DNA of 64,000 bases from contig NZ_BOOQ01000046.1 of NCBI RefSeq assembly GCF_016863315.1, positions 1 to 64,000 of the forward strand, given 5' to 3'. This document shows positions 1-64,000 of this stretch, piece by piece. A model generated the notes under the pieces. The model was not told the DNA's origin, searched no databases, and saw only the letters and a list, made by a program, of their open reading frames with translations. The number at the start of each line of letters is the position of its first letter. Position 1 is the stretch's first letter. The DNA is from Planotetraspora silvatica. Its GTDB lineage: Bacteria; Actinomycetota; Actinomycetes; Streptosporangiales; Streptosporangiaceae. The position numbers were made by a program, and so were the translations under genes.

Positions 1-332
1 GCATGCCCCGGGGCCTACCGCGGGACATCGTCGCTGAGGGCGTCACAACGCGGCACGCGCGTACCGCGAACCGCGGGATGTCCTCGCCGGTCGGGATGAA
101 TCCGGGTCGGCGTACGCTTCAGCGGCTCGGCCCCAGCTTGAGCGACCACGTCGCCCAGCGGACATCGAAGGAGAACATGGTCCCCCCATGATGTGCCCGA
201 CGTGGCCGCGTCAGAGCCCGGCCTTGTCTATGGCGCTCTGCAGCGACTCCCTCGCCAGCCGATTCCCGTGTCGGCCACCTTCCGTCGGCCACAGCGCCTG
301 CTGCAGGAGACTTGGAGCTCGACAGGCCGCGC
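1..332. other. left-edge region without a confident gene
   Basis: No frame here looks like a complete gene. On the minus strand, about 210 to 310, a short frame ending in a stop reads like the C-terminus of a protein, but nothing upstream supports it. It may be a small remnant. No RNA gene or promoter was recognised. Confidence 0.4.
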
Positions 333-1445
333 CTAAGCGCGGGGACGCGAGGCGCTGGGGCTGATGATCGAGAGGCGTTGTGGGCTCGCTGCCACGCCGT
401 ACGGGCTGCTGCCGACCGTGACGGTTGCGACGATCTCGAGGGTCTTCGGGTCGATGACCGTAAGGGTGCCCGCTCCCTGCTCTGTGACGTAGATCGCGTT
501 GGGGCTGACCGCCACGTTGAACGGGTCGGTGCCCGGGGAGCCCACGGAAACAGTCGCCGAGATGCGGCGACTACGGGTGTCGATCACGGATACGTTGCCC
601 GGGCCGAGAACAGCGACATAGGCCGACCGGCCGTCCGGCCCTAGGGCTACATCGAAAGGGCCATCGCCGACCGGCACGGTGGCCGTAACCGTGCCGGTAC
701 GGACTTCGACGACCGAGACGCTCGCTGCCACCTCATCGGCAATGTAGGCCGACCCACCGTCCGGGGTGACGGCGACACCCACCGGGGAGCGGCCTGCAGG
801 CAGGTCCCGGACGGCCCGATGTGTACGGGTGTCGATGACGGACACGCTGCCCGACCCGGCGTTGGCCACGTAGGCCGCAGCACCGTCGGGACTGACGGCC
901 ACACTTACAGGGGAGGTGCCGACCGGGACGGACGCGGCCACGCGGTTGGTCCGGGTGTCGAGCACCGAGACGCTGTTCGAACCGCCGTTGGCAACGTAGA
1001 GGAACCTGCCGTCCGGGCTCAGGTCGACACCGCTGGGACTCTTTCCGACCGGCACAGTGCAGACGATCTTGTTGGTTCGGGTGTCGAGCACCGAGACCTG
1101 GGCCGATCCGTTGTCGGCGATGTAGACGTGCCTGCCGTCCGGGGCGACCGTTACGCCTTCGGGCGCCGAGCCGACCGGCACGGTCGCGACGACCTTGTTC
1201 GTTCGGGCATCGATCACGGAGACCGTGTCATCGAGCTGGTTGGTGACGTACACGTGGCCACTGGCACCCGGGACGACGATCACGGAGGGCGCCACTGCCG
1301 AGGCCGGACTGGCCGACGCGGTGAGAAGACCGGACGCCAGCAGGAGCCCGATGCCGGCCCTCACTACCGGGCGGAGCGCCCCTGTGCGCTGCCGGCCGGC
1401 AGCGTCGACCCGGGTCCGCCTGGAGGTCGGCCGGAGAAAATGCAT
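333..1445 (-). CDS. secreted YVTN-type beta-propeller repeat protein
   Basis: A protein of about 370 residues. After an N-terminal export signal (Arg-rich start, hydrophobic stretch, Ala-x-Ala near residue 50) come about seven repeats of roughly 42 residues. Each carries a VYVAN/AYVAN strand, a VSVIDTRT turn and a PDG motif, the hallmark of YVTN/NHL-like seven-bladed propellers. The family is extracellular and usually binds a surface or cofactor partner; no enzyme residues can be claimed. I start at 1445 because AGGAGG lies just before that ATG. An ATG six codons upstream has no ribosome binding site. The blades are very similar to each other, which suggests recent internal duplication. Confidence 0.85.
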   Translation of the reverse strand: MHFLRPTSRRTRVDAAGRQRTGALRPVVRAGIGLLLASGLLTASASPASAVAPSVIVVPGASGHVYVTNQLDDTVSVIDARTNKVVATVPVGSAPEGVTVAPDGRHVYIADNGSAQVSVLDTRTNKIVCTVPVGKSPSGVDLSPDGRFLYVANGGSNSVSVLDTRTNRVAASVPVGTSPVSVAVSPDGAAAYVANAGSGSVSVIDTRTHRAVRDLPAGRSPVGVAVTPDGGSAYIADEVAASVSVVEVRTGTVTATVPVGDGPFDVALGPDGRSAYVAVLGPGNVSVIDTRSRRISATVSVGSPGTDPFNVAVSPNAIYVTEQGAGTLTVIDPKTLEIVATVTVGSSPYGVAASPQRLSIISPSASRPRA

Positions 1446-1520
1446 CTCTCCTCCTGTGCACATAGCAAGGGGTTCGGTCTGCGGACCGGGCCGCCTTTTG
1501 CCGGAGACCGGTTCTGGCAG

Positions 1521-2816
1521 TCAGGTCAGGAGTCCGCGGGCATAGTGATCTCGGTCATCGCGCACGCCGGGAAGGGCGAAGAAGTAGCCTCCGCCCCGCG
1601 GAGAGATGTACGGCACCAGTGCTTCGCCTTCCAGCCGGGTCTGCATGGTGATGTAGGTGTTGAGCTCACGCTGGAAGCAGCAGAACGCGTGTCCCAGATC
1701 CAGGCCACCCTGAATGTCGAGGGTCCGGTCGTAGTCGTAGCTGCGACGCAGGATGGTGCTGGTCGACGCCGTATCCGGGGTCTGCGGATTGGCAAGGCGG
1801 ATGTGCGAGTTCAGCGGGGTGATCAGTCCCTGCGGGTCGTTGGTATAGATGGGATCAAGGAGGTCCGAGGCGTTCTCGTCCATGGCGTACATGGGAGCGC
1901 CGCTGGCCTTGCGGCGGCCGAAGATCCGCTCCTGCTGCGCAAGGGGCACTTTCCGCCACGCGTCGAGGTTGAATTGGACGATGCGCAGCACCTGGTAGGT
2001 ACCGCCTGCCGCCCAAGCGGGCTCAGTAGTGTGCGCTTGAACCCAGACCACCTGATTCATCTGGGCAGCGTTGGTGGTGTCGGGGTTGGCGATGCCGTCC
2101 TTGAAACCGAACCAGTCCCGCGGGGTACCGATGGGGCGCGGCGGATTGCGCTGGCAGTCGATGCGCCAGCGCGGCCTCATCGCGCCGCCTGTGTGGGTCA
2201 GGATGTCCAGCAGCGCGTGCACCGTCGTGTCTCGGTGGCCCGCGCACAGTTGTATCAGCACGTCGCCCTGGGACATCGCGGGATCCAGGTCGTCGTGGCG
2301 GAAGGGCTGCATGGTGATGAGCTGAACCGGTTTGCGTGCGCCCAATCCGTAGCGGCCGTCGAAGAGGGTCGCGCCGAGGGCTACGGTGACGGTCAGATCG
2401 TCCGGTGCGATCTTGGGGCCCAGGATGCCGTCGTCCGGCGGTGCTGATCCAGGGGGGGCCTTCGGTGGCGTGCCGCCCGCTGTGAGGAATCGGGCCCGCC
2501 AGGTGAGTGTGCGGAACAACTCAGTGAGTTCTCGGCGGTCAGAGGCGGTCACGTCGAAGGAGACGAAGGACCCGATCGTCTGTGGAGGAGTGGCGATGCC
2601 CGCCTGATGGTAGCCGTGGAACGGAATCGCACTCGTGCGCGTGCCCTCGCCGCTAGGCGTGCCGACGTGGGCCGCATCGCCGTCCAGCAGGTTTCTGCCC
2701 ACCGCGCCGGCGAGGCCGGCAGCGACTGTGCCCCCCAGGAACGACCGCCGCGTGAAGGCACCCGCCGGGCACCCTCCGTCGCTCCATCGATCTTCTGGGG
2801 GCCTTCGGTCAGTCAT
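1521..2816 (-). CDS. Tat-exported DyP-type heme peroxidase (EfeB-like)
   Basis: About 431 residues. A twin-arginine signal (RRSFLGG, residues 23-29) is followed by the two ferredoxin-like halves of the dye-decolorising peroxidase fold. The GFKDG motif at residues 237-241 supplies the distal catalytic Asp, and His338 in SHIRLANP is the expected proximal heme ligand. Length and Tat signal fit the EfeB/YwbN branch, which oxidises substrates or releases iron from heme outside the membrane. No EfeU or EfeO gene is adjacent, so an iron-uptake role is not supported by context. The frame is open for another 106 codons upstream, but only the ATG at 2816 places the Tat signal at the N-terminus. Confidence 0.92.
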   Translation of the reverse strand: MTDRRPPEDRWSDGGCPAGAFTRRSFLGGTVAAGLAGAVGRNLLDGDAAHVGTPSGEGTRTSAIPFHGYHQAGIATPPQTIGSFVSFDVTASDRRELTELFRTLTWRARFLTAGGTPPKAPPGSAPPDDGILGPKIAPDDLTVTVALGATLFDGRYGLGARKPVQLITMQPFRHDDLDPAMSQGDVLIQLCAGHRDTTVHALLDILTHTGGAMRPRWRIDCQRNPPRPIGTPRDWFGFKDGIANPDTTNAAQMNQVVWVQAHTTEPAWAAGGTYQVLRIVQFNLDAWRKVPLAQQERIFGRRKASGAPMYAMDENASDLLDPIYTNDPQGLITPLNSHIRLANPQTPDTASTSTILRRSYDYDRTLDIQGGLDLGHAFCCFQRELNTYITMQTRLEGEALVPYISPRGGGYFFALPGVRDDRDHYARGLLT

Positions 2817-3252
2817 GGCTTCGCCCCGACCTCTGAGCACCCGAACAGGGTGACTTTTCGGGTCACGTTCATCGGTTCGTGCTCTGGCTTGACGGGAAGC
2901 GAGCCTGTCGCCCTTATCAAGCCGAAGGGAACACGCTTCGATCCCGCTTTCGACGTTCGCCGTCCTCGCGGGTAGCCCCCGAACCCGTTCCAGCGGAACT
3001 CCCGACGTCCATGCTAGCTGCAGGGCGCGGTCGATCTCAGGCGCCGGTGCGGGCTGTTCAAGGGGCTGTCCGCACCCGCACCCGCACCCGATTCCTCGCA
3101 GGACACGCCGTCCCGAACGATCGGGTGCCCACAAGACGGGGGCACATCATCGTGTTCAGGTTTTAAAGGAATTTTTCATTCTTTTCCTGGGGGAGTCTCA
3201 GCGCGACTCGCGAGGTTTGGTCTGTTCCCATCGAACGAAAGGAGCGGCCTCC
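2817..3252. other. divergent intergenic region, peroxidase / envelope protein
   Basis: About 430 bases separate two divergent genes. Both promoters should lie here. An AT-rich patch near 3160-3185 stands out against the GC-rich background and is a plausible promoter area for the rightward gene. I see no clear palindrome and no gene. Confidence 0.4.
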
Positions 3253-4125
3253 ATGTTTTCCCGCAAGCTGACCATGATCGCGATGTCAGGGCCGTCGGCC
3301 GCTGGAAGTTCATGCGCCGACGGCGCGGCGCCGCCGTCAGTGTCTTCGCCAGACTGGTCGGCCTCGGTGACCATGGCCGATCGGGCACGCCGGCCAAGGG
3401 CACGGCGATTACTGTCGAAGAGGAAAAGTGGCTGGATCGTGGTCGCTGTGTTCATGTCCGCGATGATCGGACTTGCCGGCTGTGGCTCCACATATCCCTC
3501 AGCGGCAGCCACGCCCCCCTCCGCGACAGCTGGGCACGGCATGCCCCGCGGCGGCGGTCCCGGATCCGGCGGCGGGGGATCCAACGCTCGATCTGGTCCG
3601 GCCGCAGGGGGAGCAGTCGGCACGGTCGGCAGCGTGTCCACGTCGAGCTTCACCATGTCGACGTCAGGGGGTCAGAAGTTGACTATCAACGAGGCGTCCT
3701 CCACGACATACAACAAGGGGCCGAGCTCGGCCCCGGCGAGTGCCGTTGCAACAGGCGAACCCGTCCTCGTACTTGGGACGGTCGACGGAACGACCATTAC
3801 GGCCACGCAGGTCATCGTGCAACCGGCTGCCGGCGGGTCTGCGACCTACTCCCCGGCTCAGGTGGTCGCCTTCCAGCGCGGTGCACCGTCCGCGGCGAAG
3901 CAGGATGGTCAGATCCCGGTGAACTACACCGAGGGGGAGGGGACGATCGTCAGCGGAACGGCGGCGAACAAGGCGACGGAAGCTGCGCTGGCCACCTACC
4001 AGGGGGGCATCGTCGACCGTGTTGTGCAGCTGAGCAGCGGCGAGTACGAGGTCCACAACATCGGCGTCAACTGGCCGCACCACGTCTTCGTCACCCCCGA
4101 CTTCAAGGTCGTCGGCGCCGACTGA
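3253..4125 (+). CDS. envelope protein, DUF5666-like then PepSY-like domain
   Basis: About 290 residues. A basic cytoplasmic leader of roughly 60 residues precedes one hydrophobic segment ending in LAGC, so it is either a lipoprotein or a single-pass anchored protein. A Gly/Pro/Ser-rich linker follows, then a small beta domain (VGTVGSVSTSSFTMST and following) like DUF5666, then a C-terminal PepSY-like segment with the ATYQGGIVDRVVQL pattern. I start at the ATG 3253, which has AAAGGAG eight bases upstream; an ATG at 3373 would give a shorter leader. A related DUF5666 protein occurs in the efflux operon at 13.9 kb. The function is unknown; PepSY domains are known as extracytoplasmic regulatory domains. 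Confidence 0.7.
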   Translation: MFSRKLTMIAMSGPSAAGSSCADGAAPPSVSSPDWSASVTMADRARRPRARRLLSKRKSGWIVVAVFMSAMIGLAGCGSTYPSAAATPPSATAGHGMPRGGGPGSGGGGSNARSGPAAGGAVGTVGSVSTSSFTMSTSGGQKLTINEASSTTYNKGPSSAPASAVATGEPVLVLGTVDGTTITATQVIVQPAAGGSATYSPAQVVAFQRGAPSAAKQDGQIPVNYTEGEGTIVSGTAANKATEAALATYQGGIVDRVVQLSSGEYEVHNIGVNWPHHVFVTPDFKVVGAD

Positions 4126-4360
4126 GCGCCGGGGTGTACATCAAGCTCCGACGACTCTTCATAGTCGGCCGAGACGTTGCACGATCGGCAGGAGACCAGC
4201 CGAACAGCCTGAGCCGACCCGAATCCGAAACAGATCCTGGCCCGGATCGCGGAGCAGCCGGTCCGCACAGAGCGCCATGTGAGTAAACGTGGCGTGGCGG
4301 TAGTCCGGGGTGCCGGGGAGTGCATGGTTGAGTTGGTCCCGACCACGGGGGGTGTCACTC

Positions 4361-5230
4361 ATGAACGTCGGCCTTGGCCTGCCCATCAGCGATCCGCCTC
4401 TGCTGCTCGACTGGGCCCGGAGCGCGGACGCCGGTCCGTTCAGCACCCTCGCCCTGCTGGACCGGTTGGTGTACGACAATCCGGAACCGCTCGTGATGCT
4501 CGCCGCGCTCGCAGGTGTCACCAGTCGGATCCGCGTGCAGACGGAAGTGCTCCTCGCGCCGCTTCGTGAGCCCGCTCTCATGGCCAAACAGGCCGCCACC
4601 CTCGATCGTCTGTCGGGCGGCCGGCTCACACTCGGCATCGGGCTGGGAGGGCGGCGGGACGACTATCTGGCCGCGGGAGTCGATTCCCATGGCCGTGGAG
4701 CACGCCTCAACGAGATCATGATGGACATGCGCCGTATCTGGTCCGGGGAGCCGTACGGGGAGGAGAGCGGGCCGATCGGGCCGGCGCCCGTACGCGAAGG
4801 CGGCCCGGAGATTCTTTTCGGCGCGCTCAAGCCGGCCGCCATCGAGCGCATCGCTCGTTTCGGGGACGGCCTGCTGAGCGCATCGCCGCGCGCCGAAATG
4901 GACCGGCTCTTCCGTGCCACCGAGCAGGCATGGCGGTCGGCCGGCCGTACCGGACGTCCCAAACTGGTCGCCCAGCTCAACGCCGCTCTCGGCCCGGAGC
5001 CGACCATCGAAGAGGCACGCGGTCACCTCCACCGTTATTACAGCGGACCCCACTACATGGACATGCCGCCGGATTACACCGAGATGGTCGTGCAGAGGAT
5101 GCTCACCACCCCTGACGAGGTCCGCGACGCCGTCCAGCAGGTGACGGACATCGGAGCCGACGAGATCATCTTTTATTGCTGGTCCGTGGACATGGGGCAG
5201 ATCGACCGCTTCGCCGAGACGCTGGCATAA
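4361..5230 (+). CDS. LLM-class flavin-dependent oxidoreductase
   Basis: 289 residues with the bacterial luciferase-like TIM barrel: an N-terminal MNVGLGLP strand, the SRIRVQTEVLLAPLREP block that lines the F420/FMN pocket, and GGRLTLGIGLGGRRDDY. These are the conserved stretches of luciferase-like monooxygenases, most of which in actinomycetes use F420 or FMNH2. The substrate cannot be read from sequence. The ATG at 4361 follows a G-rich run and begins exactly at the first barrel strand. An SDR oxidoreductase follows 200 bases downstream on the same strand, so the two may serve one pathway. Confidence 0.88.
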   Translation: MNVGLGLPISDPPLLLDWARSADAGPFSTLALLDRLVYDNPEPLVMLAALAGVTSRIRVQTEVLLAPLREPALMAKQAATLDRLSGGRLTLGIGLGGRRDDYLAAGVDSHGRGARLNEIMMDMRRIWSGEPYGEESGPIGPAPVREGGPEILFGALKPAAIERIARFGDGLLSASPRAEMDRLFRATEQAWRSAGRTGRPKLVAQLNAALGPEPTIEEARGHLHRYYSGPHYMDMPPDYTEMVVQRMLTTPDEVRDAVQQVTDIGADEIIFYCWSVDMGQIDRFAETLA

Positions 5231-5426
5231 CCGACCCATCGGCTCCGTGACGAGCGGTTCGGGGGGAGGCGCAGTGTGAGTGGTGCGATGGCGACGATGG
5301 CGGTTGACCTCCCGGAAGGGGCAGCGCCTTTGAGCGGGCGGTGCCGATGCGATGATGCGAACCCCAGATGCCGAACGGCGGCGCCGAGCGGGGGCATCGT
5401 GATGCGATCAAGGACCTGGTGGACCG

Positions 5427-6224
5427 ATGAAACCTTCCACGGCACAGACGCGGCCGGTCGCCGTCGTCACCGGCGCGGGCAGCGCCGACGGTATCGGTTT
5501 CGCCTGCGCGCAGCGGCTCGTCGCGGACGGGATGCGCGTAGTGCTGACCTCCACCACGGAGCGCATTCATGAACGCGCTGCCGAATTGCGGGAGCATGGC
5601 GCCGATGCGGTGGGCCTCGCCGCGGACCTCACCGACCCCGGCGCCGCCGGCGAACTGGTCCGCCTTGCCACCGAGCGGTACGGCCGGCTGGACGTGCTGA
5701 TCAACAACGCGGGCATGACGTCGGTGAGTGACCCCGACGACTCGGCGGACATCGGCCGGCTATCCGACGACCAGTGGAGACGGTCGATCGCCCGCAACCT
5801 GGACACCGTGTTCTTCATGACCCGGGCGGCGCTGGAGCCCATGTTGTCCGGCGGCTACGGCCGGATCGTCAATATGGCCTCGGTCTCCGGACCGGTCCTC
5901 GCCTTCAGCGGCGACAGCGCCTACCACGCGGCCAAGGCCGGAGTCGTCGGCCTCACCCGCAGCGTGGCGATCGAGGTGGCGAAGCGGGGCGTGACCGTCA
6001 ACGCGGTGGCTCCCGGGTGGATCGCGACAGGCTCCTCCACCGACCGGGAGCTGATGCTGGGCGCGGCCACACCGTTGGGCCGGTCGGGCACCGCCGAAGA
6101 GGTAGCCGGTCTGGTGGCCTTTCTCGCGTCTTCGGAGGCGAGCTATATCACCGGCCAGGTCTTCGTGGTCGACGGCGGGAACTCGATCCAAGAGGAGGGT
6201 TCCATCCCCTCTCCGCCACGGTGA
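5427..6224 (+). CDS. SDR family oxidoreductase (FabG-like)
   Basis: 265 residues, the usual length for a classical short-chain dehydrogenase. The NAD(P)-binding TGAGSADGIG loop, the NNAG motif and the catalytic Ser and YHAAK (Tyr-x3-Lys) are all present, as is the C-terminal FVVDGGNS that closes the fold. It should reduce a carbonyl or oxidise an alcohol with NAD(P)H in the cytoplasm. The substrate is unknown. It lies downstream of the flavin-dependent monooxygenase. A double stem-loop follows, shared with the convergent gene at 6355. Confidence 0.93.
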   Translation: MKPSTAQTRPVAVVTGAGSADGIGFACAQRLVADGMRVVLTSTTERIHERAAELREHGADAVGLAADLTDPGAAGELVRLATERYGRLDVLINNAGMTSVSDPDDSADIGRLSDDQWRRSIARNLDTVFFMTRAALEPMLSGGYGRIVNMASVSGPVLAFSGDSAYHAAKAGVVGLTRSVAIEVAKRGVTVNAVAPGWIATGSSTDRELMLGAATPLGRSGTAEEVAGLVAFLASSEASYITGQVFVVDGGNSIQEEGSIPSPPR

Positions 6225-6274
6225 GGTACGTGTCGGCGGACGGACGCCGATGGCGACACGGCCGGGCCTGTGTG

Positions 6275-6338
6275 CGTGGCCGACACCGGTGAGGTGCCGG
6301 CCACGTGATGGTCATCCGGCTCCCGAACGGATGACCAT
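6275..6338. terminator. tandem stem-loops between convergent genes
   Basis: Two perfect inverted repeats sit in the gap between convergent genes: CGTGGCCG (6275-6282) with CGGCCACG (6298-6305), then ATGGTCATCCG (6308-6318) with CGGATGACCAT (6328-6338). No T-run follows, as is usual in high-GC actinomycetes. Likely a bidirectional terminator. Confidence 0.7.
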
Positions 6339-6354
6339 GTTCGGCAGCCGCTCG

Positions 6355-6852
6355 CTAGTTCCCGCCGTGCACGATGGTGAGGTCGGCCGAGTCATGGAGG
6401 TCGCCCACGGACACCTTTACTGTGTGGGAGCCCGGCTTGGCGTCGCGGGCTATCCGGAGGGTCTTGCTCGCCCTGCCGTTGTGGACGGTCACCGTGTAGT
6501 CGTGGCCGTCGTCGATGCCCTGGACGGTGGCCGTGGTGCCGTTCGGGACGCCTGTGGTCGTGATGGCGACTGTGTAGGTGCCACCCTGCCGGATCTTCCC
6601 GGGGGCGGCGGTCGCGCTGATCGAAGCGCTGGTGCGCCGGTGCAGGCCCGATCCCTTGTCGCCCGCTTCGTTGCGATCGTGCTTCTGGTCCGAGATCTTG
6701 GCCTTGTCGGCGATGGCTTGGACGGGCACGGTCGCCTTCGACGCAGGCTGGGGGCTGTGGGCGTCCGCGAATGCCGCGCCGGCGGCTGCGGTTCCGGTGA
6801 GCAGGCTGAGGCTGAGGAGGCCTGCGGCGGCGAGAGTCTTGCTGAGACGCAT
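6355..6852 (-). CDS. small secreted protein with Ig-like beta domain
   Basis: 165 residues: a classical signal peptide (MRLSKTL, hydrophobic core, cleavage near AFADA), a polar linker rich in Lys/Asp, and a C-terminal all-beta domain with alternating strands (GTYTVAITTTGVPNGTT and SHTVKVSVGD) resembling Ig-like or fibronectin-like folds. No catalytic residues are apparent, so a structural or adhesive surface role is inferred. The palindrome TTCTCAGATGAGAA lies 81 bases upstream, between this gene and the response regulator at 7225. That suggests control by that two-component system. Confidence 0.75.
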   Translation of the reverse strand: MRLSKTLAAAGLLSLSLLTGTAAAGAAFADAHSPQPASKATVPVQAIADKAKISDQKHDRNEAGDKGSGLHRRTSASISATAAPGKIRQGGTYTVAITTTGVPNGTTATVQGIDDGHDYTVTVHNGRASKTLRIARDAKPGSHTVKVSVGDLHDSADLTIVHGGN

Positions 6853-7224
6853 GGATTTGTCCGATCTGGGACACCTCCGGGGACCTCGGTGATCCCCTCG
6901 GGGGAGGTGCCTCATGTCGACAAACCCTGGCCTTCTCAGATGAGAACCGTCTCACAGCGCCATGAGAACTCCCCTGAACTGCGGATTGTCGTCCGCCGGG
7001 CCCTCCGCGCCGCGATCTGTGACCTTCCCATTGGCTGGAGAATCACCTATCGATTTGTGGGAGATGAGGAGGACTCATTTTCAGGGCTCCCCTGTAGCCG
7101 GACACCTGCTGCGGCGCATTGCGCAGGTAACAGGCCTCGCGCCGAGACCGTGAGATTCCCTTGACCACGGTGAAAGTTTGATGAGAAAGAGCTCCGCGCG
7201 CACGATGACCGTTCTGTCCGGTCT
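6853..7224. other. divergent intergenic region with repeated GATGAGAA motif
   Basis: This gap separates the secreted Ig-like protein from the two-component operon. The element TGAGAA recurs: as a palindrome at 6933-6946, again near 6962, and as TGATGAGAAA near 7180. A similar TGATGAGAAT lies at about 10512 before the efflux operon. This looks like a response-regulator operator with several half-sites. No gene was seen. Confidence 0.55.
6933..6946. promoter_or_regulatory. palindrome TTCTCA-GA-TGAGAA
   Basis: A perfect inverted repeat of TTCTCA and TGAGAA around a two-base centre, 81 bases before the start of the minus-strand secreted protein. A further ATGAGAAC copy is found 20 bases away. 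Response regulators of the OmpR/MprA type bind such repeated hexamers, so the adjacent regulator at 7225 is the natural candidate. Confidence 0.5.
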
Positions 7225-7926
7225 GTGGATCAGGTTAGCGTCGAAGTCGTGCGCATTCTGGTCGTGGACGACGAGCCCGCCGTTCGAGATGCCCTTGCCA
7301 GCAGCCTCCTGTTCGAGGACTACGACGTCGACACCGCTGTGGACGGCCTCGACGCGCTGGACAAGCTGGATCTTGTCAAGCCTGATCTTGTGGTGCTCGA
7401 TGTCCTCATGCCTCGTCTGGACGGCTTGACCACGTGCCGTCGGCTGCGCGCTCGCGGGGAGACGCTGCCGGTGCTCATGCTGACCGCACGGGACACCGTA
7501 GGGGACCGGGTGACCGGGCTCGACGCCGGCGCGGACGACTATCTTGTCAAGCCGTTCGAGCTCGACGAGTTGTTCGCCCGCGTGCGGGCGCTCTTGCGTC
7601 GCAGTGTGCTCATGTCGCGGCCGGACGACCGTGGTGACGTCCTCGAGTACGGCGGGTTGCGGATGGATCCGCTTACCCGGGAGGTCACCCGGGACGGGAG
7701 GAGTCTCGACCTCACTCGCACCGAGTACAGCCTGCTGGAAATGTTCCTCGCCCATCCGAGGCAGGTGCTCACCCGCGAGCAGATCCTGGAGACGGTCTGG
7801 GGGTTCGACTTCGAACCAGCGTCCAACTCCCTCGATGTCTATGTGATGTACCTGCGGCGCAGGATGGGTGAGCCGCGGCTGATCCAGACGGTGCGGGGCG
7901 TCGGTTACGTTCTGAGAGACCCATGA
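7225..7926 (+). CDS. OmpR-family response regulator (MprA-like)
   Basis: 233 residues. The receiver domain (about 9-122) has the acidic pair in VVDDEP, the phosphorylated Asp59 in VVLDVLMP, Thr87 in MLTARD and Lys109 in DDYLVKPFE. The C-terminal winged helix (about 135-230) ends in RGVGYVLRD. It overlaps the downstream kinase by four bases (ATGA), so the two are translationally coupled and form one system. Likely targets are the flanking secreted protein and its own promoter, given the TGAGAA motifs upstream. The start could also be a GTG a few codons downstream. Confidence 0.93.
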
Positions 7927-9380
7927 CGCGCCGGTTGTCCCTGCGTGCCCGGCTGGCGGTCCTGACAAGCGTGGCCGTGGCCGTCGCGGTGGCCGCCTGC
8001 GCGGTCGGATGTTGGTTCGTCGTCTCCGGCCGCCTGATGGAGCAGCTTGACCAGTCGCTGTCGGGCCAGCGAGGGCCGCTGCGAGGTTCCCCTCAGGCGA
8101 TCTGTGACCAGCCGCCGCACGACGACGCCCGGTCGGCGGGGTTCCTGCCCACGATGCAGGTGGTCAGGGCGGACGGCACCGTGTGCAGTCCTCCGGACAC
8201 CGCCAGTCCGCTCGTGGTCACGGTCGGCGATGTCGCGATCGCCCGGGGGGAGCGTGGGCCGACCTATCGGGACGGCAGGACCGAAGACGGTACGCCGATG
8301 CGGGTGTTCACCCGTTCCGGCTGGCCGGGTACGGGTCTTGGCGCGGCGGTGTCGGTGGCCAGGCCGCTCACCACTGTGGACGAATCCCTGAACAGTTTGG
8401 CCATGCTGCTCGTCGCGGTCTCGGCCGTCGGCGTGTTCGGCGCGGCGGTAGCCGGGCTCGTGATCGCTCGGGCCGGGCTGAGACCCGTGGACCGGCTGAC
8501 CGAGGTCGTTGAGCACATCGCCCGGACCGAGGACCTGGACACCGCCATCCCGGAGGGGGGCAAGGACGAGATCGCGCGATTGAGCCGGTCGTTCAACAGC
8601 ATGACCCGGGCACTGGCAAGGGCCCGTGACCGGCAGCAGCAGCTGATCGTGGACGCCGGGCACGAGCTGCGCACGCCGCTGACGAGCCTACGCACCAATG
8701 TCGATCTGATGCTCCGAAGTGAGAGCACGGGCCGTCCCTTGCCGGCTGCCGACAAGCACACGCTGCTCGTCAACGTGAAGGAGCAACTCGTCGAGCTTTC
8801 CAGCCTCGTCGGTGATCTGCTTGATCTCTCTCGGGCGGAGGCCGCCTCCGACGGCGTGGTCGCCTTGCACGAGGTCGTCGAGAACGCCGTGCGGCGCGCG
8901 CGACTGCGCGGCCTGACTCTCCGGATCGACGCCACGGTGTCGCCCTGGTACGTCCACGGGGACGCGGCCTCACTGGAGCGCGCGGTGGTGAATCTCCTGG
9001 ACAACGCGGTGAAGTTCAGCCCTCCGGAAGGCGCCGTGACCGTGCGGCTGGACGGGGGCGAGCTGACCGTGCGCGACCACGGTCCCGGCGTTCCCTCCGA
9101 GGATCTGCCGTACGTCTTCGACCGCTTCTGGCGTTCCCCGTCCGCCCGTAGCCTGCCCGGATCAGGCCTCGGGCTCGCGATCGTGGCGCGCGTGATCCGG
9201 GAGGCCGGGGGACAGGTCGGGCTCGGCCCCGCGGAGGGTGGTGGCACACTGGCCTGGCTGCGGCTGCCCGGCTCGGCGACACCCGCGGAGGATGACCTGG
9301 TGGACGGTGATGTGGCGTGGGTCGGCATCGCGGACACAGGTAGCCGCGTCGGCGGCGTAGACGGCGGCCGGGAGGCCTAG
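7923..9380 (+). CDS. sensor histidine kinase (MprB-like)
   Basis: 485 residues. Transmembrane helices lie at about 11-34 and 158-182, with a roughly 120-residue extracytoplasmic sensor between them. A HAMP linker follows (about 184-236). The H-box [10 protein letters not shown] places the phosphorylated His at 247. The N-box [11 protein letters not shown]1 DHGPGVP and G2 GSGLGLAI form the ATP-binding domain. It pairs with the overlapping regulator upstream. A tail of about 35 acidic and Gly-rich residues after the kinase domain is unusual. MprAB-type systems sense envelope stress, but the stimulus here is unknown. Confidence 0.93.
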
Positions 9381-9546
9381 CGGGGCACGTGGCCGGGACC
9401 CGAGCTCGCGGGTGTCAGCTTCGCGCTACTGGCATCCGGTAAAGGGACGGCCGCTTGAAGGCGTAGGGAGCCCCGCAGGCATGGTGACCGGCCCCTAGGC
9501 TTCCCGCCCGCCGGGGACGGCCACGACCGAACGGCATGCGGATCGC

Positions 9547-10239
9547 TTACGAACGTGGCACTCGCAGGACATAGCCGACGCCGCGCAATGTGTGGATGAG
9601 TTTGGGCTCGCCTGTTTCGATCTTGCGCCGCAGATAGGAGACGTACGACTCGACGACGTTGCTGTCGCCGCCGAAGTCGTAGCGCCAGACCTCCTCGAGG
9701 ATCTGGGCCTTCGATATCACCCGGCCCTGGTTGACCATGAAGTAGTGCAGGAGCTTGAACTCGGTGGGCGAGAGCCATATGTGCTTGCCGGCCCGCCACA
9801 CCTCGTGGGCGTCCTGGTCGAGTTCGAGGTCGGCGACTCGCAATCGGTTCGGCGCGTTTTCCACCTCCCCACGGGTACGGCGGAGCACCGCGCGGATCCG
9901 GGCGACTACCTCCTCCAGGCTGAACGGCTTGGTGACGTAGTCGTCCCCGAGCGACAGCCCGACGATCTTGTCGTCGGTCGCGTCCCGCGCGGTGAGGAAG
10001 ACCGCGGGGATGCGCCGTCCGGCGGCCCGGAGCCGGCCGGCGACGGCGAAGCCGTCCATGTCGGGCAGCATCACGTCGAGTAACATCAGGTCCGGCCTGG
10101 TCTGGTCGGCGACCTGGACGGCCTGCCTTCCGTCCGAGGCGGTGACCACGTCGAAACCGGCGTACCGCAGGCTGGCCGACAACAGCTCCCTGATGTTGGG
10201 CTCGTCGTCGACCACGAGCAGCCGCGCCTCCGCGCTCAT
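9547..10239 (-). CDS. orphan OmpR-family response regulator, copy 1
   Basis: 230 residues and by eye well over 80 % identical to the regulator at 14442. The receiver has Asp55 in LMLLDVMLPD and Lys104 in DYVTKPF; the winged helix ends in [12 protein letters not shown]. Both copies carry GLSLGD before the YVTKPF motif, where the close TcrA/TrcR-like relatives have one more Gly. The loop before the conserved Lys is therefore one residue shorter than in the regulator at 7225. No histidine kinase is adjacent. Gene and upstream sequence are an inverted duplicate of the efflux-operon copy. The ATG at 10239 matches the other copy's GTG start. Confidence 0.92.
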   Translation of the reverse strand: MSAEARLLVVDDEPNIRELLSASLRYAGFDVVTASDGRQAVQVADQTRPDLMLLDVMLPDMDGFAVAGRLRAAGRRIPAVFLTARDATDDKIVGLSLGDDYVTKPFSLEEVVARIRAVLRRTRGEVENAPNRLRVADLELDQDAHEVWRAGKHIWLSPTEFKLLHYFMVNQGRVISKAQILEEVWRYDFGGDSNVVESYVSYLRRKIETGEPKLIHTLRGVGYVLRVPRS

Positions 10240-10370
10240 GACCCCTGCCTCTTTCCAAGGGTTGACCCATGGCTGACCGATGTCGCGTTCACCGTGCCGT
10301 CGGCACACCTGTTGCCTGAGGCTACGACGGGGGTGCCGGCACCGATCAGCGATAAAGACGCCCGAGGTGG
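10240..10370 (-). pseudogene. C-terminal remnant of a DUF5666 gene
   Basis: Just upstream of the first regulator copy, the minus strand encodes a tail ending GTVNATSVSHGS, nearly identical to the end of the DUF5666 protein at 13861-14445. The N-terminal two thirds are absent and replaced by unrelated sequence. It was carried along in the inverted duplication and has no function of its own that I can support. Confidence 0.8.
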
Positions 10371-10648
10371 GTCGTAAACAATCCCCCTCGGCAATCCAGA
10401 GGCGGAGTCGCTCATCGGCAGTTCAGCCCGCGCGAGCTGGCCGGAAGTCAGTTGGCTCATGCGGCCACCCTCACCGGCTGGGATTTGTTCTTCCTGAGCC
10501 GATCATTAAAGGCTGATGAGAATGGGCTGGAGGTGTCCAGTCGGGGTGACGCCTCGGAGTTTTGCCTGGGAGTTGTCTGAGAATCCGCGTAGGGAACTGC
10601 CAGTGCCGGCTCACGTTGCCCGAAGGGGGATCCGGCAACTTCGGCATC

Positions 10649-11836
10649 GTGAAGTTGTCGACGAAGCGCAGAGCGCTGATCACCAACGGCGTCCTCGGGG
10701 TGCTGCTGCTCGGCGGGGCCGGAGTGGCCTACGCCGCACTTGGAAGCGGATCGCCCGACGAGGCTGCGCCGCTGACCGCCCGGGTGACGCGCGGCACGGT
10801 GACGTCCTCGGTGTCGGCCTCCGGGTCGGTGGAGAGCTCCCGCACGAGGTCGCTGGATTTCACCACGAGCGGCACGGTCGAGTCGATCGCGGTCGAGCCG
10901 GGCGACAAGGTCAAGAAGGGGCAGGTGCTCGCGCGGGTGGATGACACCGCGGCACAGGAGAGCCTGAGCGCCGCCAAGGCGAGCCTCGACGCCGCCGACG
11001 ATGCCGACACCTCGACCGCATCGGGCTACTCGCAGTACATCAACGCCAAGAATTCCTACAACGCCGCGGAGCGGGCCGTCAGCGGCACGGTCATCAAGGC
11101 GCCGTTCGCCGGCACGATCGTGGCGGTCAACGGCTCGGTGGGCGGCTCGTCCAGCGGTTCGGGGGGCGGTTCCTCCACGGGCACCTCCAGCGGCTCTTCG
11201 AGCGGCTCCGGTAGTGGCACGTCGAGCGGAAGCTCCTCCAGCTCCAGCTCGTCGAGCACCGGAAGCGGATTCATCGAGATCGCGGATCCGGTGAAGCTGC
11301 AGATCATCGGGCAGTTCACCGAAGCCGACGTGACGAAACTGAAGGTCCGCCAGACCGCGACCGTCACCTTCGACGCGCTCACCGGAGTGAGCGCGAGCGG
11401 CACGGTGGCCACCATCGACCCGCAGTCGCAGACCAACAACAACGTCGTGCAGTACCCCGTGACCATCTCCCTGAGCAAGGTGCCGAGCACCGTGCGGCTC
11501 GGTCAGACGGCCACCGTGCAGGTGATCATCGATCGTGCCGCCGACGTGCTGACGCTCCCGAGCAGCGCCGTCACGACGGCGGGCGGCCAGAGCACGGTCA
11601 AAGTCATGGAGAACGGCAAGCAGGTCGCGAAGGCGGTGCAGGTCGGCGTGAAGGGTGACGCGACCACCGAGATCAAGTCGGGCCTCAAGGAAGGCGACGA
11701 GGTCGTGCGATCGCAGTCCCCGGGATCCTCGGGCGGCGGCGGTCAGTTCCCCGCCGGCGGAGGGTTCGGTGGCGGCGGTGCCGGGCTCGGCGGTGGCGGC
11801 GGCGGGTTCGGCGGTGCCGGTGGCGGGCGGGGATGA
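10649..11836 (+). CDS. MacA/HlyD-type efflux adaptor
   Basis: About 395 residues from the GTG at 10649 (the frame is open to a TTG at 10562). One N-terminal transmembrane helix (about 10-30) leads to a lipoyl/barrel-sandwich half (VESIAVEPGDKVKKGQVLARVDD) and its return half (VIKAPFAGTIVAVNGSVG). A Ser/Gly-rich insert of about 45 residues comes next, then the beta-barrel and membrane-proximal domains. The tail is almost pure Gly. It should bridge the ABC permease to the cell envelope. It lacks the long coiled-coil hairpin of Gram-negative MacA, as expected in an organism without TolC. The gene overlaps the ATPase gene by four bases. Confidence 0.88.
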   Translation: MKLSTKRRALITNGVLGVLLLGGAGVAYAALGSGSPDEAAPLTARVTRGTVTSSVSASGSVESSRTRSLDFTTSGTVESIAVEPGDKVKKGQVLARVDDTAAQESLSAAKASLDAADDADTSTASGYSQYINAKNSYNAAERAVSGTVIKAPFAGTIVAVNGSVGGSSSGSGGGSSTGTSSGSSSGSGSGTSSGSSSSSSSSSTGSGFIEIADPVKLQIIGQFTEADVTKLKVRQTATVTFDALTGVSASGTVATIDPQSQTNNNVVQYPVTISLSKVPSTVRLGQTATVQVIIDRAADVLTLPSSAVTTAGGQSTVKVMENGKQVAKAVQVGVKGDATTEIKSGLKEGDEVVRSQSPGSSGGGGQFPAGGGFGGGGAGLGGGGGGFGGAGGGRG

Positions 11837-12582
11837 CGGAGATGACAGACACGCGCAAGCCGGTCCTCGATATCCGGAACGTGGCGAAGGTCTACGGGGA
11901 GGGCGAGACGGCGGTGCACGCGCTTCGTGGGGTGTCCTTGCAGGTCGATCGCGGTGACTATGTGGCGATCATGGGCACCTCAGGGTCGGGTAAGTCGACG
12001 CTGATGAACATCATCGGCTGCCTGGACGTCCCGTCGTCGGGTGGTTATCTGCTGGACGGCACGAACGTGGGCGTCCTGGACGACGCGCGACTGGCGATCG
12101 TACGGAACCGCAAGATCGGGTTCGTGTTCCAGTCGTTCAATCTGATCCCGCGGATGAGCGCGCTGGCCAACGTGGAGTTGCCCTTGGCGTACGGCGGGGT
12201 GAAGGCGGCGGAGCGACGCAGGCGTGCGTTGGCCGCGCTGGACCAGGTGGGTCTGGCCCAGCGGGTCGGCCACCAGCCCAACGAACTATCCGGCGGTCAG
12301 CAGCAGCGCGTCTCCGTGGCCCGGGCGCTGGTCACGGCGCCGACACTGTTGCTGGCTGACGAGCCGACCGGGGCGCTGGACAGCAGGTCGAGCGGTGACG
12401 TGATGCGGATTTTCGACGGGCTCAGCGCGTCCGGGCGGACGATCGTTTTGATCACGCATGAAGACGATGTCGCCGCGCACGCCAAGCGAGTGATCCGCCT
12501 GGTGGACGGTCAGGTGGTCGAGGACGTGCGCAGATCGCCGGTGAGCGGTCTGCCCCCACGGCTCGCGGAGGTGGGCGCGTGA
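11833..12582 (+). CDS. ABC transporter ATP-binding protein (MacB-type ATPase)
   Basis: 249 residues with the full set of ABC ATPase motifs: Walker A GTSGSGKS, Q-loop VFQSFN, signature LSGGQQQR, Walker B LLLADEPTGALD and the switch His in LITHED. These place it in the LolD/MacB-like family that powers FtsX-type permeases. It overlaps both neighbours by four bases (ATGA and GTGA), so adaptor, ATPase and permease are translationally coupled. The start may be the ATG at 11833 or 11842. Confidence 0.95.
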   Translation: MTEMTDTRKPVLDIRNVAKVYGEGETAVHALRGVSLQVDRGDYVAIMGTSGSGKSTLMNIIGCLDVPSSGGYLLDGTNVGVLDDARLAIVRNRKIGFVFQSFNLIPRMSALANVELPLAYGGVKAAERRRRALAALDQVGLAQRVGHQPNELSGGQQQRVSVARALVTAPTLLLADEPTGALDSRSSGDVMRIFDGLSASGRTIVLITHEDDVAAHAKRVIRLVDGQVVEDVRRSPVSGLPPRLAEVGA

Positions 12583-13850
12583 ATCCGGTGGAGATCCTGC
12601 GCTTCGCGTTGCGAGGCCTGACCGCCAACAAAATGCGCAGCGCGTTGACGATGTTGGGCATCCTGATCGGCGTGGCGGCAGTGATCTTGCTGATCGCGGT
12701 CGGGCAGGGCTCCTCGGAGCAGATCCAGCAGAACATTCAGCGGCTGGGCGCCAACTCGCTGACCATTTCGCCGTCCACATCGGGTGGTGGGGGCCGAGGC
12801 GGGGGAGGTGGCTTCGGTGGTGGTGGCGGTGCGGGTGCGCAGCAGAATTCGGGTCCCCGAACCCAGGCCAAGGACCTGACGGTGGAGGATGCGAAGGCTT
12901 TGGCCGACCCGACGAACGCACCGTCGGTGAAGAGCGTGTCCCCGGTGGCACAGGCGCAGTCGCAGACGGCCACCTACGAGGGGGCCAGTCACGCGATCCA
13001 GCAGTTCGTCGGCACCTATCCGAGCTATTTCGAGGCGTCGAACAAGCCGGTGGTCAAGGGCACCTACTTCTACAACGACGACGTGGTCGCCGCCCGGAAG
13101 GTCGTGGTCATCGGGAACACCGTGGCCGAGGACCTGTTCGGCACAGTGGATCCGGTGGGCAAGCAGATCGTGGTGTCCGGGGTGCCGTTCACCGTGGTGG
13201 GGGTGCTGAAGGAGGCCGGGTCGTCGGGGTTCCAGGACGCCGACGACGTGGCGATAGCGCCACTGCCCGCGGTACAGCAGAGTCTGACCGGGTTCGGCCC
13301 ACTGGGCCAGATCGTCGTCGAGGCCAAGAGCTCCGACCTCGTCGACACCGCCCAGAGCGAGGTGACCGACATCCTCAACCAGCGGCACGACATCACCAAT
13401 GCGGCGAGCACCGACTTTCGCATCTTGAACCAGGCGACGCTGCAGGAGACGGCGGCCGCGGCGACCGGGACGTTCACGGTGCTGCTGGGCGCGGTAGCGG
13501 CGATCAGCCTGCTGGTGGGCGGGATCGGCATCACGAACATCATGCTGGTCACCGTTACCGAGCGGACCAGGGAGATCGGCATCCGCAAGGCGATCGGCGC
13601 GCCCCGGGCGGCGATTCTCGGGCAGTTCCTCGTCGAGGCGACCGTGCTCAGCCTCGTCGGCGGCCTGTTAGGGGTGGTCATCGCGGTGATCGGCGCGCAG
13701 TTCACGATCGCGGGGGTCAAGCCTGTGCTCGTGCCGCTTTCGATCGTGCTGGCGCTCGCGGTCTCGGTCGCGATCGGCCTGTTCTTCGGCAGCTATCCCG
13801 CCAACCGCGCCGCCAAGCTGCGGCCGATCGAAGCCCTGCGCTTCGAGTGA
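12579..13850 (+). CDS. ABC transporter permease (MacB/FtsX family)
   Basis: 423 residues. A first transmembrane helix (about 21-43) is followed by a large extracytoplasmic MacB core domain (about 45-275) and three C-terminal helices with the FtsX motifs GGIGITNIMLVTVTERTREI and GIRKAIGAP. A Gly-rich run of about 20 residues is inserted near residues 69-88, right after the first helix. Together with the ATPase and adaptor it should form a tripartite-like mechanotransmission pump. The substrate could be a peptide, antibiotic or lipid-linked molecule; sequence does not tell. Confidence 0.94.
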   Translation: MNPVEILRFALRGLTANKMRSALTMLGILIGVAAVILLIAVGQGSSEQIQQNIQRLGANSLTISPSTSGGGGRGGGGGFGGGGGAGAQQNSGPRTQAKDLTVEDAKALADPTNAPSVKSVSPVAQAQSQTATYEGASHAIQQFVGTYPSYFEASNKPVVKGTYFYNDDVVAARKVVVIGNTVAEDLFGTVDPVGKQIVVSGVPFTVVGVLKEAGSSGFQDADDVAIAPLPAVQQSLTGFGPLGQIVVEAKSSDLVDTAQSEVTDILNQRHDITNAASTDFRILNQATLQETAAAATGTFTVLLGAVAAISLLVGGIGITNIMLVTVTERTREIGIRKAIGAPRAAILGQFLVEATVLSLVGGLLGVVIAVIGAQFTIAGVKPVLVPLSIVLALAVSVAIGLFFGSYPANRAAKLRPIEALRFE

Positions 13851-13860
13851 CAGCCAGGAG

Positions 13861-14445
13861 ATGAATGTGAGCAGGCACAAGGCTGAGAATCTGCTGGAGA
13901 CATCCCCGTTCGACGACGATCTCCAGGCCGAGCTGGCGGCCCAGCCCGCCCGGCGCGGGCCGTCGAAGCTGACGTTGTCGTTCGGAGCCGGCGTCGTGCT
14001 CGTGGCCGGGCTGCTCGCCGGGATCCAAGCGCAGAAGACCTTCGGCAGCCCGGCGGCCCCATCGTTCGCGGCCGGGCAGGGAAACGCCGGCGCGACACGG
14101 GGCCAGGGCGGTGGCCAGGCAGGTGGTCAGGCCGGTGGTCAGGGCGGCGGCGGTGGGTTCGGCGGCCAGGGCGGCGGCGGGTTCGCCGGCGCGGGCGGCA
14201 ACGCGACCATCGGCACGGTCCAGCGCGTCGCGGGCGGCACGATCTACATCAAGACCGCCCAAGGTGACGCGGTCACTGTGAAGACCACCTCCTCCACCAA
14301 GATCCAGGTGACTGCGACAGGGAAGGCCACGGACCTGAGGGCCGGCACCTCCGTCGTCGTCTCCGGAGACAAGGGCGCCGACGGCACGGTGAACGCGACA
14401 TCGGTCAGCCAAGGGTCACCCCCTGGAGGAAGGCAGGGGTCGTGA
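13861..14445 (+). CDS. membrane-anchored DUF5666-like protein
   Basis: 194 residues: a cytoplasmic leader of about 40 residues, one transmembrane helix (about 42-60), a long Gly/Gln-rich linker, and a small beta domain from GTVQRVAGGTIYIKT to SVVVSGDKG that matches DUF5666. It sits between the efflux permease and the response regulator and overlaps the regulator by four bases. A role in sensing or assembling the pump outside the membrane is inferred. A GTG at 13867 has better spacing from AGGAG than the ATG at 13861. The last 40 residues are duplicated as a remnant at 10240-10370. Confidence 0.78.
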   Translation: MNVSRHKAENLLETSPFDDDLQAELAAQPARRGPSKLTLSFGAGVVLVAGLLAGIQAQKTFGSPAAPSFAAGQGNAGATRGQGGGQAGGQAGGQGGGGGFGGQGGGGFAGAGGNATIGTVQRVAGGTIYIKTAQGDAVTVKTTSSTKIQVTATGKATDLRAGTSVVVSGDKGADGTVNATSVSQGSPPGGRQGS

Positions 14446-15146
14446 CCGCGGAGACGCGGGTGCTCGTGGTCGACGACGAGCCCAACATCAGGGAGTTGTT
14501 GTCGGCCGGCCTGCGGTTCGCGGGGTTCGACGTGGTCACCGCCTCGGACGGGCGGCAGGCCGTCCAGGTCGCCGACCAGGCCCGGCCGGATCTGATGTTG
14601 CTCGATGTGATGCTGCCCGACATGGACGGCTTCGCCGTCGCCGGCCGGCTCCGGGCCGCCGGGCAACAGATCCCAGTGGTGTTTCTCACCGCGCGGGACG
14701 CGACCGACGACATGATCATCGGGCTGTCACTCGGGGACGGCTACGTCACCAAGCCGTTCAGCCTGGAGGAGGTCGTCGCCCGGATCCGGGCGGTGCTCCG
14801 CCGTACGAGGGTCGACAGGGAGGTGCCGACCTCCCGGCTGCGAGTCGCCGACCTCGAACTCGACATAGATGCCCACAAGGTGTGGCGGGCCGGCAAGCAC
14901 ATATCGCTCTCGGCGACCGAGTTCAAACTCCTGCACTACTTCATGGTCAACCAGGGCCGGGTGATATCGAAGGCCCAGATCCTCGAGGAGGTCTGGCGCT
15001 ACAACTTCGACTTCGACAGCGACGGCAACGTCGTCGAATCGTACGTCTCCTACTTGCGCCGCAAGATCGACACGGCCGACTCCAAGCTCATCCACACATT
15101 GCGCGGCGTCGGCTATGTCCTGCGAGTGCCACGTTCGTAAGCGATC
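14310..15146 (+). repeat. right arm of inverted duplication around the efflux operon
   Basis: Partner of 9541-10370. It contains the 3' end of the DUF5666 gene and the second response regulator. The arms are about 830 bases long and enclose about 3.9 kb holding the adaptor, ATPase, permease and most of the DUF5666 gene. Recombination between them would invert the operon relative to its promoter region. Confidence 0.82.
14442..15140 (+). CDS. orphan OmpR-family response regulator, copy 2
   Basis: 232 residues with Asp55 (LMLLDVMLPD), Thr83 and Lys104 (YVTKPF) in the receiver and a C-terminal winged helix. It starts with a GTG that overlaps the stop of the DUF5666 gene and follows a GGAGGAAGG sequence. 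It is therefore the fifth gene of the efflux operon and probably controls that operon. It differs from copy 1 mainly at GDG versus GDD before YVTKPF and in a linker near residues 118-125. No partner kinase is encoded here, so cross-talk with another kinase such as the one at 7923 is possible but unproven. Confidence 0.93.
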   Translation: MTAETRVLVVDDEPNIRELLSAGLRFAGFDVVTASDGRQAVQVADQARPDLMLLDVMLPDMDGFAVAGRLRAAGQQIPVVFLTARDATDDMIIGLSLGDGYVTKPFSLEEVVARIRAVLRRTRVDREVPTSRLRVADLELDIDAHKVWRAGKHISLSATEFKLLHYFMVNQGRVISKAQILEEVWRYNFDFDSDGNVVESYVSYLRRKIDTADSKLIHTLRGVGYVLRVPRS

Positions 15147-15184
15147 TCCCTCTAATTCGTAGTGAAAGGTCAGGTTGATTCCAC

Positions 15185-15550
15185 ATGCGTTATTGGTGTG
15201 CCGTGACTCTGGCGGCCGCAGCCGTACTGGTCTCCGGTTGCGGGGGTGCTGGTGACACAACCTCTGGCGGTGACACGACCTCGGGGGGCGGGACGTCCCA
15301 AGGTGGTGGCACGAACTCAGGTGGAGGCGGGGGCGGCGACCGGGCCGCGTTCAACGACTGCCTCCAGCAGAACGGGGTGACCCCGCCCAGTGGACGTCCC
15401 AGCGGGCGTCCGACGGCAAGGCCGAGTGGCCGTCCGACGGCGCGGCCGAGCGGGGGACCGGGAGGCTTCGGTTCGATGTCGCCTGAGATGCAGAAGGCGT
15501 ACGAAGCCTGCCGCTCGCTCATGCCCCAGGGCGGGTCTGGACTCAGTTGA
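15185..15550 (+). CDS. small lipoprotein with Gly/Ser and Pro/Arg-rich linkers
   Basis: 121 residues. The lipobox LVSGC puts the lipidated Cys near residue 19. Low-complexity Gly/Ser/Thr and Gly-Arg-Pro repeats surround a short Cys-containing segment (AFNDCLQQNGVTPP), and a second segment near the end has MSPEMQKAYEACRSLMP. The two Cys could pair. It follows the response regulator by 45 bases on the same strand and is probably the last gene of the efflux operon. I do not recognise a named family; small lipoproteins of this shape often sit beside MacAB-type operons in actinomycetes. Confidence 0.7.
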   Translation: MRYWCAVTLAAAAVLVSGCGGAGDTTSGGDTTSGGGTSQGGGTNSGGGGGGDRAAFNDCLQQNGVTPPSGRPSGRPTARPSGRPTARPSGGPGGFGSMSPEMQKAYEACRSLMPQGGSGLS

Positions 15551-15645
15551 CTGGCCTGGTCTCGCATCCGGATCAGCGTGAATTGATCGACGACGTCACC
15601 GACACGGGGAGAGCCAGGTTCGAGTCCTATCGCCCCGTTGGCGGC

Positions 15646-15939
15646 TGAGCAGGTGACGCGCCGTCGCACCGGCACCCTGGACCGCTCTTCGGTTACGTGA
15701 CCCAGGGTGAGATCCTCTTCGAGCTTGAGGGGCAGCCGCCTCGGGTGATCAAGGCCGGTGACGCTCTGTTCGAGCCCGGGGGCGACGTGATCCACTACCA
15801 GGGCGCCAACAATCGTCCAAACGCGCAGTCGCAGCTGGTCGTGACCATGTTCGCGCCGCCGGGTACCCCCGTTCTGACCGTGGTCAGCGCGGAGGAGCTG
15901 GCCGAACGGCGGCACCTGCGGGTTACCCAGCCAGGATGA
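15646..15939 (+). pseudogene. C-terminal cupin fragment
   Basis: Downstream of an in-frame stop at 15646, the frame reads SHRHPGPLFGYVTQGEI and continues to FEPGGDVIHYQG. That is the metal-binding core of a small cupin (His-x-His then a later His). The first cupin strands and any proper start codon are missing. A GTG at 15697 could give an 80-residue product lacking the first two ligands. I regard it as a truncated remnant. Confidence 0.65.
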
Positions 15940-16063
15940 CTCGACTCCTCAACCAACCACTGTGACGGCGTAGTGGCCGCCCGGCCCGAAGAATGCCGTC
16001 GGCCGCGGGTCGGGTGGGCCTGACGAGGAGGGCCCATCGAGTTCGCGTTGGCTCGCCACGAGC

Positions 16064-16330
16064 TCACTCCGCCAAGTGCTGGGTAACGAAGGTTTGGTTG
16101 GTAGGCCCGGGGTGATCGATGGGTGTTCGTGTTGCAGCAGCCGCCCGTACTCCGGTTCTGCCTTGAGGGTGACGATGCGTCCGTCCGGGTCGTCCGTGAC
16201 GATCAGGAAGACCTTGCCCGGGACCTTGTAGACGTCCAGCTGCTGTGAACGGACGCCCGTGGCTGACCCCGGGCAGCGCCAGTGCCTTGTCGCGCGCTCT
16301 GTCCTCGAGCTTCTTGCCGCTGATGGGCAT
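16064..16330 (-). pseudogene. frameshifted MmcQ/YjbR-like fragment
   Basis: The first 29 residues (MPISGKKLEDRARDKALALP and on) match the N-terminus of MmcQ/YjbR-like proteins. After GRPFT the homology continues in another frame (QLDVYKVPGKVFLIVTDD), so one frameshift splits the gene. The C-terminal NKRHW segment, intact in the neighbour at 16339, is lost. It is a decayed tandem paralogue of that neighbour. Confidence 0.72.
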
Positions 16331-16338
16331 GACGAAGG

Positions 16339-16722
16339 TCAGGCGCGTCGGCCGTAGGTGCGCGGATCCACGGGCTGCTCGGTCTTGGGAAGCCCGCCGA
16401 CCACGAGACGGTAGGAGTCGATCACGAGCTCCTTCACTAGCTTCTCGTCGATGGTGCCCCCGCCTTCCACCGTGATCCAGTGCCTCTTGTTCATGTGATA
16501 GCCGGGGGTAATGTCTGCGTACCGCTCACGCAGGGCTGCGGCGTCGTCCGGATCAGCTTTCAGGATCACGACGGGGCGCCCTGGCATGTCGGTCATGAGC
16601 ATGAAGACCTTGCCGCGTACCTTGTAGAGCTCCCAGTCGGGGTCGAAACGACGCTCCAGGTCGGCGCCGGGCAGTTCCACGGTGCAGTCGCCCGCGATCT
16701 TCTGCAGCTCCTGTCCGTCCAA
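16339..16722 (-). CDS. MmcQ/YjbR family protein
   Basis: 127 residues with the family core ELYKVRGKVFMLMTD, PGRPVVILKADPDD and the diagnostic GYHMNKRHWITV, followed by a C-terminal helix. The fold is a small cyclic-like double-wing (CyaY-like) domain; some members bind DNA weakly and the biological role is unknown. I start at the TTG at 16722 because AGAGGAG lies nine bases before it and the family N-terminus begins there. The long open frame upstream belongs to a transposase remnant. A broken tandem paralogue lies directly downstream. Confidence 0.8.
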   Translation of the reverse strand: MDGQELQKIAGDCTVELPGADLERRFDPDWELYKVRGKVFMLMTDMPGRPVVILKADPDDAAALRERYADITPGYHMNKRHWITVEGGGTIDEKLVKELVIDSYRLVVGGLPKTEQPVDPRTYGRRA

Positions 16723-16833
16723 GGTGATCAACTCCTCTATCGATTCGAGTGCCCTGACCGCCCGGCCAAGGCCCAAGGTGGCGTCTCCCGCATGGCCGCC
16801 ACGAACGGCGGCGTCCGCACGCCGGCAACAGTG

Positions 16834-17099
16834 ACGGAAGCGTCTGATCGCGGCGAAGCTCGTCGGACCGGCCACCACCGCGGCCTGCACCAGCGCCAGG
16901 ATCACCACCAGCGAATGACGCCGCCCCGCCGATCCCGCGGATCGGTGATCTGCGCCCACACCTGCCGAAGATCGGCTTCCGGGCCCTGGGCCACAGGGCC
17001 GTCCTGCTCGGCCAGGACAGTGGCGACGGCCGAGACGGCCGCGGGCATGACAGGCTGCAACGACAACGAGGCTCCAGCGAACGAGATGATCTTCGACAA
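16834..17099 (-). mobile_element. ISAs1-like transposase N-terminal remnant
   Basis: On the minus strand one frame encodes DLRQVWAQITDPRDRRG and a second continues RRHSLVVILALVQAAVVAGP. Together these match the N-terminal domain of ISAs1-family transposases. The frameshift and the absence of the DDE catalytic domain show it is dead. It abuts the MmcQ/YjbR pair, whose decay may date from this insertion. Confidence 0.7.
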
Positions 17100-17521
17100 T
17101 CACACGTTCTATGGGGCCTTGCTGCACGTAAGGGCCGCGACCCCCCTCCGCGATCACTCTGTGACCCAATCCCCGCGTCTCACCATCCGAGAACGCCGTC
17201 AGCCCTGGGCCTCACTCTGCGGCCCACTTTCCCGAGACCTGGACGCCAACTCGACGTCGCGGCTGGTGTTACGGGGAGAGGGAAAACAGTCCTCTCGCAT
17301 CGGGCAGTGCAGGTCGAGAACCCGATGTCGGGCGACCGCGGACGGCGCTGGGCCACCAACGATTTGGGGAGCCGACCGGCGACCCGCGACCGACATCGCG
17401 CGGGCCGTGATGACCGGCGGCGCCTGCCGCCGGGCTGGTTGTCCGGGGTGGGCCGACATCGAGGACCGAGGTGTCCGCGGTCCTCGTACTTTGGCCACAG
17501 TCGTTCCGATGCCGGGGATGT
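17100..17521. other. intergenic, nothing recognised
   Basis: About 420 bases of GC-rich sequence between the transposase remnant and the end of the nitroreductase gene. Open frames exist, but none resembles a known family or has a convincing ribosome binding site. Confidence 0.4.
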
Positions 17522-18169
17522 TTAGGCGAAGGTGAACAGCTGGTCGGCTTCGAAGCGCGAAATCGGGGTGGTGTACACCTTCGCGGGGTCAGGGTAGCCG
17601 AGGGCCAGCAGCACTGTCGTGGTGTGGCCGGTCTCGCGGATCTTGAAGGCCTTGTCGACACTGGTCGGGTCGAACCCTTCGAGCGGCATGGCTTCGACGC
17701 CGAGCTCAGCAGCCGCCATCATGGTCAGACCCATAGCCAGGTAGGTCTGCTTTTCCATCCAGTGGTTCAGGTCCTTGTAGCCGTAGTTGCGCAGGTTGAG
17801 GAAGTCGCGGGTCATGAACTCCCACAGCTCGTGCTTTGCCGGGTCGGGGAACCGCCCGTCGACCCTCTCCTTGTCGAACACCTCTTCGATGTGGCTCTCG
17901 GGTAGATCTGCCCGGGTGGTGAGGATAATGGTGTGTGAGGCGTTCAGGATCTTCTCGCTGTTGTCCTGGAATCGTTCGCCCAGGTTGGCCGCCAGCCGCT
18001 CCTTGCCTTCGGGCGTGGCGAGGACGTAGAAGTGGTTGGCCTGTACGTTCGTCGACGACGGCGTCGAGCGCAGGAACCTCAGCAGCTGCTGAAGTGTCTC
18101 CTCCGGGATGGTCTTGCTGGCGTCGAAGTACCTGGTGAGGTGCTTGTTCATGAGCTTGTCGAGATCCAT
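17522..18169 (-). CDS. nitroreductase family protein (NfsB-like)
   Basis: 215 residues, the standard size of an oxygen-insensitive NAD(P)H nitroreductase/dihydropteridine reductase. Seen are the N-terminal TRYFDASKTIP, the FMN-contacting SSTNVQANHF block and the C-terminal GLTMMAAAELGVEAMPLEGFDP. It is an FMN-dependent, probably dimeric cytoplasmic reductase for nitroaromatics or quinones. It is the last gene of a leftward group (AhpD-like, broken SnoaL-like, isocitrate-lyase-like, nitroreductase) that reads as a detoxification operon. It contains more Asn and Lys than its neighbours. Confidence 0.93.
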   Translation of the reverse strand: MDLDKLMNKHLTRYFDASKTIPEETLQQLLRFLRSTPSSTNVQANHFYVLATPEGKERLAANLGERFQDNSEKILNASHTIILTTRADLPESHIEEVFDKERVDGRFPDPAKHELWEFMTRDFLNLRNYGYKDLNHWMEKQTYLAMGLTMMAAAELGVEAMPLEGFDPTSVDKAFKIRETGHTTTVLLALGYPDPAKVYTTPISRFEADQLFTFA

Positions 18170-18229
18170 GTCAACCTGCCTTCTTCTTGCGATCAGTGGG
18201 TGAGGAGCCGGTGAATCGTGGGGTTCGGG

Positions 18230-19057
18230 CTAGTTCGTGGTGCGGGCGAGCAGTTCGTTGATGCGGTCGAAGCTCGTACCACCTGTCGTCGCCGAGGCGA
18301 GGTCGCCCGCGACGAGCGCCTTCGTGGCTTGTTCGAGTGCGCCCATCGCTTGGGTGTAGAGCAATGGGCCCAAGCTGATGCGCTTGACCCCGGCCTTCTG
18401 CAGTTCGGCCACGGTCAGCACCTTGTCCGACGGTGACACGAGGACGTTGACCGGTGTCGGCGCGACCGCGGTGACGATCGCGACGAGGGCGTCGAGGTCG
18501 GGTGGGAATGGGGCGTAGAGCACATCCGCGCCGACCTCAGCGAAGGCCGTCAGACGCCGGATGGTGTCGTCGAGATCGGGCCGCCCCTGGATGAAGTTGT
18601 CGGTGCGGCCGGTGACGACGATGCGCCCCTTGGCCGCGTCGACGGCGCTACGTATGCGATTGACTGCCTCGTCGAAGTCGCGGATCGGTTGATCGGGATT
18701 GCCCGAGGTGTCCTCGACCCCGATACCGGCCAAGCCAGACTCGACGGCGGCCTCAACGGTCGCGGCGACGTCTCCAAGCGTGTCGCCGTAACCGTCCTCG
18801 AAGTCTCCGTTGACGGGCAGCCCGGTGAGTCGGCCGAGCAGTCGTGCATGCTCGAGATGCTCGTCGCGGGTGACTTCGTGACGTCCGTCGGACCGGCCGA
18901 GCGTGGCGGCGAGCGCCGCCGACGATGTCGCGATCGCCTCGAAGCCGGCATCGGCCAGCATCAACGCCGAGAGGCCGTCCCAGGCGTTCGGCATGACGAG
19001 GCCACCGTCGCGGGTGTGCAGCGCCATGAATTTCTCATAGAGTTCGGAGCCCGGCAT
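18230..19057 (-). CDS. isocitrate lyase/PEP mutase-like protein
   Basis: 275 residues, the length of the ICL/PEP-mutase superfamily members that lack the isocitrate-lyase insertion. The barrel motifs are clear: MPNAWDGLSALMLADAGFEAI, NGDFEDGYGD with the metal-binding Asp and Glu residues, GVEDTSG and GRTDNFI. These enzymes cleave or form C-C or P-C bonds of 2-oxo or 2-hydroxy acids, but this branch lacks the isocitrate lyase KKCGH-type loop. The substrate is unknown. The ATG at 19057 is preceded by AGGAAAGG. A C-terminal fragment of a close paralogue survives at 21618-21841. Confidence 0.9.
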   Translation of the reverse strand: MPGSELYEKFMALHTRDGGLVMPNAWDGLSALMLADAGFEAIATSSAALAATLGRSDGRHEVTRDEHLEHARLLGRLTGLPVNGDFEDGYGDTLGDVAATVEAAVESGLAGIGVEDTSGNPDQPIRDFDEAVNRIRSAVDAAKGRIVVTGRTDNFIQGRPDLDDTIRRLTAFAEVGADVLYAPFPPDLDALVAIVTAVAPTPVNVLVSPSDKVLTVAELQKAGVKRISLGPLLYTQAMGALEQATKALVAGDLASATTGGTSFDRINELLARTTN

Positions 19058-19139
19058 GTCGAGCCTTTCCTGAATGATGGTTGAGTCGGTGAGGGGTTTG
19101 CGGCTGGGTGCGCGGACCGCGTCCAGGTTCCGGCGATCA

Positions 19140-19490
19140 ACCGGTTGGTGGGGTGTTGTTGGCGGCTGCGTGGAGCTTCTTAAGCCGCCCCGGCCCCAAC
19201 AGACGAGATGACGCGCGATGAGTCCGTCGATGATGTCCATGCGCTCTACGAGGTGGGTCTGTTCGCCCGTCGGTGTCTGGCGCGGATACTCCTAGATCGA
19301 CTGATGCCCGTCGGTGAGGTAGGTCCCGGTAGGCCACCCAGTTCTCGAAGACTCCTTCGCGGCGACGGGCGGCGAAGTCGCCGGCGAGGAAGGCACGGAT
19401 CGACTCGCGGCCCTGGACCACTCCAGACCCCATGTCTCCCGACAAAAGCACGGCGGTGGGTGTTTCGATGACGCCGTCGGCTCCGGGTGC
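19140..19490 (-). pseudogene. SnoaL/NTF2-like gene with frameshift and stop
   Basis: One minus-strand frame encodes VVQGRESIRAFLAGDFAARR, typical of SnoaL-like (NTF2 fold) proteins. The homology then shifts frame to GTYLTDGHQSI, hits a TAG where the family has Trp, and goes on with EYPRQTPTGEQTHLVERMDI. At least two independent lesions are therefore present. It lies between the AhpD-like gene and the isocitrate-lyase-like gene and was probably a working member of that operon. Confidence 0.75.
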
Positions 19491-19494
19491 GGGT

Positions 19495-20049
19495 TTACTG
19501 GGCCACGACCGTATCGACCGAGCCGATGGCGGGGATGTCGAGGTCGGTCTGGTTGACGTTGTTGATGAAGTTGGTGAGCAGGAACTGCACTGCCAACGCG
19601 ACGATCGCCAGGATCTGCGGGTCGGTGTACCCGGCGCCTCGCACACCCGCGAGCTCGGCGTCGCTGACCTGCCCGCGGCTGTCGACCACCCGTTGCGCGA
19701 AGCGAGCGGCCGCGGCGCGCTTGGGATCGGCCGAGCTCCCGACGCGGCCGAGCTCGATGTCGTCGCCTGACATGCCGCTGAATTTGGTCGCGACGTAGGT
19801 GTGTATCGCCAGGCAGTAACTGCAGCCGTTGGCTTGCGACACGGCCAGCGCGATGCTGTGCCGGGTCTTCGCGTCCAGAACTCGGCTCAAGGTGCCTTGC
19901 AGAGTCGTGACGGCCTCGAGAACGGTCGGGTTCGACGCGATGGTCTTGAACATGTTCGGGACGAAGCCGAGCTGCGTACCAACGTTGTCGAGTATCCGCT
20001 GCGCGCCGGCGGGCACATCCTCTGGGGCGGGAACGTTCAGTCGTGACAC
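19495..20049 (-). CDS. carboxymuconolactone decarboxylase / AhpD-like protein
   Basis: 184 residues with the AhpD core: Glu-rich helices around an intact CxxC in ANGCSYCLAIHTYVA with the following His. That is the thiol relay used for peroxide reduction. The family is described as peroxidase-related or carboxymuconolactone decarboxylase-like, all-helical and oligomeric. I use the GTG at 20049, which has GGAGG nine bases upstream. It is the first gene of the leftward operon, and two palindromes lie 210 to 255 bases upstream. Confidence 0.88.
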   Translation of the reverse strand: MSRLNVPAPEDVPAGAQRILDNVGTQLGFVPNMFKTIASNPTVLEAVTTLQGTLSRVLDAKTRHSIALAVSQANGCSYCLAIHTYVATKFSGMSGDDIELGRVGSSADPKRAAAARFAQRVVDSRGQVSDAELAGVRGAGYTDPQILAIVALAVQFLLTNFINNVNQTDLDIPAIGSVDTVVAQ

Positions 20050-20257
20050 AGCGAATCGACCTCCGGTCGCGGTGTGAGTAGTCGTCGTCGAGCCCAAGTC
20101 GGGCTCTTAGCTTCAGAGTTCCGCCGCAGGCCTTACCTGCGCCGGCCGCAACCTCGCCGGTGGCGTCGGTTGCGCCGGGCGCCCGGTGACCTGCATTGCG
20201 AGGGGTGACTCGGTCGCGCCGTGTTCCGGATCTCTTCACAACGGGAACCGTGCAAGA

Positions 20258-20273
20258 AGGACTATATAGTCCA
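20258..20273. promoter_or_regulatory. palindrome AGGACTATATAGTCCA
   Basis: GGACTATATAGTCC is a perfect 14-base palindrome about 210 bases upstream of the AhpD-like operon. It matches the TGGAC-N6-GTCCA pattern also seen at 20559, 56933, 60574 and 63177. Its TATATA centre is striking in this GC-rich DNA. It is probably an operator for a regulator of the divergent units. Confidence 0.65.
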
Positions 20274-20282
20274 AAAGCTGGG

Positions 20283-20303
20283 GTTACAACCACTTGTTGT
20301 AAC
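20283..20303. promoter_or_regulatory. inverted repeat GTTACAAC-N5-GTTGTAAC
   Basis: A perfect 8-base inverted repeat with a 5-base spacer, only ten bases from the GGACTATATAGTCC palindrome. The geometry fits a TetR- or MarR-type dimer site. It lies between the AhpD operon and the wreck of an XRE regulator gene. Confidence 0.65.
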
Positions 20304-20369
20304 GAAAGCCCCAGCCGCACGGGGCGACGCCATCCGGATCCCCGGCGTGCATCCCGGATGTCGAGTGGC

Positions 20370-20845
20370 TCAGGAACAGCCATCTGGGAGTTCCTCTTCG
20401 GGTGGCCGCCGTCCCTCTACTGATCTCGCACGACCTGCGGCCGCAGAGCTGCCCGGTGGCCGGTCGTCATCCCGGTTTCGGCGCATGGCGCTGGCAGACC
20501 GCACGGAATCTTCAGGGCTGCTCGCGCCTGGTCGTGCAGTCGCTAGCACGAGGAGATTTGGACGATTTCGTCCAGCCTCGACTACTACACCCGGCTGGAG
20601 CAGGGAAGAGACCGCAATCCGTCAGATCAAGTGCTCGACGCTTTGGCCCACGCCCTCCAGCTCGACCCGGAGGCTGCCGAGCATCTACACAAACTCGCCC
20701 ACGCCCGGGAGACCAGGCGCAGGCCCGTCGATCGAGGTGGGCAAGTCACACCTAGCATGCTTCGACTTCTGGAGGACTGGGATCACGCGCCGGCCTACGT
20801 GATCAACCATCGGTTGGATGTGCTGGCCAAGAACCGGCGGGCGGC
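20370..20845 (+). pseudogene. MmyB-like XRE regulator remnant
   Basis: From about 20572 the plus strand reads SSLDYYTRLEQGRDRNPS, then LDALAHALQLDPEAAEHLHKLAHA and VTPSMLRLLEDWDHAPAYVI. That is the second half of the XRE helix-turn-helix and the start of the MmyB-like ligand-binding domain. Frames change within the region, the N-terminal helices around 20370-20560 are scrambled, and the C-terminus is replaced by an IS3 fragment. It probably once regulated the divergent AhpD operon. Confidence 0.7.
20559..20574. promoter_or_regulatory. palindrome TGGACGATTTCGTCCA
   Basis: A 16-base palindrome with one central mismatch pair, matching TGGACGAATTCGTCCA at 63177 in all but one base. It now lies exactly where recognisable XRE coding sequence begins, so it may mark a rearrangement junction rather than a working site. 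Confidence 0.5.
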
Positions 20846-20945
20846 TGCCCGCTTGAGGATGTCGACGTCCTCGCGCAGCCGGCGGTTCTCCCGCCGCAAC
20901 GCGGCCAGCTCTTCCCGCTCGCTGCTGGCCCGAGTGGCCCGGACA
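20845..20945 (-). mobile_element. IS3-family OrfA C-terminal fragment
   Basis: The minus strand encodes EELAALRRENRRLREDVDIL followed by KRAAA, the leucine-zipper end of IS3-family OrfA proteins. Only about 35 codons remain, with no start and no OrfB. It interrupts the end of the XRE regulator remnant. Confidence 0.75.
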
Positions 20946-21306
20946 CCACGGGGCACGTGGCTCGACATCTCGGGCTCCAGCTCGTGGTTGTTTCTGCCAA
21001 CCCCAGGTCCCGCCTAACCGCGACCGCCGGATGGCCAACGCGATGAGGTCACTCCTCATCCGTCCGGCTGCGCGTTCTCAAGACACGGGTAAGAAGGAGA
21101 GCCCTTCCCGATACCAACGTCTAGTTGAACGCGCAAGCTGACTCTGACTGCACCAACTCGAGCGCCCGGCTACGGCCCGTCGCCTCCGCCGGTGGTCTCG
21201 ACTTGGAGAGGCCATCGAGGGGTGCGGGGTGGGTCCTTCCTGGTGCCCACGCGGCCAGTCACGAGGGCGAATGCGGCCAGCCAAAGGATCGATGAGGGGA
21301 AACGGA

Positions 21307-21612
21307 ATGAAGGCAGTGGTTGGGGAGACCGTCGTGGCCGAGGCTGCGAACGAGGCGGTAGTCAGGATGGAGGGGAATGCCTACTTCCCGCCGGACTCAG
21401 TTGTGGCCGGCGTGCTCCTCGACAGCCCAACGCCCTACACCTGCCCCTGGAAGGGGAGGGCGCAATATCACGACGTCCTGATCGGCGAGACGGTGCTCAG
21501 GGACGGGGCTTGGTCCTACCCGGACATAAACGAGTCGGCGGCGGTCCGTGTTGGCCGCGACTTCAGTGGCTATGTCGCTTTCGATGGGCGCCAGGTTCGG
21601 ATCGAGATCTGA
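21307..21612 (+). CDS. DUF427 domain protein
   Basis: 101 residues spanning the whole DUF427 domain: VRMEGNAYFPPDSV, the Pro-Thr-Pro-Tyr-x-Cys-Pro-Trp-Lys-Gly signature with Cys and Lys, YHDVLIGE and the C-terminal FDGRQVRIE. The fold is a small beta barrel and the function is unknown. The ATG at 21307 follows GAGGGGAAACGG. The family often occurs beside stress and redox genes in actinomycetes, which fits this neighbourhood. Confidence 0.85.
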   Translation: MKAVVGETVVAEAANEAVVRMEGNAYFPPDSVVAGVLLDSPTPYTCPWKGRAQYHDVLIGETVLRDGAWSYPDINESAAVRVGRDFSGYVAFDGRQVRIEI

Positions 21613-21617
21613 CCGAG

Positions 21618-21841
21618 CTGTCGCCCCCAAGCCGGTCAACGTCCTAGTCAGCCCTCGGGATACGGCTACCCTCGCGGAACTGCAGACGATCGGTGTCCGC
21701 CGGATGAGCCTCGGGGTCGACCCCTACACGCACGCCCTCGCGGCCACACAGGCGGCCGCGGCGAAGCTTGCGAAGGGAGACCTGACGGCACTCGCATCAA
21801 ATCTCAACTTCGGCCACATCATCGACCTCATCGAGGGCTAA
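21618..21841 (+). pseudogene. C-terminal fragment of an ICL/PEP-mutase-like gene
   Basis: The frame reads APKPVNVLVSPRDTATLAEL and then IGVRRMSLGVDPYTHAL, clearly homologous to the C-terminal quarter of the intact enzyme at 18230-19057 (APTPVNVLVSPSDKVLTVAE). The first 200 residues are missing and there is no start. It shares the end of the DUF427 gene without a gap, which indicates a deletion junction. Confidence 0.78.
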
Positions 21842-21986
21842 CACGGCCGCGCAGCCGCGCACTGGGCTCATGGAGCTAGATCGCAACGTGAGCTGTGTTG
21901 ACTGCCCGCGTGACTCGCGCAGATACACCCCGGGGTGCTTACAGAGCGGAGCCCGGTCAGGAGCATGCCATGAGTGAAGAGAACAC

Positions 21987-23282
21987 ATGATCGATAACGA
22001 AGAGGCGACGCCGACACACCACGCACCGCAGGTGCGCCTGGTCACGGGATCGTCGTGCAGCGCGGCCGTCCCGACCCAGCCTGCAGCCGCCCGCGCTGTC
22101 GCCACTGCTGCGGAGCCCGGTAGCAGGCGGGGCTGGGCGTCCGTCGGTGCGGTCGCACTCGGCGCGTTCGTCATCGTCATGACGGAGACGTTGCCAGTGG
22201 GGCTGCTGCCGCAGATCACCGACGGACTGCATGTCTCGCTCGGCCTCGCGGGGCTGATGGTGCTCGTGCCGGGTTTCAGCGCCGCGGTGTCGGCGCCGCT
22301 GTTCTTCCGCAGCTCCGGCCGCTTCAACCGGCGCTCGGTCATCCTCGTCCTGGGTCTAACGGTGCTGGTGTCGAACGCGGTCGTCGCGGTGGCGCCGAAC
22401 TTCGTCCTGGTGCTGATCGCCCGTATGCTCTTCGGCGCCACCCTCGGAGCCTTCTGGACCGTGGTCTCACCGGTCGGACCCAAGCTGGTGGGCACGGCCG
22501 GCGGCACTCGCGCCATCACCATCATCGCGGCCGGTATTTCGGGTGGGACGGTGGTGGGGCTGCCTGCGGGACAGTTCCTCGGCGACCTCGTCGGCTGGCG
22601 TCTCACTTTCGCCATTGCGGCGGCGGCGACACTGCTTGTCGTGGTTGTGCAGACGGTCGTGCTGCCGGGTATTCCGCCGGACGGGCGTACGCACCTGCGT
22701 GATCTTTTGGGAGTCGTGACGCGGCGGGCCGCCCGGTTTGGGATGGCAGCGGGCGCGATGGTGTTCATCGGACAGTTCGCCGCCTGGACCTATATCACCC
22801 CGTTCCTGATGGACCACACGCATCTGTCCAGCGGCGTGATCTCCCTGCTGTACGTCATCTACGGCTGTGGTGGCATTGTCGGCTCACTCATCGCCGGATC
22901 GCTGTTCAAGCGCGGAGTGATCGGCAGCTTCGCCGGGGCGGCGGCGGTTGTGGCCGCATTGCTCATCGGGCTGGCGAGCGTGGGCGCCTTACCCTGGCTG
23001 GCTGGCCTGTTGCTCGTGCTGTGGGGTTTGTTCTGGGGAATCGTGAACCCGGGAACGCTGGTCTGGATACTCGACGCGGCCCCAGAAACCCCAGAGGCCG
23101 CATCGGCGGTGAATGTGACGAACCTTCAGATAGCCGTGGCGGCAGGGTCTGGCCTCGGCGCGATCCTTGTTTCGTCGACAACCTTGCAGACGGTGTTCCT
23201 CACAGCGGGCTTCATCGTCCTTGCCTCCGCCGTGCTCGCCGCGGTGGCGGCGCGGTTCGTAACACTCGCCCGGAGGGAATGA
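21987..23282 (+). CDS. MFS transporter, DHA1-type drug exporter
   Basis: 431 residues with twelve predicted transmembrane helices from about residue 48 onward, after a long hydrophilic N-terminus. The first helix carries FVIVMTETLPVGLLPQI, typical of the AraJ/Cmx-like DHA1 group, and a basic RFNRRS loop follows helix 2. Members export arabinose, chloramphenicol or other small molecules by proton antiport. No regulator is next to it. The gene is flanked on both sides by pseudogenes, so it may be a retained resistance determinant. Confidence 0.88.
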   Translation: MIDNEEATPTHHAPQVRLVTGSSCSAAVPTQPAAARAVATAAEPGSRRGWASVGAVALGAFVIVMTETLPVGLLPQITDGLHVSLGLAGLMVLVPGFSAAVSAPLFFRSSGRFNRRSVILVLGLTVLVSNAVVAVAPNFVLVLIARMLFGATLGAFWTVVSPVGPKLVGTAGGTRAITIIAAGISGGTVVGLPAGQFLGDLVGWRLTFAIAAAATLLVVVVQTVVLPGIPPDGRTHLRDLLGVVTRRAARFGMAAGAMVFIGQFAAWTYITPFLMDHTHLSSGVISLLYVIYGCGGIVGSLIAGSLFKRGVIGSFAGAAAVVAALLIGLASVGALPWLAGLLLVLWGLFWGIVNPGTLVWILDAAPETPEAASAVNVTNLQIAVAAGSGLGAILVSSTTLQTVFLTAGFIVLASAVLAAVAARFVTLARRE

Positions 23283-23379
23283 GGAGACCGAAGCGAGGCA
23301 GGGAGTGGCCGGGCGCTCAGAGCCCCGGGCGCACTCGACGCTCTTCGGAGCGACAGTGATCGGGCTCGCTGAGACTTCA

Positions 23380-24120
23380 CGCCCTCCCACAGGGGGTTGC
23401 CGAGCAGGCGTCGAAGCCCGCGTCGGGCCGCCTTCGGCCGTAGGTGTTGATGAAGACCTCGGGAAACTCGATCTCCCAGTGGAACGGGCGGATGTGTTCC
23501 CGGATCGCCGCCGACGCGGTTCGGTAGAGGTCGGAAGGTCATGCCCACGATTCAGCACGTTGCGGAACACTGCCCAGCGCCGGCCAATCCCCCGTAGCGG
23601 GGACGTCCGCTTTCCGGTACGGCTAACAAGATCAGAGCGGTCGAAGATCAGCCGGCAGGTCGAACAGGGATGCTGCTCGTCGATGACGTGGTCCGTCGTC
23701 TTGGTTCTTTCTCCTTGCGCCCGGGGTGGAGGCACCTCCCAGGTGTCGATGCTCGCCCCGATGACGGCGTTGCCGCAACACAGATGCGAGTCCAGGAAGG
23801 ACAGCGGCTTGCCGGCCGCCGCCGTCGCCAGCCACAGCGAGACCTTCGCCGGCTCGACCGCCATCGGGTTGAGGTCGACGTCATAGATGCACCGTTCGAC
23901 GATCAGCCGTCGGCACGTGGCACGCTGGGCGTCGTGGAGTTTGTAGTCGAGCAGTTCGCCCTCCCGGGCCCGCGCATCACCGTAGGCTTCGGTGAGCCGG
24001 TGCACCGCCCGGCACCAAAAGGCCCCGACCCCATGGCCGGATCGCAGATCCGCAGGTTGAGGATCTGCTCGGAGGTGGCGTTCTCGGTGGGCGGGCGCAG
24101 CGTCTCCCCGACGACGAAGT
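23380..24120 (-). pseudogene. Eco57I/PglX-like adenine methylase wreck
   Basis: In several minus-strand frames one reads, in gene order, THFVVGETLRPPTENATSEQ, LRICDPAMGSGPF (the SAM-binding motif), then IYDVDLNPMAVEPAKVSLWL, LSFLDSHLCCGNAVIG, FHWEIEFPEVFINTYG and LLGNPLWEGVK (the NPPW catalytic motif, here NPLW). These are the ordered landmarks of a large N6-adenine methylase of the Eco57I/PglX type. Frames shift at least twice and large parts are missing. It is the remains of a restriction-modification or phage-defence enzyme. Confidence 0.75.
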
Positions 24121-24122
24121 GG

Positions 24123-24327
24123 GTGGGTCCATCGCCGAGAGCTGCCGTGGCGCACGTGTGTCAGGCGGGCTGTCGCACCGCCGTCCCAAGATTGTTGTCG
24201 ATCAGGTACCGCCAGAGTCCATCCGCGCCGCGGTGCGCGATCACTTGCCGACCCTTCGAGGTGCACGTGCATACCGTCGGGACCTGTGCCATCAATTGAC
24301 TAGTCCAGCACGATCTGGGTGATATCG
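24123..24327. repeat. 205-bp direct repeat, left copy
   Basis: About 205 bases are repeated at 25586-25790 in the same orientation with about five mismatches (roughly 97 % identity). The copies bracket the SDR gene at 24548. Both contain the end of a broken SnoaL-like gene with the same TAG codon and the same frameshift. Confidence 0.9.
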
Positions 24328-24422
24328 CCGGCAACGAACACATGGCGCGCCTTGGCCTCCAGCGGCAGGCCGAGGCTGATATCGCGCTCGAGTTCGGTAG
24401 CGATCTCGGTGCGATCGGTCAC
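24161..24422 (-). pseudogene. SnoaL-like pseudogene, left copy
   Basis: From a GTG at 24422 (GAGGAG upstream) the minus strand reads LPLEAKARHVFVAGDITQIV, then TAG in place of the conserved Trp, then SIDGTGPDGMHVHLEG. A frameshift follows, then GADGLWRYLIDNNLGTA to the stop. This is a SnoaL/DUF4440-type NTF2-fold protein. The same two lesions occur in the right copy, so the gene was already dead when the segment duplicated. Confidence 0.78.
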
Positions 24423-24547
24423 GGTTCGCTCCTCGGGCTCCGGCTCCTGATGTGCCGGCCGGGTTTGTCGAATCCCGGTTTGGTCACTGCGAAGTCCGTG
24501 GCACCGGGCACGGACAGAAGTGTGTCCGTCGATTGCCGATAGTTCGG

Positions 24548-25294
24548 TCAGACGGCCAATCCGGCCCCGCCGGACACCACGATCTCTTGCCCGGTGATGT
24601 ACGCGGCTCCGTCCGAAGCCAGGAACGCGACGGTCTCGGCGATGTCCTCAGGCATGCCGACGCGACCGAACGGGTTCTTTGCCGCCATAGCGGCCAGCAT
24701 CGCGGCGACCTCATCGGATCCCATGCCGGGTGTGGTCCGCATCATGGGGGTGTCGGTGAATCCCGGGCTGACGGCGTTGACTCGGATGCGGCGTGGGGCG
24801 AGCTCCAGGGCCAGCGTTGGGATCATGGTCAGCAGTGCGCCTCGTGACCCGGCTGTGACACTGTTGCCGGGCAGGGCGCGCGTCGCTCCGATACCCGCGG
24901 TGACAATGATCGAAGCGCCGTCAGACAGCAGTGGGAGCGTTTTTACCAGAGTGAAGAACTGTCCTTTGGTGTTGACGGCGAACACGTCGTCGAAGGTGGC
25001 TTCGTCGCAGGCGTCCAGCGCCATGGGACGGCTGATGCCGGCGTTCAGGAACAGCGTTGTCAGAGTCCCGAATCGTTCGCTGACTTCGGATACCACCCGG
25101 TCAGTGTCAGCAAGCGAGCGCGCGTCAGCACGCAATACCAGGACGTCCTCGGGTAGTTCCTCGCGTGCCCGGGCGACGCTTTCCGGACGTTGTCCGGTGA
25201 CCGCGACCCGGTAACCACGACTATGCAGAACCTCCGCAGTCGCCTTCCCGATCCCGCTGGTGCCACCGGTGATCAGAGCTGCACGTGCCGACAT
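24548..25294 (-). CDS. SDR-family protein with altered catalytic residues
   Basis: 248 residues with an intact cofactor loop TGGTSGIG and the C-terminal ITGQEIVVSGGAG. At the active site, where classical SDRs have Tyr-x3-Lys, this protein reads NSVTAGSRGAL, with Thr for Tyr and Arg for Lys. The NNAG motif is LNAG. It may bind NAD(P) without classical catalysis or use another mechanism; similar S-G-S-R variants are known to me from actinomycetes. I start at the ATG 25294 with GGAG upstream. It sits between two direct repeats, and an inverted repeat TGTCAT-N14-ATGACA lies 33-58 bases upstream. Confidence 0.85.
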   Translation of the reverse strand: MSARAALITGGTSGIGKATAEVLHSRGYRVAVTGQRPESVARAREELPEDVLVLRADARSLADTDRVVSEVSERFGTLTTLFLNAGISRPMALDACDEATFDDVFAVNTKGQFFTLVKTLPLLSDGASIIVTAGIGATRALPGNSVTAGSRGALLTMIPTLALELAPRRIRVNAVSPGFTDTPMMRTTPGMGSDEVAAMLAAMAAKNPFGRVGMPEDIAETVAFLASDGAAYITGQEIVVSGGAGLAV

Positions 25295-25326
25295 GGTGAT
25301 CACTCCACATTAGTTATTGCAGTGAA

Positions 25327-25352
25327 TGTCATCGCTGTAGACCGTAATGACA
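25327..25352. promoter_or_regulatory. inverted repeat TGTCAT-N14-ATGACA
   Basis: TGTCAT at 25327-25332 and ATGACA at 25347-25352 form a perfect 6-base inverted repeat 33 to 58 bases upstream of the SDR start, in a locally AT-richer patch. A plausible operator or promoter element for that gene. Confidence 0.4.
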
Positions 25353-25585
25353 CTCAGGACATGACAAGGCCGCATCGATTCCCGTTCAGCGAGAAGGAGT
25401 CTCGTGACAGGGGCGGCAATCCCCGACACAGCCGCGCCGGTGATTGGCGAAGCCCTCGCGACACAGTGCTGGCTTGGAACGTTTGGCTGATTGCGCGTGC
25501 GGTCGCCAGGACCGCGGGCATCGCGGTGACCTCCGATGCGGCGTTAGGCACTACGTGGCGGTGATCGTCGACGCCACGCTGAAGA

Positions 25586-25790
25586 GTGGGTCCATCGCCG
25601 AGAGCTGCCGTGGCGCACGTGTGTCAGGCGGGCTGTCGCACCGCCGTCCCAAGATTGTTGTCGATCAGGTACCGCCAGAGTCCATCCGCGCCGCGGTGCG
25701 CGATCACTTGGCGGCCCTTCGAGGTGCACGTGCTTACCGTCGGGACCTGTGCCATCAATTGACTAGTTCAGCACGATCTGGGCGATATCC
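25586..25790. repeat. 205-bp direct repeat, right copy
   Basis: Partner of 24123-24327. Homology ends sharply on both sides: the left flank has no methylase sequence and the right flank continues into a different part of a SnoaL-like gene. The distance between copies is 1463 bases. Confidence 0.9.
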
Positions 25791-25862
25791 CGTCTTTCGC
25801 GATGAACGCGGCCTCCGGGTCGTACAAGGTCATCATCGCGCTGACCTTGCCGGAGTTAAATC
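25624..25862 (-). pseudogene. SnoaL-like pseudogene, right copy with internal deletion
   Basis: The minus strand starts with FNSGKVSAMMTLYDPEAAFI, the N-terminal part of a SnoaL-like protein, then jumps at the repeat boundary to DIAQIVLN, TAG, SIDGTGPDGKHVHLEG and the same frameshifted end as the left copy. About 50 residues of the middle are missing. It therefore retains N-terminal sequence that the left copy lacks. Confidence 0.72.
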
Positions 25863-26279
25863 ACTCAAGCAGCGACGCGGCAATGCCTTCGGGTTCAGTA
25901 GGGTCTCCTGTTCGTGTTGGTTGAGCAGTCGACGCTACCAGTGCCAGGCGCGGGAGGACACCCCATTTTGGGACTTTTTCGTCCATGACTTCTCATCTGG
26001 TCCTGTTGTCTGGTCGGCTGGCCACGCAAGGTGTCCCTAGCAGCTGACCTCGAAGAATCGTGCCGTTCGTCGTTCGCGTGTAGCTGCCGAGGGCACGACT
26101 TGCTTGAGCGGCCTACCACTCCTGGAGTAACAAGTGGACTATTTCGACCAGTATTGTGGATGGCTGCACAAGGGTGCTGCGTGCGGCGATGAGCGCATGG
26201 ACGATGGAGGGGGCGCGGGCGGCGGTCTTGGTCGCGACGGCGGCCAGCTGCAGGCCGTCTCGGAGTTTTCTCAGCGTGA

Positions 26280-26485
26280 TGGCCTGGTAGCACACCGGCC
26301 AGCGCAGCGATCAACGCGCGGTCGGACCATCTCAATCTCGGCCTGCGCACCTGCTGGCGTTGCAGCACGGCGAGTTGGTGACGCAACAGCACAATCTCCG
26401 CGTCCTTCCACGCACCCTGCCGGCGGGCCAACCGCATCCAGGCGAACACGCTGACGACGAAGAGATAGACGAACCGCAGTCGCAT
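26280..26485 (-). mobile_element. integrase/transposase N-terminal remnant
   Basis: The first 67 codons read MRLRFVYLFVVSVFAWMRLA, then DAEIVLLRHQLAVLQRQQ and LRWSDRALIAALA. That is the N-terminus of an actinobacterial rve-type integrase/transposase family that begins with a hydrophobic segment and an HQLAVL motif. Homology then stops and no catalytic core follows. It is a truncated mobile-element gene. Confidence 0.7.
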
Positions 26486-26822
26486 GACCGTCCATCATGC
26501 AGCACCACACACATCCCTCGTCCACGAACAGATCCGCATCATTGCAGGTCACACCAGGTGGATGAGGTTATCGGCACCCGTAGCATGAACAGTGCCATCG
26601 CAGTCACATCCTGTAGCTACGTGATTACACAGCAACCATGAGGGGCGAGGATCACCTCCGCAAGCGATTGGGGGCAATCGACGTGCGCAACTCGAACGAG
26701 CTACACGAGCTTCTGATTCCACGAGTGCGGGTCGAACTCCGGCCCCTGTGGCCAGGGCTCGAGGCGTACCTGCGGCGATCCCGTTCGCTGACCCCCGGGC
26801 ACCCGCGGCACAACCATCGTGG
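26486..26822. other. intergenic, nothing recognised
   Basis: About 340 bases between the integrase remnant and the end of the response regulator gene. It is slightly richer in A+T than its surroundings. No convincing frame, tRNA or terminator was found. Confidence 0.4.
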
Positions 26823-27500
26823 TCAGCCGGGGGTGTTCGGGCGGGTCAGGCCCAGGTCGTAGGCGAAGATCACGGCCTGGATGCGGTCGCGGGCTCCGAT
26901 CTTCGCCAGCACCCGGCCGACATGTGTCTTCACGGTGGATTCCGAGAGCACCAGATGCTTGGCGATCTCGCCGTTGGTCCAGCCCTGCCCGATGGCGACC
27001 AGGATTTCCCGCTCGCGGTCGGTCAGTGCTCGCCAGCGGGGATCCATGCTGCCCTCTCGGCCCTGCGGCGCTCCGGGCAGGTGGTGAGCGTAGGTGTCGA
27101 GAAGCCGTCGGGTGAGGGCAGGGGCGATGACGGCGTCGCCCTCGGCGACGGCGCGGATGCCGGCCAGTAGTTCCTCTGGGCGTGCGTCCTTGAGGAGGAA
27201 GCCGCTGGCTCCCGCGCGCAGCACTGCATGGGCGTATTCGTCCAGGTCGAAGGTGGTCAGGACGAGGATGCGGGAGCGTCCTCCGGCGGCGATGATGCGG
27301 CGGGTGGCCTCGATGCCGTCCATGCCGGGCATGCGGATGTCCATAAGGACGACATCGGGCCGTAGTTCGGCTGCCATACGGACGGCCTCGGCTCCATGCG
27401 CCGCCTCGCCGACCACCTCGGTGTCGGGCGCGGTCTCCAGCAGCATGCGGAAGCCGTAGCGCTGCAGGGACTGGTCGTCCACGATGAGGACGGTGGTCAC
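26823..27500 (-). CDS. NarL/LuxR-family response regulator
   Basis: 225 residues: receiver with Asp54 in VVLMDIRMPG and Lys104 in FLLKDARPE, then a LuxR-type helix-turn-helix (about 155-215) with LTDREREIL and LVLSESTVKTHVGRVLAKIGARDR. It starts with a GTG that overlaps the kinase stop by four bases. It is the last gene of a four-gene leftward operon (ABC ATPase, permease, kinase, regulator). Such operons are common in actinomycetes, and the transporter is often a target of the regulator. Confidence 0.95.
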   Translation of the reverse strand: MTTVLIVDDQSLQRYGFRMLLETAPDTEVVGEAAHGAEAVRMAAELRPDVVLMDIRMPGMDGIEATRRIIAAGGRSRILVLTTFDLDEYAHAVLRAGASGFLLKDARPEELLAGIRAVAEGDAVIAPALTRRLLDTYAHHLPGAPQGREGSMDPRWRALTDREREILVAIGQGWTNGEIAKHLVLSESTVKTHVGRVLAKIGARDRIQAVIFAYDLGLTRPNTPG

Positions 27501-28828
27501 GCCGAGCCGCCTGATGTGTTGGGGATCGGGGTGAGGTCGAGGCCGGCCTCCACGATCCATCCTCCACCGGGCGCGGGTCCTGCGGTGACGGTGCCGCCGT
27601 ACAGGGCTGCGCGCTCTCTCATGCCGGCGAGCCCGTGGCCGTCCTCGTGCGACGGCCCGGGCTGCCCGGTGCCGTGGGGCGGGCCGGTGTCGTGGACGCG
27701 CACGCGCAGCTGTGAGCCTGCGACGGTGAGCACCACGTGGGCCCGCGTGTCGGGGCCGGCGTGTTTGAGGGCGTTGGTGAGCGCCTCCTGGACGATGCGG
27801 TAGACCATCAGCTGGACCCCGCGGTCCAGGGCATTGAGTTCGCCGCCGGAGCGGTAGACGATCTGCGGTCCGGCCGCCCGGATACGGGCGCACAGCGCGT
27901 CGAGGTCGGAGATTCCGGGCTGCGGGTTGAGTTCGGGCGCCCCCGTCCGCTCGCGCAGGATGCCGAGCATGCGTCGCAGCTCGCCCAATGCCTGGCGGCC
28001 GGTGTCGCCGATCAGCCGGAGAGCCTCGTTTCCACGGTCGGGGCTGACGCCGGACGCGTACCCCCCGGCGTCGGCGAGGGTGATGATGACGGACAGGTTG
28101 TGCCCGATGATGTCGTGCATCTCGCGGGCCACGCGGGTGCGTTCGGTAGCGGCGGCCAGCCTACTGCGCTGGTCGCGTTCGATTTCGAGCCGGGTCGCGC
28201 GGTCGCGCAGCACCGCGAGCTGGGCGCGTCGGATCCTCACCGCCAGGCCCAGGGCGACGGCAGCGGTGGCGGCGCTGACCAGAAAGAACAGGGCGTCCCA
28301 CACGGACACCGCGGTGGAGACGCGCACGGCGACCAAGGCCAGCGCTCCGGCCATGGCCGCGCAGGCCCAGGGCAGATGCCGCAGTCGTCCGTGCAGCACC
28401 AGGCTGTAGAGAGCGACGAGCAGAGCGACATCGGCGCGCAGTAAAGCCCCCAGGGACCACTGCAGCAGGAACACCGCCGCGATCAGGGCGAACGCCACGG
28501 ACGGTGTCCTGCGCCGCCAGAGCAGGGGAAGCAGCAAGCCGGCCTGCAGTGCCAGCGTGCCGGCCAGCGGCACGTGCGTGAACGCGATCCGCAGCTCACG
28601 CGGATCGCCGTCGTCCACGAGGTCCGGCACGCAGAACAGCAAGAAGACGCCGGCCACCACTGCCGTATCCAGTACCCACGGGTGGTCCCGGTCCGCCTGT
28701 CGCATCAGCTGGCCGACCCGGGCCAGCCGCGCGACCAGCGGGTGACCCTGCAGGGGGTCCGGCCCGTGGTGCGGCAGGCCGGCAGGCACTTCCACTCCGG
28801 CGGTGTCGTCGCTGCTCACAGGTGTCAC
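27497..28828 (-). CDS. NarL-type sensor histidine kinase
   Basis: 443 residues. Four to six transmembrane helices occupy about 52-200, then a HisKA_3 dimerisation domain with phospho-acceptor His238 in VAREMHDIIGHNLSV, and a short HATPase domain with N-box-like EALTNALKHAG and HGLAGMRERA. No extracytoplasmic sensor loop of size is present, so it probably senses a membrane signal. The GTG at 28828 is chosen; another GTG three codons later has a better-spaced AGGTG. It is translationally coupled to the regulator. Confidence 0.93.
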   Translation of the reverse strand: MTPVSSDDTAGVEVPAGLPHHGPDPLQGHPLVARLARVGQLMRQADRDHPWVLDTAVVAGVFLLFCVPDLVDDGDPRELRIAFTHVPLAGTLALQAGLLLPLLWRRRTPSVAFALIAAVFLLQWSLGALLRADVALLVALYSLVLHGRLRHLPWACAAMAGALALVAVRVSTAVSVWDALFFLVSAATAAVALGLAVRIRRAQLAVLRDRATRLEIERDQRSRLAAATERTRVAREMHDIIGHNLSVIITLADAGGYASGVSPDRGNEALRLIGDTGRQALGELRRMLGILRERTGAPELNPQPGISDLDALCARIRAAGPQIVYRSGGELNALDRGVQLMVYRIVQEALTNALKHAGPDTRAHVVLTVAGSQLRVRVHDTGPPHGTGQPGPSHEDGHGLAGMRERAALYGGTVTAGPAPGGGWIVEAGLDLTPIPNTSGGSA

Positions 28829-28908
28829 CTGTCCATGATGTGCGAAGGAACGCCGGCGCGGCGCCAGGCCGAGGCCGGGCACCGCGCGGGCGGTACGCAA
28901 TGACTGTG

Positions 28909-29757
28909 TCAAGCGTCGGTGCGCGCCAGGCGCCAGGCGGCACCGGCCAGCGCCAGCACGGTCCAGGCGAGGAAGACCAGCATCCCGGCCGTGGGCGACA
29001 GCGTGGTGGCGTCGTGGTGCAGGGCGAACATCGACTCGCCTGCGTTGCTGGGAAGGTACGGGCTGATGTTGTCCTGCCAGGCGCTGGGCAGCAGAGAGAT
29101 TAGGCCGGGGATCAGCATCAAGGCGCCGACCAGCACCGAGATGCCGCCTGCCACCGAGCGCAGCAGGGCACCCAGGGCGGTACCGATCACTGCGACCAGG
29201 CCGAGGTAGAGTCCCGCGCCCAGCAGGCTGCGCACCACCCCCGTGTCCGAGAGCGTCATGGCCGCGTTGGTGCCGGAGACGATGCCGCCGGCGAACAAGA
29301 AGGTGGCGAATACACCTGCGGTGCTGACCACGAGAGCGACCAGGCCGAACACCGCGGACTTCGACCACAGCACCGGTAGGCGGCGCGGGACCGCAGCGAG
29401 CGTGGAGCGGATCATGCCGGTGGAGTACTCGCCCGCGGTGACCAGCACGCCCAGGACGCCCAGCGCCAGCTGCGCGAACCTCGTGCCGAACAGGGAGAGG
29501 CTGACGGCGGTGGCGCCGGCGAAGTCCGGGTCCATGTGATGGCCGGAGGTGATCCGGGACTTGTACTGCGCCGCGGCGATGAGGCCGATGCCGACCAGGA
29601 ACAGCAGGCCCAGACCGAGGGTGATCCACGTGGAGCGTAGGGACCACAGCTTGGCCCACTCCGAGCGCAGCACCCGCAGCCCGGTCACCCTGTAGGACGG
29701 ACGTGTGGACCGCGAAGGGGCGGGTGCGGAGGTGTGGGTCGAGGTGATGGTGCTCAT
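28909..29757 (-). CDS. ABC-2 type permease
   Basis: 282 residues with six hydrophobic segments and the family N-terminus VLRSEWAKLWSLRSTWITL. The loop GVLVTAGEYSTGMIRSTLAAVPRR is the recognisable signature of actinomycete ABC-2 permeases paired with CcmA-like ATPases. It overlaps the upstream ATPase stop by one base. The substrate could be a lantibiotic, a cell-envelope antibiotic or a lipid. Confidence 0.93.
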   Translation of the reverse strand: MSTITSTHTSAPAPSRSTRPSYRVTGLRVLRSEWAKLWSLRSTWITLGLGLLFLVGIGLIAAAQYKSRITSGHHMDPDFAGATAVSLSLFGTRFAQLALGVLGVLVTAGEYSTGMIRSTLAAVPRRLPVLWSKSAVFGLVALVVSTAGVFATFLFAGGIVSGTNAAMTLSDTGVVRSLLGAGLYLGLVAVIGTALGALLRSVAGGISVLVGALMLIPGLISLLPSAWQDNISPYLPSNAGESMFALHHDATTLSPTAGMLVFLAWTVLALAGAAWRLARTDA

Positions 29758-30692
29758 CAGGCGACGCTCCTGAGGGTCTGGATGCCCGTGGTGCCGTGGT
29801 ACTCGACGGCGTCCCGGGTCAGCTCCATGAACGCCTCCTCCAGGGAAATGGTCATCGGGGTGAGCTCGAACAACGGGATGCCGTGCTCCGCGGCATAGAC
29901 CCCGATGGAGCGCGAAGACAGGCCGGTCACCAGCAGCTCCTCCGAGCCGGCCTGGCCGGTGATCTCGACGCCGGGCTTCGCCAGAATCTCGCGTAGGCGG
30001 GCCGGATCACTGGTGGCCACCTTCACGGTGTCACCACCGGCCTGGCGAACCAGGTCCTGCACGGTGGTGTCGGCCAGCAGACGGCCGCGGCCGACGATGA
30101 TGAGGTGGTCCGCGACCAGCGCCATTTCACTCATCAGGTGTGAGGACACGAAGACCGTGCGGCCGTCGGCCGCCAGCCCGGTCAGCAAGTTGCGGATCCA
30201 CAGCACGCCCTCGGGGTCCAGCCCGTTAACCGGCTCGTCGAGCATGACGGTCTGCGGATCGCCGAGCAGTGCCGCGGCGATGCCCAGGCGCTGGCCCATT
30301 CCCAACGAGAACGACCCGGCGCGCTTTTTCGCCACAGACTGCAGTCCGGTCAGCTCGACCACCTCCTCCACCCTGCGTCGCGGGATGCCGTGGGTGTAGG
30401 CCTGCGCCATCAGGTGGTCGAAGGCCGACCTGCCGGGGTGGATCGACTTAGCCTCCAACAGCGCGCCGACCTCTTGCAGCGGGGCCCTGTGCTGGGCGTA
30501 ACGGCGGCCGTTGACTATGACCGAGCCACTGGTCGGGGCGTCCAGACCGACGATCATCCGCATCGTGGTGGACTTGCCCGCGCCGTTCGGCCCCAGGAAT
30601 CCGGTGACGGTGCCGGGCCGAACGGTGAAGTCCAGCTGGTCGACCGCCGTCTTATCCCCGTACCGCTTCGTCAGCTGGTGTGCCTCGATCAT
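29757..30692 (-). CDS. ABC transporter ATP-binding protein (CcmA/BcrA-like)
   Basis: 311 residues: Walker A GPNGAGKS, signature FSLGMGQR (a common variant of LSGGQ), Walker B TVMLDEPVNGLDPEG and switch His in SSHLMSE. The C-terminal 90 residues are the usual DUF4162-like regulatory extension. First gene of the ABC/two-component operon. A strong 16-base palindrome lies 113 bases upstream. The organisation resembles bacitracin- or lantibiotic-resistance operons (inference). Confidence 0.95.
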   Translation of the reverse strand: MIEAHQLTKRYGDKTAVDQLDFTVRPGTVTGFLGPNGAGKSTTMRMIVGLDAPTSGSVIVNGRRYAQHRAPLQEVGALLEAKSIHPGRSAFDHLMAQAYTHGIPRRRVEEVVELTGLQSVAKKRAGSFSLGMGQRLGIAAALLGDPQTVMLDEPVNGLDPEGVLWIRNLLTGLAADGRTVFVSSHLMSEMALVADHLIIVGRGRLLADTTVQDLVRQAGGDTVKVATSDPARLREILAKPGVEITGQAGSEELLVTGLSSRSIGVYAAEHGIPLFELTPMTISLEEAFMELTRDAVEYHGTTGIQTLRSVA

Positions 30693-30772
30693 CAGTCATC
30701 CCTACGTGCGCACGGACCAGCCTTCCCGGCCCGCCTCACCTGCAACGCTAGGACCGGGACCAGCGGGATCCG

Positions 30773-30820
30773 TGGTACCGCGGAGCCGAGATCCGAGGAG
30801 CGAGTGGTACCGCGGTACCA
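30773..30820. promoter_or_regulatory. TGGTACCGCGG repeats with 16-base palindrome
   Basis: TGGTACCGCGG occurs at 30773-30783 and again at 30805-30815, where it extends to the perfect palindrome TGGTACCGCGGTACCA (30805-30820). The site lies 80 to 130 bases before the ABC/two-component operon. Direct plus inverted arrangement suggests cooperative binding, most simply by the operon's own LuxR-type regulator. Confidence 0.65.
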
Positions 30821-30953
30821 TCCCGCGGCGGTTCTGGCCGGCTTCGGACGAGCGCCCGGACAAGGGCGGCACGCTCACCCTGCTCCTGGAGGGTGGCGAG
30901 CAAGGCGGGTGAGAGGCAGGGCACGTGCTGTGATGTGCCCTGCCCCCGTCGGG

Positions 30954-32387
30954 TCAGGAGGGCACGGGGAAGCTGACGGGGCTGCGGTGCCCAGCTTTGT
31001 CGATGGCCCGTACGCCGAAGAAGACATTGTCCTTGGACAAGTCGATGCGCACTTCGGTGACGTCGCCGACCGGGATGACGTGGGTCCAGTCCGGGCTGGT
31101 GGTTTCGCGCCAGACGATTTCGTAGCCGGCAAGGTCGGGTTCGGTGCCGCGGGTCCAGACGAGGTCGGTGTCGTTGGTGAGTTGGTCGGTGCGGACCTTG
31201 GCGTTCTTGGGCGTGCCGGGGGCCTGGGCAAGTGACCAGATGGTGGCAGCGTTGACGCGGGCGACGCGGGCGATGTAGGCGAAGTCGCAGAATTCCGGGA
31301 GGTCGCCGAACTGTTTGCCGTTCTCGACGCGTACGTCCTGGTGCTGGTGGTCGAAGTTCTCGTTGGGTTCGGTGAAGCGGGCGGCGGGATAACCCTGTTC
31401 GAGGAAGCCGATGTGGTCCCCGCCGCGCAGGTAGCGGTCGCGGCGGTAGATGATCCGGATGTTCATGCCGGTGGCGTCGTTGTCGGCGACGTTCGTGACG
31501 AAGCGGGCGAGCTGGCGGGCGGGCGAGTCGTTCTCGCCGCCGACCGAGCGGCGGGTGTTGGCCTCGGCGGAGGTCTCGGCGGTGGGCACGCCCTCGGCGA
31601 AGAGCCGGACGGTGCGAAGATCTCGGGTGCCGTCGTCGGCGGTGCTGCTGCCGATGATGTCGTTGGTGAACATCGCCTGCACGTCGGCGGCTACGGCCTT
31701 GTACTGTGCGGCCATGTACCGCGCGCCGTACAGGTTTTGCTCTTCCCCCGCGACGGCGGCGAAGACGATGGTGGCCTTCGGCCGGCGGAGGGACATGACT
31801 CGGGCGAGTTCCATGGCGACGGCCACGCCCGAGGCGTCGTCGTTGGCGCCTGGCGCGTCCGCGGTGGCGTTCATGACGTCGGTGACCCGTGAGTCGTAGT
31901 GACCTGACACCACGTATATCCGGTCAGGGGTGACGGAGCCGCGCAGTGTGGCGACGACGTTGGTGATGCGGGTGGCGGTGGGTATCCGGGAGGCGGGCTG
32001 CTGGATGTAGGACTGCAGTTCGACGGTCATGCGCCCGCCGGACGCCGCGGCGTACTGCTCCATCTCGGCGAAGATCCAGTCACGGGCGGCGCCAATACCA
32101 CGGTCCGGATCTTCCTGGGTCGAGAGGGTGTGCCTGGTCCCGAAGCTCACGAGCTTGCGGACGGTGGCCTCGACGCGTCGCTGGTCGATGTCGCGCAGCA
32201 GAGCGCGCAATTCGGCGTCGGGGTGCTGGTCGGTGGCGGGCCGGCCGGGACCGGTCGGCCGGGTTGAGTCCGCTGCCGCCGGACGGCCGTCGATGGTTAC
32301 CGCAGTCGCGGCGGCTGCGGCCGCCGAAATGGAGAGGAACGTACGACGGCTGGCTTTACTGGGGAGTTGAGAATCTTTGTCATCCAC
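30954..32387 (-). CDS. Tat-exported M28-family zinc peptidase
   Basis: 477 residues. A twin-arginine signal (SRRTFLSIS) precedes the M28 catalytic domain with all zinc ligands visible: His in VVSGHYDSR, bridging Asp in GANDDASG, catalytic Glu pair in AGEEQNLYG, Asp in TNDIIG and the final His in FDHQHQD. The last 90 residues form a fibronectin-III-like domain (TDLVWTRGTEPDLAGYEI), probably for substrate or wall binding. It should be a secreted aminopeptidase-like enzyme. The gene stands alone. Confidence 0.93.
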   Translation of the reverse strand: MDDKDSQLPSKASRRTFLSISAAAAAATAVTIDGRPAAADSTRPTGPGRPATDQHPDAELRALLRDIDQRRVEATVRKLVSFGTRHTLSTQEDPDRGIGAARDWIFAEMEQYAAASGGRMTVELQSYIQQPASRIPTATRITNVVATLRGSVTPDRIYVVSGHYDSRVTDVMNATADAPGANDDASGVAVAMELARVMSLRRPKATIVFAAVAGEEQNLYGARYMAAQYKAVAADVQAMFTNDIIGSSTADDGTRDLRTVRLFAEGVPTAETSAEANTRRSVGGENDSPARQLARFVTNVADNDATGMNIRIIYRRDRYLRGGDHIGFLEQGYPAARFTEPNENFDHQHQDVRVENGKQFGDLPEFCDFAYIARVARVNAATIWSLAQAPGTPKNAKVRTDQLTNDTDLVWTRGTEPDLAGYEIVWRETTSPDWTHVIPVGDVTEVRIDLSKDNVFFGVRAIDKAGHRSPVSFPVPS

Positions 32388-32389
32388 AT

Positions 32390-32830
32390 AGCTGGTTTAT
32401 CCAGAGACGAATACTTTGTCCATGGTCGAATGTGTCCCGTTTGAGCTTCCCCGGCCGTTCGTTCTCGCCGTTCTGCGCCGACGTCCAGGCGGTGGCGGTC
32501 TTGTTGTCGCAGACAGTGGCCGTGTCGGAGAGGACGTCGCCACGTGTGGACGAGTTGGCCGGCAGATTCAGGCTGGTCTCGGCGGTGGAGCCCCCATTGA
32601 CCTCGGTGTGATGTATGCCAGAGATTAGAACACGCGTTCGATGGGCGCGTTGAGGTCGTCGGGGCCGAACTCGGCATCGAGCAACACCTGCCGGTCATCC
32701 TCCGGGATCCACCCCCACAACTTCGCGGTCACGGCGACCTCACGCTCGCGGGGCTGCGGCAGATCGAACCCGGCGAGGGGCGTGTCTCCGGGTGGTGGAA
32801 CAGGAAGCGGCGGGCGCTGTTGACCGCGCA
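32390..32830 (-). pseudogene. two orphan coding-like fragments
   Basis: At about 32390-32625 one minus-strand frame reads NLPANSSTRGDVLSDTATVC and continues to a Cys-containing end, like the C-terminus of a secreted protein, but it lacks a start. At 32625-32740 another frame (AVTAKLWGWIPEDDRQVLL) looks like a separate protein end. I cannot assign either, and both are probably remnants. The codon pattern, rather than homology, is the evidence. Confidence 0.35.
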
Positions 32831-33010
32831 CGAGTTGCTGTAGAGCGCGACGGCTACGCCCACCAGTCCGCCGCGCGCGCCTTCAACACCGAGATGTTCA
32901 TCCGCATGGCCGAGACGTTCGGCCTGCCCATCACCGGCCGCCGCATCTCCGACGAGTGGATCAGCGTCAGCATCGGCACGCCCCCGGACGAGGAACGCCC
33001 CGACGGGTGA
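32792..33010 (+). CDS. small hypothetical protein or fragment
   Basis: A 72-codon frame containing GYAHQSAARAFNTEMFIRMA and GLPITGRRISDEWISVSIG has natural-looking amino-acid composition and a plausible helix. The annotated start is not supported by a ribosome binding site, and upstream sequence in the same frame may be the true N-terminus. Not recognised. Confidence 0.35.
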   Translation: MVEQEAAGAVDRARVAVERDGYAHQSAARAFNTEMFIRMAETFGLPITGRRISDEWISVSIGTPPDEERPDG

Positions 33011-33108
33011 TGTCCAGTGCTTGGCCCGGGGGCTTATCGGGGGACTGTCCCGGTAGGTGCGGCGGTGCCAGGCGCGTGATCCGCTCACGGCTCTCCCCTG
33101 AAGCGGCC

Positions 33109-33162
33109 ATCGATTTGCCTACAGGATTTAGGTAGACGCCTACTTCATGTAGGTAAATCGAT
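33109..33162. promoter_or_regulatory. TetR-type operator upstream of 33171
   Basis: ATCGATTTGCCTACA (33109-33123) and TGTAGGTAAATCGAT (33148-33162) form a 15-base inverted repeat with one mismatch. Between them lies a second nested inverted repeat, TAGG-TAGACG-CCTA. The right arm ends nine bases before the TetR start, so autorepression is likely. Confidence 0.8.
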
Positions 33163-33170
33163 AGTAGGTG

Positions 33171-33746
33171 ATGGTTGTGGTTCGGGCAGGACTGAGCCCG
33201 GAGCGGCTGACGCTCGCCGGTGCGGAACTTGCCGATGAAGCCGGGTTCGACCAAGTGACTCTGTCGGCGCTCGCCCGGCGCTTCGACGTGAAGGTTGCGA
33301 GCCTGTACTCACACCTGAAGAACTCCCAGGAGCTCAAAACCCGGATCGCGCTGCTTGCACTGGAGGAACTCGCCGACCAGGTCGCCCATGCCGTGGCCGG
33401 ACGTGCGGGCAAAGACGCCCTGATGGCCTTCGCGAACGCCTACCGGGACTACGCCCGCGCGCACCCCGGCCGGTACGAAGCAGCCCGGTTCCGGCTCGAC
33501 CCGCAGACGGCCGCAGCCAGTGCCGGCGTCCGGCACGCGCAGATGACACGGGCGATTTTGCGCGGCTACAACCTCACGGAGCCGGACCAGACGCACGCGG
33601 TCCGCATGCTCGGCAGCGTCTTCCACGGTTACGCCAGCCTGGAGGCAGCCGGTGGCTTCAGCCACACGGACGTCGCCTCACAGGAATCCTGGGTGTGGAC
33701 CCTGGACTCCCTCGACGCCGCATTGCGGAACCGGGCCGCCCCCTGA
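33171..33746 (+). CDS. TetR/AcrR-family regulator
   Basis: 191 residues. The N-terminal helix-turn-helix (LADEAGFDQVTLSALARRFD and VKVASLYSHLKNSQEL) is followed by a C-terminal domain with the WHG-like motif seen in TetR_C_33 members (FHGYASLEAAGGF). Start may be GTG 33168, ATG 33171 or GTG 33177. The double inverted repeat immediately upstream is the probable operator. The SGNH hydrolase follows 80 bases downstream on the same strand and is the likely target. Confidence 0.88.
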   Translation: MVVVRAGLSPERLTLAGAELADEAGFDQVTLSALARRFDVKVASLYSHLKNSQELKTRIALLALEELADQVAHAVAGRAGKDALMAFANAYRDYARAHPGRYEAARFRLDPQTAAASAGVRHAQMTRAILRGYNLTEPDQTHAVRMLGSVFHGYASLEAAGGFSHTDVASQESWVWTLDSLDAALRNRAAP

Positions 33747-33825
33747 CCAGCGGCACGCCACCCTTCGAACGGTCCCGCGTACTGACCCGATTCCGCCACC
33801 CACCCAGAACCAAAGGCTTGAGGCA

Positions 33826-35004
33826 ATGAGCACCGATCAGAACTGGATCACCACCCCCATCACCGCCGACTTCCTGCGCGGGCACCTCGAGGTGGAAGAA
33901 ACCGCGCACGGTCTGCTGCCGCACCGGCTGCCCGCCTGGGCGCGCCGCCAGATCCCCGACGACCGGCTGGCCGTGGCCGAGGCCCAGCCCTCCGGCGTCC
34001 GACTGGCTTTCCGCACCCGCGCCACCACCATCGAACTGGACACGCTGCCCATCAAGCGGGTCTACCTGGGCTTCCCGCCTCCGCCGGACGGCGTGTACGA
34101 CCTCCTGGTCGACGGCCGACTCACCGCCCAGGCCACCGTGGACGGCGGAAACCTCAGCACGATCACCGACATGCAGACCCAGACCGCGGAGTTCACCGAG
34201 GGACCGGCGGGCACCGCCCACTTCACCGACCTCCCCGAGGGCGAGAAGAACATCGAGATCTGGCTTCCGCACGCGGAGATCACCGAGGTGATCGCCCTGC
34301 ACACCGACGCCCCCGTTGAGCCGGCCCCGGACAACGGACGCCGGGTGTGGCTGCACCACGGCAGCTCCATCAGCCACGGCTCGAACGCCGTCTTCCCGAG
34401 CACCATCTGGCCCGCCCTGGCCGCGGCCGCCGGCGGCGTGGAACTGATCAACCTCGGGTTCGGCGGCAGCGCACTGGTGGACCCGTTCACCGCGCGTGCG
34501 ATGCGCGACACCCCCGCCGACCTGATCAGCGTCAAGCTCGGCATCAACGTCGTCAACAGCGACGCCATGCGCCTGCGCGCCTTCGCCCCCGCCATCCACG
34601 GCTTCCTCGACACCATCCGCGAGGGCCACCCGACGACACCCCTGCTCCTCGTGTCGCCGGTGCTGTGCCCGACCCACGAAAACACCCCTGGCCCCCTGAT
34701 GCCGGACCTCGAAAGCGGAACCCTCCAGTTCAAGGCCACCGGCGATCCGGCCGAAACCGCCGCCGGACGGCTGACGCTCACGATCATCCGTGAGGTACTC
34801 GCCGACATCGTCAAGCAGCGAGCCACCGAGGATCCGAACCTCCACTACCTTGACGGACTCGACCTCTACGGCGAGAGCGACCACGCCAAGTTCCCGCTGC
34901 CGGACGCGATCCACCCCAGCCCCGAAGGACACCGCCGCATCGGCGAGAACTTCGCCAAGCTCGTGTTCGCGAACAACGGCCCCTTCACCACCAAGACCGG
35001 CTGA
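33826..35004 (+). CDS. SGNH/GDSL-family hydrolase
   Basis: 392 residues. An N-terminal beta domain of about 165 residues precedes the hydrolase core: HHGSSISHGS (nucleophile Ser181 in the GDSL-like block), GFGGSA (block II Gly), KLGINVVNS (block III Asn) and DAIHPSPEGH (Asp and His of the triad). No signal peptide is seen, so it probably acts inside the cell on an ester or acylated sugar. The two-domain build matches carbohydrate-esterase-like SGNH enzymes. It is co-directional with and close to the TetR gene. Confidence 0.9.
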   Translation: MSTDQNWITTPITADFLRGHLEVEETAHGLLPHRLPAWARRQIPDDRLAVAEAQPSGVRLAFRTRATTIELDTLPIKRVYLGFPPPPDGVYDLLVDGRLTAQATVDGGNLSTITDMQTQTAEFTEGPAGTAHFTDLPEGEKNIEIWLPHAEITEVIALHTDAPVEPAPDNGRRVWLHHGSSISHGSNAVFPSTIWPALAAAAGGVELINLGFGGSALVDPFTARAMRDTPADLISVKLGINVVNSDAMRLRAFAPAIHGFLDTIREGHPTTPLLLVSPVLCPTHENTPGPLMPDLESGTLQFKATGDPAETAAGRLTLTIIREVLADIVKQRATEDPNLHYLDGLDLYGESDHAKFPLPDAIHPSPEGHRRIGENFAKLVFANNGPFTTKTG

Positions 35005-35026
35005 CCCCGTACAGCCCCGGACAATT

Positions 35027-35072
35027 ACTCCCATCACCGTGACCAGCATGATCACGATGGAAAAGGCTCACT
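35027..35072 (+). repeat. 46-bp perfect inverted repeat, left arm
   Basis: These 46 bases recur exactly as reverse complement at 36723-36768. The two arms enclose the SnoaL-like gene and the divergent XRE regulator, about 1.65 kb. The right arm is followed by a transposase remnant, so the repeats may be old element ends. Confidence 0.85.
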
Positions 35073-35174
35073 TGGAAGTGGCCGCCGGAGTGACGGCGAC
35101 GATCTCGCGTCACTCCGGCGGGGGCATGGGCGTGAGCGGACACCGAGGTCACCCTGCGGGGGACCGATCGTGGG

Positions 35175-35579
35175 TCAGCCGACGAGCTGCTGCCGCAGTG
35201 CGTCGACGTCCATCATGTACCACATGACCTTGAATCGGCCGTCCACGACCTCGTAAAACGCGGTCTCGGCGACGGAGATGCTCGCTCCGTTGGGGGCCAG
35301 ACCGTTCCACTCCGCCACCGGCGTTCCGGTGTCGAGCGCGCGAGCAGCGATGTGACCGCCCTCCACGAGAAGTTCCTGGACCTCCCAGTGGATGTCCGGG
35401 ACGGCATCGGTGTGCTTGCGGAACTCGGTGATGATGGCTTCACGGGCAACTGGAGTGCCGCCCAGGATGACCTCGTCGTGAAGGAGCTCGCGCATCCCGT
35501 CGAAGTCACGCGTGTTCGCCATCTCCACGTACCGCCCGTAGAACTCGCGCAGCTCCTCTGCAGACATGCCTGTACTCAT
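35175..35579 (-). CDS. SnoaL-like (NTF2-fold) protein
   Basis: 134 residues with the cone-shaped NTF2 fold pattern: N-terminal helix EELREFYGRYVEMANTRD, helix FDGMRELLHDEVIL and curved strands ending VVDGRFKVMWYMMD. Such proteins act as cyclases, isomerases or hydrolases on polyketide-like or steroid-like substrates, or bind small ligands. The ATG at 35579 has GGAGAG upstream. It is divergent from the XRE regulator, which probably controls it. Confidence 0.87.
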   Translation of the reverse strand: MSTGMSAEELREFYGRYVEMANTRDFDGMRELLHDEVILGGTPVAREAIITEFRKHTDAVPDIHWEVQELLVEGGHIAARALDTGTPVAEWNGLAPNGASISVAETAFYEVVDGRFKVMWYMMDVDALRQQLVG

Positions 35580-35755
35580 CGTCAATCTCTCCACTCTGTT
35601 GGTAGCCACACCCGTGGTGACGGGTTGATCCGGCCGGCCCCAGAACGGGGCCGCGATCCGATACTTACCTCTCCGCACACCAGGCAAAATGGACCTGCCG
35701 AGCCTCGTACTGGCAGGGCGACCCTGTGCCTGCCGCGCGGACCTAGAGTGAGGTT

Positions 35756-36601
35756 GTGGTTTCAGATTCGAACGAGCTCGCGTGCAGCCTGCGCCTCTGG
35801 CGCGGCCGCGTGTCACCCGCCGAGGTAGGCCTTCCGGAGGGCGGCCGGCGCCGCGTGCTCGGCCTGCGCCGGCAGGAGGTCGCCCAGCTTTCCGGGTTGT
35901 CGGTCGAATACCTCGCCCGCCTGGAGCAGGGCCGCGCGATCCACCCGTCGCCGTCGGTGCTCATGTCGCTCGCCCGGGTGCTGCGGCTTTCTGACCAGGA
36001 GCGCGCACATCTCTTCCGCGTCGCGGATCAGGCCGAGCCGGCCCACGGGAGCATCAAGCGCCACATCACGCCGAGCGTGCAGCGGATCCTGGACCGCCTG
36101 ACCGACCTGCCCGTCCAGGTCGTCGACGCCTCGTGGCAGTGCATCACGTCCAACCCGCTCGCGTATGCCCTGGCCGGCGACACGTCGGCACTGCCGCTGC
36201 GTGAGCGGAACCTCGCCTGGACCGTCTTCACCTGCGCTCCAACACGCTATATCCGCACCGAGGCCGAGGAGCGCCTGCTCCGCCTGGAACTGGTCTCCGA
36301 TCTGCGCGAGGCTCGAAGCCGCTATCCGAAGGACAAGCTGCTCGGCGACCTCATCGACGATCTGCTGGAAGTCAGCACAGACTTCGCCGACCTGTGGGAG
36401 CAGCGCCTGGCCGCCCCCCAGCCCGGCTTGAGCAGTCGGACGTTCCTGCACCCCGAGATCGGACCGATCACAATGGACAGCGACTTCCTCACTGTACGTG
36501 ACACCGACCTCCGGTTGATCGTCTACACCAGCGCGCAGGACAGCGAGGCGGCCGGGCAGCTCGACCTGCTGGCGACGATCGGCCTGCAGCCGTTTAGCTG
36601 A
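35756..36601 (+). CDS. MmyB-like XRE-family transcriptional regulator
   Basis: 281 residues: an N-terminal XRE helix-turn-helix (LRRQEVAQLSGLSVEYLARL then EQGRAIHPS) and a C-terminal PAS-like MmyB domain (VQVVDASWQCITSNPLAYAL, RNLAWTVFT). This family in actinomycetes typically represses a divergent single oxidoreductase or SnoaL-like gene and responds to a small ligand in the MmyB pocket. Here the divergent SnoaL-like gene at 35579 fits. A decayed relative lies at 20370-20845. Confidence 0.9.
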   Translation: MVSDSNELACSLRLWRGRVSPAEVGLPEGGRRRVLGLRRQEVAQLSGLSVEYLARLEQGRAIHPSPSVLMSLARVLRLSDQERAHLFRVADQAEPAHGSIKRHITPSVQRILDRLTDLPVQVVDASWQCITSNPLAYALAGDTSALPLRERNLAWTVFTCAPTRYIRTEAEERLLRLELVSDLREARSRYPKDKLLGDLIDDLLEVSTDFADLWEQRLAAPQPGLSSRTFLHPEIGPITMDSDFLTVRDTDLRLIVYTSAQDSEAAGQLDLLATIGLQPFS

Positions 36602-36722
36602 CCGGGTTGGGTGATCAGGTTCTGTCGTCTGCGCTGCGCGAGGTTCAGTGTTCGTTCGTAACAAGGATGATCAGCACCTGGCCTGGATCCCTCGGCAACG
36701 CCAGATCGTCCCCCTGATGACC

Positions 36723-36768
36723 AGTGAGCCTTTTCCATCGTGATCATGCTGGTCACGGTGATGGGAGT
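36723..36768 (-). repeat. 46-bp perfect inverted repeat, right arm
   Basis: Exact reverse complement of 35027-35072. Directly beyond it, GGTAAGACAGCA (about 36799) and TGCTGTCTTACC (about 36849) make a second, 12-base inverted repeat in front of the transposase remnant. Confidence 0.85.
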
Positions 36769-36829
36769 GAGGCCAGATACGGGGTGAGGGGAGGCCCCGG
36801 TAAGACAGCAGTCGACCAAGATCCGATGC

Positions 36830-37040
36830 CCCAACCGGGAGCCTCGTTGCTGTCTTACCCTGCCGCGATTCCGCTGTCGAACTGTACCCTCGTCCGCCTG
36901 GCTGATCTCATCCGCGCTCAGCGTGCCCAACGTCGATGCCGGTGGCGGCGCCTGGATCCGGGCCGGCAAGCGCTGCTGGTGCTGGCCCACCTGCGCAACG
37001 GGGATACCTACGCCCGCCTGGCCGCTGGGTTCGGCATCGG
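36830..37040 (+). mobile_element. transposase N-terminal remnant (IS5-like)
   Basis: The frame reads YPAAIPLSNCTLVRLADLIR, then WRRLDPGRQALLVLAHLRNG and DTYARLAAGFGIG. That is the helix-turn-helix N-terminus of a common actinobacterial IS5-like transposase. The DDE domain is absent, since the following sequence belongs to the next gene. A 12-base inverted repeat just upstream may be part of the old element end. Confidence 0.75.
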
Positions 37041-37158
37041 CGGCCAACCGCTCCTGCCAGAGTTCGCTCTTCTCGCGCGCACCGGAAGACGCTACGCTGA
37101 TCATGATGAATACCTCCTCCATCAGATTGGGGGCCCCGTTCACGCAAGGTGAGTGCTG

Positions 37159-38442
37159 ATGCCGCACTCAACCCCGAACGAGGATTCCCGCCTAACCCTC
37201 TGGCTGCGCGTGCGTGAGTTCGCCGTGCCGCCCCCCATGATCGAGTCTGCGACCGCCCGCCGTGCTGCCGGAGACTGGGCAGCAGCGTGCGCAGCAGCAC
37301 ACGTAGACGTCGATCTCAACCTGCGCCACATAGCGCGCCTCCACGGCCAGGAACTGGCCACCCACCTTCGCAGCGACCTCCGTCACCTGGCGCCTGACCT
37401 GCTGCGCTGGCACATGCCAAGAATCGCTCCCAACGGCCTGATACGTCCGGGCCTGACCCTCTCGCTGGCCCGGTACCGCGAGAGGGATAACACGGTCCAC
37501 CTTGTGGCCAGGACTCCGCCGGCCTGGGCGGATGCCGGTCAGCGGATCAGCCTGGCGCTCTGGGACAGTTCCCGGTCGGGACCGCATCCGCACCCCCATC
37601 CGAATCGACGCTTCCGCCTCGATCTGCATCGCCACTTGTGGGATGCACGCAGGGCCGGTGAGCTGCGTACACGTTCCGAAACGCCGCCGCACGCACGGGG
37701 CTGGGCCGTCGATCGGTGGCTGGCCGAGGCCCGGTTGCTGCTCTGTGCCGAGGGGCAGGACGGGGGTACGGTCGCCGTCCGGGTCGGCGGGCGGCGTCAG
37801 GTGATCCTCGATGTTGACGCGTCCCGGGTCGGCAACGAAGGACCCGCGCCGCCGCCGATCTTGCCTGATGCGGCGACCTGGGTGCTGCCCGACCTGGCGT
37901 TGCTGCGTGCCGGGCTAATCGAGGCCGACAGGCTGCACCCGCTCGTTGCAACGGCTCTTCTACCCGGCCATTCGCCGGACGCCAAGCCGCACGGCCACCA
38001 GAGCGAGAACGAGCCGCGAATGGTCGAGTGTCGCGGCGCCCAGCACAGGATCGCGCTCGTGAACGGCATGCTGGTCGCACTGGATCACGACGCGACCGAG
38101 ATCCGGCGCGAGAAACTGCTGGCCGAGTTGACCGGCACCCCGTTGCCCTGTTTGCGGCTAATCGAGGAGGCCCACCGCTCCCCGGAGTGCCTCCTCGATG
38201 TCCGCACGCGACTGGAGCACGGCGACGCCGCCGGTGCTCAGGCCACCGTCGACGGTCTCCTCGGACCTGGTGCGCGGCTGCCCGAGGGCGCGCTGCGCGA
38301 CGTGCTGGAGAAGGCCGCGCGGCGGCGGATCGACCACGGGCTGTTCCGTACCGGGCTCGGGTCGGTCCCGGGACCGACCGAGCGACCGGACCGCCGCTCC
38401 CGTAAGGGCCGGGCACGCCCGCGCCACGCCACATTCCGCTGA
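37159..38442 (+). CDS. unrecognised protein of the MoxR/VWA cassette
   Basis: 427 residues, no signal peptide and no transmembrane helix. Basic and His-rich stretches occur (PHPHPHPNRRF near residue 143). The C-terminal third has a clean strand-strand-helix look (HRIALVNGMLVALDHDATEI then LTGTPLPCLRLIEEAHRSPE) and ends in a very basic tail. I do not recognise any domain. It is 80 bases upstream of a MoxR-type ATPase, which overlaps a VWA-metallopeptidase gene, so the three probably work together. This protein could be the substrate adaptor or effector of the ATPase. The ATG at 37159 has AAGGTG upstream. Confidence 0.8.
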   Translation: MPHSTPNEDSRLTLWLRVREFAVPPPMIESATARRAAGDWAAACAAAHVDVDLNLRHIARLHGQELATHLRSDLRHLAPDLLRWHMPRIAPNGLIRPGLTLSLARYRERDNTVHLVARTPPAWADAGQRISLALWDSSRSGPHPHPHPNRRFRLDLHRHLWDARRAGELRTRSETPPHARGWAVDRWLAEARLLLCAEGQDGGTVAVRVGGRRQVILDVDASRVGNEGPAPPPILPDAATWVLPDLALLRAGLIEADRLHPLVATALLPGHSPDAKPHGHQSENEPRMVECRGAQHRIALVNGMLVALDHDATEIRREKLLAELTGTPLPCLRLIEEAHRSPECLLDVRTRLEHGDAAGAQATVDGLLGPGARLPEGALRDVLEKAARRRIDHGLFRTGLGSVPGPTERPDRRSRKGRARPRHATFR

Positions 38443-38524
38443 CGCTGTACTTCTTCCTAGACCTCCAAGGTGATTCATCATCCTTTCGTCTGTTCACGCC
38501 TCGCGCCTTGAAGTCGCCGGCGAT

Positions 38525-39688
38525 TTGCTGACCCTGCTCCGCGACACCACCACGGAGCCACGTACCGACACGCAGTTGGAGGCCCTGACCCTGGCCGTGG
38601 CGGCCGACCTGCCCGTCCTGCTGTGGGGGGAGCCGGGGATCGGCAAGACCGCGGCGCTGCAGCAACTCTCTGAGGCACTCAACCTGCCGCTCACGACGGT
38701 AATCGCCAGCGTGCACGAGCCGTCCGACTTCTCCGGCCTTCCGGTGGTCGGTGACGACCCCGCCGCGCAGGGCGTCCCGATGGCGCCGCCGGATTGGGCC
38801 GTACGTCTGGCTCGCGCGGGCCGGGGGCTGCTCTTCCTAGACGAGCTGTCCACGGCACCGCCCGCCGTACAGGCCGCCCTGCTCCGCCTGGTTCTGGAAC
38901 GGCGGGTCGGGGCCCTGCGGCTCCCGGCAGGTGTCCGGATCGTGGCGGCCGCCAACCCGCGTTCCTCTGCCGCTGATGGCTGGGAGCTGAGCCCGCCGCT
39001 CGCGAACCGGTTCGTCCACCTGCAATGGCGTCACGATCACGATGTCGTCGTACGCGGCCTCGGCGGGACCTGGCCGCGCGCGAGCCTGCCGTGGCTCGAC
39101 CCGGAGCGGCTGTCCGAGGCGGTGACGTTCGCCCGGCGTGCGGTGTGCGGGCTCCTCACCGCCCGCCCCGAGCTCGTGCACCGGCTGCCGAACAATGAGG
39201 CACACCGGGGTGGCCCGTGGCCCTCACCTCGCAGCTGGGAGATGGCGTTGTGCCTGACCGCCTTCGCCGCCGCGGCCGCCGCGTCCAAGGACGTGCTGTC
39301 CATGCTGGTCAGGGGCGCGGTGGGAGACGGGCCTGGGCTGGAGCTGCTTGCCGCCATGGACCGGATGGACCTTCCCGACCCCGAGGCGCTGCTGGCCGAC
39401 CCGGCGACGGCCGAGCTGCCCCAGCGGGGTGACCTGCGCCAGGCCGTACTTGACGGTGTGGTCGCGGCCGTGCGGAAGCGGCCGGATAAGGGCCGGTGGG
39501 ACGCAGCATGGGCGCTGCTGGCGCGAGCGTTGGAGACCGGTGCGCCGGACCTGGTGGTCGTGCCCGCTTCCACGCTCGCCGCGCTGCGCCGCGCGGACTG
39601 GGAGGTCCCGGCCACGATCGAGAGGCTTGCCGGGGTGGTCTCCTTGAGCAGGAAGGCGGATGCGATCGCGGCGCGGGTGACGGGCTGA
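38525..39688 (+). CDS. MoxR-family AAA+ ATPase
   Basis: 387 residues. Walker A GEPGIGKT (35-42), the pore-side HEPSDFSGLP segment, Walker B GLLFLDEL (101-108) and sensor-1 VAAANPR are all present; a C-terminal helical lid domain follows. The family couples ATP hydrolysis to remodelling of VWA-domain partners. Only a TTG at 38525 fits as a start; the frame is open upstream to 38474 without ATG or GTG, while AAGGTG lies near 38466, so the true start is uncertain. It overlaps the next gene by one base (TGATG). Confidence 0.9.
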   Translation: MLTLLRDTTTEPRTDTQLEALTLAVAADLPVLLWGEPGIGKTAALQQLSEALNLPLTTVIASVHEPSDFSGLPVVGDDPAAQGVPMAPPDWAVRLARAGRGLLFLDELSTAPPAVQAALLRLVLERRVGALRLPAGVRIVAAANPRSSAADGWELSPPLANRFVHLQWRHDHDVVVRGLGGTWPRASLPWLDPERLSEAVTFARRAVCGLLTARPELVHRLPNNEAHRGGPWPSPRSWEMALCLTAFAAAAAASKDVLSMLVRGAVGDGPGLELLAAMDRMDLPDPEALLADPATAELPQRGDLRQAVLDGVVAAVRKRPDKGRWDAAWALLARALETGAPDLVVVPASTLAALRRADWEVPATIERLAGVVSLSRKADAIAARVTG

Positions 39689-40896
39689 TGGACTTTGAGA
39701 AGCTCTTCACCGCCCGGCTGTACGCCGCGCGGGCCCGGCCCTATCTGGCGACGGCGCTGTTCGCGCTGCATCCGGTGGAGTCGCGGTTAGTGCCCACGAT
39801 GGCCGTGGATCGGCACTGGCGTTGTTACATCTCACCGGCATTCGTCGTGCGGACCCCCGTTGAGGAGCTGGCGAGCGTGTGGGTGCACGAGGTCTCCCAC
39901 CTGCTGCGCGACCATCACGGCCGCAGCGACCGGGTCGCCCGGCAGCGGGAGCTGACGGGACGGGGAGAGCGGCTGCGGATGAACATCGCCGCTGACCTCG
40001 AGATCAACGACGACGTGTACGGTGACGGGCTGGCCTGGCCTGGTGGCGCCGTCCAACCGAAGATGCTGGGGCTGCACGAAGGCGAGCTCATGGAGGACTA
40101 TCTGCGCCAGTTCCGGCTGGGCCCGTACACGCAGGATCTGATCTGGCTGGACTGCGGCAGCGGCGCCGACGGACTCGAGCGGGAGTGGGATCTCGGACTG
40201 GAGGGCGCGAACGGGCTCAGCGACCACGAGCGGGAGGCGGTCCGGTTCCGGGTGGCGCAGGGCATTAACGCCCATCCGGGGAATGTGCCGAAGGGATGGC
40301 GGCGGTGGGCGGAGGAGGCATTCCACCCGCCGCAGCCGTGGCGGGAACTGCTCGGCACAGCCATCCGCTCAGCGGTGTCAGGACCCGGCGTGGGCGAGGA
40401 CTACACCTATGGCAGGCCGCCGCGGCGCTCGGCCAGCCTGACGGGCGTCATCCTGCCGAGCCTGCGGCGCAGGCCGCCGCGGATCAGCGTGGTCATCGAC
40501 ACCTCCGCGTCGGTCAGCGACGCCGAACTGGGAAGCGCGTTGCTGGAGGTCGCCGCGATCGTCCGCGCCGTGGGCGGCCGGCGCGACCTGGTCAGCGTTC
40601 TGTCCTGCGACGCGGCCGCCCGGGTCGCGCAACAGCTGTGCCGGGCCGAGGGGATGACGCTGGTGGGCGGTGGCGGTACGGACCTGCGTGCGGGCATCGC
40701 CAAGGCGCTGCGGGCGAGCCCGCGGCCGGACGTCATCGTGGTCCTGACCGACGGACAGACCCCGTGGCCGCAGGAACGGCCGACGGCCCGCATGGTGGTG
40801 GGGCTGTTTTCCCGGACCAGGCGGTCGTACGAGAGCGATCCCGACTACGTGCCGGACATCCCGCCCTCATGGGCACGGGTGGTCGACATCGGCTAG
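39688..40896 (+). CDS. DUF2201-type putative metallopeptidase with VWA domain
   Basis: 402 residues. The N-terminal half has a zinc-peptidase motif HEVSH at 67-71 followed by NIAADLEINDD, as in DUF2201 proteins. The C-terminal half is a VWA domain with an intact metal-ion-dependent adhesion site: DTSAS (271-275), Thr331 in GGTDL and Asp355 in LTDGQTPW. Such proteins are known as partners of MoxR ATPases. The gene overlaps the MoxR stop codon, which strongly suggests a complex. A peptidase under AAA+ control is the simplest reading, but catalysis is not proven. Confidence 0.9.
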   Translation: MDFEKLFTARLYAARARPYLATALFALHPVESRLVPTMAVDRHWRCYISPAFVVRTPVEELASVWVHEVSHLLRDHHGRSDRVARQRELTGRGERLRMNIAADLEINDDVYGDGLAWPGGAVQPKMLGLHEGELMEDYLRQFRLGPYTQDLIWLDCGSGADGLEREWDLGLEGANGLSDHEREAVRFRVAQGINAHPGNVPKGWRRWAEEAFHPPQPWRELLGTAIRSAVSGPGVGEDYTYGRPPRRSASLTGVILPSLRRRPPRISVVIDTSASVSDAELGSALLEVAAIVRAVGGRRDLVSVLSCDAAARVAQQLCRAEGMTLVGGGGTDLRAGIAKALRASPRPDVIVVLTDGQTPWPQERPTARMVVGLFSRTRRSYESDPDYVPDIPPSWARVVDIG

Positions 40897-40937
40897 TCAA
40901 TACCTCGTTGACACTCCTGATCAGGCCTTCGGGTATA

Positions 40938-40979
40938 GACACCGAAAGGTCACTGGTTCGATCTCAGTATCGCCCACCA
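40938..40979 (+). repeat. degenerate tRNA-Val-like 3' end, copy 1
   Basis: The run CACTGGTTCGATCTCAGT then ATCGCCCACCA matches the T-arm, acceptor and CCA end of an actinomycete tRNA-Val. The anticodon stem CTTCG/CGAA is still visible, but the loop is expanded and the T-stem has a mismatch. About 20 further bases of 3' flank are shared with copy 2. It is a pseudo-tRNA or an integration-site scar, not a working tRNA. Confidence 0.7.
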
Positions 40980-41185
40980 TGTTGTCGCAGTTCAGAGGCC
41001 GTTCCCTCTCGGATGGCAGCGGCCTTTCGCATGCTCTGGGTGACTACCGTTTCAGGTGCGGGCGTGTTCTTTGTGCGGATGCATGATCGTGCTCGTGCAT
41101 ACCGACAGTCTCGCTGATGCTGATGACCAATTCGGCGTTGTGGATATCCGGAGGCCGCCGTGGGAGGCGGCGGTAGCCTGATGGC

Positions 41186-41476
41186 ATGACTGCTGAGCCG
41201 CTGCATCACGCCGAGGATGACCCGGCGGAGATCTTGCGTGCGCTGCCGGAGCGGTGGCATGAGCAGTTCCTGAGCGAGTATCACAGTGCCTTGGACGCGG
41301 CCCACGAGGTCTGGCGGTTCCAGCAACTGCGGGAGCTTCTGCGCGTGTGGCGGCTGCACGCGGCTGCGGTCTCCGATCCCGATTTCGACACGGCGGAGCG
41401 GGCGGTTCGTGAGGGTCGGCGCGAGGAGTTCGTGTCGATGGAGGATGCCTTCCCTGGATGGGCCGACCGTCGATGA
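41186..41476 (+). CDS. DUF6247-type antitoxin-like protein
   Basis: 96 residues, mostly helical, with the family core DDPAEILRALPERWHEQFL and YHSALDAAHEVWRFQQLREL. Proteins of this type (DUF6247) lie directly upstream of a RelE-like toxin gene in actinomycetes and are presumed antitoxins. Here the stop overlaps the start of the next gene (ATGA). The partner carries a premature stop, so the module may be inactive. Confidence 0.75.
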   Translation: MTAEPLHHAEDDPAEILRALPERWHEQFLSEYHSALDAAHEVWRFQQLRELLRVWRLHAAAVSDPDFDTAERAVREGRREEFVSMEDAFPGWADRR

Positions 41477-41718
41477 GTTACCGCGTGGATCTCCACGTGG
41501 CGGCGCTGTCCCAGATGAAGGGCCTTCCCGATGAAGCGCTCGACGCGTTGATCTCCCGGACGGTGGATCTCGTCGAGAAGCCCTGGGACGCGTGGGTCCT
41601 GTACAAGGATGATCCCGATTTCCGTATGACGACCTTCGGTGATTTCGGCGTTCTGTAATTCAAGGTCGATGAGGCCGACGAGCTGATCACCATCTTCAAT
41701 GTGACGTGGGCGGGCTGA
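41473..41718 (+). pseudogene. RelE-like toxin gene interrupted by TAA
   Basis: The frame begins MSYRVDLHVAALSQMKGLPD and continues WVLYKDDPDFRMTTFGDFGV, like a small RelE/ParE-type toxin. At 41656-41658 a TAA stops it. The same frame then goes on with FKVDEADELITIFNVTWAG to a natural TGA at 41718. One base change (a Tyr codon to TAA fits) therefore removes the last 20 residues, which include the final strand. The short product of 61 residues is probably inactive. Confidence 0.72.
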
Positions 41719-41719
41719 C

Positions 41720-41746
41720 GGAGGGATCGAGCAACGCTATCCCTCC
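41720..41746. terminator. stem-loop after the toxin-antitoxin pair
   Basis: GGAGGGAT (41720-41727) and ATCCCTCC (41739-41746) form a perfect 8-base stem with an 11-base loop, starting two bases after the toxin frame ends. A likely factor-independent terminator of the pair. Confidence 0.65.
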
Positions 41747-41860
41747 CGGCCCACTCTCGATATGAGCGACTATTTGAGTGACAACGGCGACGGACGTCCT
41801 CAGATGGAGGCGGACGCCCGTGGATCGTAATCGCAGGTCAGGTCGGCTTTCGACCCACGT

Positions 41861-41925
41861 GGGCGGTCTCACTCAGGTGTTTCACACCGAAGCGGCCACT
41901 GGTTCGATCCCAGTATCGCCCACCA
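41861..41925 (+). repeat. degenerate tRNA-Val-like gene, copy 2
   Basis: The 3' half is near perfect: TTCACAC anticodon loop (CAC), CACTGGTTCGATCCCAGT T-arm and ATCGCCCACCA acceptor end. A GGGCGGT at 41861-41867 can pair with ATCGCCC over all seven positions. Only about 30 bases lie between the acceptor and T-arm instead of about 43, so the D-arm region is deleted. Followed by the same flank (CGCAGTTCAGAGG) as copy 1. Confidence 0.7.
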
Positions 41926-42126
41926 CGTTTCCGCAGTTCAGAGGTCAGATACCGCGCCAGCGGGGTCTGGCCTTTCGTCGTCTGGACCGTGGTTGGTCCG
42001 TGGGACCAGACGTCACCTGCCGCCCTGGACCGTCACTGAGCCGCTCACTCCCGGCACCCGGTTGCGTGGGGACGGCGGACCACCGTGTTCGATCGGAACG
42101 TCGACGCGCGCGGAAAGGTCCGGGTA

Positions 42127-42430
42127 TCAGGTTGATCGGCCTGCCTTCGCACGTTGTGGGCGTAGCGGACCGACGTATTCGGTCGACCGGGGAGATTGGG
42201 TACACACGGACGACAGCATCTCAAGAATCTCGCCGAGGAATTGACGGCTGGTGCGTCCACAGCAATCGCACGGGTGGGGCTCGAACGTCGCGGGGTTACG
42301 GGAAGTTCGTGCCCAGCCGACGAGGGCTTCTATGGTCGCTCCCGGCCACAGCCCGGATCGCGCGTAGTTGACCGCACTCGTCAGTTCGATCTCGAGGATC
42401 TCTTGCTGAGCGTCGCCATGAAGTGCGGCC
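42127..42430 (-). pseudogene. unassigned protein remnant with CDCC motif
   Basis: The minus strand encodes QQEILEIELTSAVNYARSG, WPGATIEALVGWARTS and PHPCDCCGRTSRQFLGEI, a natural-looking helical protein with a Cys cluster. No start codon exists before the TetR gene's end interrupts the frame. I do not recognise the family. It is probably the C-terminal part of a lost gene. Confidence 0.4.
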
Positions 42431-42433
42431 GTC

Positions 42434-43003
42434 TCAGGAAAGCTGCGCCTCCAGTGAGTGGCGGGCGGCAGCGAGGATGTCCTCGGACAGGTCCGTGCCC
42501 GCGGTGGCACGGGCCAGGAGAATGGCTCCGACGAGGGTGGCGGTCGCGGCCAGGCCGTCCTCGCGGTCGGTGTCCGACAGCCAGTCGGCGAACTCTCGCA
42601 CGCCGTCGGCGTAGGTCTCACGGGGGCCCATGTCGTCGTCATCCGTCTTTGCGATATCGCCGGCAAGGCCCGCGGCGGCGCAGCCGGTCCCGGGGTCGTC
42701 CCTGTGGTCGGGCGAGAGGTACTCGTCCAGGAGTGCCTTGCGTGCCGTCGTGGCGTCGGGGTGGGCTCCGCTCAAGCCGGCCAGGTATGCACTACGTTCC
42801 TCGAACGCGCGAATGGTTGCTTCGGCCACGAGCGCTTCCTTGGAGCCGAACTGCTTGTAGAACCCGCCAGGGGTCAGGCCGATGGCCTTCATGACATCGG
42901 CGACGCTGACTTCCTGCACGCCGCGCTCGCGGAACAGGCGCGCAGCCTCCGCGACGGCGCTGGCCCGGTTCTCCAGGGCCTGGGCTTGGGACACACGGCT
43001 CAC
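42434..43003 (-). CDS. TetR/AcrR-family regulator
   Basis: 189 residues: helix-turn-helix in ADVMKAIGLTPGGFYKQFGS and a C-terminal ligand domain with the conserved Cys in GTGCAAAGLAGDI, the TetR_C type of AcuR/NemR-like repressors in which a Cys senses electrophiles (inference). I choose the GTG at 43003 because AGGTG precedes it; an ATG at 43024 has no ribosome binding site. It is divergent from the NmrA-like reductase, whose promoter overlaps a palindrome. Confidence 0.88.
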   Translation of the reverse strand: MSRVSQAQALENRASAVAEAARLFRERGVQEVSVADVMKAIGLTPGGFYKQFGSKEALVAEATIRAFEERSAYLAGLSGAHPDATTARKALLDEYLSPDHRDDPGTGCAAAGLAGDIAKTDDDDMGPRETYADGVREFADWLSDTDREDGLAATATLVGAILLARATAGTDLSEDILAAARHSLEAQLS

Positions 43004-43118
43004 TGGGGGACACCTGCTCTCCATTTAGAGTTTCAACGATATCTATCGTAGCCGACCGTACTTCATGCGGAAGGTCCGCTTTCTCTAGGTGTGCCGAGTT
43101 TCACGCAGCGTGACGAGC

Positions 43119-43152
43119 TTGACATCATTTAGATGCCAGTCATAATCTAAAT
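43119..43152 (+). promoter_or_regulatory. promoter overlapped by ATTTAGAT-N10-ATCTAAAT operator
   Basis: TTGACA (43119-43124) is followed, 16 bases later, by CATAAT (43141-43146), a good sigma-70-type promoter for the rightward gene. ATTTAGAT (43127-43134) and ATCTAAAT (43145-43152) form a perfect 8-base inverted repeat lying across spacer and -10 box. A repressor here would block the promoter, which fits the divergent TetR regulator. Confidence 0.8.
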
Positions 43153-43349
43153 GTGATCCCAGGCTCTGCCGCCCTGACACAGCTGATGCCGGAGGGGTGG
43201 CGGACGGCCGCTCGTGGGCCCGTCGCCCCTATTGGTTCCAGGGCGGCGCAGTCCGGCCGCGATCCTCTCTTCAGCCGGGCCTGGGCCCGCGAGCGATCTC
43301 GCGGACTCGGCGCACCCGGGGCGCTCTGCGCAGTGAAAGAAGAGATGAG

Positions 43350-44237
43350 ATGACCACGATTCTGATCACCACCGCCAACGGCAGCACCGGCCGGCCGATG
43401 GTCGACTACCTGCTCAAGGACGGCTTCAACGTCCGCGCCATGGTCCGCAGTGACGATGCACGGGCACAGGAACTGCGCGAGGCGGGCGCCGAGGTCGTCT
43501 TCGGTGACCTCCTCAACTTCCGCGACGTGCGTACGGCCCTGGAGGGGGTCCAGCGTGCCTACTTCAACTACCCGCTGGGGGACGGCCTGGTGGAGGCGGC
43601 CGTCATGTTCGCGCAAGCCGCAAAGGAGCAGAATCTCGAGCTCATCGTGAACATGTCGCAGATTCAGTCGCGCCCCTACGCGCGCAGCAAGGCCACCCAG
43701 AACCACTGGCTGTCCGAGCAGGTCTTCGACTGGTCCGGCGTCCCGACCACTCACCTGCGGATCACGTTCTTCATGCAGTGGCTCCTCTACATCTCCGGGC
43801 TCATCCGCTATGGCCGCTACGTGATGCCCTTCAATGGGGACAGCCGCTTCGCTCCGATCGCCGGCCGTGACATCGCACTGACCGCCGCCAACGTCTTCGC
43901 CTCGCCCGAGAAGCACGGCGGCCAGATCTACACGCTCACAGGCCCGGTGGAATACAGCCACCAGGAGCTCGCGGCCGAGGTGAGCCGCGTGCTGGGCAAG
44001 GACCTTCCCTTCGAGCAGGTCACCGTGACCAGGTTCCTTGAGTTGATCGGTCTTGAGAACGACACCGCCAAGCTCAAGCACTTCGAGGCGGTCACCATCG
44101 ACCAGCAGGAGGGGCGTCTGGCAGGTGTCAGCGAAGCGGCCCCGAGCATCAACGGCCAGCCGCTGGTGACGGTCGAGGAGTTCATCAACGAGAACCGCTC
44201 CCTGTTCGAGCTCGACTACACCAAGTCGGCAAACTGA
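43350..44237 (+). CDS. NmrA-family NAD(P)-binding reductase
   Basis: 295 residues. The N-terminal Rossmann loop ITTANGSTGRPMVDYLL is a variant of GxxGxxG, and the C-terminal half has the NmrA-like substrate domain (YARSKATQNHWLSEQ, GGQIYTLTGPVEYSHQELA). Relatives are quinone or azo reductases and redox sensors. The palindrome-overlapped promoter and the divergent Cys-containing TetR suggest induction by electrophiles or quinones. Confidence 0.88.
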   Translation: MTTILITTANGSTGRPMVDYLLKDGFNVRAMVRSDDARAQELREAGAEVVFGDLLNFRDVRTALEGVQRAYFNYPLGDGLVEAAVMFAQAAKEQNLELIVNMSQIQSRPYARSKATQNHWLSEQVFDWSGVPTTHLRITFFMQWLLYISGLIRYGRYVMPFNGDSRFAPIAGRDIALTAANVFASPEKHGGQIYTLTGPVEYSHQELAAEVSRVLGKDLPFEQVTVTRFLELIGLENDTAKLKHFEAVTIDQQEGRLAGVSEAAPSINGQPLVTVEEFINENRSLFELDYTKSAN

Positions 44238-44519
44238 CTTCCCCCTAGGGCTCGGGGCCGGGGTATGGCCGTGATCATGACCGAGATGGACAAGGCAGCG
44301 TCACGGCCGCCTCGGAGCTTGCCTACGGGCCGAGAGGTTCGGCGCGGTTCAGTGGCGACGGTCTTGCGGAAGGTATGGGCTGAACCCATCAGTAACGCGA
44401 CCCCGATGGCGAACGCGATGACCACCAGGGGCCGGAGCATGGTGGCGATCACGTGCGCGTTCACCACGGCGGCACGTCCATGACACGGAGCCGCCGCTGG
44501 TCGGGCGGGCGCCCGGGGG

Positions 44520-45017
44520 TCAGGTGCCGGTGGTGACCGGGCTGGCCAGGATGATCGGGTCGGGGGAGAGCCATGGCCGTACCCACGCCTCCTCCTCGCG
44601 CCGGACGAGCTCGCCGCAGCCGTCACACACCCTGCCCGGGGTCGTGACCTGGCCGCACCGCTGGTGGATCACCTGCATCGAGCCGGTCGGCTCGGCCGGC
44701 TTGGTGTGCTCCTCGCCCCAGACGGCCAGAGCGTGCAGCACCGGCAGCACCTCGGCCCCCGCAGTCGTGAGCCGGTACTCCTGCCGGGTGCGCCCCCCGT
44801 CGTGGTACGGCACCCGCATGAGCACCCCGGCCTCGACCAGCCGGGCGAGCCTGTTGGACAGGATGTTGTCGGCGATGCCGAGCTCCGCGCGGAAGGCGTC
44901 GAAGCGGGTGGTGCCCAGGTTGGCGTTACGCAGGATGAGCAGCGTCCACCGCTCGCCCAGCAGGCCGGCGGCGCGGCCGATCGGGCAGGGAACGGACACC
45001 TGTCGCGCTGTTGTCAC
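44520..45017 (-). CDS. HxlR-family transcriptional regulator
   Basis: 165 residues. The winged helix core is typical: CPIGRAAGLLGERWTLLILR, GTTRFDAFRAELGIADNIL and the SNRLARLVEAGVL recognition helix. The C-terminus carries two Cys-x-x-Cys-like pairs in HQRCGQV and VCDGCGELV, which could bind a metal or sense oxidation. The GTG at 45017 is preceded by a strong AGAGGAGG. It is divergent from the DUF302/oxidoreductase genes and probably controls them. Confidence 0.9.
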   Translation of the reverse strand: MTTARQVSVPCPIGRAAGLLGERWTLLILRNANLGTTRFDAFRAELGIADNILSNRLARLVEAGVLMRVPYHDGGRTRQEYRLTTAGAEVLPVLHALAVWGEEHTKPAEPTGSMQVIHQRCGQVTTPGRVCDGCGELVRREEEAWVRPWLSPDPIILASPVTTGT

Positions 45018-45462
45018 ATCAGCCTCCTCTCGAGCCCAACACTGGCTTTCATTAAGCAAGTCTAGCTCGGGAGGCCGGAAGGGGGTCGGCCCCTCGCCCC
45101 ATGGCGCTTCGACCTGGCATGCGGCGTCACGCCACTCACCGCGCGACCGCCTCATCATTCCCTTCAGGCGGTGTGTCCTTTGACGTCGAGTGTCGTTCGC
45201 CACGGTGTGGTCGCCTGGGGCGGCCGGTTCGGTGTCAGGCGGCCGCCTCGGTCGCTCCGCACAGCCTGGCTTGCATCTGACAAGCCGAAGACGTAACGTC
45301 GCAGGTAGAAATAGCTTTCGTTTTGAAAGTCAGGCTGGTCGGCCGGAGCTGTCCTGCGGCAGACGCCGAGAACGGCGCCCTACAGTACGGCGACGCCCAT
45401 GTCCCGGTCCCGCCCACGGAGCGGGATGCCGGACCGGCCGCACTGGTGAAGGGGGAATCACC
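45018..45462. other. divergent control region HxlR / DUF302
   Basis: About 445 bases between two divergent units. CTTTC-GTTTT-GAAAG lies near 45315-45330 and GGCTTTCATTAAGC near 45040, both AT-rich for this genome. They are the best candidates for HxlR operators and promoters. No gene was seen. Confidence 0.45.
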
Positions 45463-46017
45463 ATGACGGCTATCAAGACCCACCCTGTCCAGGACGTCGC
45501 GCGCGAGGTCCACCGGCTGACCGTGGATACAGGCATGCCATTCGCGGCCTTCCGGGAGAGCTACGAGCGGGCGGTGCCGCCGCTCGACATGGCGGAGTAC
45601 GAACGCCTGCGTCATTCCGGTTCCGACTGGGACGCCGTCCTGCGAGCCGCAGGGGAAAACGCGCCTCACGGTTTCATGATCTTCTGGAGATTGGACAACA
45701 CGGCGATCATGCAAGGCTCCGGTGACCGGTGGCACAGCGTGCAGTACCTGATGGGCAACCACACCATCGCCCAGCGCATGTTCCACCACGATCCCGGTGT
45801 CCTGCTCTACGCGCCTCTGCGCACCACGGTCTACGAGGACGCCCGTGGGGTGACGCGCTTCGCCTTCGACCAGCCGAGCGCGCAGTTCGCCTCCTTCGGC
45901 GATCCCGAGATAGCGGCCGTCGGCGTCGAACTCGACCGGAAGGTTGCCGCCCTCCTCGACTACCTCGGCGTGCCCGTGCCGGAACGGCTCGTCCCGGCGG
46001 ACGCCCGTACGAGGTAG
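45463..46017 (+). CDS. DUF302-domain protein
   Basis: 184 residues. The C-terminal two thirds match DUF302: the helix after VEVHRLT, the ATMGNHTIAQRMF-like segment (here QYLMGNHTIAQRMFHHDP), VLLYAPLRTTVYED and FDQPSAQFASF. The fold is a small alpha-beta domain of unknown activity, sometimes found with redox enzymes. The ATG at 45463 follows GGGGG eight bases upstream. It is seven bases from the quinone oxidoreductase gene, so they are co-transcribed. Confidence 0.82.
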   Translation: MTAIKTHPVQDVAREVHRLTVDTGMPFAAFRESYERAVPPLDMAEYERLRHSGSDWDAVLRAAGENAPHGFMIFWRLDNTAIMQGSGDRWHSVQYLMGNHTIAQRMFHHDPGVLLYAPLRTTVYEDARGVTRFAFDQPSAQFASFGDPEIAAVGVELDRKVAALLDYLGVPVPERLVPADARTR

Positions 46018-46023
46018 AGGTGG

Positions 46024-47121
46024 GTGGCGGACATGAAGCAGACGTTTCTCGGTGTCGGTTACACGAGGGACCGCGCCGGGCTGCCACTTGAGGCAGTACG
46101 CGTTCCCGTCCCGCGGCCGACGGCCGACGAGGTGCTGATCCGCGTCGCCGCTTCGTCGCTCAACCCGCTGGAGTACAAGCTGGCCGACCTCAACTTCATG
46201 GGACGGACGCCTCCCGTCGTGCTCGGTTTCGACCTCGCCGGCGTGGTGGCCGCCGTGGGCCGTGACGTGGAGGGCGTGGCCGTCGGTGACGAGGTGGCCG
46301 CCATGGCCGGCCTGAACGGTGACGGGGGCTGGGCCGCGACGGGTGGCGACGGCGGCTCCTACGCCGTCGCACCGTGCTTCCTCACCGTCCGCAAGCCGAC
46401 GTCCGTGAGCTTCCGTGACGCGGCGGCGCTTCCCATGTGCTTCCTCTCGGCTTTCGCGGGTCTCTACGGGGCCGTCCAGGCCGGTGCCACGGTCTACGTA
46501 CCGGGCGGCGGGGGCGGTGTCGGTCATCTGGCCGTCCAGATGGCGGCACGTGCCCTGGACGCCGGGACGGTGATCAGCAGTGGTGGCAGGCCGCAGTCGA
46601 TCACGCTGGCCCGGCAGTCCGGCGCGCACTTCGTCTTCGACTACAAGCGTGACGACGTCGCAGTCGAGATCGCGGAGTTGACGCACGGCCGGGGAGTCGA
46701 CCTGGTCTTCGACGCCACCTACAACGAGCAGAGCTTCGCCGAGACCGCGAAGACCGTCCGGCGGGGTGGCAGCTGGATCGTGCTCGGTGTCGGCCCCGGC
46801 AGGACGACCCGCCTGGCCGAGACGCACAGCCCGGTGGACGCCACCCTGGCCGGGCGCGGAGCCAGGCATGTCAACGTCAACCTGCTGCGCTACTTCTCCG
46901 AACCCGCCATGCTCGACGGCGAGGCGCGTGGCTTCCTCCAGCGCGGGATGGACCTGGCGATGGAGTGGGCGGCGAAGGGGCTCGTGGTCCCGCACGTCAG
47001 CCAGACCGTCGACAGCACCGTCGAGGCGATCAGCACCGGACTGCGGTCGCTGAAGGAGGGCGGCGGAGCGCTAGGCAAGATCGCGGTGATCGTGGATCGC
47101 GATCTGGCCGCGGGGACGTGA
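46024..47121 (+). CDS. zinc-binding dehydrogenase / quinone oxidoreductase-like
   Basis: 365 residues of the medium-chain dehydrogenase family. The substrate domain has SLNPLEYKLADL and VVLGFDLAGVVAAVG; the Rossmann domain has VYVPGGGGGVGHLAVQMA. The Cys/His zinc ligands of alcohol dehydrogenases are not evident, so it is most like NADPH:quinone reductases. Start GTG 46024 or ATG 46033. It is the second gene after DUF302 and lies opposite an HxlR regulator, the usual set-up for quinone or aldehyde response. Confidence 0.9.
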   Translation: MADMKQTFLGVGYTRDRAGLPLEAVRVPVPRPTADEVLIRVAASSLNPLEYKLADLNFMGRTPPVVLGFDLAGVVAAVGRDVEGVAVGDEVAAMAGLNGDGGWAATGGDGGSYAVAPCFLTVRKPTSVSFRDAAALPMCFLSAFAGLYGAVQAGATVYVPGGGGGVGHLAVQMAARALDAGTVISSGGRPQSITLARQSGAHFVFDYKRDDVAVEIAELTHGRGVDLVFDATYNEQSFAETAKTVRRGGSWIVLGVGPGRTTRLAETHSPVDATLAGRGARHVNVNLLRYFSEPAMLDGEARGFLQRGMDLAMEWAAKGLVVPHVSQTVDSTVEAISTGLRSLKEGGGALGKIAVIVDRDLAAGT

Positions 47122-47164
47122 GGGGGGAGCGCTCACGAGCCCTACAGCGCAGGGTCGACTTCCC

Positions 47165-47310
47165 CGCTGTTGCGCTTTGTGACGGTCGTCGGCTCCTCGG
47201 CGAGCTTCTATCTGCTGCCGTCAGTCGTCCCGGCGTACGCGCAGAGTGCGCCGGGTGGGGGCTGCGACAAGGCGGGCCTGGTCTCCGCTGTGCCACGGTC
47301 ACATGGTGAT
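47165..47310 (+). pseudogene. N-terminal fragment of an MFS transporter
   Basis: The plus strand reads LLRFVTVVGSSASFYLLPS then VVPAYAQSAPGG and KAGLV. That matches the first helix and loop of actinomycete MFS exporters. No start codon remains and the frame decays after about 45 codons. It faces the MerR gene and may have been its original partner. Confidence 0.65.
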
Positions 47311-47763
47311 GAGCGTGGCTGACTCATCGCGAGCCGCAGTTGGGTGAGGTGCAGTCCGCGTTGCGTCGGCAGGGTTGTACGGCGCCCAGGCGGGCTCACG
47401 GAGGGCAGGGCAGTGTTCGGGAGTTGGATGGTTCGCGATGTCGATCATGCGGTCGAGAGCGTCGCGTGCGGCAGCAAGGTCGGCCATGGCGGCGGTGATG
47501 CGGTTGCGCTCCGATGCCAGCAGCTCGAAGGCCTTGGGGGAGGCCTGCCCGGTATCGACGCAGGGCAGTAGCTGCAGGATGGTCCGGCTCGGCAGGCCGG
47601 CGGTGAAGAACTGCTGGATCAGCCGGACACGTTCGACGGCTGACTCGGGGTAGGTTCGCTGGCCGCTGGCGGTGCGTTCCGGGGTGAGCAGACCCTGCTC
47701 TTCGTAGTACCGGAGAGCTCTGGTGCTGACCCCCGCCTGGTGTGCGATCTCGCCTATCCGCAT
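47299..47763 (-). CDS. MerR-family transcriptional regulator
   Basis: 154 residues: N-terminal winged helix with RIGEIAHQAGVSTRALRYYE and GLLTPERTASGQRTY, then a long coiled dimerisation helix. The single Cys residues (LLPCVDTG, HCPALRE) could bind a metal or sense oxidation, but the classic mercury triad is absent. The ATG at 47763 follows GGGGAGGG. It is divergent from an SDR gene whose promoter has a 19-base spacer, the arrangement MerR proteins untwist to activate. Confidence 0.9.
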   Translation of the reverse strand: MRIGEIAHQAGVSTRALRYYEEQGLLTPERTASGQRTYPESAVERVRLIQQFFTAGLPSRTILQLLPCVDTGQASPKAFELLASERNRITAAMADLAAARDALDRMIDIANHPTPEHCPALREPAWAPYNPADATRTAPHPTAARDESATLITM

Positions 47764-47807
47764 CTGCGCCCTCCCCTGATTCCGGCTTCGCGGTTCTCGA
47801 CTTGCCC

Positions 47808-47838
47808 TTGACGTCAATGTGAGGTTTTACGGTAGCCG
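47808..47838 (+). promoter_or_regulatory. MerR-type promoter with 19-base spacer
   Basis: TTGACG (47808-47813) and TAGCCG (47833-47838) are 19 bases apart, too long for unassisted transcription but standard for MerR-activated promoters. The spacer contains the imperfect dyad CCTTGACGTCAATGTGAGG. It drives the SDR gene at 47898. Confidence 0.65.
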
Positions 47839-47897
47839 ATGCCGGGCCGGATGCGGCTCGCCGAACCCGAGAGACCTACGCAGGAAGCAAGGAACCC

Positions 47898-48623
47898 ATG
47901 AACGTCACCGACCAGATCGCCCTCGTCACCGGAGCCAACCGCGGTATCGGCCGTCAGTTCGTGCTCGAACTGCTCGAGCGCGGGGCGAGCAAGGTCTACG
48001 CGACGGCTCGCCGCCCCGAGAGCCTCGACTTCGACGACACCCGGGTGGTGCCGCTGCGACTCGACATTGTCGACCACGAGTCCGTCCTCGCGGCAGCGGC
48101 GACCGCGCGGGATGTGACCCTCCTCGTCAACAACGCCGGCATCGCGACCGGTGCCGCCCTCGTCACGGGTGACCTGGACGAGGTCCACCGCGAGATGGAC
48201 ACGCACTTCTGGGGCACGCTCGACGTGATCCGCGAATTCAGCCCCGTCCTCGCGGCCAACGGCGGAGGTGCAATCGTGAACGTCCTGTCGGCGCTGTCGT
48301 GGTTCGCCGGCCCGGGCACCGGCTCGTACTCGGCTGCCAAGGCTGCGGAGTGGAACATGTCGAACGGCGTCCGTCTCGAGCTCGCGGATCAGGGCACGCT
48401 CGTCCAAGGCGTCCTCCTCGGCGCCGCCGACACGGACATCATGGCCGGATACGACGGACCCAAGATCGATCCCCGCGAGGTGCCGCGCCGCTCGCTCGAC
48501 GGCCTGGCCGCCGGCTCGATCGAGGTGATCGTCGATGACTGGACCGCAATGGTGAAGGCGTCGCTCGTCGGCGACCCCGCCGCGTTCTACGCACAGATCA
48601 CCGAGTTGCTCGGTGCGAGTTGA
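47898..48623 (+). CDS. SDR family oxidoreductase
   Basis: 241 residues with TGANRGIG, VNNAGIAT, catalytic Ser in VLSALSW and Tyr-x3-Lys in YSAAKAAEW. This is a complete classical SDR of the type often annotated as NAD(P)-dependent carbonyl reductase. AAGGAA precedes the ATG at 47898. The MerR gene next door and the 19-base-spaced promoter indicate inducible expression. Confidence 0.93.
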   Translation: MNVTDQIALVTGANRGIGRQFVLELLERGASKVYATARRPESLDFDDTRVVPLRLDIVDHESVLAAAATARDVTLLVNNAGIATGAALVTGDLDEVHREMDTHFWGTLDVIREFSPVLAANGGGAIVNVLSALSWFAGPGTGSYSAAKAAEWNMSNGVRLELADQGTLVQGVLLGAADTDIMAGYDGPKIDPREVPRRSLDGLAAGSIEVIVDDWTAMVKASLVGDPAAFYAQITELLGAS

Positions 48624-48856
48624 GCAGCTCGGTCGGAGTGGGATATACCGCTCGCGTATGCCGGTCGAGTGACCGTGAGTCCCCGTCATTCCCCGCTGCT
48701 TGCCGACCGTACGGGCACGCAACGGGCACGCGGGGCGGTGCCCCAGGCTCTCATCGCGGTACTCAGGAAAATGTGCGTCTTGTACTCAGGACGATGGAGG
48801 TGGGGCAGCAGACACTCACTGTCATGGAGATGCGATCGCCGATAGGTGAATCGGCA

Positions 48857-49231
48857 ATGAATGATCCTGACGACAGTTCCGGTCGCGATACCGCGCTATC
48901 CAATATCAATGCTTTGGCCGTGGCCTCCTTCGTGAGCGGGCTGTGCAGCCTCCTTCCGTTTCCGGGCATAGTGATCTTGTTGTTCATGGACGTCGACTCG
49001 ATCACAGAAGCCATCAGGCAGCTGCTGGTTCCTGTGGTATTCCCCTTGCTGTTCCCGGGGCTGAGCGTGCTGGGAATTGTCAGCGGTCATATCGCCCAGC
49101 ACAAACTCAGGTGGACCTACGGGCGAGGCTCGCGTATCGCATTCTGCGGCGTCTTACTCAGCTACCTGACTCTCGCCGGCGGGGTGCTGTTCATCGCATG
49201 GTTCATATGGCTGTTAAGCCAATTGAGTTGA
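48857..49231 (+). CDS. DUF4190-like small membrane protein
   Basis: 124 residues with three hydrophobic segments. The pattern ALAVASFVSGLCSLLPFPG, LSVLGIVSGHIAQHKLRWTY and GRGSRIAFCGVLLSYLTLAG is that of DUF4190 membrane proteins, here with an extra segment in the middle. Function unknown. The ATG at 48857 has AGGTG eight bases upstream; an in-frame ATG at 48797 is possible. Confidence 0.75.
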   Translation: MNDPDDSSGRDTALSNINALAVASFVSGLCSLLPFPGIVILLFMDVDSITEAIRQLLVPVVFPLLFPGLSVLGIVSGHIAQHKLRWTYGRGSRIAFCGVLLSYLTLAGGVLFIAWFIWLLSQLS

Positions 49232-49240
49232 CCAGCCGGG

Positions 49241-49471
49241 CTAAATGACTGCGAGATCCATGCCAAGAGTTCGACCGCTGATCTCGATAGCTTCGCCGGA
49301 CGCTGATCCTCTCTGGTGGCGCGCGAACTCGTCCGCATCGCGCGCATGCCAAGGAAGATCAGCCACAGCTTCTGCCCCTGTCCACCTGCCGTCGACCCAC
49401 TGCGGAGCGGTAGCGGGCACGGCACACTGGGCCAGAACCAGCGCGACGATGCCTCGTTTTGTGGGTACCAC
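49241..49471 (-). CDS. possible small hypothetical protein
   Basis: A 76-codon frame with QWVDGRWTGAEAVADLPWHA and FARHQRGSASGEAIEISGR has a natural composition for this genome. It is not recognised, and no strong ribosome binding site is seen. It may be a real small gene or a remnant. Confidence 0.35.
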   Translation of the reverse strand: MVPTKRGIVALVLAQCAVPATAPQWVDGRWTGAEAVADLPWHARDADEFARHQRGSASGEAIEISGRTLGMDLAVI

Positions 49472-49511
49472 CGTAAATTCGTCGGGGTCAGGGAGCGGGC
49501 TCGTGTCCTAG

Positions 49512-50048
49512 TCAGCTCGCAACTTTGCCGATTTCGCCCGTCATCCAGATCAGGCGCTCACCGTTGTGATCGATCTCGTGCCGGCTGACCATGCCCATCC
49601 GCTGGTAGAAGCCCTCGGCACGCGGCTCCGCGCCGACGCCGAGCAGACGCGCGCCCAGTGAGACCGCGTGCTGGACCAGGTGACACCACAGCAGGCGTCC
49701 GACCCCCGTGCCGATGATGTACCGATCAACGAACAGCAGACCGATTCCCAGGTAGTCCTCGTGTTCGTTGAGTGTGTAGAAGCCGATAGGGATGCCGTCT
49801 TTCTCCGCAACCGTGGCATGGCGAGACGCGATGTCCCCTGCTGTGAGCTTCGGCGTCACGGCGGGAACCTCCTCCACGCGCCCGCCCACCCAATGCGACT
49901 TCGACCGCAGGACCAGCTCATCAAGGAACGGGAGGTCCTCTAGCCGGGCTGGGCGGATCGACACATGTTCCACACCACGAGCGTGGCATTCACCAGTCGC
50001 GATGTCATCGGGAATTCTCGTAGGCAGGGCTGCATGAGCTGGGTTCAT
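49512..50048 (-). CDS. GNAT-family N-acetyltransferase
   Basis: 178 residues. The acetyl-CoA site shows in FVDRYIIGTGVGRLLWCHLV (motif A, R/Q-x-x-G-x-G/A variant). The C-terminal AEGFYQRMGMVSRHEIDHNG is the usual motif B region. The substrate cannot be predicted. The start is taken at the ATG 50048 with GAGAG upstream; a GTG at 49973 would remove 25 residues. Confidence 0.88.
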   Translation of the reverse strand: MNPAHAALPTRIPDDIATGECHARGVEHVSIRPARLEDLPFLDELVLRSKSHWVGGRVEEVPAVTPKLTAGDIASRHATVAEKDGIPIGFYTLNEHEDYLGIGLLFVDRYIIGTGVGRLLWCHLVQHAVSLGARLLGVGAEPRAEGFYQRMGMVSRHEIDHNGERLIWMTGEIGKVAS

Positions 50049-50136
50049 GTTCACTCTCAGAAAGGTTTGGGCGTCGGCATTACCTGCCGTTCGAACAGGA
50101 CGTGGCGGGGCGTCGCGGTCGGCTTCCCCCGTTACT

Positions 50137-50412
50137 TCACCCACGGGTCCTCGAGAAGTCGTCGCTCTCGCTGTCCAGGCGCTGCACGCGCCGACCGAGG
50201 TGAGCGGCGAGCACGCCGGGGTCGAGTGGAGGGAGGAAGGTATAGCTCACCAGGGTGTATTCGGCGGCCAGCCGTCCGACGGCGTGCAGGGCGGCCGCTG
50301 CCCAGCGCGCCACCGGGGAAGTAGGCGGTGTTGAGCCGCCTGTCGGCGTGCGGCCTCGGTGGTTCATCAAGCGCATGCTGGCGCTTGACGAAGGTTTGCC
50401 GTGACTCGCCAT
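50137..50412 (-). other. possible small gene, uncertain
   Basis: A 91-codon minus frame includes ARWAAAALHAVGRLAAEYTL and VSYTFLPPLDPGVLAAHLGR, which looks protein-like in its C-terminal two thirds. The N-terminus is Ser/Thr/Arg-rich and looks non-coding. No family was recognised. It could be the end of a broken gene facing the CoA-transferase. Confidence 0.3.
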
Positions 50413-50462
50413 AGGCTGAGGTGCGTGCCCCAGACACGGTCATGACCCAAAGGGGGTACATG

Positions 50463-51755
50463 ATGACGGAGCGCGGGCAGGCCGCGATGGTGCGGCCGGG
50501 GCGTCAGGAGGACGTGCTGCCCCTGGTGGCGCCAGGCACCGACCTCATCGTGCCGCCGCAGTGCGGTGAGCCGCAGACGCTGATCGACACTCTGGAAACG
50601 CACGCGAACGAGCTTGAGGGCGTGCGCATACATCAGATGGACCCGTCGCGCCGGCGCCGCTACATCGAGGGGGCGTATCCGGGTCGGCTGGAGCACATCA
50701 CGGCCTTCCTCGGGCCGGGATCGCGTGACGCGTACGCGGCCGGCACGGTCGAACTGGTCCCTGCGCACTTCAGCGAGGTGCCGCTGCTGCTGCGCCGAAC
50801 GACCAAGCACGTGATCGTCCTGGCTGCCGCCGCCCCGCCTGACCAGCACGGGTACTTCAGCCTCGGCACCAACGCCGACTACGTCGCCTCGTTCATCGGT
50901 GAAGTCCCGTTCTTCCTTGAAGCCAATCCCCAGATGCCGCGCAGCTACGGCGAGAACCAGGTGCACATGTCCCAGGTCGCCGGCTGGTGCACGGCGGACT
51001 ACCCGCTGTCCGAGATGAGGTCGGCCGTCCCGGACGAGCGCGACCGGCGGATCGCCGAGTTCATCGCCGATCGGATCCCCGACGGGGCCTGCCTGCAGAT
51101 CGGGATCGGCCGGGTTCCCAGCGCCCTGTCGCCCGCGCTACGCGATCATCGCAATCTCGGCGTCCACAGCGAACTGCTGGTCGACGGAATGGTGGATCTC
51201 GAAGAGGCGGGCGCGCTGACCGGTGGAACCAAGCGCCGACATCGCAACAAGCACGTGGCCACACTCTGCCTGGGGACACGCCGCCTGTTCGACTGGATCG
51301 ACGACAACCCGTCCGTGGCGCTGTTGCCGGTAGAGCGGGTCAACGACCCGCGCGTCATCGCTCAGCAGCCCAACATGATCTCGATCAACGCCACTAGCGA
51401 GGTTGACCTGATGGGGCAGGCGGCGAGCGAGACCATCGCCGGCCGGTACTGGTCGGGCTCCGGCGGCCAGGCCGACTTCGCACGCGGCGCCCTGTACTCC
51501 GAGGGCGGCAAGGGCTTCCTGGTGACGCACGCGACCACCAGCAGCGGCATCAGCCGGATCACCGCCACTCTCACTCCGGGCAGCGCGGTGACCAGCCTGA
51601 AGAACACGGCCGACCATGTCGTCACCGAGTACGGCGTGGCCCACCTGCGAGGACGCAGCCTCTCCCAGCGCGCCGAGGCGCTGATCCGGATCGCCCATCC
51701 CGACCACCGCGACCGGCTCCGCCACGATGCCCGTACGGCCGGGCTCCTGCATTGA
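50463..51755 (+). CDS. acetyl-CoA hydrolase/CoA-transferase family protein
   Basis: 430 residues, the size of 4-hydroxybutyrate/acetate CoA-transferases. The N-terminal domain carries VPAHFSEVPLLLR and VSPPDQHGYFSLG-like (here PPDQHGYFSLGTN). The second domain has LQIGIGRVPSAL and the active-site Glu in LGVHSELLVDG, and ends SEGGKGFLVTHA and YGVAHLRGRSLSQRAEALI. It moves CoA between acids by a glutamyl-CoA intermediate. The glutaryl-CoA-dehydrogenase-like gene follows 50 bases downstream, so activation of a dicarboxylic or branched acid is likely. Confidence 0.92.
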   Translation: MTERGQAAMVRPGRQEDVLPLVAPGTDLIVPPQCGEPQTLIDTLETHANELEGVRIHQMDPSRRRRYIEGAYPGRLEHITAFLGPGSRDAYAAGTVELVPAHFSEVPLLLRRTTKHVIVLAAAAPPDQHGYFSLGTNADYVASFIGEVPFFLEANPQMPRSYGENQVHMSQVAGWCTADYPLSEMRSAVPDERDRRIAEFIADRIPDGACLQIGIGRVPSALSPALRDHRNLGVHSELLVDGMVDLEEAGALTGGTKRRHRNKHVATLCLGTRRLFDWIDDNPSVALLPVERVNDPRVIAQQPNMISINATSEVDLMGQAASETIAGRYWSGSGGQADFARGALYSEGGKGFLVTHATTSSGISRITATLTPGSAVTSLKNTADHVVTEYGVAHLRGRSLSQRAEALIRIAHPDHRDRLRHDARTAGLLH

Positions 51756-51804
51756 GAAGGACTCGTCACGACGCACGGCACCATCCCGGGGCAAGGAGGC
51801 CGAC

Positions 51805-52968
51805 ATGCCGGATCTGTCAGCGGATTACCTCGATCTCGATAGCCTGTTCTCCGCGGAGGAACTGAAGCTGCGCGACCAGGTCCGCGAATTCGTGCGCGCC
51901 CGGATCACACCGAACATCAGGCGGTGGTACGAAGACGCGTACTTCCCGAGGGAGATCGCGCAGGAGATGGGCGCGCTCGGCCTGCTCGGCATGCACCTGA
52001 CGGGCTACGGATGCGCCGGCCGCAGCGCCGTCGAGTACGGCCTGGCCTGTATGGAACTGGAGGCCGGTGACTCCGGCATACGCACGTTCTCCAGCGTCCA
52101 GGGGTCGCTCGCCATGACGGCGATCCACAGGTTCGGCTCCGAAGAGCAGAAGCAGCGGTGGCTGCCCGGCATGGCCGCCGGTGATCTGATCGGTTGCTTC
52201 GGCCTGACCGAGCCGGAAGCGGGCAGCGACCCCGCCGAGATGCGCACCACGGCCGAGCGGGACGGCGACGGCTGGGTGCTCAACGGCGCCAAGCGGTGGA
52301 TCGGGCTGGCCACGATCGCCAATGTGGCGGTCATCTGGGCCAAGACGGACGAGGGCCTCCGTGGCTTCCTCGTCCCCACCGGCACGGCCGGATTCACCGC
52401 CATGCCGATCGAGCCCAAGCTGGGCATGCGCGCCTCGATCCAGGCCGAGATCTCCCTGACCGACATACGCCTCGGGGACGAGGCCGTCCTGCCGGACGCC
52501 CACGGCCTGCGGGCCCCCTTCACCTGTCTCAACGAGGCGCGATACGGGATCATGTGGGGCGCCATGGGCGCGGCCCGCGACGCGTACGAGGCGGCGCTCA
52601 ACTACGCACTGGAACGCCACCAGTTCGGCGAACCGATCGGTGCGTTCCAACTCACCCAGCAGAAGCTCGTCGACATGGTGCTGGAGATCCAGAAGGGGAC
52701 GTTGGTGGCGTTGCACACCGGCAGGTTGAAGGACGCCGGCGTGCTGCGGCACGAGCAGATCTCGTTCGGCAAGCTGAACAACGTCCGCGAGGCCATCGAG
52801 GTCTGCCGGGAGGCCCGCATGATCTTCGGCGGCAACGGCATCACGCTCGACTACTCGCCCCTGCGGCACGCGTGCAACCTCGAGGCCGTCCGCACCTACG
52901 AGGGAACCGATGAAATCCACACGCTGATCATGGGCAAGGCCATCACGGGCCTGCCTGCGTTCGCCTAG
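51805..52968 (+). CDS. acyl-CoA dehydrogenase, glutaryl-CoA dehydrogenase-like
   Basis: 387 residues with the three-domain ACAD layout. SGIRTFSSVQGSLAM and CFGLTEPEAGSDPAEMRT match glutaryl-CoA dehydrogenases, and the catalytic Glu is in EAVRTYEGTDEIHTLIMGKA. FAD-binding segments GAKRWIG and RHQFGEPIGAFQLTQQKL are intact. It should oxidise, and probably decarboxylate, a glutaryl-CoA-like thioester and pass electrons to ETF. CAAGGAGG precedes the ATG at 51805. With the CoA-transferase it forms a two-gene catabolic operon. Confidence 0.92.
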   Translation: MPDLSADYLDLDSLFSAEELKLRDQVREFVRARITPNIRRWYEDAYFPREIAQEMGALGLLGMHLTGYGCAGRSAVEYGLACMELEAGDSGIRTFSSVQGSLAMTAIHRFGSEEQKQRWLPGMAAGDLIGCFGLTEPEAGSDPAEMRTTAERDGDGWVLNGAKRWIGLATIANVAVIWAKTDEGLRGFLVPTGTAGFTAMPIEPKLGMRASIQAEISLTDIRLGDEAVLPDAHGLRAPFTCLNEARYGIMWGAMGAARDAYEAALNYALERHQFGEPIGAFQLTQQKLVDMVLEIQKGTLVALHTGRLKDAGVLRHEQISFGKLNNVREAIEVCREARMIFGGNGITLDYSPLRHACNLEAVRTYEGTDEIHTLIMGKAITGLPAFA

Positions 52969-53148
52969 GATCCGCCGGGCTCGCGTGGCCGCGACCGGCT
53001 CGCCAAGGCGAAGGCCCAGGCCGCCCGGCTGTGCCGGCCGGCTCCCCAAGGCAGTACGCCGAGGGCAACGCGCCGTGATCGGGTATACCGACCATCCTTA
53101 GTGGCATGCGGCATGGTGGGAAACCGCAGTCAGGCGAGGGCAAAAGCG

Positions 53149-53172
53149 TAAGCCCCCGCCCAGGGGCCTTCC
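53149..53172 (+). terminator. possible stem-loop downstream of the dehydrogenase
   Basis: AAGCCCC and GGGGCCTT are separated by six bases, forming a GC-rich hairpin in the gap between the acyl-CoA dehydrogenase and the convergent Clp-N gene. No T-run. A reasonable bidirectional terminator. Confidence 0.45.
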
Positions 53173-53253
53173 GTTCTACGGATGATCACGATTCGCCCGC
53201 TTCTCCGGGCAGGGTGGCCTGCCCGGAGGTCGCTTAATTCCCCAAAGGGCACG

Positions 53254-53850
53254 TCAGCGAGGGTTGTGGTAGCGGCTGAGCACCCCCATGGCCTTCAGTC
53301 GATCGACGATCTCGGTTCTGATGGGGTTGTAAGAGATCCCCAGACTGGTGAGGATCTGGCAGGCACGGCAGTCGTGAACGGCGAGCAGGGCGAGCAGGAT
53401 GTGCTCGGATCCGACGTAGCCGTGTCCAGTCTTGTTCGCCTGTCGCGGCGCGCCCTTGGCCAGTACGAACGCGGCGTGATCGCTGAAGGCAACCTCCTGC
53501 GATGCGCTGGTCTCACCCTGGGGCATGGCGGTGGTGATGGCTGATTCGACGGCCTCCACGCTGCCGGCCAGATCGTCCAGGATTTCGAAGGCCAGGCCGC
53601 CCGCCCCGTCGTCGAGGAGCCCCAGCAGCAGGTGCTCGGTGCCGAGCGCGCTGTGCCTGTGGGTTCGGGCATGTTCGCGTGCCAGATCGACTACGTGGCG
53701 CGCCTGGCTGCTGAACCAGTCGAAGGTGACCACCTGCGGTTGCCTGGCGTCGGCTTGCTGATCCAGGTCGCGGGCGGCGTCGGTGTAGCTCTTGCCCGTG
53801 TTCGCCATGTGCTCTCTGATGGCCTTCTTGCGGGCGGAGTCCTTGACCAC
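53254..53850 (-). CDS. stand-alone Clp N-terminal domain protein
   Basis: 198 residues. A lead helix (MANTGKSYTDAARDLDQ) precedes two Clp-N repeats: ARTHRHSALGTEHLLLGLLD in the first, NKTGHGYVGSEHILLALLAV in the second. This is the peptide- or adaptor-binding domain of ClpA/ClpC without any ATPase domain. Such proteins may act as decoys or adaptors for ClpC, but their role is not established. The GTG at 53850 has GAGAGGA six bases upstream. Confidence 0.87.
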   Translation of the reverse strand: MVKDSARKKAIREHMANTGKSYTDAARDLDQQADARQPQVVTFDWFSSQARHVVDLAREHARTHRHSALGTEHLLLGLLDDGAGGLAFEILDDLAGSVEAVESAITTAMPQGETSASQEVAFSDHAAFVLAKGAPRQANKTGHGYVGSEHILLALLAVHDCRACQILTSLGISYNPIRTEIVDRLKAMGVLSRYHNPR

Positions 53851-54457
53851 GGTCTCTATCCTCTCGGGCGGCGTCCTACGCACCCCGCCGGGAACCATGT
53901 CCGCTGAGGGAAGACTTTTCGTGAGGAGTAGGAACGCTGATCCGGTGGACCTTGTCCTCTTCGCCGGGTGGCGTAGGCACCTACGGCTCGGAGCGGGCGG
54001 AACGTTCAACCGCCTCTGGTGTGGAGTCTATGCGCCGTCGTCGGTCTGCGCGCGTGGCACGATGATGCGACTCCTGCGCGCTGAGAGGCGAGCCCTCAGT
54101 GGAGGTGCCGCTTCTCCCGCTGCTCGCGCTCGGCCAAGCGACGCCTGATCGCATCCGGGTGCATGCCGACGTTCTGGGGGATGCGGAATTACCGGCGGCC
54201 GTTGAGATTGATCGCCTCGACCTCGTACCCGTGCAGGCCGACCATGCGCAGCGTCACGCGAGCAGACTAGGAAACCGCAGGTCGAGACCGGGCGAAGTAG
54301 GGGGACCCCGGCGCCGATGCGCTACGCGGCGTGCTTCCGCCGCTTGACCTGCGAAAATTGCTAGCGTTCGGTCCGCGGCTCTCTCTCGGAGGAGGAGCCT
54401 GCGCAGGCCTGGCGACGCATTCCCTGCCGGGTTGTCTCCGTGGTTTCACCGGGGGCA
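53851..54457. other. intergenic with a possible small remnant
   Basis: About 600 bases. On the minus strand, roughly 54100-54262, one frame reads MVGLHGYEVEAINLNGRR, a TAA, then FRIPQNVGMHPDAIRRRLAE. It looks like a short coding remnant with one stop and is not recognised. The rest shows no gene. Confidence 0.35.
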
Positions 54458-54497
54458 CAAGGAGTGCCCGTTATCGGGGGGTGACGGGCACTCCTTG
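54458..54497. terminator. strong 13-base-stem terminator
   Basis: CAAGGAGTGCCCG (54458-54470) and CGGGCACTCCTTG (54485-54497) pair perfectly around a 14-base loop; further outer bases pair with one bulge. It lies downstream of the leftward histidine kinase gene, beyond an MFS remnant. The strongest hairpin seen in the window. Confidence 0.75.
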
Positions 54498-54649
54498 CCC
54501 CTTGTAACGCCTTGCTGTCCTTCTCCTTGCCTGTCGGCTTCCCATCTGTCGCCATGCGAGAGGTCGGCGCCCTCTCTGAAGGACGCGATGAGCCGTTGGC
54601 TCAGGCGGCGCCTCGCGCGCTGTCGGATTGCCGCGCGCCGCCTCGGCGC

Positions 54650-54815
54650 CATCCTGTCACCGCCGGCGTCATGCTCGTCGTCTACGCCATCGTGCAGGCC
54701 GAGCCGTACGGCTGGGTGTCGTGTGGCACGCTGATCCCCCTCGTGCTCGGGGTCGTGCTGCTCGCCGGCCTGGTGCTCGAGCGGGTGTTCGAGTCGATGG
54801 AGGCACTCGGGTATG
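54650..54815 (+). pseudogene. internal fragment of an MFS transporter
   Basis: The frame reads TAGVMLVVYAIVQAEPYGWV, then TLIPLVLGVVLLAGLVLERV. That resembles the central helices of EmrB/QacA-type exporters (GVMLLVYAIVxAxxxGW). Nothing before or after belongs to a transporter, so it is a short leftover. Confidence 0.6.
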
Positions 54816-54939
54816 TCTACAACCAGGGGGCTGCTTCCCTTCGTCGCCAGACCGCTGGAGACCAGCGCCGGAAGTCGTGTCGTCCGAAGGCGACCCACGC
54901 CTGAGCCGCCGCTCGAGGACGGCCGGTGGCCCGCGAAGG

Positions 54940-56592
54940 CTACGGACGCCTGTCTGTCAGCGGAAGTCGGAGGACGAACCGGGCACCACGCGTTGAGTCT
55001 TCGATCGAGAGGGTCCCGTTGTGGGCGTGGGCGATGTCGCGCGAGATGGCCAGGCCGAGCCCGCTACCTCCCGGCTCCCGGCTCCGGCCCTCGTCCAGTC
55101 GGACGAAGCGCTCGAAGACGCGCTCTCGGTCCTGCGACTCGATTCCAGCACCGTCATCACACACGGTGATGACGGCCGAGCCCTCCACTCGTGCCACCGT
55201 GACCTCGACCCTTTCGTCCGCGTGCCGCCGGGCGTTGACCAGGAGGTTGTCGATGACCCGGATCAGCTGAATCCGGTTGCCCAGAACGTTCACATCCCGG
55301 CCCGCGTCGACGTGTACCGGGACGCCACCCGCCATGGCCGCCACCTCCTTCGCCACCAGCGCGCCGACGTCGATCGGCTCGTACGCGGCCGGCCCTCCGG
55401 CACGGAGTCGGGCCGACACCAGCAGGTCGTCGATGATCGTCTCCAGCCGATCGGTGACCGTCAGCGCCTCCCTGATGGTCACGTGCGGGTCGACGTCGGC
55501 GGGGTAGAGCACCGCCTCCTCGAGCCGGGCGCGGAGACCGGCAAGCGGCGTTCTGAGCTCGTGAGAGGTGGAGGAGGCGAACCGACGTTGCTCCTCGAAC
55601 ATGTCCGCGTTGTCCACGGCGAGCCCAGCCCGGCTGGCGATGTCGCCGATAAGGGATAGATCGGCCGAGTCGTACACCGGGGAGGTTGCGTAGCGGGCCA
55701 GGGTGAGCGCACCCAGCACCCGGCGCGGCGTACGCAGCGGCGCGACGATGACCGAATGGGCACCCAACTCCTCGTATGGCCGCCGCCGCTGGACGCTGTA
55801 CTCCTCCGGGTCAATTTGCTCGGCCAGATCCTCTGGGCCGAACAGCACCGCGGGGCCGCCGCGCAGCACTCGCGCCATCGGCACCTGGGAGGTCCCTGGA
55901 AACGCCGGAAGCGGCCCCTCCCACTGCTTGCACTCGACACCGCTCCGGTCCTGTTTGACCACGACCGCCACCCTGTTCACCCCGTCACCGCTGGGGCCGA
56001 GCAGGTCGATCATCGCCCAGTCGGCCAGCCGGGGCACCACCAGACGCGACAGCCGCCGCAGCGCCTCATCCACCTTCAGGGTGGAGGCCAGCACGGTGCT
56101 GATCTCGGCCATCAGCGACAACCGGTCGGTCAGCTTCTCCAGTGCCGCCAGAGCGGCCGCCTGCTTGTGTTCCACGGCCTTGTGCCGCGACAGGTCGTAA
56201 AACAGGACCACCGAGCCCATGTCCTTCTTCCCGCCCAACGGGAGCGGGGCCGCCATCACGCCCACCGGGACCAGGTCTCCGGATCCGCGAGTGAACCACG
56301 CCTCCTCGCTGCGGACGTACACCCCTTCGGCAAACGCGGCCAGAATCTGGCAGTCCTCCCGGGGGATCGGGCTTCCGTCGGCGTTGCGGTGCAGCAGGTC
56401 GTGGGGGTCGACCCCGATCAACTGCCGTGCGGGACGATCGAGCAGCCTCTCGGCATACGGATTGACCAGGAGGATCTTCCCCATTTGGTCGACCACGTAC
56501 AGACCCACGCGCAGACCGTGGAACAAGGCTCTGACGAGGTCCTCGCTGAACCCATACCCCGCCCAGTCCTCGAGCCCGTCGCTGGCTGCCAT
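54940..56592 (-). CDS. PAS-GAF sensor histidine kinase
   Basis: 550 residues, soluble. PAS domain at about 20-135 (VGLYVVDQMGKILLVNPYAE), GAF domain at about 155-335, HisKA with the phospho-acceptor His in FASSTSHELRTPLAGL, and an ATPase domain with VIDNLLVNARRHA, DDGAGI and GSGLGLAI. No response regulator is adjacent, so it is an orphan kinase and could serve the two orphan regulators around the efflux operon (speculative). AAGGGGGAA precedes the ATG at 56592. Confidence 0.92.
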   Translation of the reverse strand: MAASDGLEDWAGYGFSEDLVRALFHGLRVGLYVVDQMGKILLVNPYAERLLDRPARQLIGVDPHDLLHRNADGSPIPREDCQILAAFAEGVYVRSEEAWFTRGSGDLVPVGVMAAPLPLGGKKDMGSVVLFYDLSRHKAVEHKQAAALAALEKLTDRLSLMAEISTVLASTLKVDEALRRLSRLVVPRLADWAMIDLLGPSGDGVNRVAVVVKQDRSGVECKQWEGPLPAFPGTSQVPMARVLRGGPAVLFGPEDLAEQIDPEEYSVQRRRPYEELGAHSVIVAPLRTPRRVLGALTLARYATSPVYDSADLSLIGDIASRAGLAVDNADMFEEQRRFASSTSHELRTPLAGLRARLEEAVLYPADVDPHVTIREALTVTDRLETIIDDLLVSARLRAGGPAAYEPIDVGALVAKEVAAMAGGVPVHVDAGRDVNVLGNRIQLIRVIDNLLVNARRHADERVEVTVARVEGSAVITVCDDGAGIESQDRERVFERFVRLDEGRSREPGGSGLGLAISRDIAHAHNGTLSIEDSTRGARFVLRLPLTDRRP

Positions 56593-56785
56593 GGCGGTTC
56601 CCCCTTACCCACCACCTGCCCAATCCGCCCAAACGGCGAATAATGCCTTAAGGCTATGTATTCCGAAAGGGACTGCCGTGTGCGCCGGGGAGATCCTTCA
56701 TAGATCGTTCTCGACCCACGAGGAGTGTCCCCGTTCGAGCTGTACGGCGCCGACCCGGGCACGGCTGACTGAGGCGGGACCGAGG

Positions 56786-56947
56786 TCAGTGGGCGGGCGA
56801 CAGTCGGGGCACCGCCTGGACGTAGATCACCATGCCGACCACCTCGACCAGGGTCTGGGCAACGACCACCACTGCGGCGATGCCCGGGGGGGTTGGGCAG
56901 GGCCACGGGCAGGACGACCAGGGAGTTGACCGTGGACTGTGCAGTCC
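56786..56947 (-). pseudogene. C-terminal fragment of an arsenite/bile-acid-symporter-like permease
   Basis: On the minus strand NSLVVLPVALPNPPG, then after a one-base shift AAVVVVAQTLVEVVGMVIYV and QAVPRLSPAH to a stop. This matches the last two helices of ACR3/bile acid:sodium symporter-like arsenic resistance permeases. The rest of the gene is missing. Confidence 0.62.
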
Positions 56948-56948
56948 A
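56933..56948. promoter_or_regulatory. palindrome TGGACTGTGCAGTCCA
   Basis: A 16-base palindrome with one mismatched pair near the centre. It has the TGGAC-N6-GTCCA form found at four other places in the window. It lies between two remnants, upstream of a broken SDR gene on the plus strand. Confidence 0.55.
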
Positions 56949-57110
56949 AGCTATTTGCCGAGCGGTTCTACAAGGCCAGGGAGATGCTCGGGTCCGACTC
57001 CGCCGCGGTGCGCCTGGCCGGCGTGCATGCGCTGGCGTCTCTCGCCGACGACTGGGTGGGCGGCCGGCAGATGCGCGCAAATGTCGTCGAGGTCCTTGCC
57101 CTGGTCAGGA
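56939..57110 (+). pseudogene. fragment of a HEAT-like/pentapeptide-associated protein
   Basis: The frame reads QSKLFAERFYKAREMLGSDS, AAVRLAGVHALASLADDWVG. This matches the N-terminal segment (RFxKAxExLGSDxxxVRLGGxYAL) of a large actinomycete family of membrane-anchored HEAT-like proteins. Homology ends after the VVEVL segment. A remnant. Confidence 0.6.
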
Positions 57111-57239
57111 GGCACGATCAGGAAGGTTGCCTTCTGGCAGGTAAGACCTGCCGCGAGCCTGTCACTCACCAAGACATACCCGGCAGGATCTCGAGTTCAG
57201 ACGCCAACTGCGGCACGAGCAGCATCGCAAAGGAGTGAA

Positions 57240-57927
57240 GAAGTATGGGCGTTCGAAGGCCGCAAACTGATCGCCGTCGGCGGCAGCAGCGGCATGGGAC
57301 GGCAGAGTGCTGAAGACGCCATCGCGGCCGGCGGCTCGGCCGTCATCATCGGCCGCGACCAGGCCCGCGTGGCGACACCGTCAACACCTTGTCCCAGAAC
57401 GGGGAGGCATGGGGCATCACTGCCGATCTTGCCAACCGCGACGACGTCAGGCGGGTTCAGGACACGCTGGCGGCCGAGCACGCTGACACCACCCTCCTGG
57501 TGAACTCAGCCGGCTTCTTCATCCCCAAGGCTTTCCTCGACTACGAGGGCGCCGACTACGACACCTAACTCGAGCTCGCCAGGTCAGCCTTCTTCCTCAC
57601 CCAGACCGTCACCCGAGGCATGCGCTCACCCACGACCTGGCCATGGAGCTCGCGGAGCACAAGATCCGCGTCAACGCCGTGGCGCCTGCCGTTGTCGCGA
57701 TCCCCTTGTACGAGGCGTTCGTACCCAAGGACCAGCTCGAGGCCACGCTCAACACCTTCAACGGCTTCCACTCCCTCGGCCCTGTGGGAACGCCCAAGGA
57801 CATCGCCTCTGCGGTGACTTACCTGCTCTTCGACGATGCCGGCTGAGTCACCGCCGCGATCCTCAACGTCGACGGCGGCGTCATGGCGGGCCGGAATCAG
57901 GCCTCAAAGAGATCCCCTGCCACGTGA
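57240..57927 (+). pseudogene. SDR gene with frameshift, deletion and two stops
   Basis: Order of pieces: FEGRKLIAVGGSSGMGRQSA (cofactor loop), frameshift near 57375, WGITADLANRDDVRRVQDTL and [23 protein letters not shown] at 57566, [11 protein letters not shown], then a deletion that removes the Ser-Tyr-Lys site. After it come [20 protein letters not shown] and [11 protein letters not shown] at 57844 where relatives have Trp, and [14 protein letters not shown]. At least four lesions make it clearly dead. Confidence 0.85.
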
Positions 57928-57998
57928 GGTCCGGGCACAGCACGGACTCCTTGGCAAATAACACGAGAAGTCAAACCTCACAGCGAGGAGCTAGAACC

Positions 57999-58796
57999 AT
58001 GGCACAGACAAATGAACGCACGCCCGAGGCAGTCGAGCGACTGGGGCCACGACCGCGGGCGGTCACCCAGGACGACGTCACCGAGCCGCCCTTCGAAAAC
58101 GAGTTCCGGAACTCAAAGGAGCCGGGCATCTACGTCGATGTGGTCCCAGGCGAACCGCTCTTCGCGTCGGTCCACAACGCGGACGTCGTCGTACGAACCC
58201 GGGTGCGTGTGCCCCTGCGGTTCGGCGACGGGTTCAGCGCGGTGGCCGAGGCCGTGACCTTCCGCGGTCTGGCCGACGACGGCGAGCACATGGCGCTCGT
58301 CTTCGGTGAGCCGGGCGCGGGCGCGTCACCGCTGGTGCGCCTGCACTCCGAATGCCTCACCGGCGACGTCTTCGGCTCGGCACGCTGCGACTGCGGCCCG
58401 CAGCTGCGCGAGGCCGTCGAGCGGCTCTCCGCGGCGGAAGGGGTGCTGCTCTACCTGCGTCAGGAGGGCCGGGGGATCGGCCTGTACAACAAGCTGGACG
58501 CCTACGCCCTGCAGGACGACGGCCTGGACACCTACGCCGCGAACGCCGCGCTCGGGCTGCCGGAGGACGGGCGGGACTACACCGTCGCCGCGCAGATGCT
58601 CGGCGCGCTCGGGATCGGCAGCGTCGACCTGCTGTCCAACAATCCCGACAAGGAGCGTCAGCTGTCCGCCCTCGGCGTCACGGTGCGCCGGCGTGTGCGC
58701 ACGGGCGTCTTCGCCACCGACCACAACATGCGCTATCTGCGCGCCAAGGTCGACCGTACGGGCCACACCATCGCCCTGACCGAACTCGCGAGCTAG
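57999..58796 (+). CDS. ribA: GTP cyclohydrolase II
   Basis: 265 residues with all zinc-site cysteines (Cys119, Cys130, Cys132 in [18 protein letters not shown]), the RQEGRGIGL loop and the [11 protein letters not shown] region. It lacks a fused DHBP synthase domain and has about 50 extra N-terminal residues. It converts GTP to the diaminopyrimidine that starts riboflavin synthesis. GAGGAG lies before the ATG at 57999. The next gene, 13 bases on, encodes a RibD-reductase-like protein, but ribB, ribH and ribE are absent. A dedicated pathway drawing on early riboflavin intermediates is possible. Confidence 0.93.
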
Positions 58797-58809
58797 CTGG
58801 GGAGTCCTG

Positions 58810-59532
58810 ATGGCCACCACGCGGCCGTACGTGCTGCTGTCCGCCGCGGTGAGCGTCGACGGCTACCTCGACGACGCCGGCCCCGAGCGGCTCCTGTTGT
58901 CCAGCGGCGAGGACTTCGACCGGGTCGACGCGGTGCGCGCCGACGTCGACGCCATCCTCCTCGGGGCCACGGCCGTGCGCCGCGACAACCCGCGGCTGCT
59001 GGTCGGCTCGGCGGAGCGGAGGGCCGCCCGCCTGGCGCGAGGCCTGTCCGAGCACCCCATGAAGGTGGTGGTCACCGGCTCCGGCGACCTGGACCCGTCA
59101 CTGGCCCTGTGGCACTGCGGCGGCGCGAAGCTTGTCGTCACCGTCGACTCCGCGCTGGCGCGGGTGCGGGCCACGCTCGGCCCGCTCGCCGACGTGGTGA
59201 GCACGGGCCCCGCCGTCGACTGGCCGCAGGTCCTCGACGAGCTGGGCAGACGTGGAGTCCGCCGCCTCATGGTCGAGGGCGGCGGCTCGGTGCACACCCA
59301 GCTGATGTCGGGGAACCTCGCCGACGAGATGCACCTGGCCGTGGCGCCCCTCCTGGTCGGCCAGGCGGACGCGCCGCGCTTTCTGGGACCCGCCGCGTAT
59401 CCGGGCGGCTCGCTCGTCCGGATGAGGTTGGTGGAGGCCCGCCTGGTCGGCGACGTCGTGCTGCTGCGCTACTTCCCCAAGGAGCGTTCGGCCGGCGTCA
59501 CACGTGGTGACGCCAGGAATGCCGCGGGATGA
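58810..59532 (+). CDS. RibD C-terminal-like reductase
   Basis: 240 residues of the dihydrofolate-reductase/RibD-reductase fold: [16 protein letters not shown], the NADPH-binding [20 protein letters not shown] block and [16 protein letters not shown]. It should reduce the ribosyl group of the deaminated pyrimidine made after GTP cyclohydrolase II. No deaminase domain is fused or adjacent. It lies 13 bases after ribA, so they are co-transcribed. Together they may supply a pyrimidine for riboflavin or for a specialised metabolite (inference). Confidence 0.9.
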
Positions 59533-59798
59533 ACCCGAGCGCCTCCCGCGCGGCGTCGATCGACAGTCACACGGGCTGGCCCAGTTTCACCATCCCGCTC
59601 GAGCCGGGCAACGTCGTGGAGCGCAGCGACACCAGCGGTCTGTGGCCCAGCAAGGTCGTTACGGAGGTAACCCCTATCGGGACGGCCTGGGAGGCAGAGC
59701 CCGAGCACCAGGACTACTTGATCAAGCATCCCAACGGCTACACGTGCCACTACGTCCGACCTCCGGGGCAGCTGCCCCACCAAGAACATGCCGGCTGA
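59529..59798 (+). pseudogene. fused remnants of MsrB-like and MsrA-like genes
   Basis: The frame opens with [18 protein letters not shown], the substrate loop of methionine-R-sulfoxide reductase (MsrB). It then passes to [20 protein letters not shown] and [17 protein letters not shown], the C-terminal third of MsrA. The catalytic Cys of both enzymes is absent. It looks like a deletion product that joined two neighbouring genes. The start codon overlaps the RibD-like stop (ATGA), so it may still be translated. Confidence 0.72.
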
Positions 59799-59922
59799 TA
59801 GAGCGAATTGCCCACGGCCAGGCCAGGAGCAGACCCCTCGACTCCAAGAAGATGGGGAGTGCTTCTCGTCGGCGGGACACTCTGGCTAGGCATCCAAGGC
59901 GTGAATCATCCAAGGTGGACGC

Positions 59923-60201
59923 GTGGATAACGAAGCGCAGAACGCATCCGGCGATCAGCGGAGTGATCACTGGGCTCGACTGGACGCCTTTCTCCAGACC
60001 GATCCGCGCGACGCCGGCTGCGACGAAGCCATGGAGATGCTGGACGTCTACGCGGAGCTGCTTGCTGCGGGCAACGACCCGAGCGAGCGGTTCCCGGGCG
60101 TTCATGCGCACTTTCTGGCTTGCGGTCCATGCGCCCAAGCCTTGGAGGGCCTGCTATCGGCGCTCCAAGGCCCAGCCTCTTCTCAGCCCGCCCCGCCGTA
60201 G
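59923..60201 (+). CDS. small protein with HxxxCxxC motif
   Basis: 92 residues. A helical N-terminal half (WARLDAFLQTDPRDAGCDEA) leads to VHAHFLACGPCAQALEGLL, a His-x3-Cys-x2-Cys arrangement like the zinc-binding anti-sigma fold (zf-HC2). No transmembrane part follows. The GTG at 59923 has AAGGTGG upstream. It could be a soluble anti-sigma-like or adaptor protein, but no sigma factor gene is nearby. Confidence 0.65.
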   Translation: MDNEAQNASGDQRSDHWARLDAFLQTDPRDAGCDEAMEMLDVYAELLAAGNDPSERFPGVHAHFLACGPCAQALEGLLSALQGPASSQPAPP

Positions 60202-60264
60202 CACGCTGGCGAGGACCCACGAGAGGCGGGTTCCAGACCCCGGACGCCGCGCCGGCAAGCCGGT

Positions 60265-60457
60265 AACTCGCGCCCGCGACACCTTGGTGTTGATGGCTGG
60301 GCTCGACTTCGGTGTGCTGGAGGGCGTACCGGTTGGGCTTCAGATGGGTGTAGTAGAGCCAGCCGACCAGTTCGCCGTCCCGGTAGAGCTCCAAGCGGCC
60401 TTGGCTGGTGTTGTCAATCAGGTCCTCGGCAGCCGGTGCCTGTTCTTCACTGCTCAT
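60265..60457 (-). pseudogene. N-terminal fragment of a YjdJ-type GNAT
   Basis: About 62 codons read RLELYRDGELVGWLYYTHLK and ALQHTEVEPSHQHQGVAG, the first half of a small GNAT of the YjdJ/DUF4098-like type, then homology stops before the acetyl-CoA loop is complete. The intact relative at 60651 has the same layout. A truncated paralogue. Confidence 0.65.
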
Positions 60458-60573
60458 CGGCCCACTCCTTCAACGTGTATCTGCGGCGTGCGTTCGGGCG
60501 ATCCCCGTTTTGGACGCCGAAGTCCAAGTATGGCGTTCGGACGCTCTAGGAGCACAGCAGGGGTGTTATAAAT

Positions 60574-60589
60574 TGGACTGCATAGTCCG
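60574..60589. promoter_or_regulatory. palindrome TGGACTGCATAGTCC
   Basis: GGACTGCATAGTCC is a perfect outer palindrome 62 bases upstream of the GNAT gene and preceded by the AT-rich TTATAAAT. It belongs to the TGGAC-N6-GTCCA group, with the outermost base pair mismatched. Confidence 0.6.
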
Positions 60590-60650
60590 CGACGCTCTTG
60601 CGGGTGCTGGCTAGACCCACCGACTGGAGAGAACGAGGCGAGAAGAGAGC

Positions 60651-61001
60651 ATGAAGCCATCACCGGCCGCCGTTGAGGTGCGCAAGGATGAGACCACCCG
60701 CCTTTACGAGGCACTGATCGATGGCCAGGTCGTCGGTAATCTGGCTTACGAGACGACCGGCGGACGAGTCTTGCTCACGCACTCCTACGTGGACCGAGAT
60801 CAACGGCATCGAGGCGTCGCTTCGGCACTGGCGCGCTACGCCCTGGAAGACCTGAGCCAAAGTCAGACCAAGGTTGGCATCTACTGCGGGTTCGTTGCCG
60901 ACTACGTCCAAAACCACCCCGAGTTCAACGACGCCGTCGACATCAGCCGCTCGGCTTTCATCGCCACTCGCACCGCGCGAGACACCAACAGCGGGCGCTG
61001 A
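60651..61001 (+). CDS. small GNAT-family acetyltransferase (YjdJ-like)
   Basis: 116 residues. The compact fold has TRLYEALIDGQVVGNLAYET, then VDRDQRHRGVASALARYALE with the acetyl-CoA-binding RHRGVASAL loop, and YVQNHPEF near the end. These minimal GNATs have unknown substrates. The TGGACTGCATAGTCC palindrome lies just upstream. A second GNAT N-terminus begins five bases downstream. Confidence 0.87.
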   Translation: MKPSPAAVEVRKDETTRLYEALIDGQVVGNLAYETTGGRVLLTHSYVDRDQRHRGVASALARYALEDLSQSQTKVGIYCGFVADYVQNHPEFNDAVDISRSAFIATRTARDTNSGR

Positions 61002-61005
61002 CATC

Positions 61006-61272
61006 ATGGATGACCTGCACATCACCATCGAGCCTGACCACATCGTCAATTCGACCCTCATCCTGCGGTCCCGGTCTGCCGAAGACGCCCACGGCGCGTT
61101 CGAGATCTACGGGGACCCGAGAACTGCCAAGGCGATCGGCAGGCGACAGCCTGTGCGTGACCTCGCCGAGATGCGGGAACTGCTGGAACACTGGGATCGG
61201 CAGTCGTCACAGAGCCCGGTGCCACAGGGCCTGTGGGCAGTGAAGGCGGCCAGCGGCTTACTCAGGTTCTGA
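61006..61272 (+). pseudogene. truncated RimJ-like GNAT
   Basis: 88 codons: STLILRSRSAEDAHGAFEIY, GDPRTAKAIG and LAEMRELLEHWDRQS are the N-terminal part of RimJ/RimL-type acetyltransferases. The frame ends right after the WAVKAASG strand, before the acetyl-CoA site. Truncated by a downstream deletion or frameshift. Confidence 0.68.
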
Positions 61273-61332
61273 GTTGGGCCATGCTCTCAGCCCGCGACTT
61301 CGGCCCGGATCCGGGGCCGTTTGGCGATGAGC

Positions 61333-61959
61333 TCAACGTTCAGACAGGCTCTCGATGTACGCAAGTGCCATGTCGATCGATGTTGCCATCGGTGTGACAT
61401 CGCGCGCGGTCTGGGCCAGCATGTACCCGCCCTGGAGGGCGGCCATGAGCCCGGTCGCGAGCTGGTCTATCGACGCCTCGGGCGCAAGCGCACCACCGTC
61501 TTGAAGCCGTCGCAACACGCCTGCCAGGAGTCCCTGCCATTCGGTGAACAGTTGAGACAGAGCTTGGCGTGCGAGAGCGTCGTGATCGGAGACCTCGGAG
61601 GCCAGCGAGCCGAGCGCACAGCCGTAGGCGCCATGTCGAAGGGCATTGTTCTGGACCAACGCGTCCCGCCAGCGTCGCAGGCCCCGGATCGTCGAGACAT
61701 GGCCGAGGGCTTCGCGCTCGCGCTCGATGATGCGTTCGCCCACGTGGTCCACGACGGCCCGCACGAGCGCGTCCTTGCCGTCGAAGTGGTGGTACAACTG
61801 CGACTTGCTCACTCCGCTCGCCGCGAGCACGTCATCCAGCGTGGTGGCCCCGACTCCTTGGATGTACATCAGTTCGGTTGCCGCGGCGACGATCCTTGCC
61901 CGCGTCTTTGCACCGCGCGCCGTCAGGCGTCTGCCATCGTGCGATTCAGCGGTCGTCAT
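61333..61959 (-). CDS. TetR/AcrR-family regulator
   Basis: 208 residues: ARIVAAATELMYIQGVGATT and LDDVLAASGVSKSQLYHHFD form the helix-turn-helix; the C-terminal domain is of the TetR_C_16-like type with a Cys in GAYGCALGSLASEV. GTG 61962 or ATG 61959 can start it. The palindromic GTTACCGATCGGGCTAC just upstream is a possible self-operator. The divergent gene is now a thiolase wreck. Confidence 0.88.
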   Translation of the reverse strand: MTTAESHDGRRLTARGAKTRARIVAAATELMYIQGVGATTLDDVLAASGVSKSQLYHHFDGKDALVRAVVDHVGERIIEREREALGHVSTIRGLRRWRDALVQNNALRHGAYGCALGSLASEVSDHDALARQALSQLFTEWQGLLAGVLRRLQDGGALAPEASIDQLATGLMAALQGGYMLAQTARDVTPMATSIDMALAYIESLSER

Positions 61960-61970
61960 CACAGGTTCAT

Positions 61971-61987
61971 GTTACCGATCGGGCTAC
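61971..61987. promoter_or_regulatory. CCGATCGG-centred dyad upstream of the TetR gene
   Basis: GTTACCGATCGGGCTAC contains the perfect 8-base palindrome CCGATCGG with partly symmetrical flanks. It lies about 10 bases upstream of the TetR start and between it and the thiolase remnant, the expected place for an autoregulatory site. Confidence 0.45.
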
Positions 61988-62004
61988 TCGTGACCGTTCG
62001 CGCA

Positions 62005-62540
62005 TAGTACAGATGCGTACGTGGTGGCAGGGGCTCGCACTCCGTTCGGGAAGTATTGGGGGCTCGCTCTCACACCTGCGCCTTGACGATTTCTTGGGCC
62101 TACCGATGGTTGCAGCCTGCGAACGCTCCAGGGTTCCCCGAGAGTGTTCCTGCGATCACTGAACCGCTTCTGCGCCTCCTCGCTCGGCGCGGCGATCTCC
62201 CTCGCGCACCCCATCCAACTGGGGATGACCAAAATCGGTCCGGCCGCCGGTGTCGAGTCGATGTCGCACTCCGATGGATCGAGCGCCGTAGTCATCGCCA
62301 GCGATGACATGGTCGCAGGGCTAGGGGTTGCGCCGTCGGCCAGGATCGTCGGTTCGGCGGTGCATGCGTTGGAGCCCGGACTGATGGGCATCGCGCCGGC
62401 TGCTCACCCTCGGCATCTCGATGCGGGAGCGAAACGCTCGCTACGGCGTTCTCGGTGTGTGCGCGGGCTCAGGGCAGGTGTGGCCGTCCTGCTCGAGAAC
62501 GACCAGGCACGAACCGGGATCAGCGTTCGACGGGGCCCGG
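62005..62540 (+). pseudogene. thiolase (acetyl-CoA acetyltransferase) remnant
   Basis: Pieces in order: YVVAGARTPFGKYWG, SLSHLRLDDFLGL in another frame, then a deletion, SDGSSAVVIASDDMVAGLGV and ARIVGSAVHALEPGLMGIAP, a frameshift, and GVLGVCAGSGQ from the C-terminal CGGGG-type motif. The active-site Cys region of about 90 is missing. The gene is clearly non-functional. Confidence 0.78.
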
Positions 62541-63107
62541 CTCGAGCGCGGAGGTGTCCAAGTCGCCCTTCCGCAGCCGAAAGACCTGAAGACGCAGGTC
62601 ATAGTACTTGTCCGTTTCCCCGACCCACTCCATCCCGATGCGGCGGGCGGCGCGAGTGCCGCGCTCGTTCTTGGGCCGTACGACGGCGAACACCTCCTCC
62701 TCGCCGTTGCTGAAGGCATAGTGGGCCAGGGCATGACCCGCCTCGGCCGCCAACCCCCGCCCCCACGCCCACGGGGCGAGCTGGTAGCCCAACTCCAGGT
62801 CGTCGCACTCCGGCGGCAGCGGAAGAATCTGACCCGAGCCTGCGACGCGCCCGCTCTCGGTCTCTTCGATCACCCACCGGCCACTCGGGCGCCCCTCGGA
62901 TCCCAGAGGTGCGGCGATCCATCCGGCGATCACCGCACGCATCTGGTCGAGGTCGTTGACGCGATCCATTGCCGGGGCCAGCCATCGGGAGACCTCCGAG
63001 CTGCCGTAGATGTCGAGCGCCCCGGCTGCGTAATCTTGATGCCACGGACGCAGCCGCAACCGCGGTGTGCTGATGGTCGAACCGACGATAGTGACCTCGT
63101 GAGTCAA
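62520..63107 (-). CDS. RimJ/RimL-type GNAT acetyltransferase
   Basis: 195 residues: STISTPRLRLRPWHQDYAA, LELGYQLAPWAWGRGLAAEA (acetyl-CoA loop) and VVRPKNERGTRAARRIGMEW are the canonical motifs. The protein may acetylate a ribosomal N-terminus, an aminoglycoside-like compound or a free amine. The TTG at 63107 is preceded by GAGGAG. The TGGACGAATTCGTCCA palindrome lies 70 bases upstream. Confidence 0.9.
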   Translation of the reverse strand: MTHEVTIVGSTISTPRLRLRPWHQDYAAGALDIYGSSEVSRWLAPAMDRVNDLDQMRAVIAGWIAAPLGSEGRPSGRWVIEETESGRVAGSGQILPLPPECDDLELGYQLAPWAWGRGLAAEAGHALAHYAFSNGEEEVFAVVRPKNERGTRAARRIGMEWVGETDKYYDLRLQVFRLRKGDLDTSALEPGPVER

Positions 63108-63176
63108 CGCTGCTCCTCGATGCGGGGACGGGCACGCCCGACGGTGCGCCTAGCGGTTGATAACGCTACGCCGTAT

Positions 63177-63192
63177 TGGACGAATTCGTCCA
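63177..63192. promoter_or_regulatory. perfect palindrome TGGACGAATTCGTCCA
   Basis: A perfect 16-base palindrome between the divergent GNAT and alcohol dehydrogenase genes, one base different from the site at 20559. Its symmetry and the matching TGGAC/GTCCA ends at four other positions make it the best example of the shared operator. Confidence 0.75.
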
Positions 63193-63399
63193 TCGAGGCC
63201 CGCAACCGGGTGACGTCACAGCGAGCCAGACAGCAGACGAAAGAGATGTGGCGTCCCGGGCACCAATCCAAAGAGAGCCAGGGGCACTCTCGCGCCACAA
63301 GCCCTATCGATCAGCGTAAGAAGCCGAGATCCAGGTGCCACGAACACTGGTGAACCAAAGATGTCACGCAGGCGTGGGTTGGATACAGGGAGGCTCCGG

Positions 63400-64000
63400 A
63401 TGAAGGCGATTGTGGTGACGGATCAGGCCGCGGGGACGGCCGGGATGACGCTGGTCGAGCGGCCCGAGCCGGAGGCGGCGGTGAACGATGTCCTCGTTGA
63501 GGTACATGCGTCGGGATTCACCCCCGGCGAGCTGACGTGGCCCGGAACCTGGACCGATCGCCTCGGCCGCGACCGCACGCCGTCGATCCCCGGCCACGAG
63601 GTGGCCGGTGTGATCAGCGCGCTCGGCTATGGCACGAGGGGGCTGTCGGTGGGACAGCGGGTTTTCGGCCTCGCGGACTGGACTCGCGACGGCACCCTGG
63701 CCGAGTACGTAGCCATCGAGGCGCGCAACGTTGCGCCGCTGCCGGGCGATGTCGACTTCACGGTGGGCGCGAGCGTGCCGATCTCCGGCCTGACCGCGTG
63801 GCAGGGACTGTTCGTGCACGGCCGCTTCCAGGTGGGACAGAGCGTCCTCGTGCACGGCGCGGCCGGCGGAGTCGGCTCGTTGGTGACCCAGCTCGCCAAA
63901 GAGGCCGGTGCCCATGTCATCGGCACCGGACGTGCCGCCGATCGGCAGACCGCACTCGACTTCGGCGCGCAGGAGTTCGTCGACCTCGACAACGACTCGC
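63400..64000 (+). CDS. zinc-binding alcohol dehydrogenase-like oxidoreductase (partial)
   Basis: 200 codons are visible before the window ends. PGHEVAGVISALGYGT and SGLTAWQGLFVHGRFQVGQS, VLVHGAAGGVGSLVTQLAKE belong to the medium-chain dehydrogenase family, NADP-dependent quinone reductase branch (no catalytic zinc Cys in the visible part). GGGAGG lies six bases before the ATG at 63400. The palindrome at 63177 lies about 210 bases upstream. Confidence 0.9.
   Translation, partial: MKAIVVTDQAAGTAGMTLVERPEPEAAVNDVLVEVHASGFTPGELTWPGTWTDRLGRDRTPSIPGHEVAGVISALGYGTRGLSVGQRVFGLADWTRDGTLAEYVAIEARNVAPLPGDVDFTVGASVPISGLTAWQGLFVHGRFQVGQSVLVHGAAGGVGSLVTQLAKEAGAHVIGTGRAADRQTALDFGAQEFVDLDNDS

Follow-up and report, generated by a model that had tools for sequence, protein, structure and literature searches.

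The window, the whole stretch of 64,000 nucleotides of Planotetraspora silvatica DNA that was analysed, carries three consecutive forward-strand genes, encoding a 427-residue protein (gene 1, 37159..38442), a MoxR AAA+ ATPase (38480..39688, counted from the position of the ATG in its relatives) and a 402-residue protein in which a metallopeptidase domain (DUF2201_N) is followed by a VWA domain (DUF2201; gene 3, 39688..40896). The initial annotation had described them as a three-gene cassette, and we could confirm that they form one unit. By homology, gene 1 is a short form in a family that also has long forms with C-terminal ankyrin repeats; such repeats were found by Pfam in the long member tested and in none of 79 short members. 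Among the 339 relatives of gene 1 that were found, the 80 listed loci were analysed, the gene 1 frame being complete in 78 and followed by at least 3 kb of sequence in 75 of these. MoxR and gene 3 are both present in all 75, so that the neighbourhood survey proposed earlier, which might have found gene 1 mostly without the MoxR/VWA pair, places gene 1 within the cassette for every short-form locus testable among the matches listed. Among the listed loci, 76 span 11 kb or more; no further gene cluster recurs in over 15 of them, and none holds the place of a conserved fourth protein gene. The MoxR and gene 3 frames overlap at all 73 junctions tested (by 4 nt in 67 and by 1 nt in 6; without L044 and L045, for which no gene 3 start could be placed), and the window has the one-base overlap described earlier, position 39688 being common to both genes. 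The distance matrices of the three proteins correlate (r 0.77, 0.71 and 0.63, with shared ancestry not removed).

Gene 1, the proposed sensor/adaptor, had been described as having no recognisable domain, and all its Pfam matches indeed lie below cut-off, the best being PF09250 (17.2 bits, cut-off 22.8). We rejected a Prim-Pol identity, since this sub-threshold match is present in only one of 79 members. NCBIfam, PADLOC and PHROG gave no match to gene 1 at the E-values used, and the profile search that the initial annotation had suggested for this protein, run against solved structures, returned no credible relative, either for gene 1 or for gene 3. The protein is strongly conserved, with invariant polar residues, and has a single architecture throughout (mean pairwise identity 0.67), with no swapped domain among the relatives compared, which argues against gene 1 being a variable effector.

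The MoxR protein matches PF07728 (AAA_5, 42 bits), and the Walker and sensor motifs reported for it are borne out, as each position of Walker A GEPGIGKT, Walker B LLFLDEL, AAANPR and LANRF is conserved in 73 or more of 74 sequences. The bpMoxR model scored 18.4 bits (cut-off 27) and PADLOC gave weak AAA+ matches only. At position 38480, three relatives (L018–L020) have the MoxR ATG and the window has ATC; its first ATG/GTG/TTG start is a TTG at 38525 (38525–39688, 387 residues). Since the relatives start further upstream, this TTG is unlikely to be the original start.

Gene 3 is identified as a DUF2201 protein by matches to PF13203 (90.4 bits) and PF09967 (53.4 bits), both over the gathering cut-off. 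The HExxH motif (HEVSH, residues 67–71) and the VWA residues (Asp271, Ser273, Ser275, Thr331 and Asp355) are intact, in agreement with the initial annotation, and His67, Glu68, His71, Asp103 and Glu105 are invariant in all 74 sequences. The N-terminal domain is a putative metal-dependent, zincin-like protease.

Upstream of gene 1 we identified a leader ORF of 17 codons (37106..37159, forward strand, with a further in-frame ATG at 37103), whose TGA overlaps the gene 1 ATG, and a -10-like box (TACGCT, 37093..37098) lying 7 nt 5' of the second leader ATG. The leader ORF has 17–18 codons, and its start is conserved in 81 of 81 sequences, against 59.0 (sd 2.5, maximum 67) in 2000 column shuffles, which do not remove shared ancestry. 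TAnnnT precedes the first in-frame leader ATG by 7–8 nt in 78 of 81 sequences, a pattern that the window fits only through its second ATG. The spacing of box and start constitutes a leaderless layout, from which we infer leaderless transcription. The evidence for the leader is this kept start codon together with the fixed box-to-start distance and not the absence of stops, since the favoured frame has 0 stops against 1.6 expected, which is within chance. We provisionally favour the leader frame ending at the gene 1 ATG. An overlapping frame ending in ...QIGGPVRAR was rejected as the leader: stops interrupt it in 12 of 79 sequences, it runs across the -10-like box and it lacks a start codon at that point. 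This frame had seemed coding because many of the third positions that vary do so silently, and it is stop-poor relative to column shuffles (12 against 28.2), a scarcity for which RNA pairing accounts in part.

In all 81 sequences the region also folds more stably than controls with synonymous codons (z below -1 in 76; -1.09 in the window). An 11-pair outer helix (5' arm 37134..37144; 3' arm 37173..37183, within gene 1 codons 5–9) surrounds the gene 1 ribosome-binding site, with 82% of cells paired over the 81 sequences, 24 double changes against 5.7 when shuffled and a covariation score of 0.151 against 0.105, counts that are favoured by the helix having been supplied by hand from single folds. 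Double changes occur in seven pairs, a number that one slid version of the helix also reaches, and pairs 47/84 and 41/90 are unpaired in 65 and 23 of the 81 sequences, respectively. RNAalifold, unaided, proposed 10 pairs with little covariation energy, in part because the inner hairpin seems, in single folds, to shift register between sequences. In 61 family genomes a leader model (R1) has four strong matches, each of them ahead of a short-form gene 1, and Rfam gave no match over 36600–42300. A leader mini-gene and an RNA hairpin seem to control gene 1. Translation-attenuation leaders such as those of erm and cat likewise place a short leader ORF beside a hairpin over the ribosome site of the next gene; the cassette differs from these in its leaderless layout, in a leader stop that overlaps the next start and in having no known inducer.

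Cassette and upstream control region together form a sharply bounded block (37055..40899) with 93% DNA identity to Nonomuraea jabiensis (L018), outside which the flanks of the two loci are unrelated; L019 and L020 share nearly the same block ends. Four genus mates lack the window cassette, one of them having a 54-residue gene 1 fragment, and the dS of the cassette is lower than that of an rpoB fragment, a yardstick taken from L149 against L150 and L152 only. These observations support the earlier claim that the cassette arrived by transfer. The IS remnant reported on the left is also real, since the ORF at 36724–37152 matches PF13613 (HTH_Tnp_4, E 7.5e-9, residues 75–105); the last part of this ORF runs into the cassette leader. 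The tRNA-Val-like scar exists as two copies of a tRNA-Val 3' half (40948–40998 and 41894–41944), an intact tRNA-Val(CAC) being located elsewhere in the genome. As both copies lie beyond the end of the Nonomuraea-shared block at 40899, we rejected the scar as an attachment site of the cassette and, contrary to the initial annotation, do not take it as a sign of transfer.

We propose, with a probability of about 0.5, that the cassette is a self-contained ternary ATP-driven protease switch, in which gene 1 would serve as the dedicated sensor/adaptor and MoxR as a remodelling ring powered by ATP, the VWA partner of MoxR being gene 3, which adds a zincin-like metallopeptidase domain. The VWA MIDAS site would grip gene 1, either free or trigger-bound, MoxR would remodel the gripped complex at the cost of ATP, and the protease would then cleave gene 1 or a target that gene 1 brings. 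Supply of gene 1 would be gated at translation, with the mRNA starting at the leader AUG, the hairpin formed with the first codons of gene 1 hiding its ribosome-binding site, and ribosomes translating the leader opening this hairpin and re-initiating at the overlapping UGAUG. Linkage, motifs, leader start, covarying hairpin and transferred block can be read from the DNA; we infer the protease activity, the interaction, the sensing and the direction of gating. The cassette points to an undescribed switch system, and the open-access papers searched did not deal with gene 1, with a pairing of DUF2201 and MoxR, with ankyrin repeats beside MoxR in such operons or with tRNA-like genes of the kind described below next to MoxR or vWA. 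The known MoxR/VWA modules would thereby gain a compact, widespread form whose third component and RNA control are its own.

A MoxR and metallopeptidase-vWA pair was proposed to serve virion assembly in jumbo phages (PMC7824862). PHROG_1297 and PHROG_1314 match the cassette MoxR and gene 3 (E 4.3e-49 and 2.8e-36), and in both systems MoxR adjoins the vWA gene and the metallopeptidase is N-terminal to the vWA domain. Gene 3 has matches in 20 of 50,697 phage records; unlike the phage pair, however, the cassette has a gene 1, which has no match in these records, and its loci are on bacterial contigs and plasmids. Two further sources (PMC7159879, PMC8195603) describe MoxR-vWA ternary systems (VMAP, iSTAND, FtsH, beta-propeller, iSTAND2 and TERNS3), in which metallopeptidase effectors are said to be rare and for which CoxD-CoxE is named as the origin (PMC7159879). 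As in those systems, a MoxR with AAA+ motifs and a vWA protein with a MIDAS site (74 sequences) are accompanied by a system-specific third gene, and this three-part logic would fit an anti-phage or conflict system, with gene 1 sensing an invader, MoxR-VWA setting a threshold and the metallopeptidase acting on the infected cell as a damaging effector. The hosts are filamentous actinomycetes (among the matches listed), and the cassette has moved between genera, is patchy within the genus and is found on 9 of 72,556 plasmids, all of which would suit such a role. We nevertheless consider it rather unlikely: neither gene 1 nor gene 3 has a PADLOC match, the cassette tree largely tracks families, Pfam detects in gene 1 and 79 members no third component of the described types, within the limits of its models, no swapped effector domain is present, and gene 3 ends with its VWA domain, its peptidase being fused N-terminally, with no effector domain after the vWA or in an adjacent vWA-L gene, unlike in the systems described there.

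The gene order could also be read as client, MoxR and VWA, with gene 1 as the client that is folded, activated or metal-loaded by the pair and processed by the metallopeptidase. In the CbbQ/CbbO and NorQ/NorD activases a MoxR protein and its VWA partner act on a client, and both the conservation of gene 1 with its invariant polar residues and the recurrence of the MoxR/DUF2201 pair beside other third genes, possible clients in turn, fit this explanation. Compared with these activases and with CoxD-CoxE, however, the cassette has no recognised client enzyme and carries an extra metallopeptidase domain; gene 1 has no enzyme motif or Pfam family (window protein and 79 members), and its ankyrin-ended relatives, in up to seven tandem copies, resemble recognition proteins more than clients, which makes a maturation role quite improbable. 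That the window cassette is a recent arrival, poorly expressed or decaying, might be suspected from the MoxR start (ATG to ATC), from a weaker hairpin, in which 8 of 11 pairs form and three are mismatched (counted by hand), and from the gene 1 fragment in the genus mate, but every frame is open, the motifs are intact and dN/dS against L018–L020 is 0.14–0.40, far under 1, so that we regard decay as very improbable.

The cassette is related by homology to the long-form operons, which contain tRNA-like genes, an SDR, an LRR, one to seven ankyrin gene-1 homologues, MoxR and DUF2201. The last three genes have the same order as in the window cassette, whose proteins are 38–40% (gene 1), 59% (MoxR) and 51% (gene 3) identical to genus-mate long-form copies; the cassette itself has no SDR, LRR, ankyrin repeats or tRNA-like genes, and its leader element was not found in the fetched long-form loci at up to 8 substitutions. 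In 3 of the 23 fetched long-branch loci (L131, L140 and L143) the gene-1 homologues stand without MoxR/VWA. Homology thus ties the compact module to operons with variable-anticodon tRNA-like genes. On a broader reading, which we hold to be unlikely, MoxR, the metallopeptidase-VWA protein and the gene-1 family would together make up a new machine for the surveillance of translation or of tRNA. The tRNA-like RNAs, which combine a near-constant body with a highly variable anticodon arm, could signal anticodon damage as baits or sensors; the window cassette, a short form, would have lost them, its protease switch being coupled to translation through the leaderless leader ORF and the hairpin over the gene 1 start. 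If such a link to translation were true, bacteria could answer a defect in translation or in a tRNA with ATP-driven proteolysis. The tRNA-like genes with variable anticodon arms are present in 19 of 23 long-form loci, the constancy of their body being partly by construction in the set picked by D- and T-arm motifs; ARAGORN, used without that selection, identified 33 long-form tRNA-like genes and, in 40 short-form loci, found a tRNA in six, in at least two of these within cassette genes.

All three genes that the initial annotation had recognised in the window are present as it had them: gene 1 (37159-38442, 427 residues), a MoxR gene and gene 3 (39688-40896), the last two overlapping by one base. 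Gene 1 has no family above the cut-off in Pfam and none in NCBIfam, PADLOC or PHROGs, and in gene 3 Pfam places a putative metallopeptidase domain (DUF2201_N) ahead of the VWA-like DUF2201. The phage family matching gene 3, PHROG_1314, carries an HNH endonuclease label, which may be a misannotation; gene 3 itself matches DUF2201 metallopeptidase-VWA models. In the window's own genome there is one match each for gene 1 and gene 3, and MoxR has three further matches (E 1.7e-5 or weaker). The window reads ATC at 38480, the MoxR position at which three relatives have ATG, and the conserved motif AAGGTGATT(C/A)ATC precedes it; from sequence, MoxR may start at 38480 or at TTG 38525, or may be poorly initiated.

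Scanning the species-genome collection with the gene 1 alignment gave at least 595 pattern matches and 339 gene-1 relatives, of which we analysed the best 80, a selection biased to near kin of the short form (gene 1 without ankyrin repeats, as in the window). The gene-1 frame is complete in 78 of these best 80 of 339, and in all 75 such loci with at least 3 kb downstream it is followed by MoxR and gene 3 in constant order, so that the short-form gene 1 is not, as had been considered, mostly found without the MoxR/VWA pair. The MoxR and gene 3 frames overlap in every one of the 73 loci tested. Where the locus spans 11 kb or more (76 loci), no fourth gene cluster occurs around the unit in more than 15 loci; smaller clusters, of 5 to 15 loci, are present, partly owing to close kinship. 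Across 74 sequences, mean pairwise identity reaches 0.67 in gene 1, 0.84 in MoxR and 0.79 in gene 3; the three distance matrices are correlated. In a quick tree built from the concatenated proteins, the branching largely follows the families, and the window adjoins two Nonomuraea species. Gene 1 was found on 9 of 72,556 plasmids and in none of 50,697 phage records.

In 20 loci chosen by eye and lying away from gene 1, the DUF2201 gene has MoxR as a direct neighbour (DUF2201 by position only in L162), and further neighbours include beta-lactamase-like and helical-repeat-like proteins or pairs of other uncharacterised proteins (names by eye). Given these varied neighbours, the MoxR-DUF2201 pair is, as far as gene content indicates, a core with exchangeable partners, as published work also proposes for other MoxR-vWA systems (PMC7159879, PMC8195603); in jumbo phages, a MoxR/vWA pair with a fused metallopeptidase has been described as a chaperone plus its co-chaperone (PMC7824862). 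The helical-repeat-like partner has about 250 residues in L166, L168, L170 and L171, the last three having a beta-lactamase-like protein in addition, and partners in L153, L154, L156 and L172 have a CG..GxHxVRWE-like start.

Upstream of gene 1, we compared the short leader ORF in 81 sequences (the window, 78 loci and two loci cut inside the cassette). In all 81, an ATG lies at -56 or -53 in a single frame, against 59.0 for independent columns (sd 2.5; maximum 67 in 2000 shuffles), and the frame closes with a TGA overlapping the gene 1 ATG. The first leader ATG is preceded by a TAnnnT box, whose end lies 7 nt upstream in 64 leaders and 8 nt upstream in 14, a spacing that holds for ATG at -56 as for -53; of the other three leaders, the window matches if its second ATG is used. 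This layout is, as a sequence pattern, that of a putative leaderless transcript. The stop-free leader frame is within chance expectation, the other overlapping frame is also stop-poor in the 81 leaders, and conservation of the peptide itself is not strong.

The leader end (37134-37144) can pair with gene 1 codons 5-9 (37173-37183), 8 of the 11 pairs being formed in the window, and when sequences are folded singly the ribosome-binding site of gene 1 is masked by an inner hairpin. When random synonymous codons were substituted for the first codons of gene 1, the controls folded more weakly on average in 81 of 81 cases (mean z -1.94; 76 below -1), and the unpaired probability of the ribosome site is 0.32 in native sequences vs 0.49 in controls. 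Of the helix cells in the alignment, 82% are paired and 24 are double changes, against 5.7 in shuffles; the helix as placed exceeds all six slid versions in paired cells, in cells with a double change and in covariation score, and one slid version equals its 7 pairs with double change. Rfam has no match for the leader/hairpin region. Our model of the leader element (R1) was matched five times in 61 family genomes: four matches are strong and, set against the gene-1 match list, all four precede a short-form gene 1; the fifth, at 27 bits, was taken for chance.

Long-form relatives of gene 1 carry C-terminal ankyrin repeats. Among 23 such loci, chosen from strong gene-1 matches and including three genus mates, 20 contain MoxR and DUF2201, preceded by SDR and LRR genes (13), LRR only (5, one of them truncated by a contig end) or neither (2), and ankyrin gene copies number 1 to 7 per locus. 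ARAGORN places one to six tRNA-like genes next to or among the long-form genes in 19 of the 23, and none in L133, L134, L136 (cut) and L143. Their D and T arms are almost constant and the anticodon arm is variable, with 34 distinct segments among 40 sequences picked by motif; a second set, not motif-picked, has the same arm pattern. Because Rfam scores 18 of these genes, in 8 loci, as tRNA, a real tRNA function is conceivable. The D-arm pattern is present in 19 of 130 family genomes, in 14 of them beside an ankyrin gene-1 homologue (by eye against the gene-1 match list); of the remaining five, three have it next to SDR-LRR genes (one being the window's own genome) and one next to an LRR fragment. 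Short-form loci have 17 tRNAs in a total of 1.59 Mb, 3 of them inside cassette coordinates. Tracts with tRNA-like genes beside SDR-LRR-ankyrin-MoxR-DUF2201 were noted in L014-L016, L128-L132, L135, L137-L142, L144-L147, L176, L177 and L179. In L131 (8004-13711), three tandem ankyrin gene-1 homologues each start with a tRNA-like gene (Cys, aca), and this stretch has no MoxR or DUF2201. Some of the tRNA-like genes are called tRNA-Ser at 75 nt and lack the long variable arm that this tRNA should have.

We propose that gene 1 would be a sensor or an adaptor, with MoxR the motor, gene 3 a protease guided by its VWA domain, and leader and hairpin a possible gate on translation. Candidate triggers would be phage, translation stress or development. 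A role of gene 1 as variable effector would be disfavoured, since its conservation with one architecture speaks against it. The long form has its tRNA-like genes and the short form a leader coupled to translation; by this association alone, translation or tRNA surveillance would be the most interesting remaining reading.

The arrival of the cassette by transfer, suggested in the initial annotation, agrees with 93% identity to Nonomuraea jabiensis across 37055-40899, ending sharply at both sides; Nonomuraea spiralis and Sphaerisporangium rufum give almost identical block ends. The N. jabiensis locus (L018) and a second comparison locus (L019) have an additional common block a few kilobases away from the cassette. 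Against N. jabiensis, dS is 0.10-0.20 for the three cassette genes vs 0.38 and 0.43 for an rpoB fragment against the two N. jabiensis copies, rpoB being the single yardstick gene. The cassette is missing in all four other genomes of the genus, and one genus mate (L005:1501-1659) retains, within another ORF, a 54-residue gene 1 piece of 91% identity, a relic of a former cassette. At the site of the genus mates' long operon, the window's own genome (L176, contig 21) has kept the tRNA-like, SDR and LRR genes and has no ankyrin gene 1, MoxR or DUF2201, the short cassette lying elsewhere. Between two tRNA-Val scars, at 41186-41659, the window has a DUF6247 gene and then a short ORF that looks, by eye, like a cut RelE/ParE-type protein.
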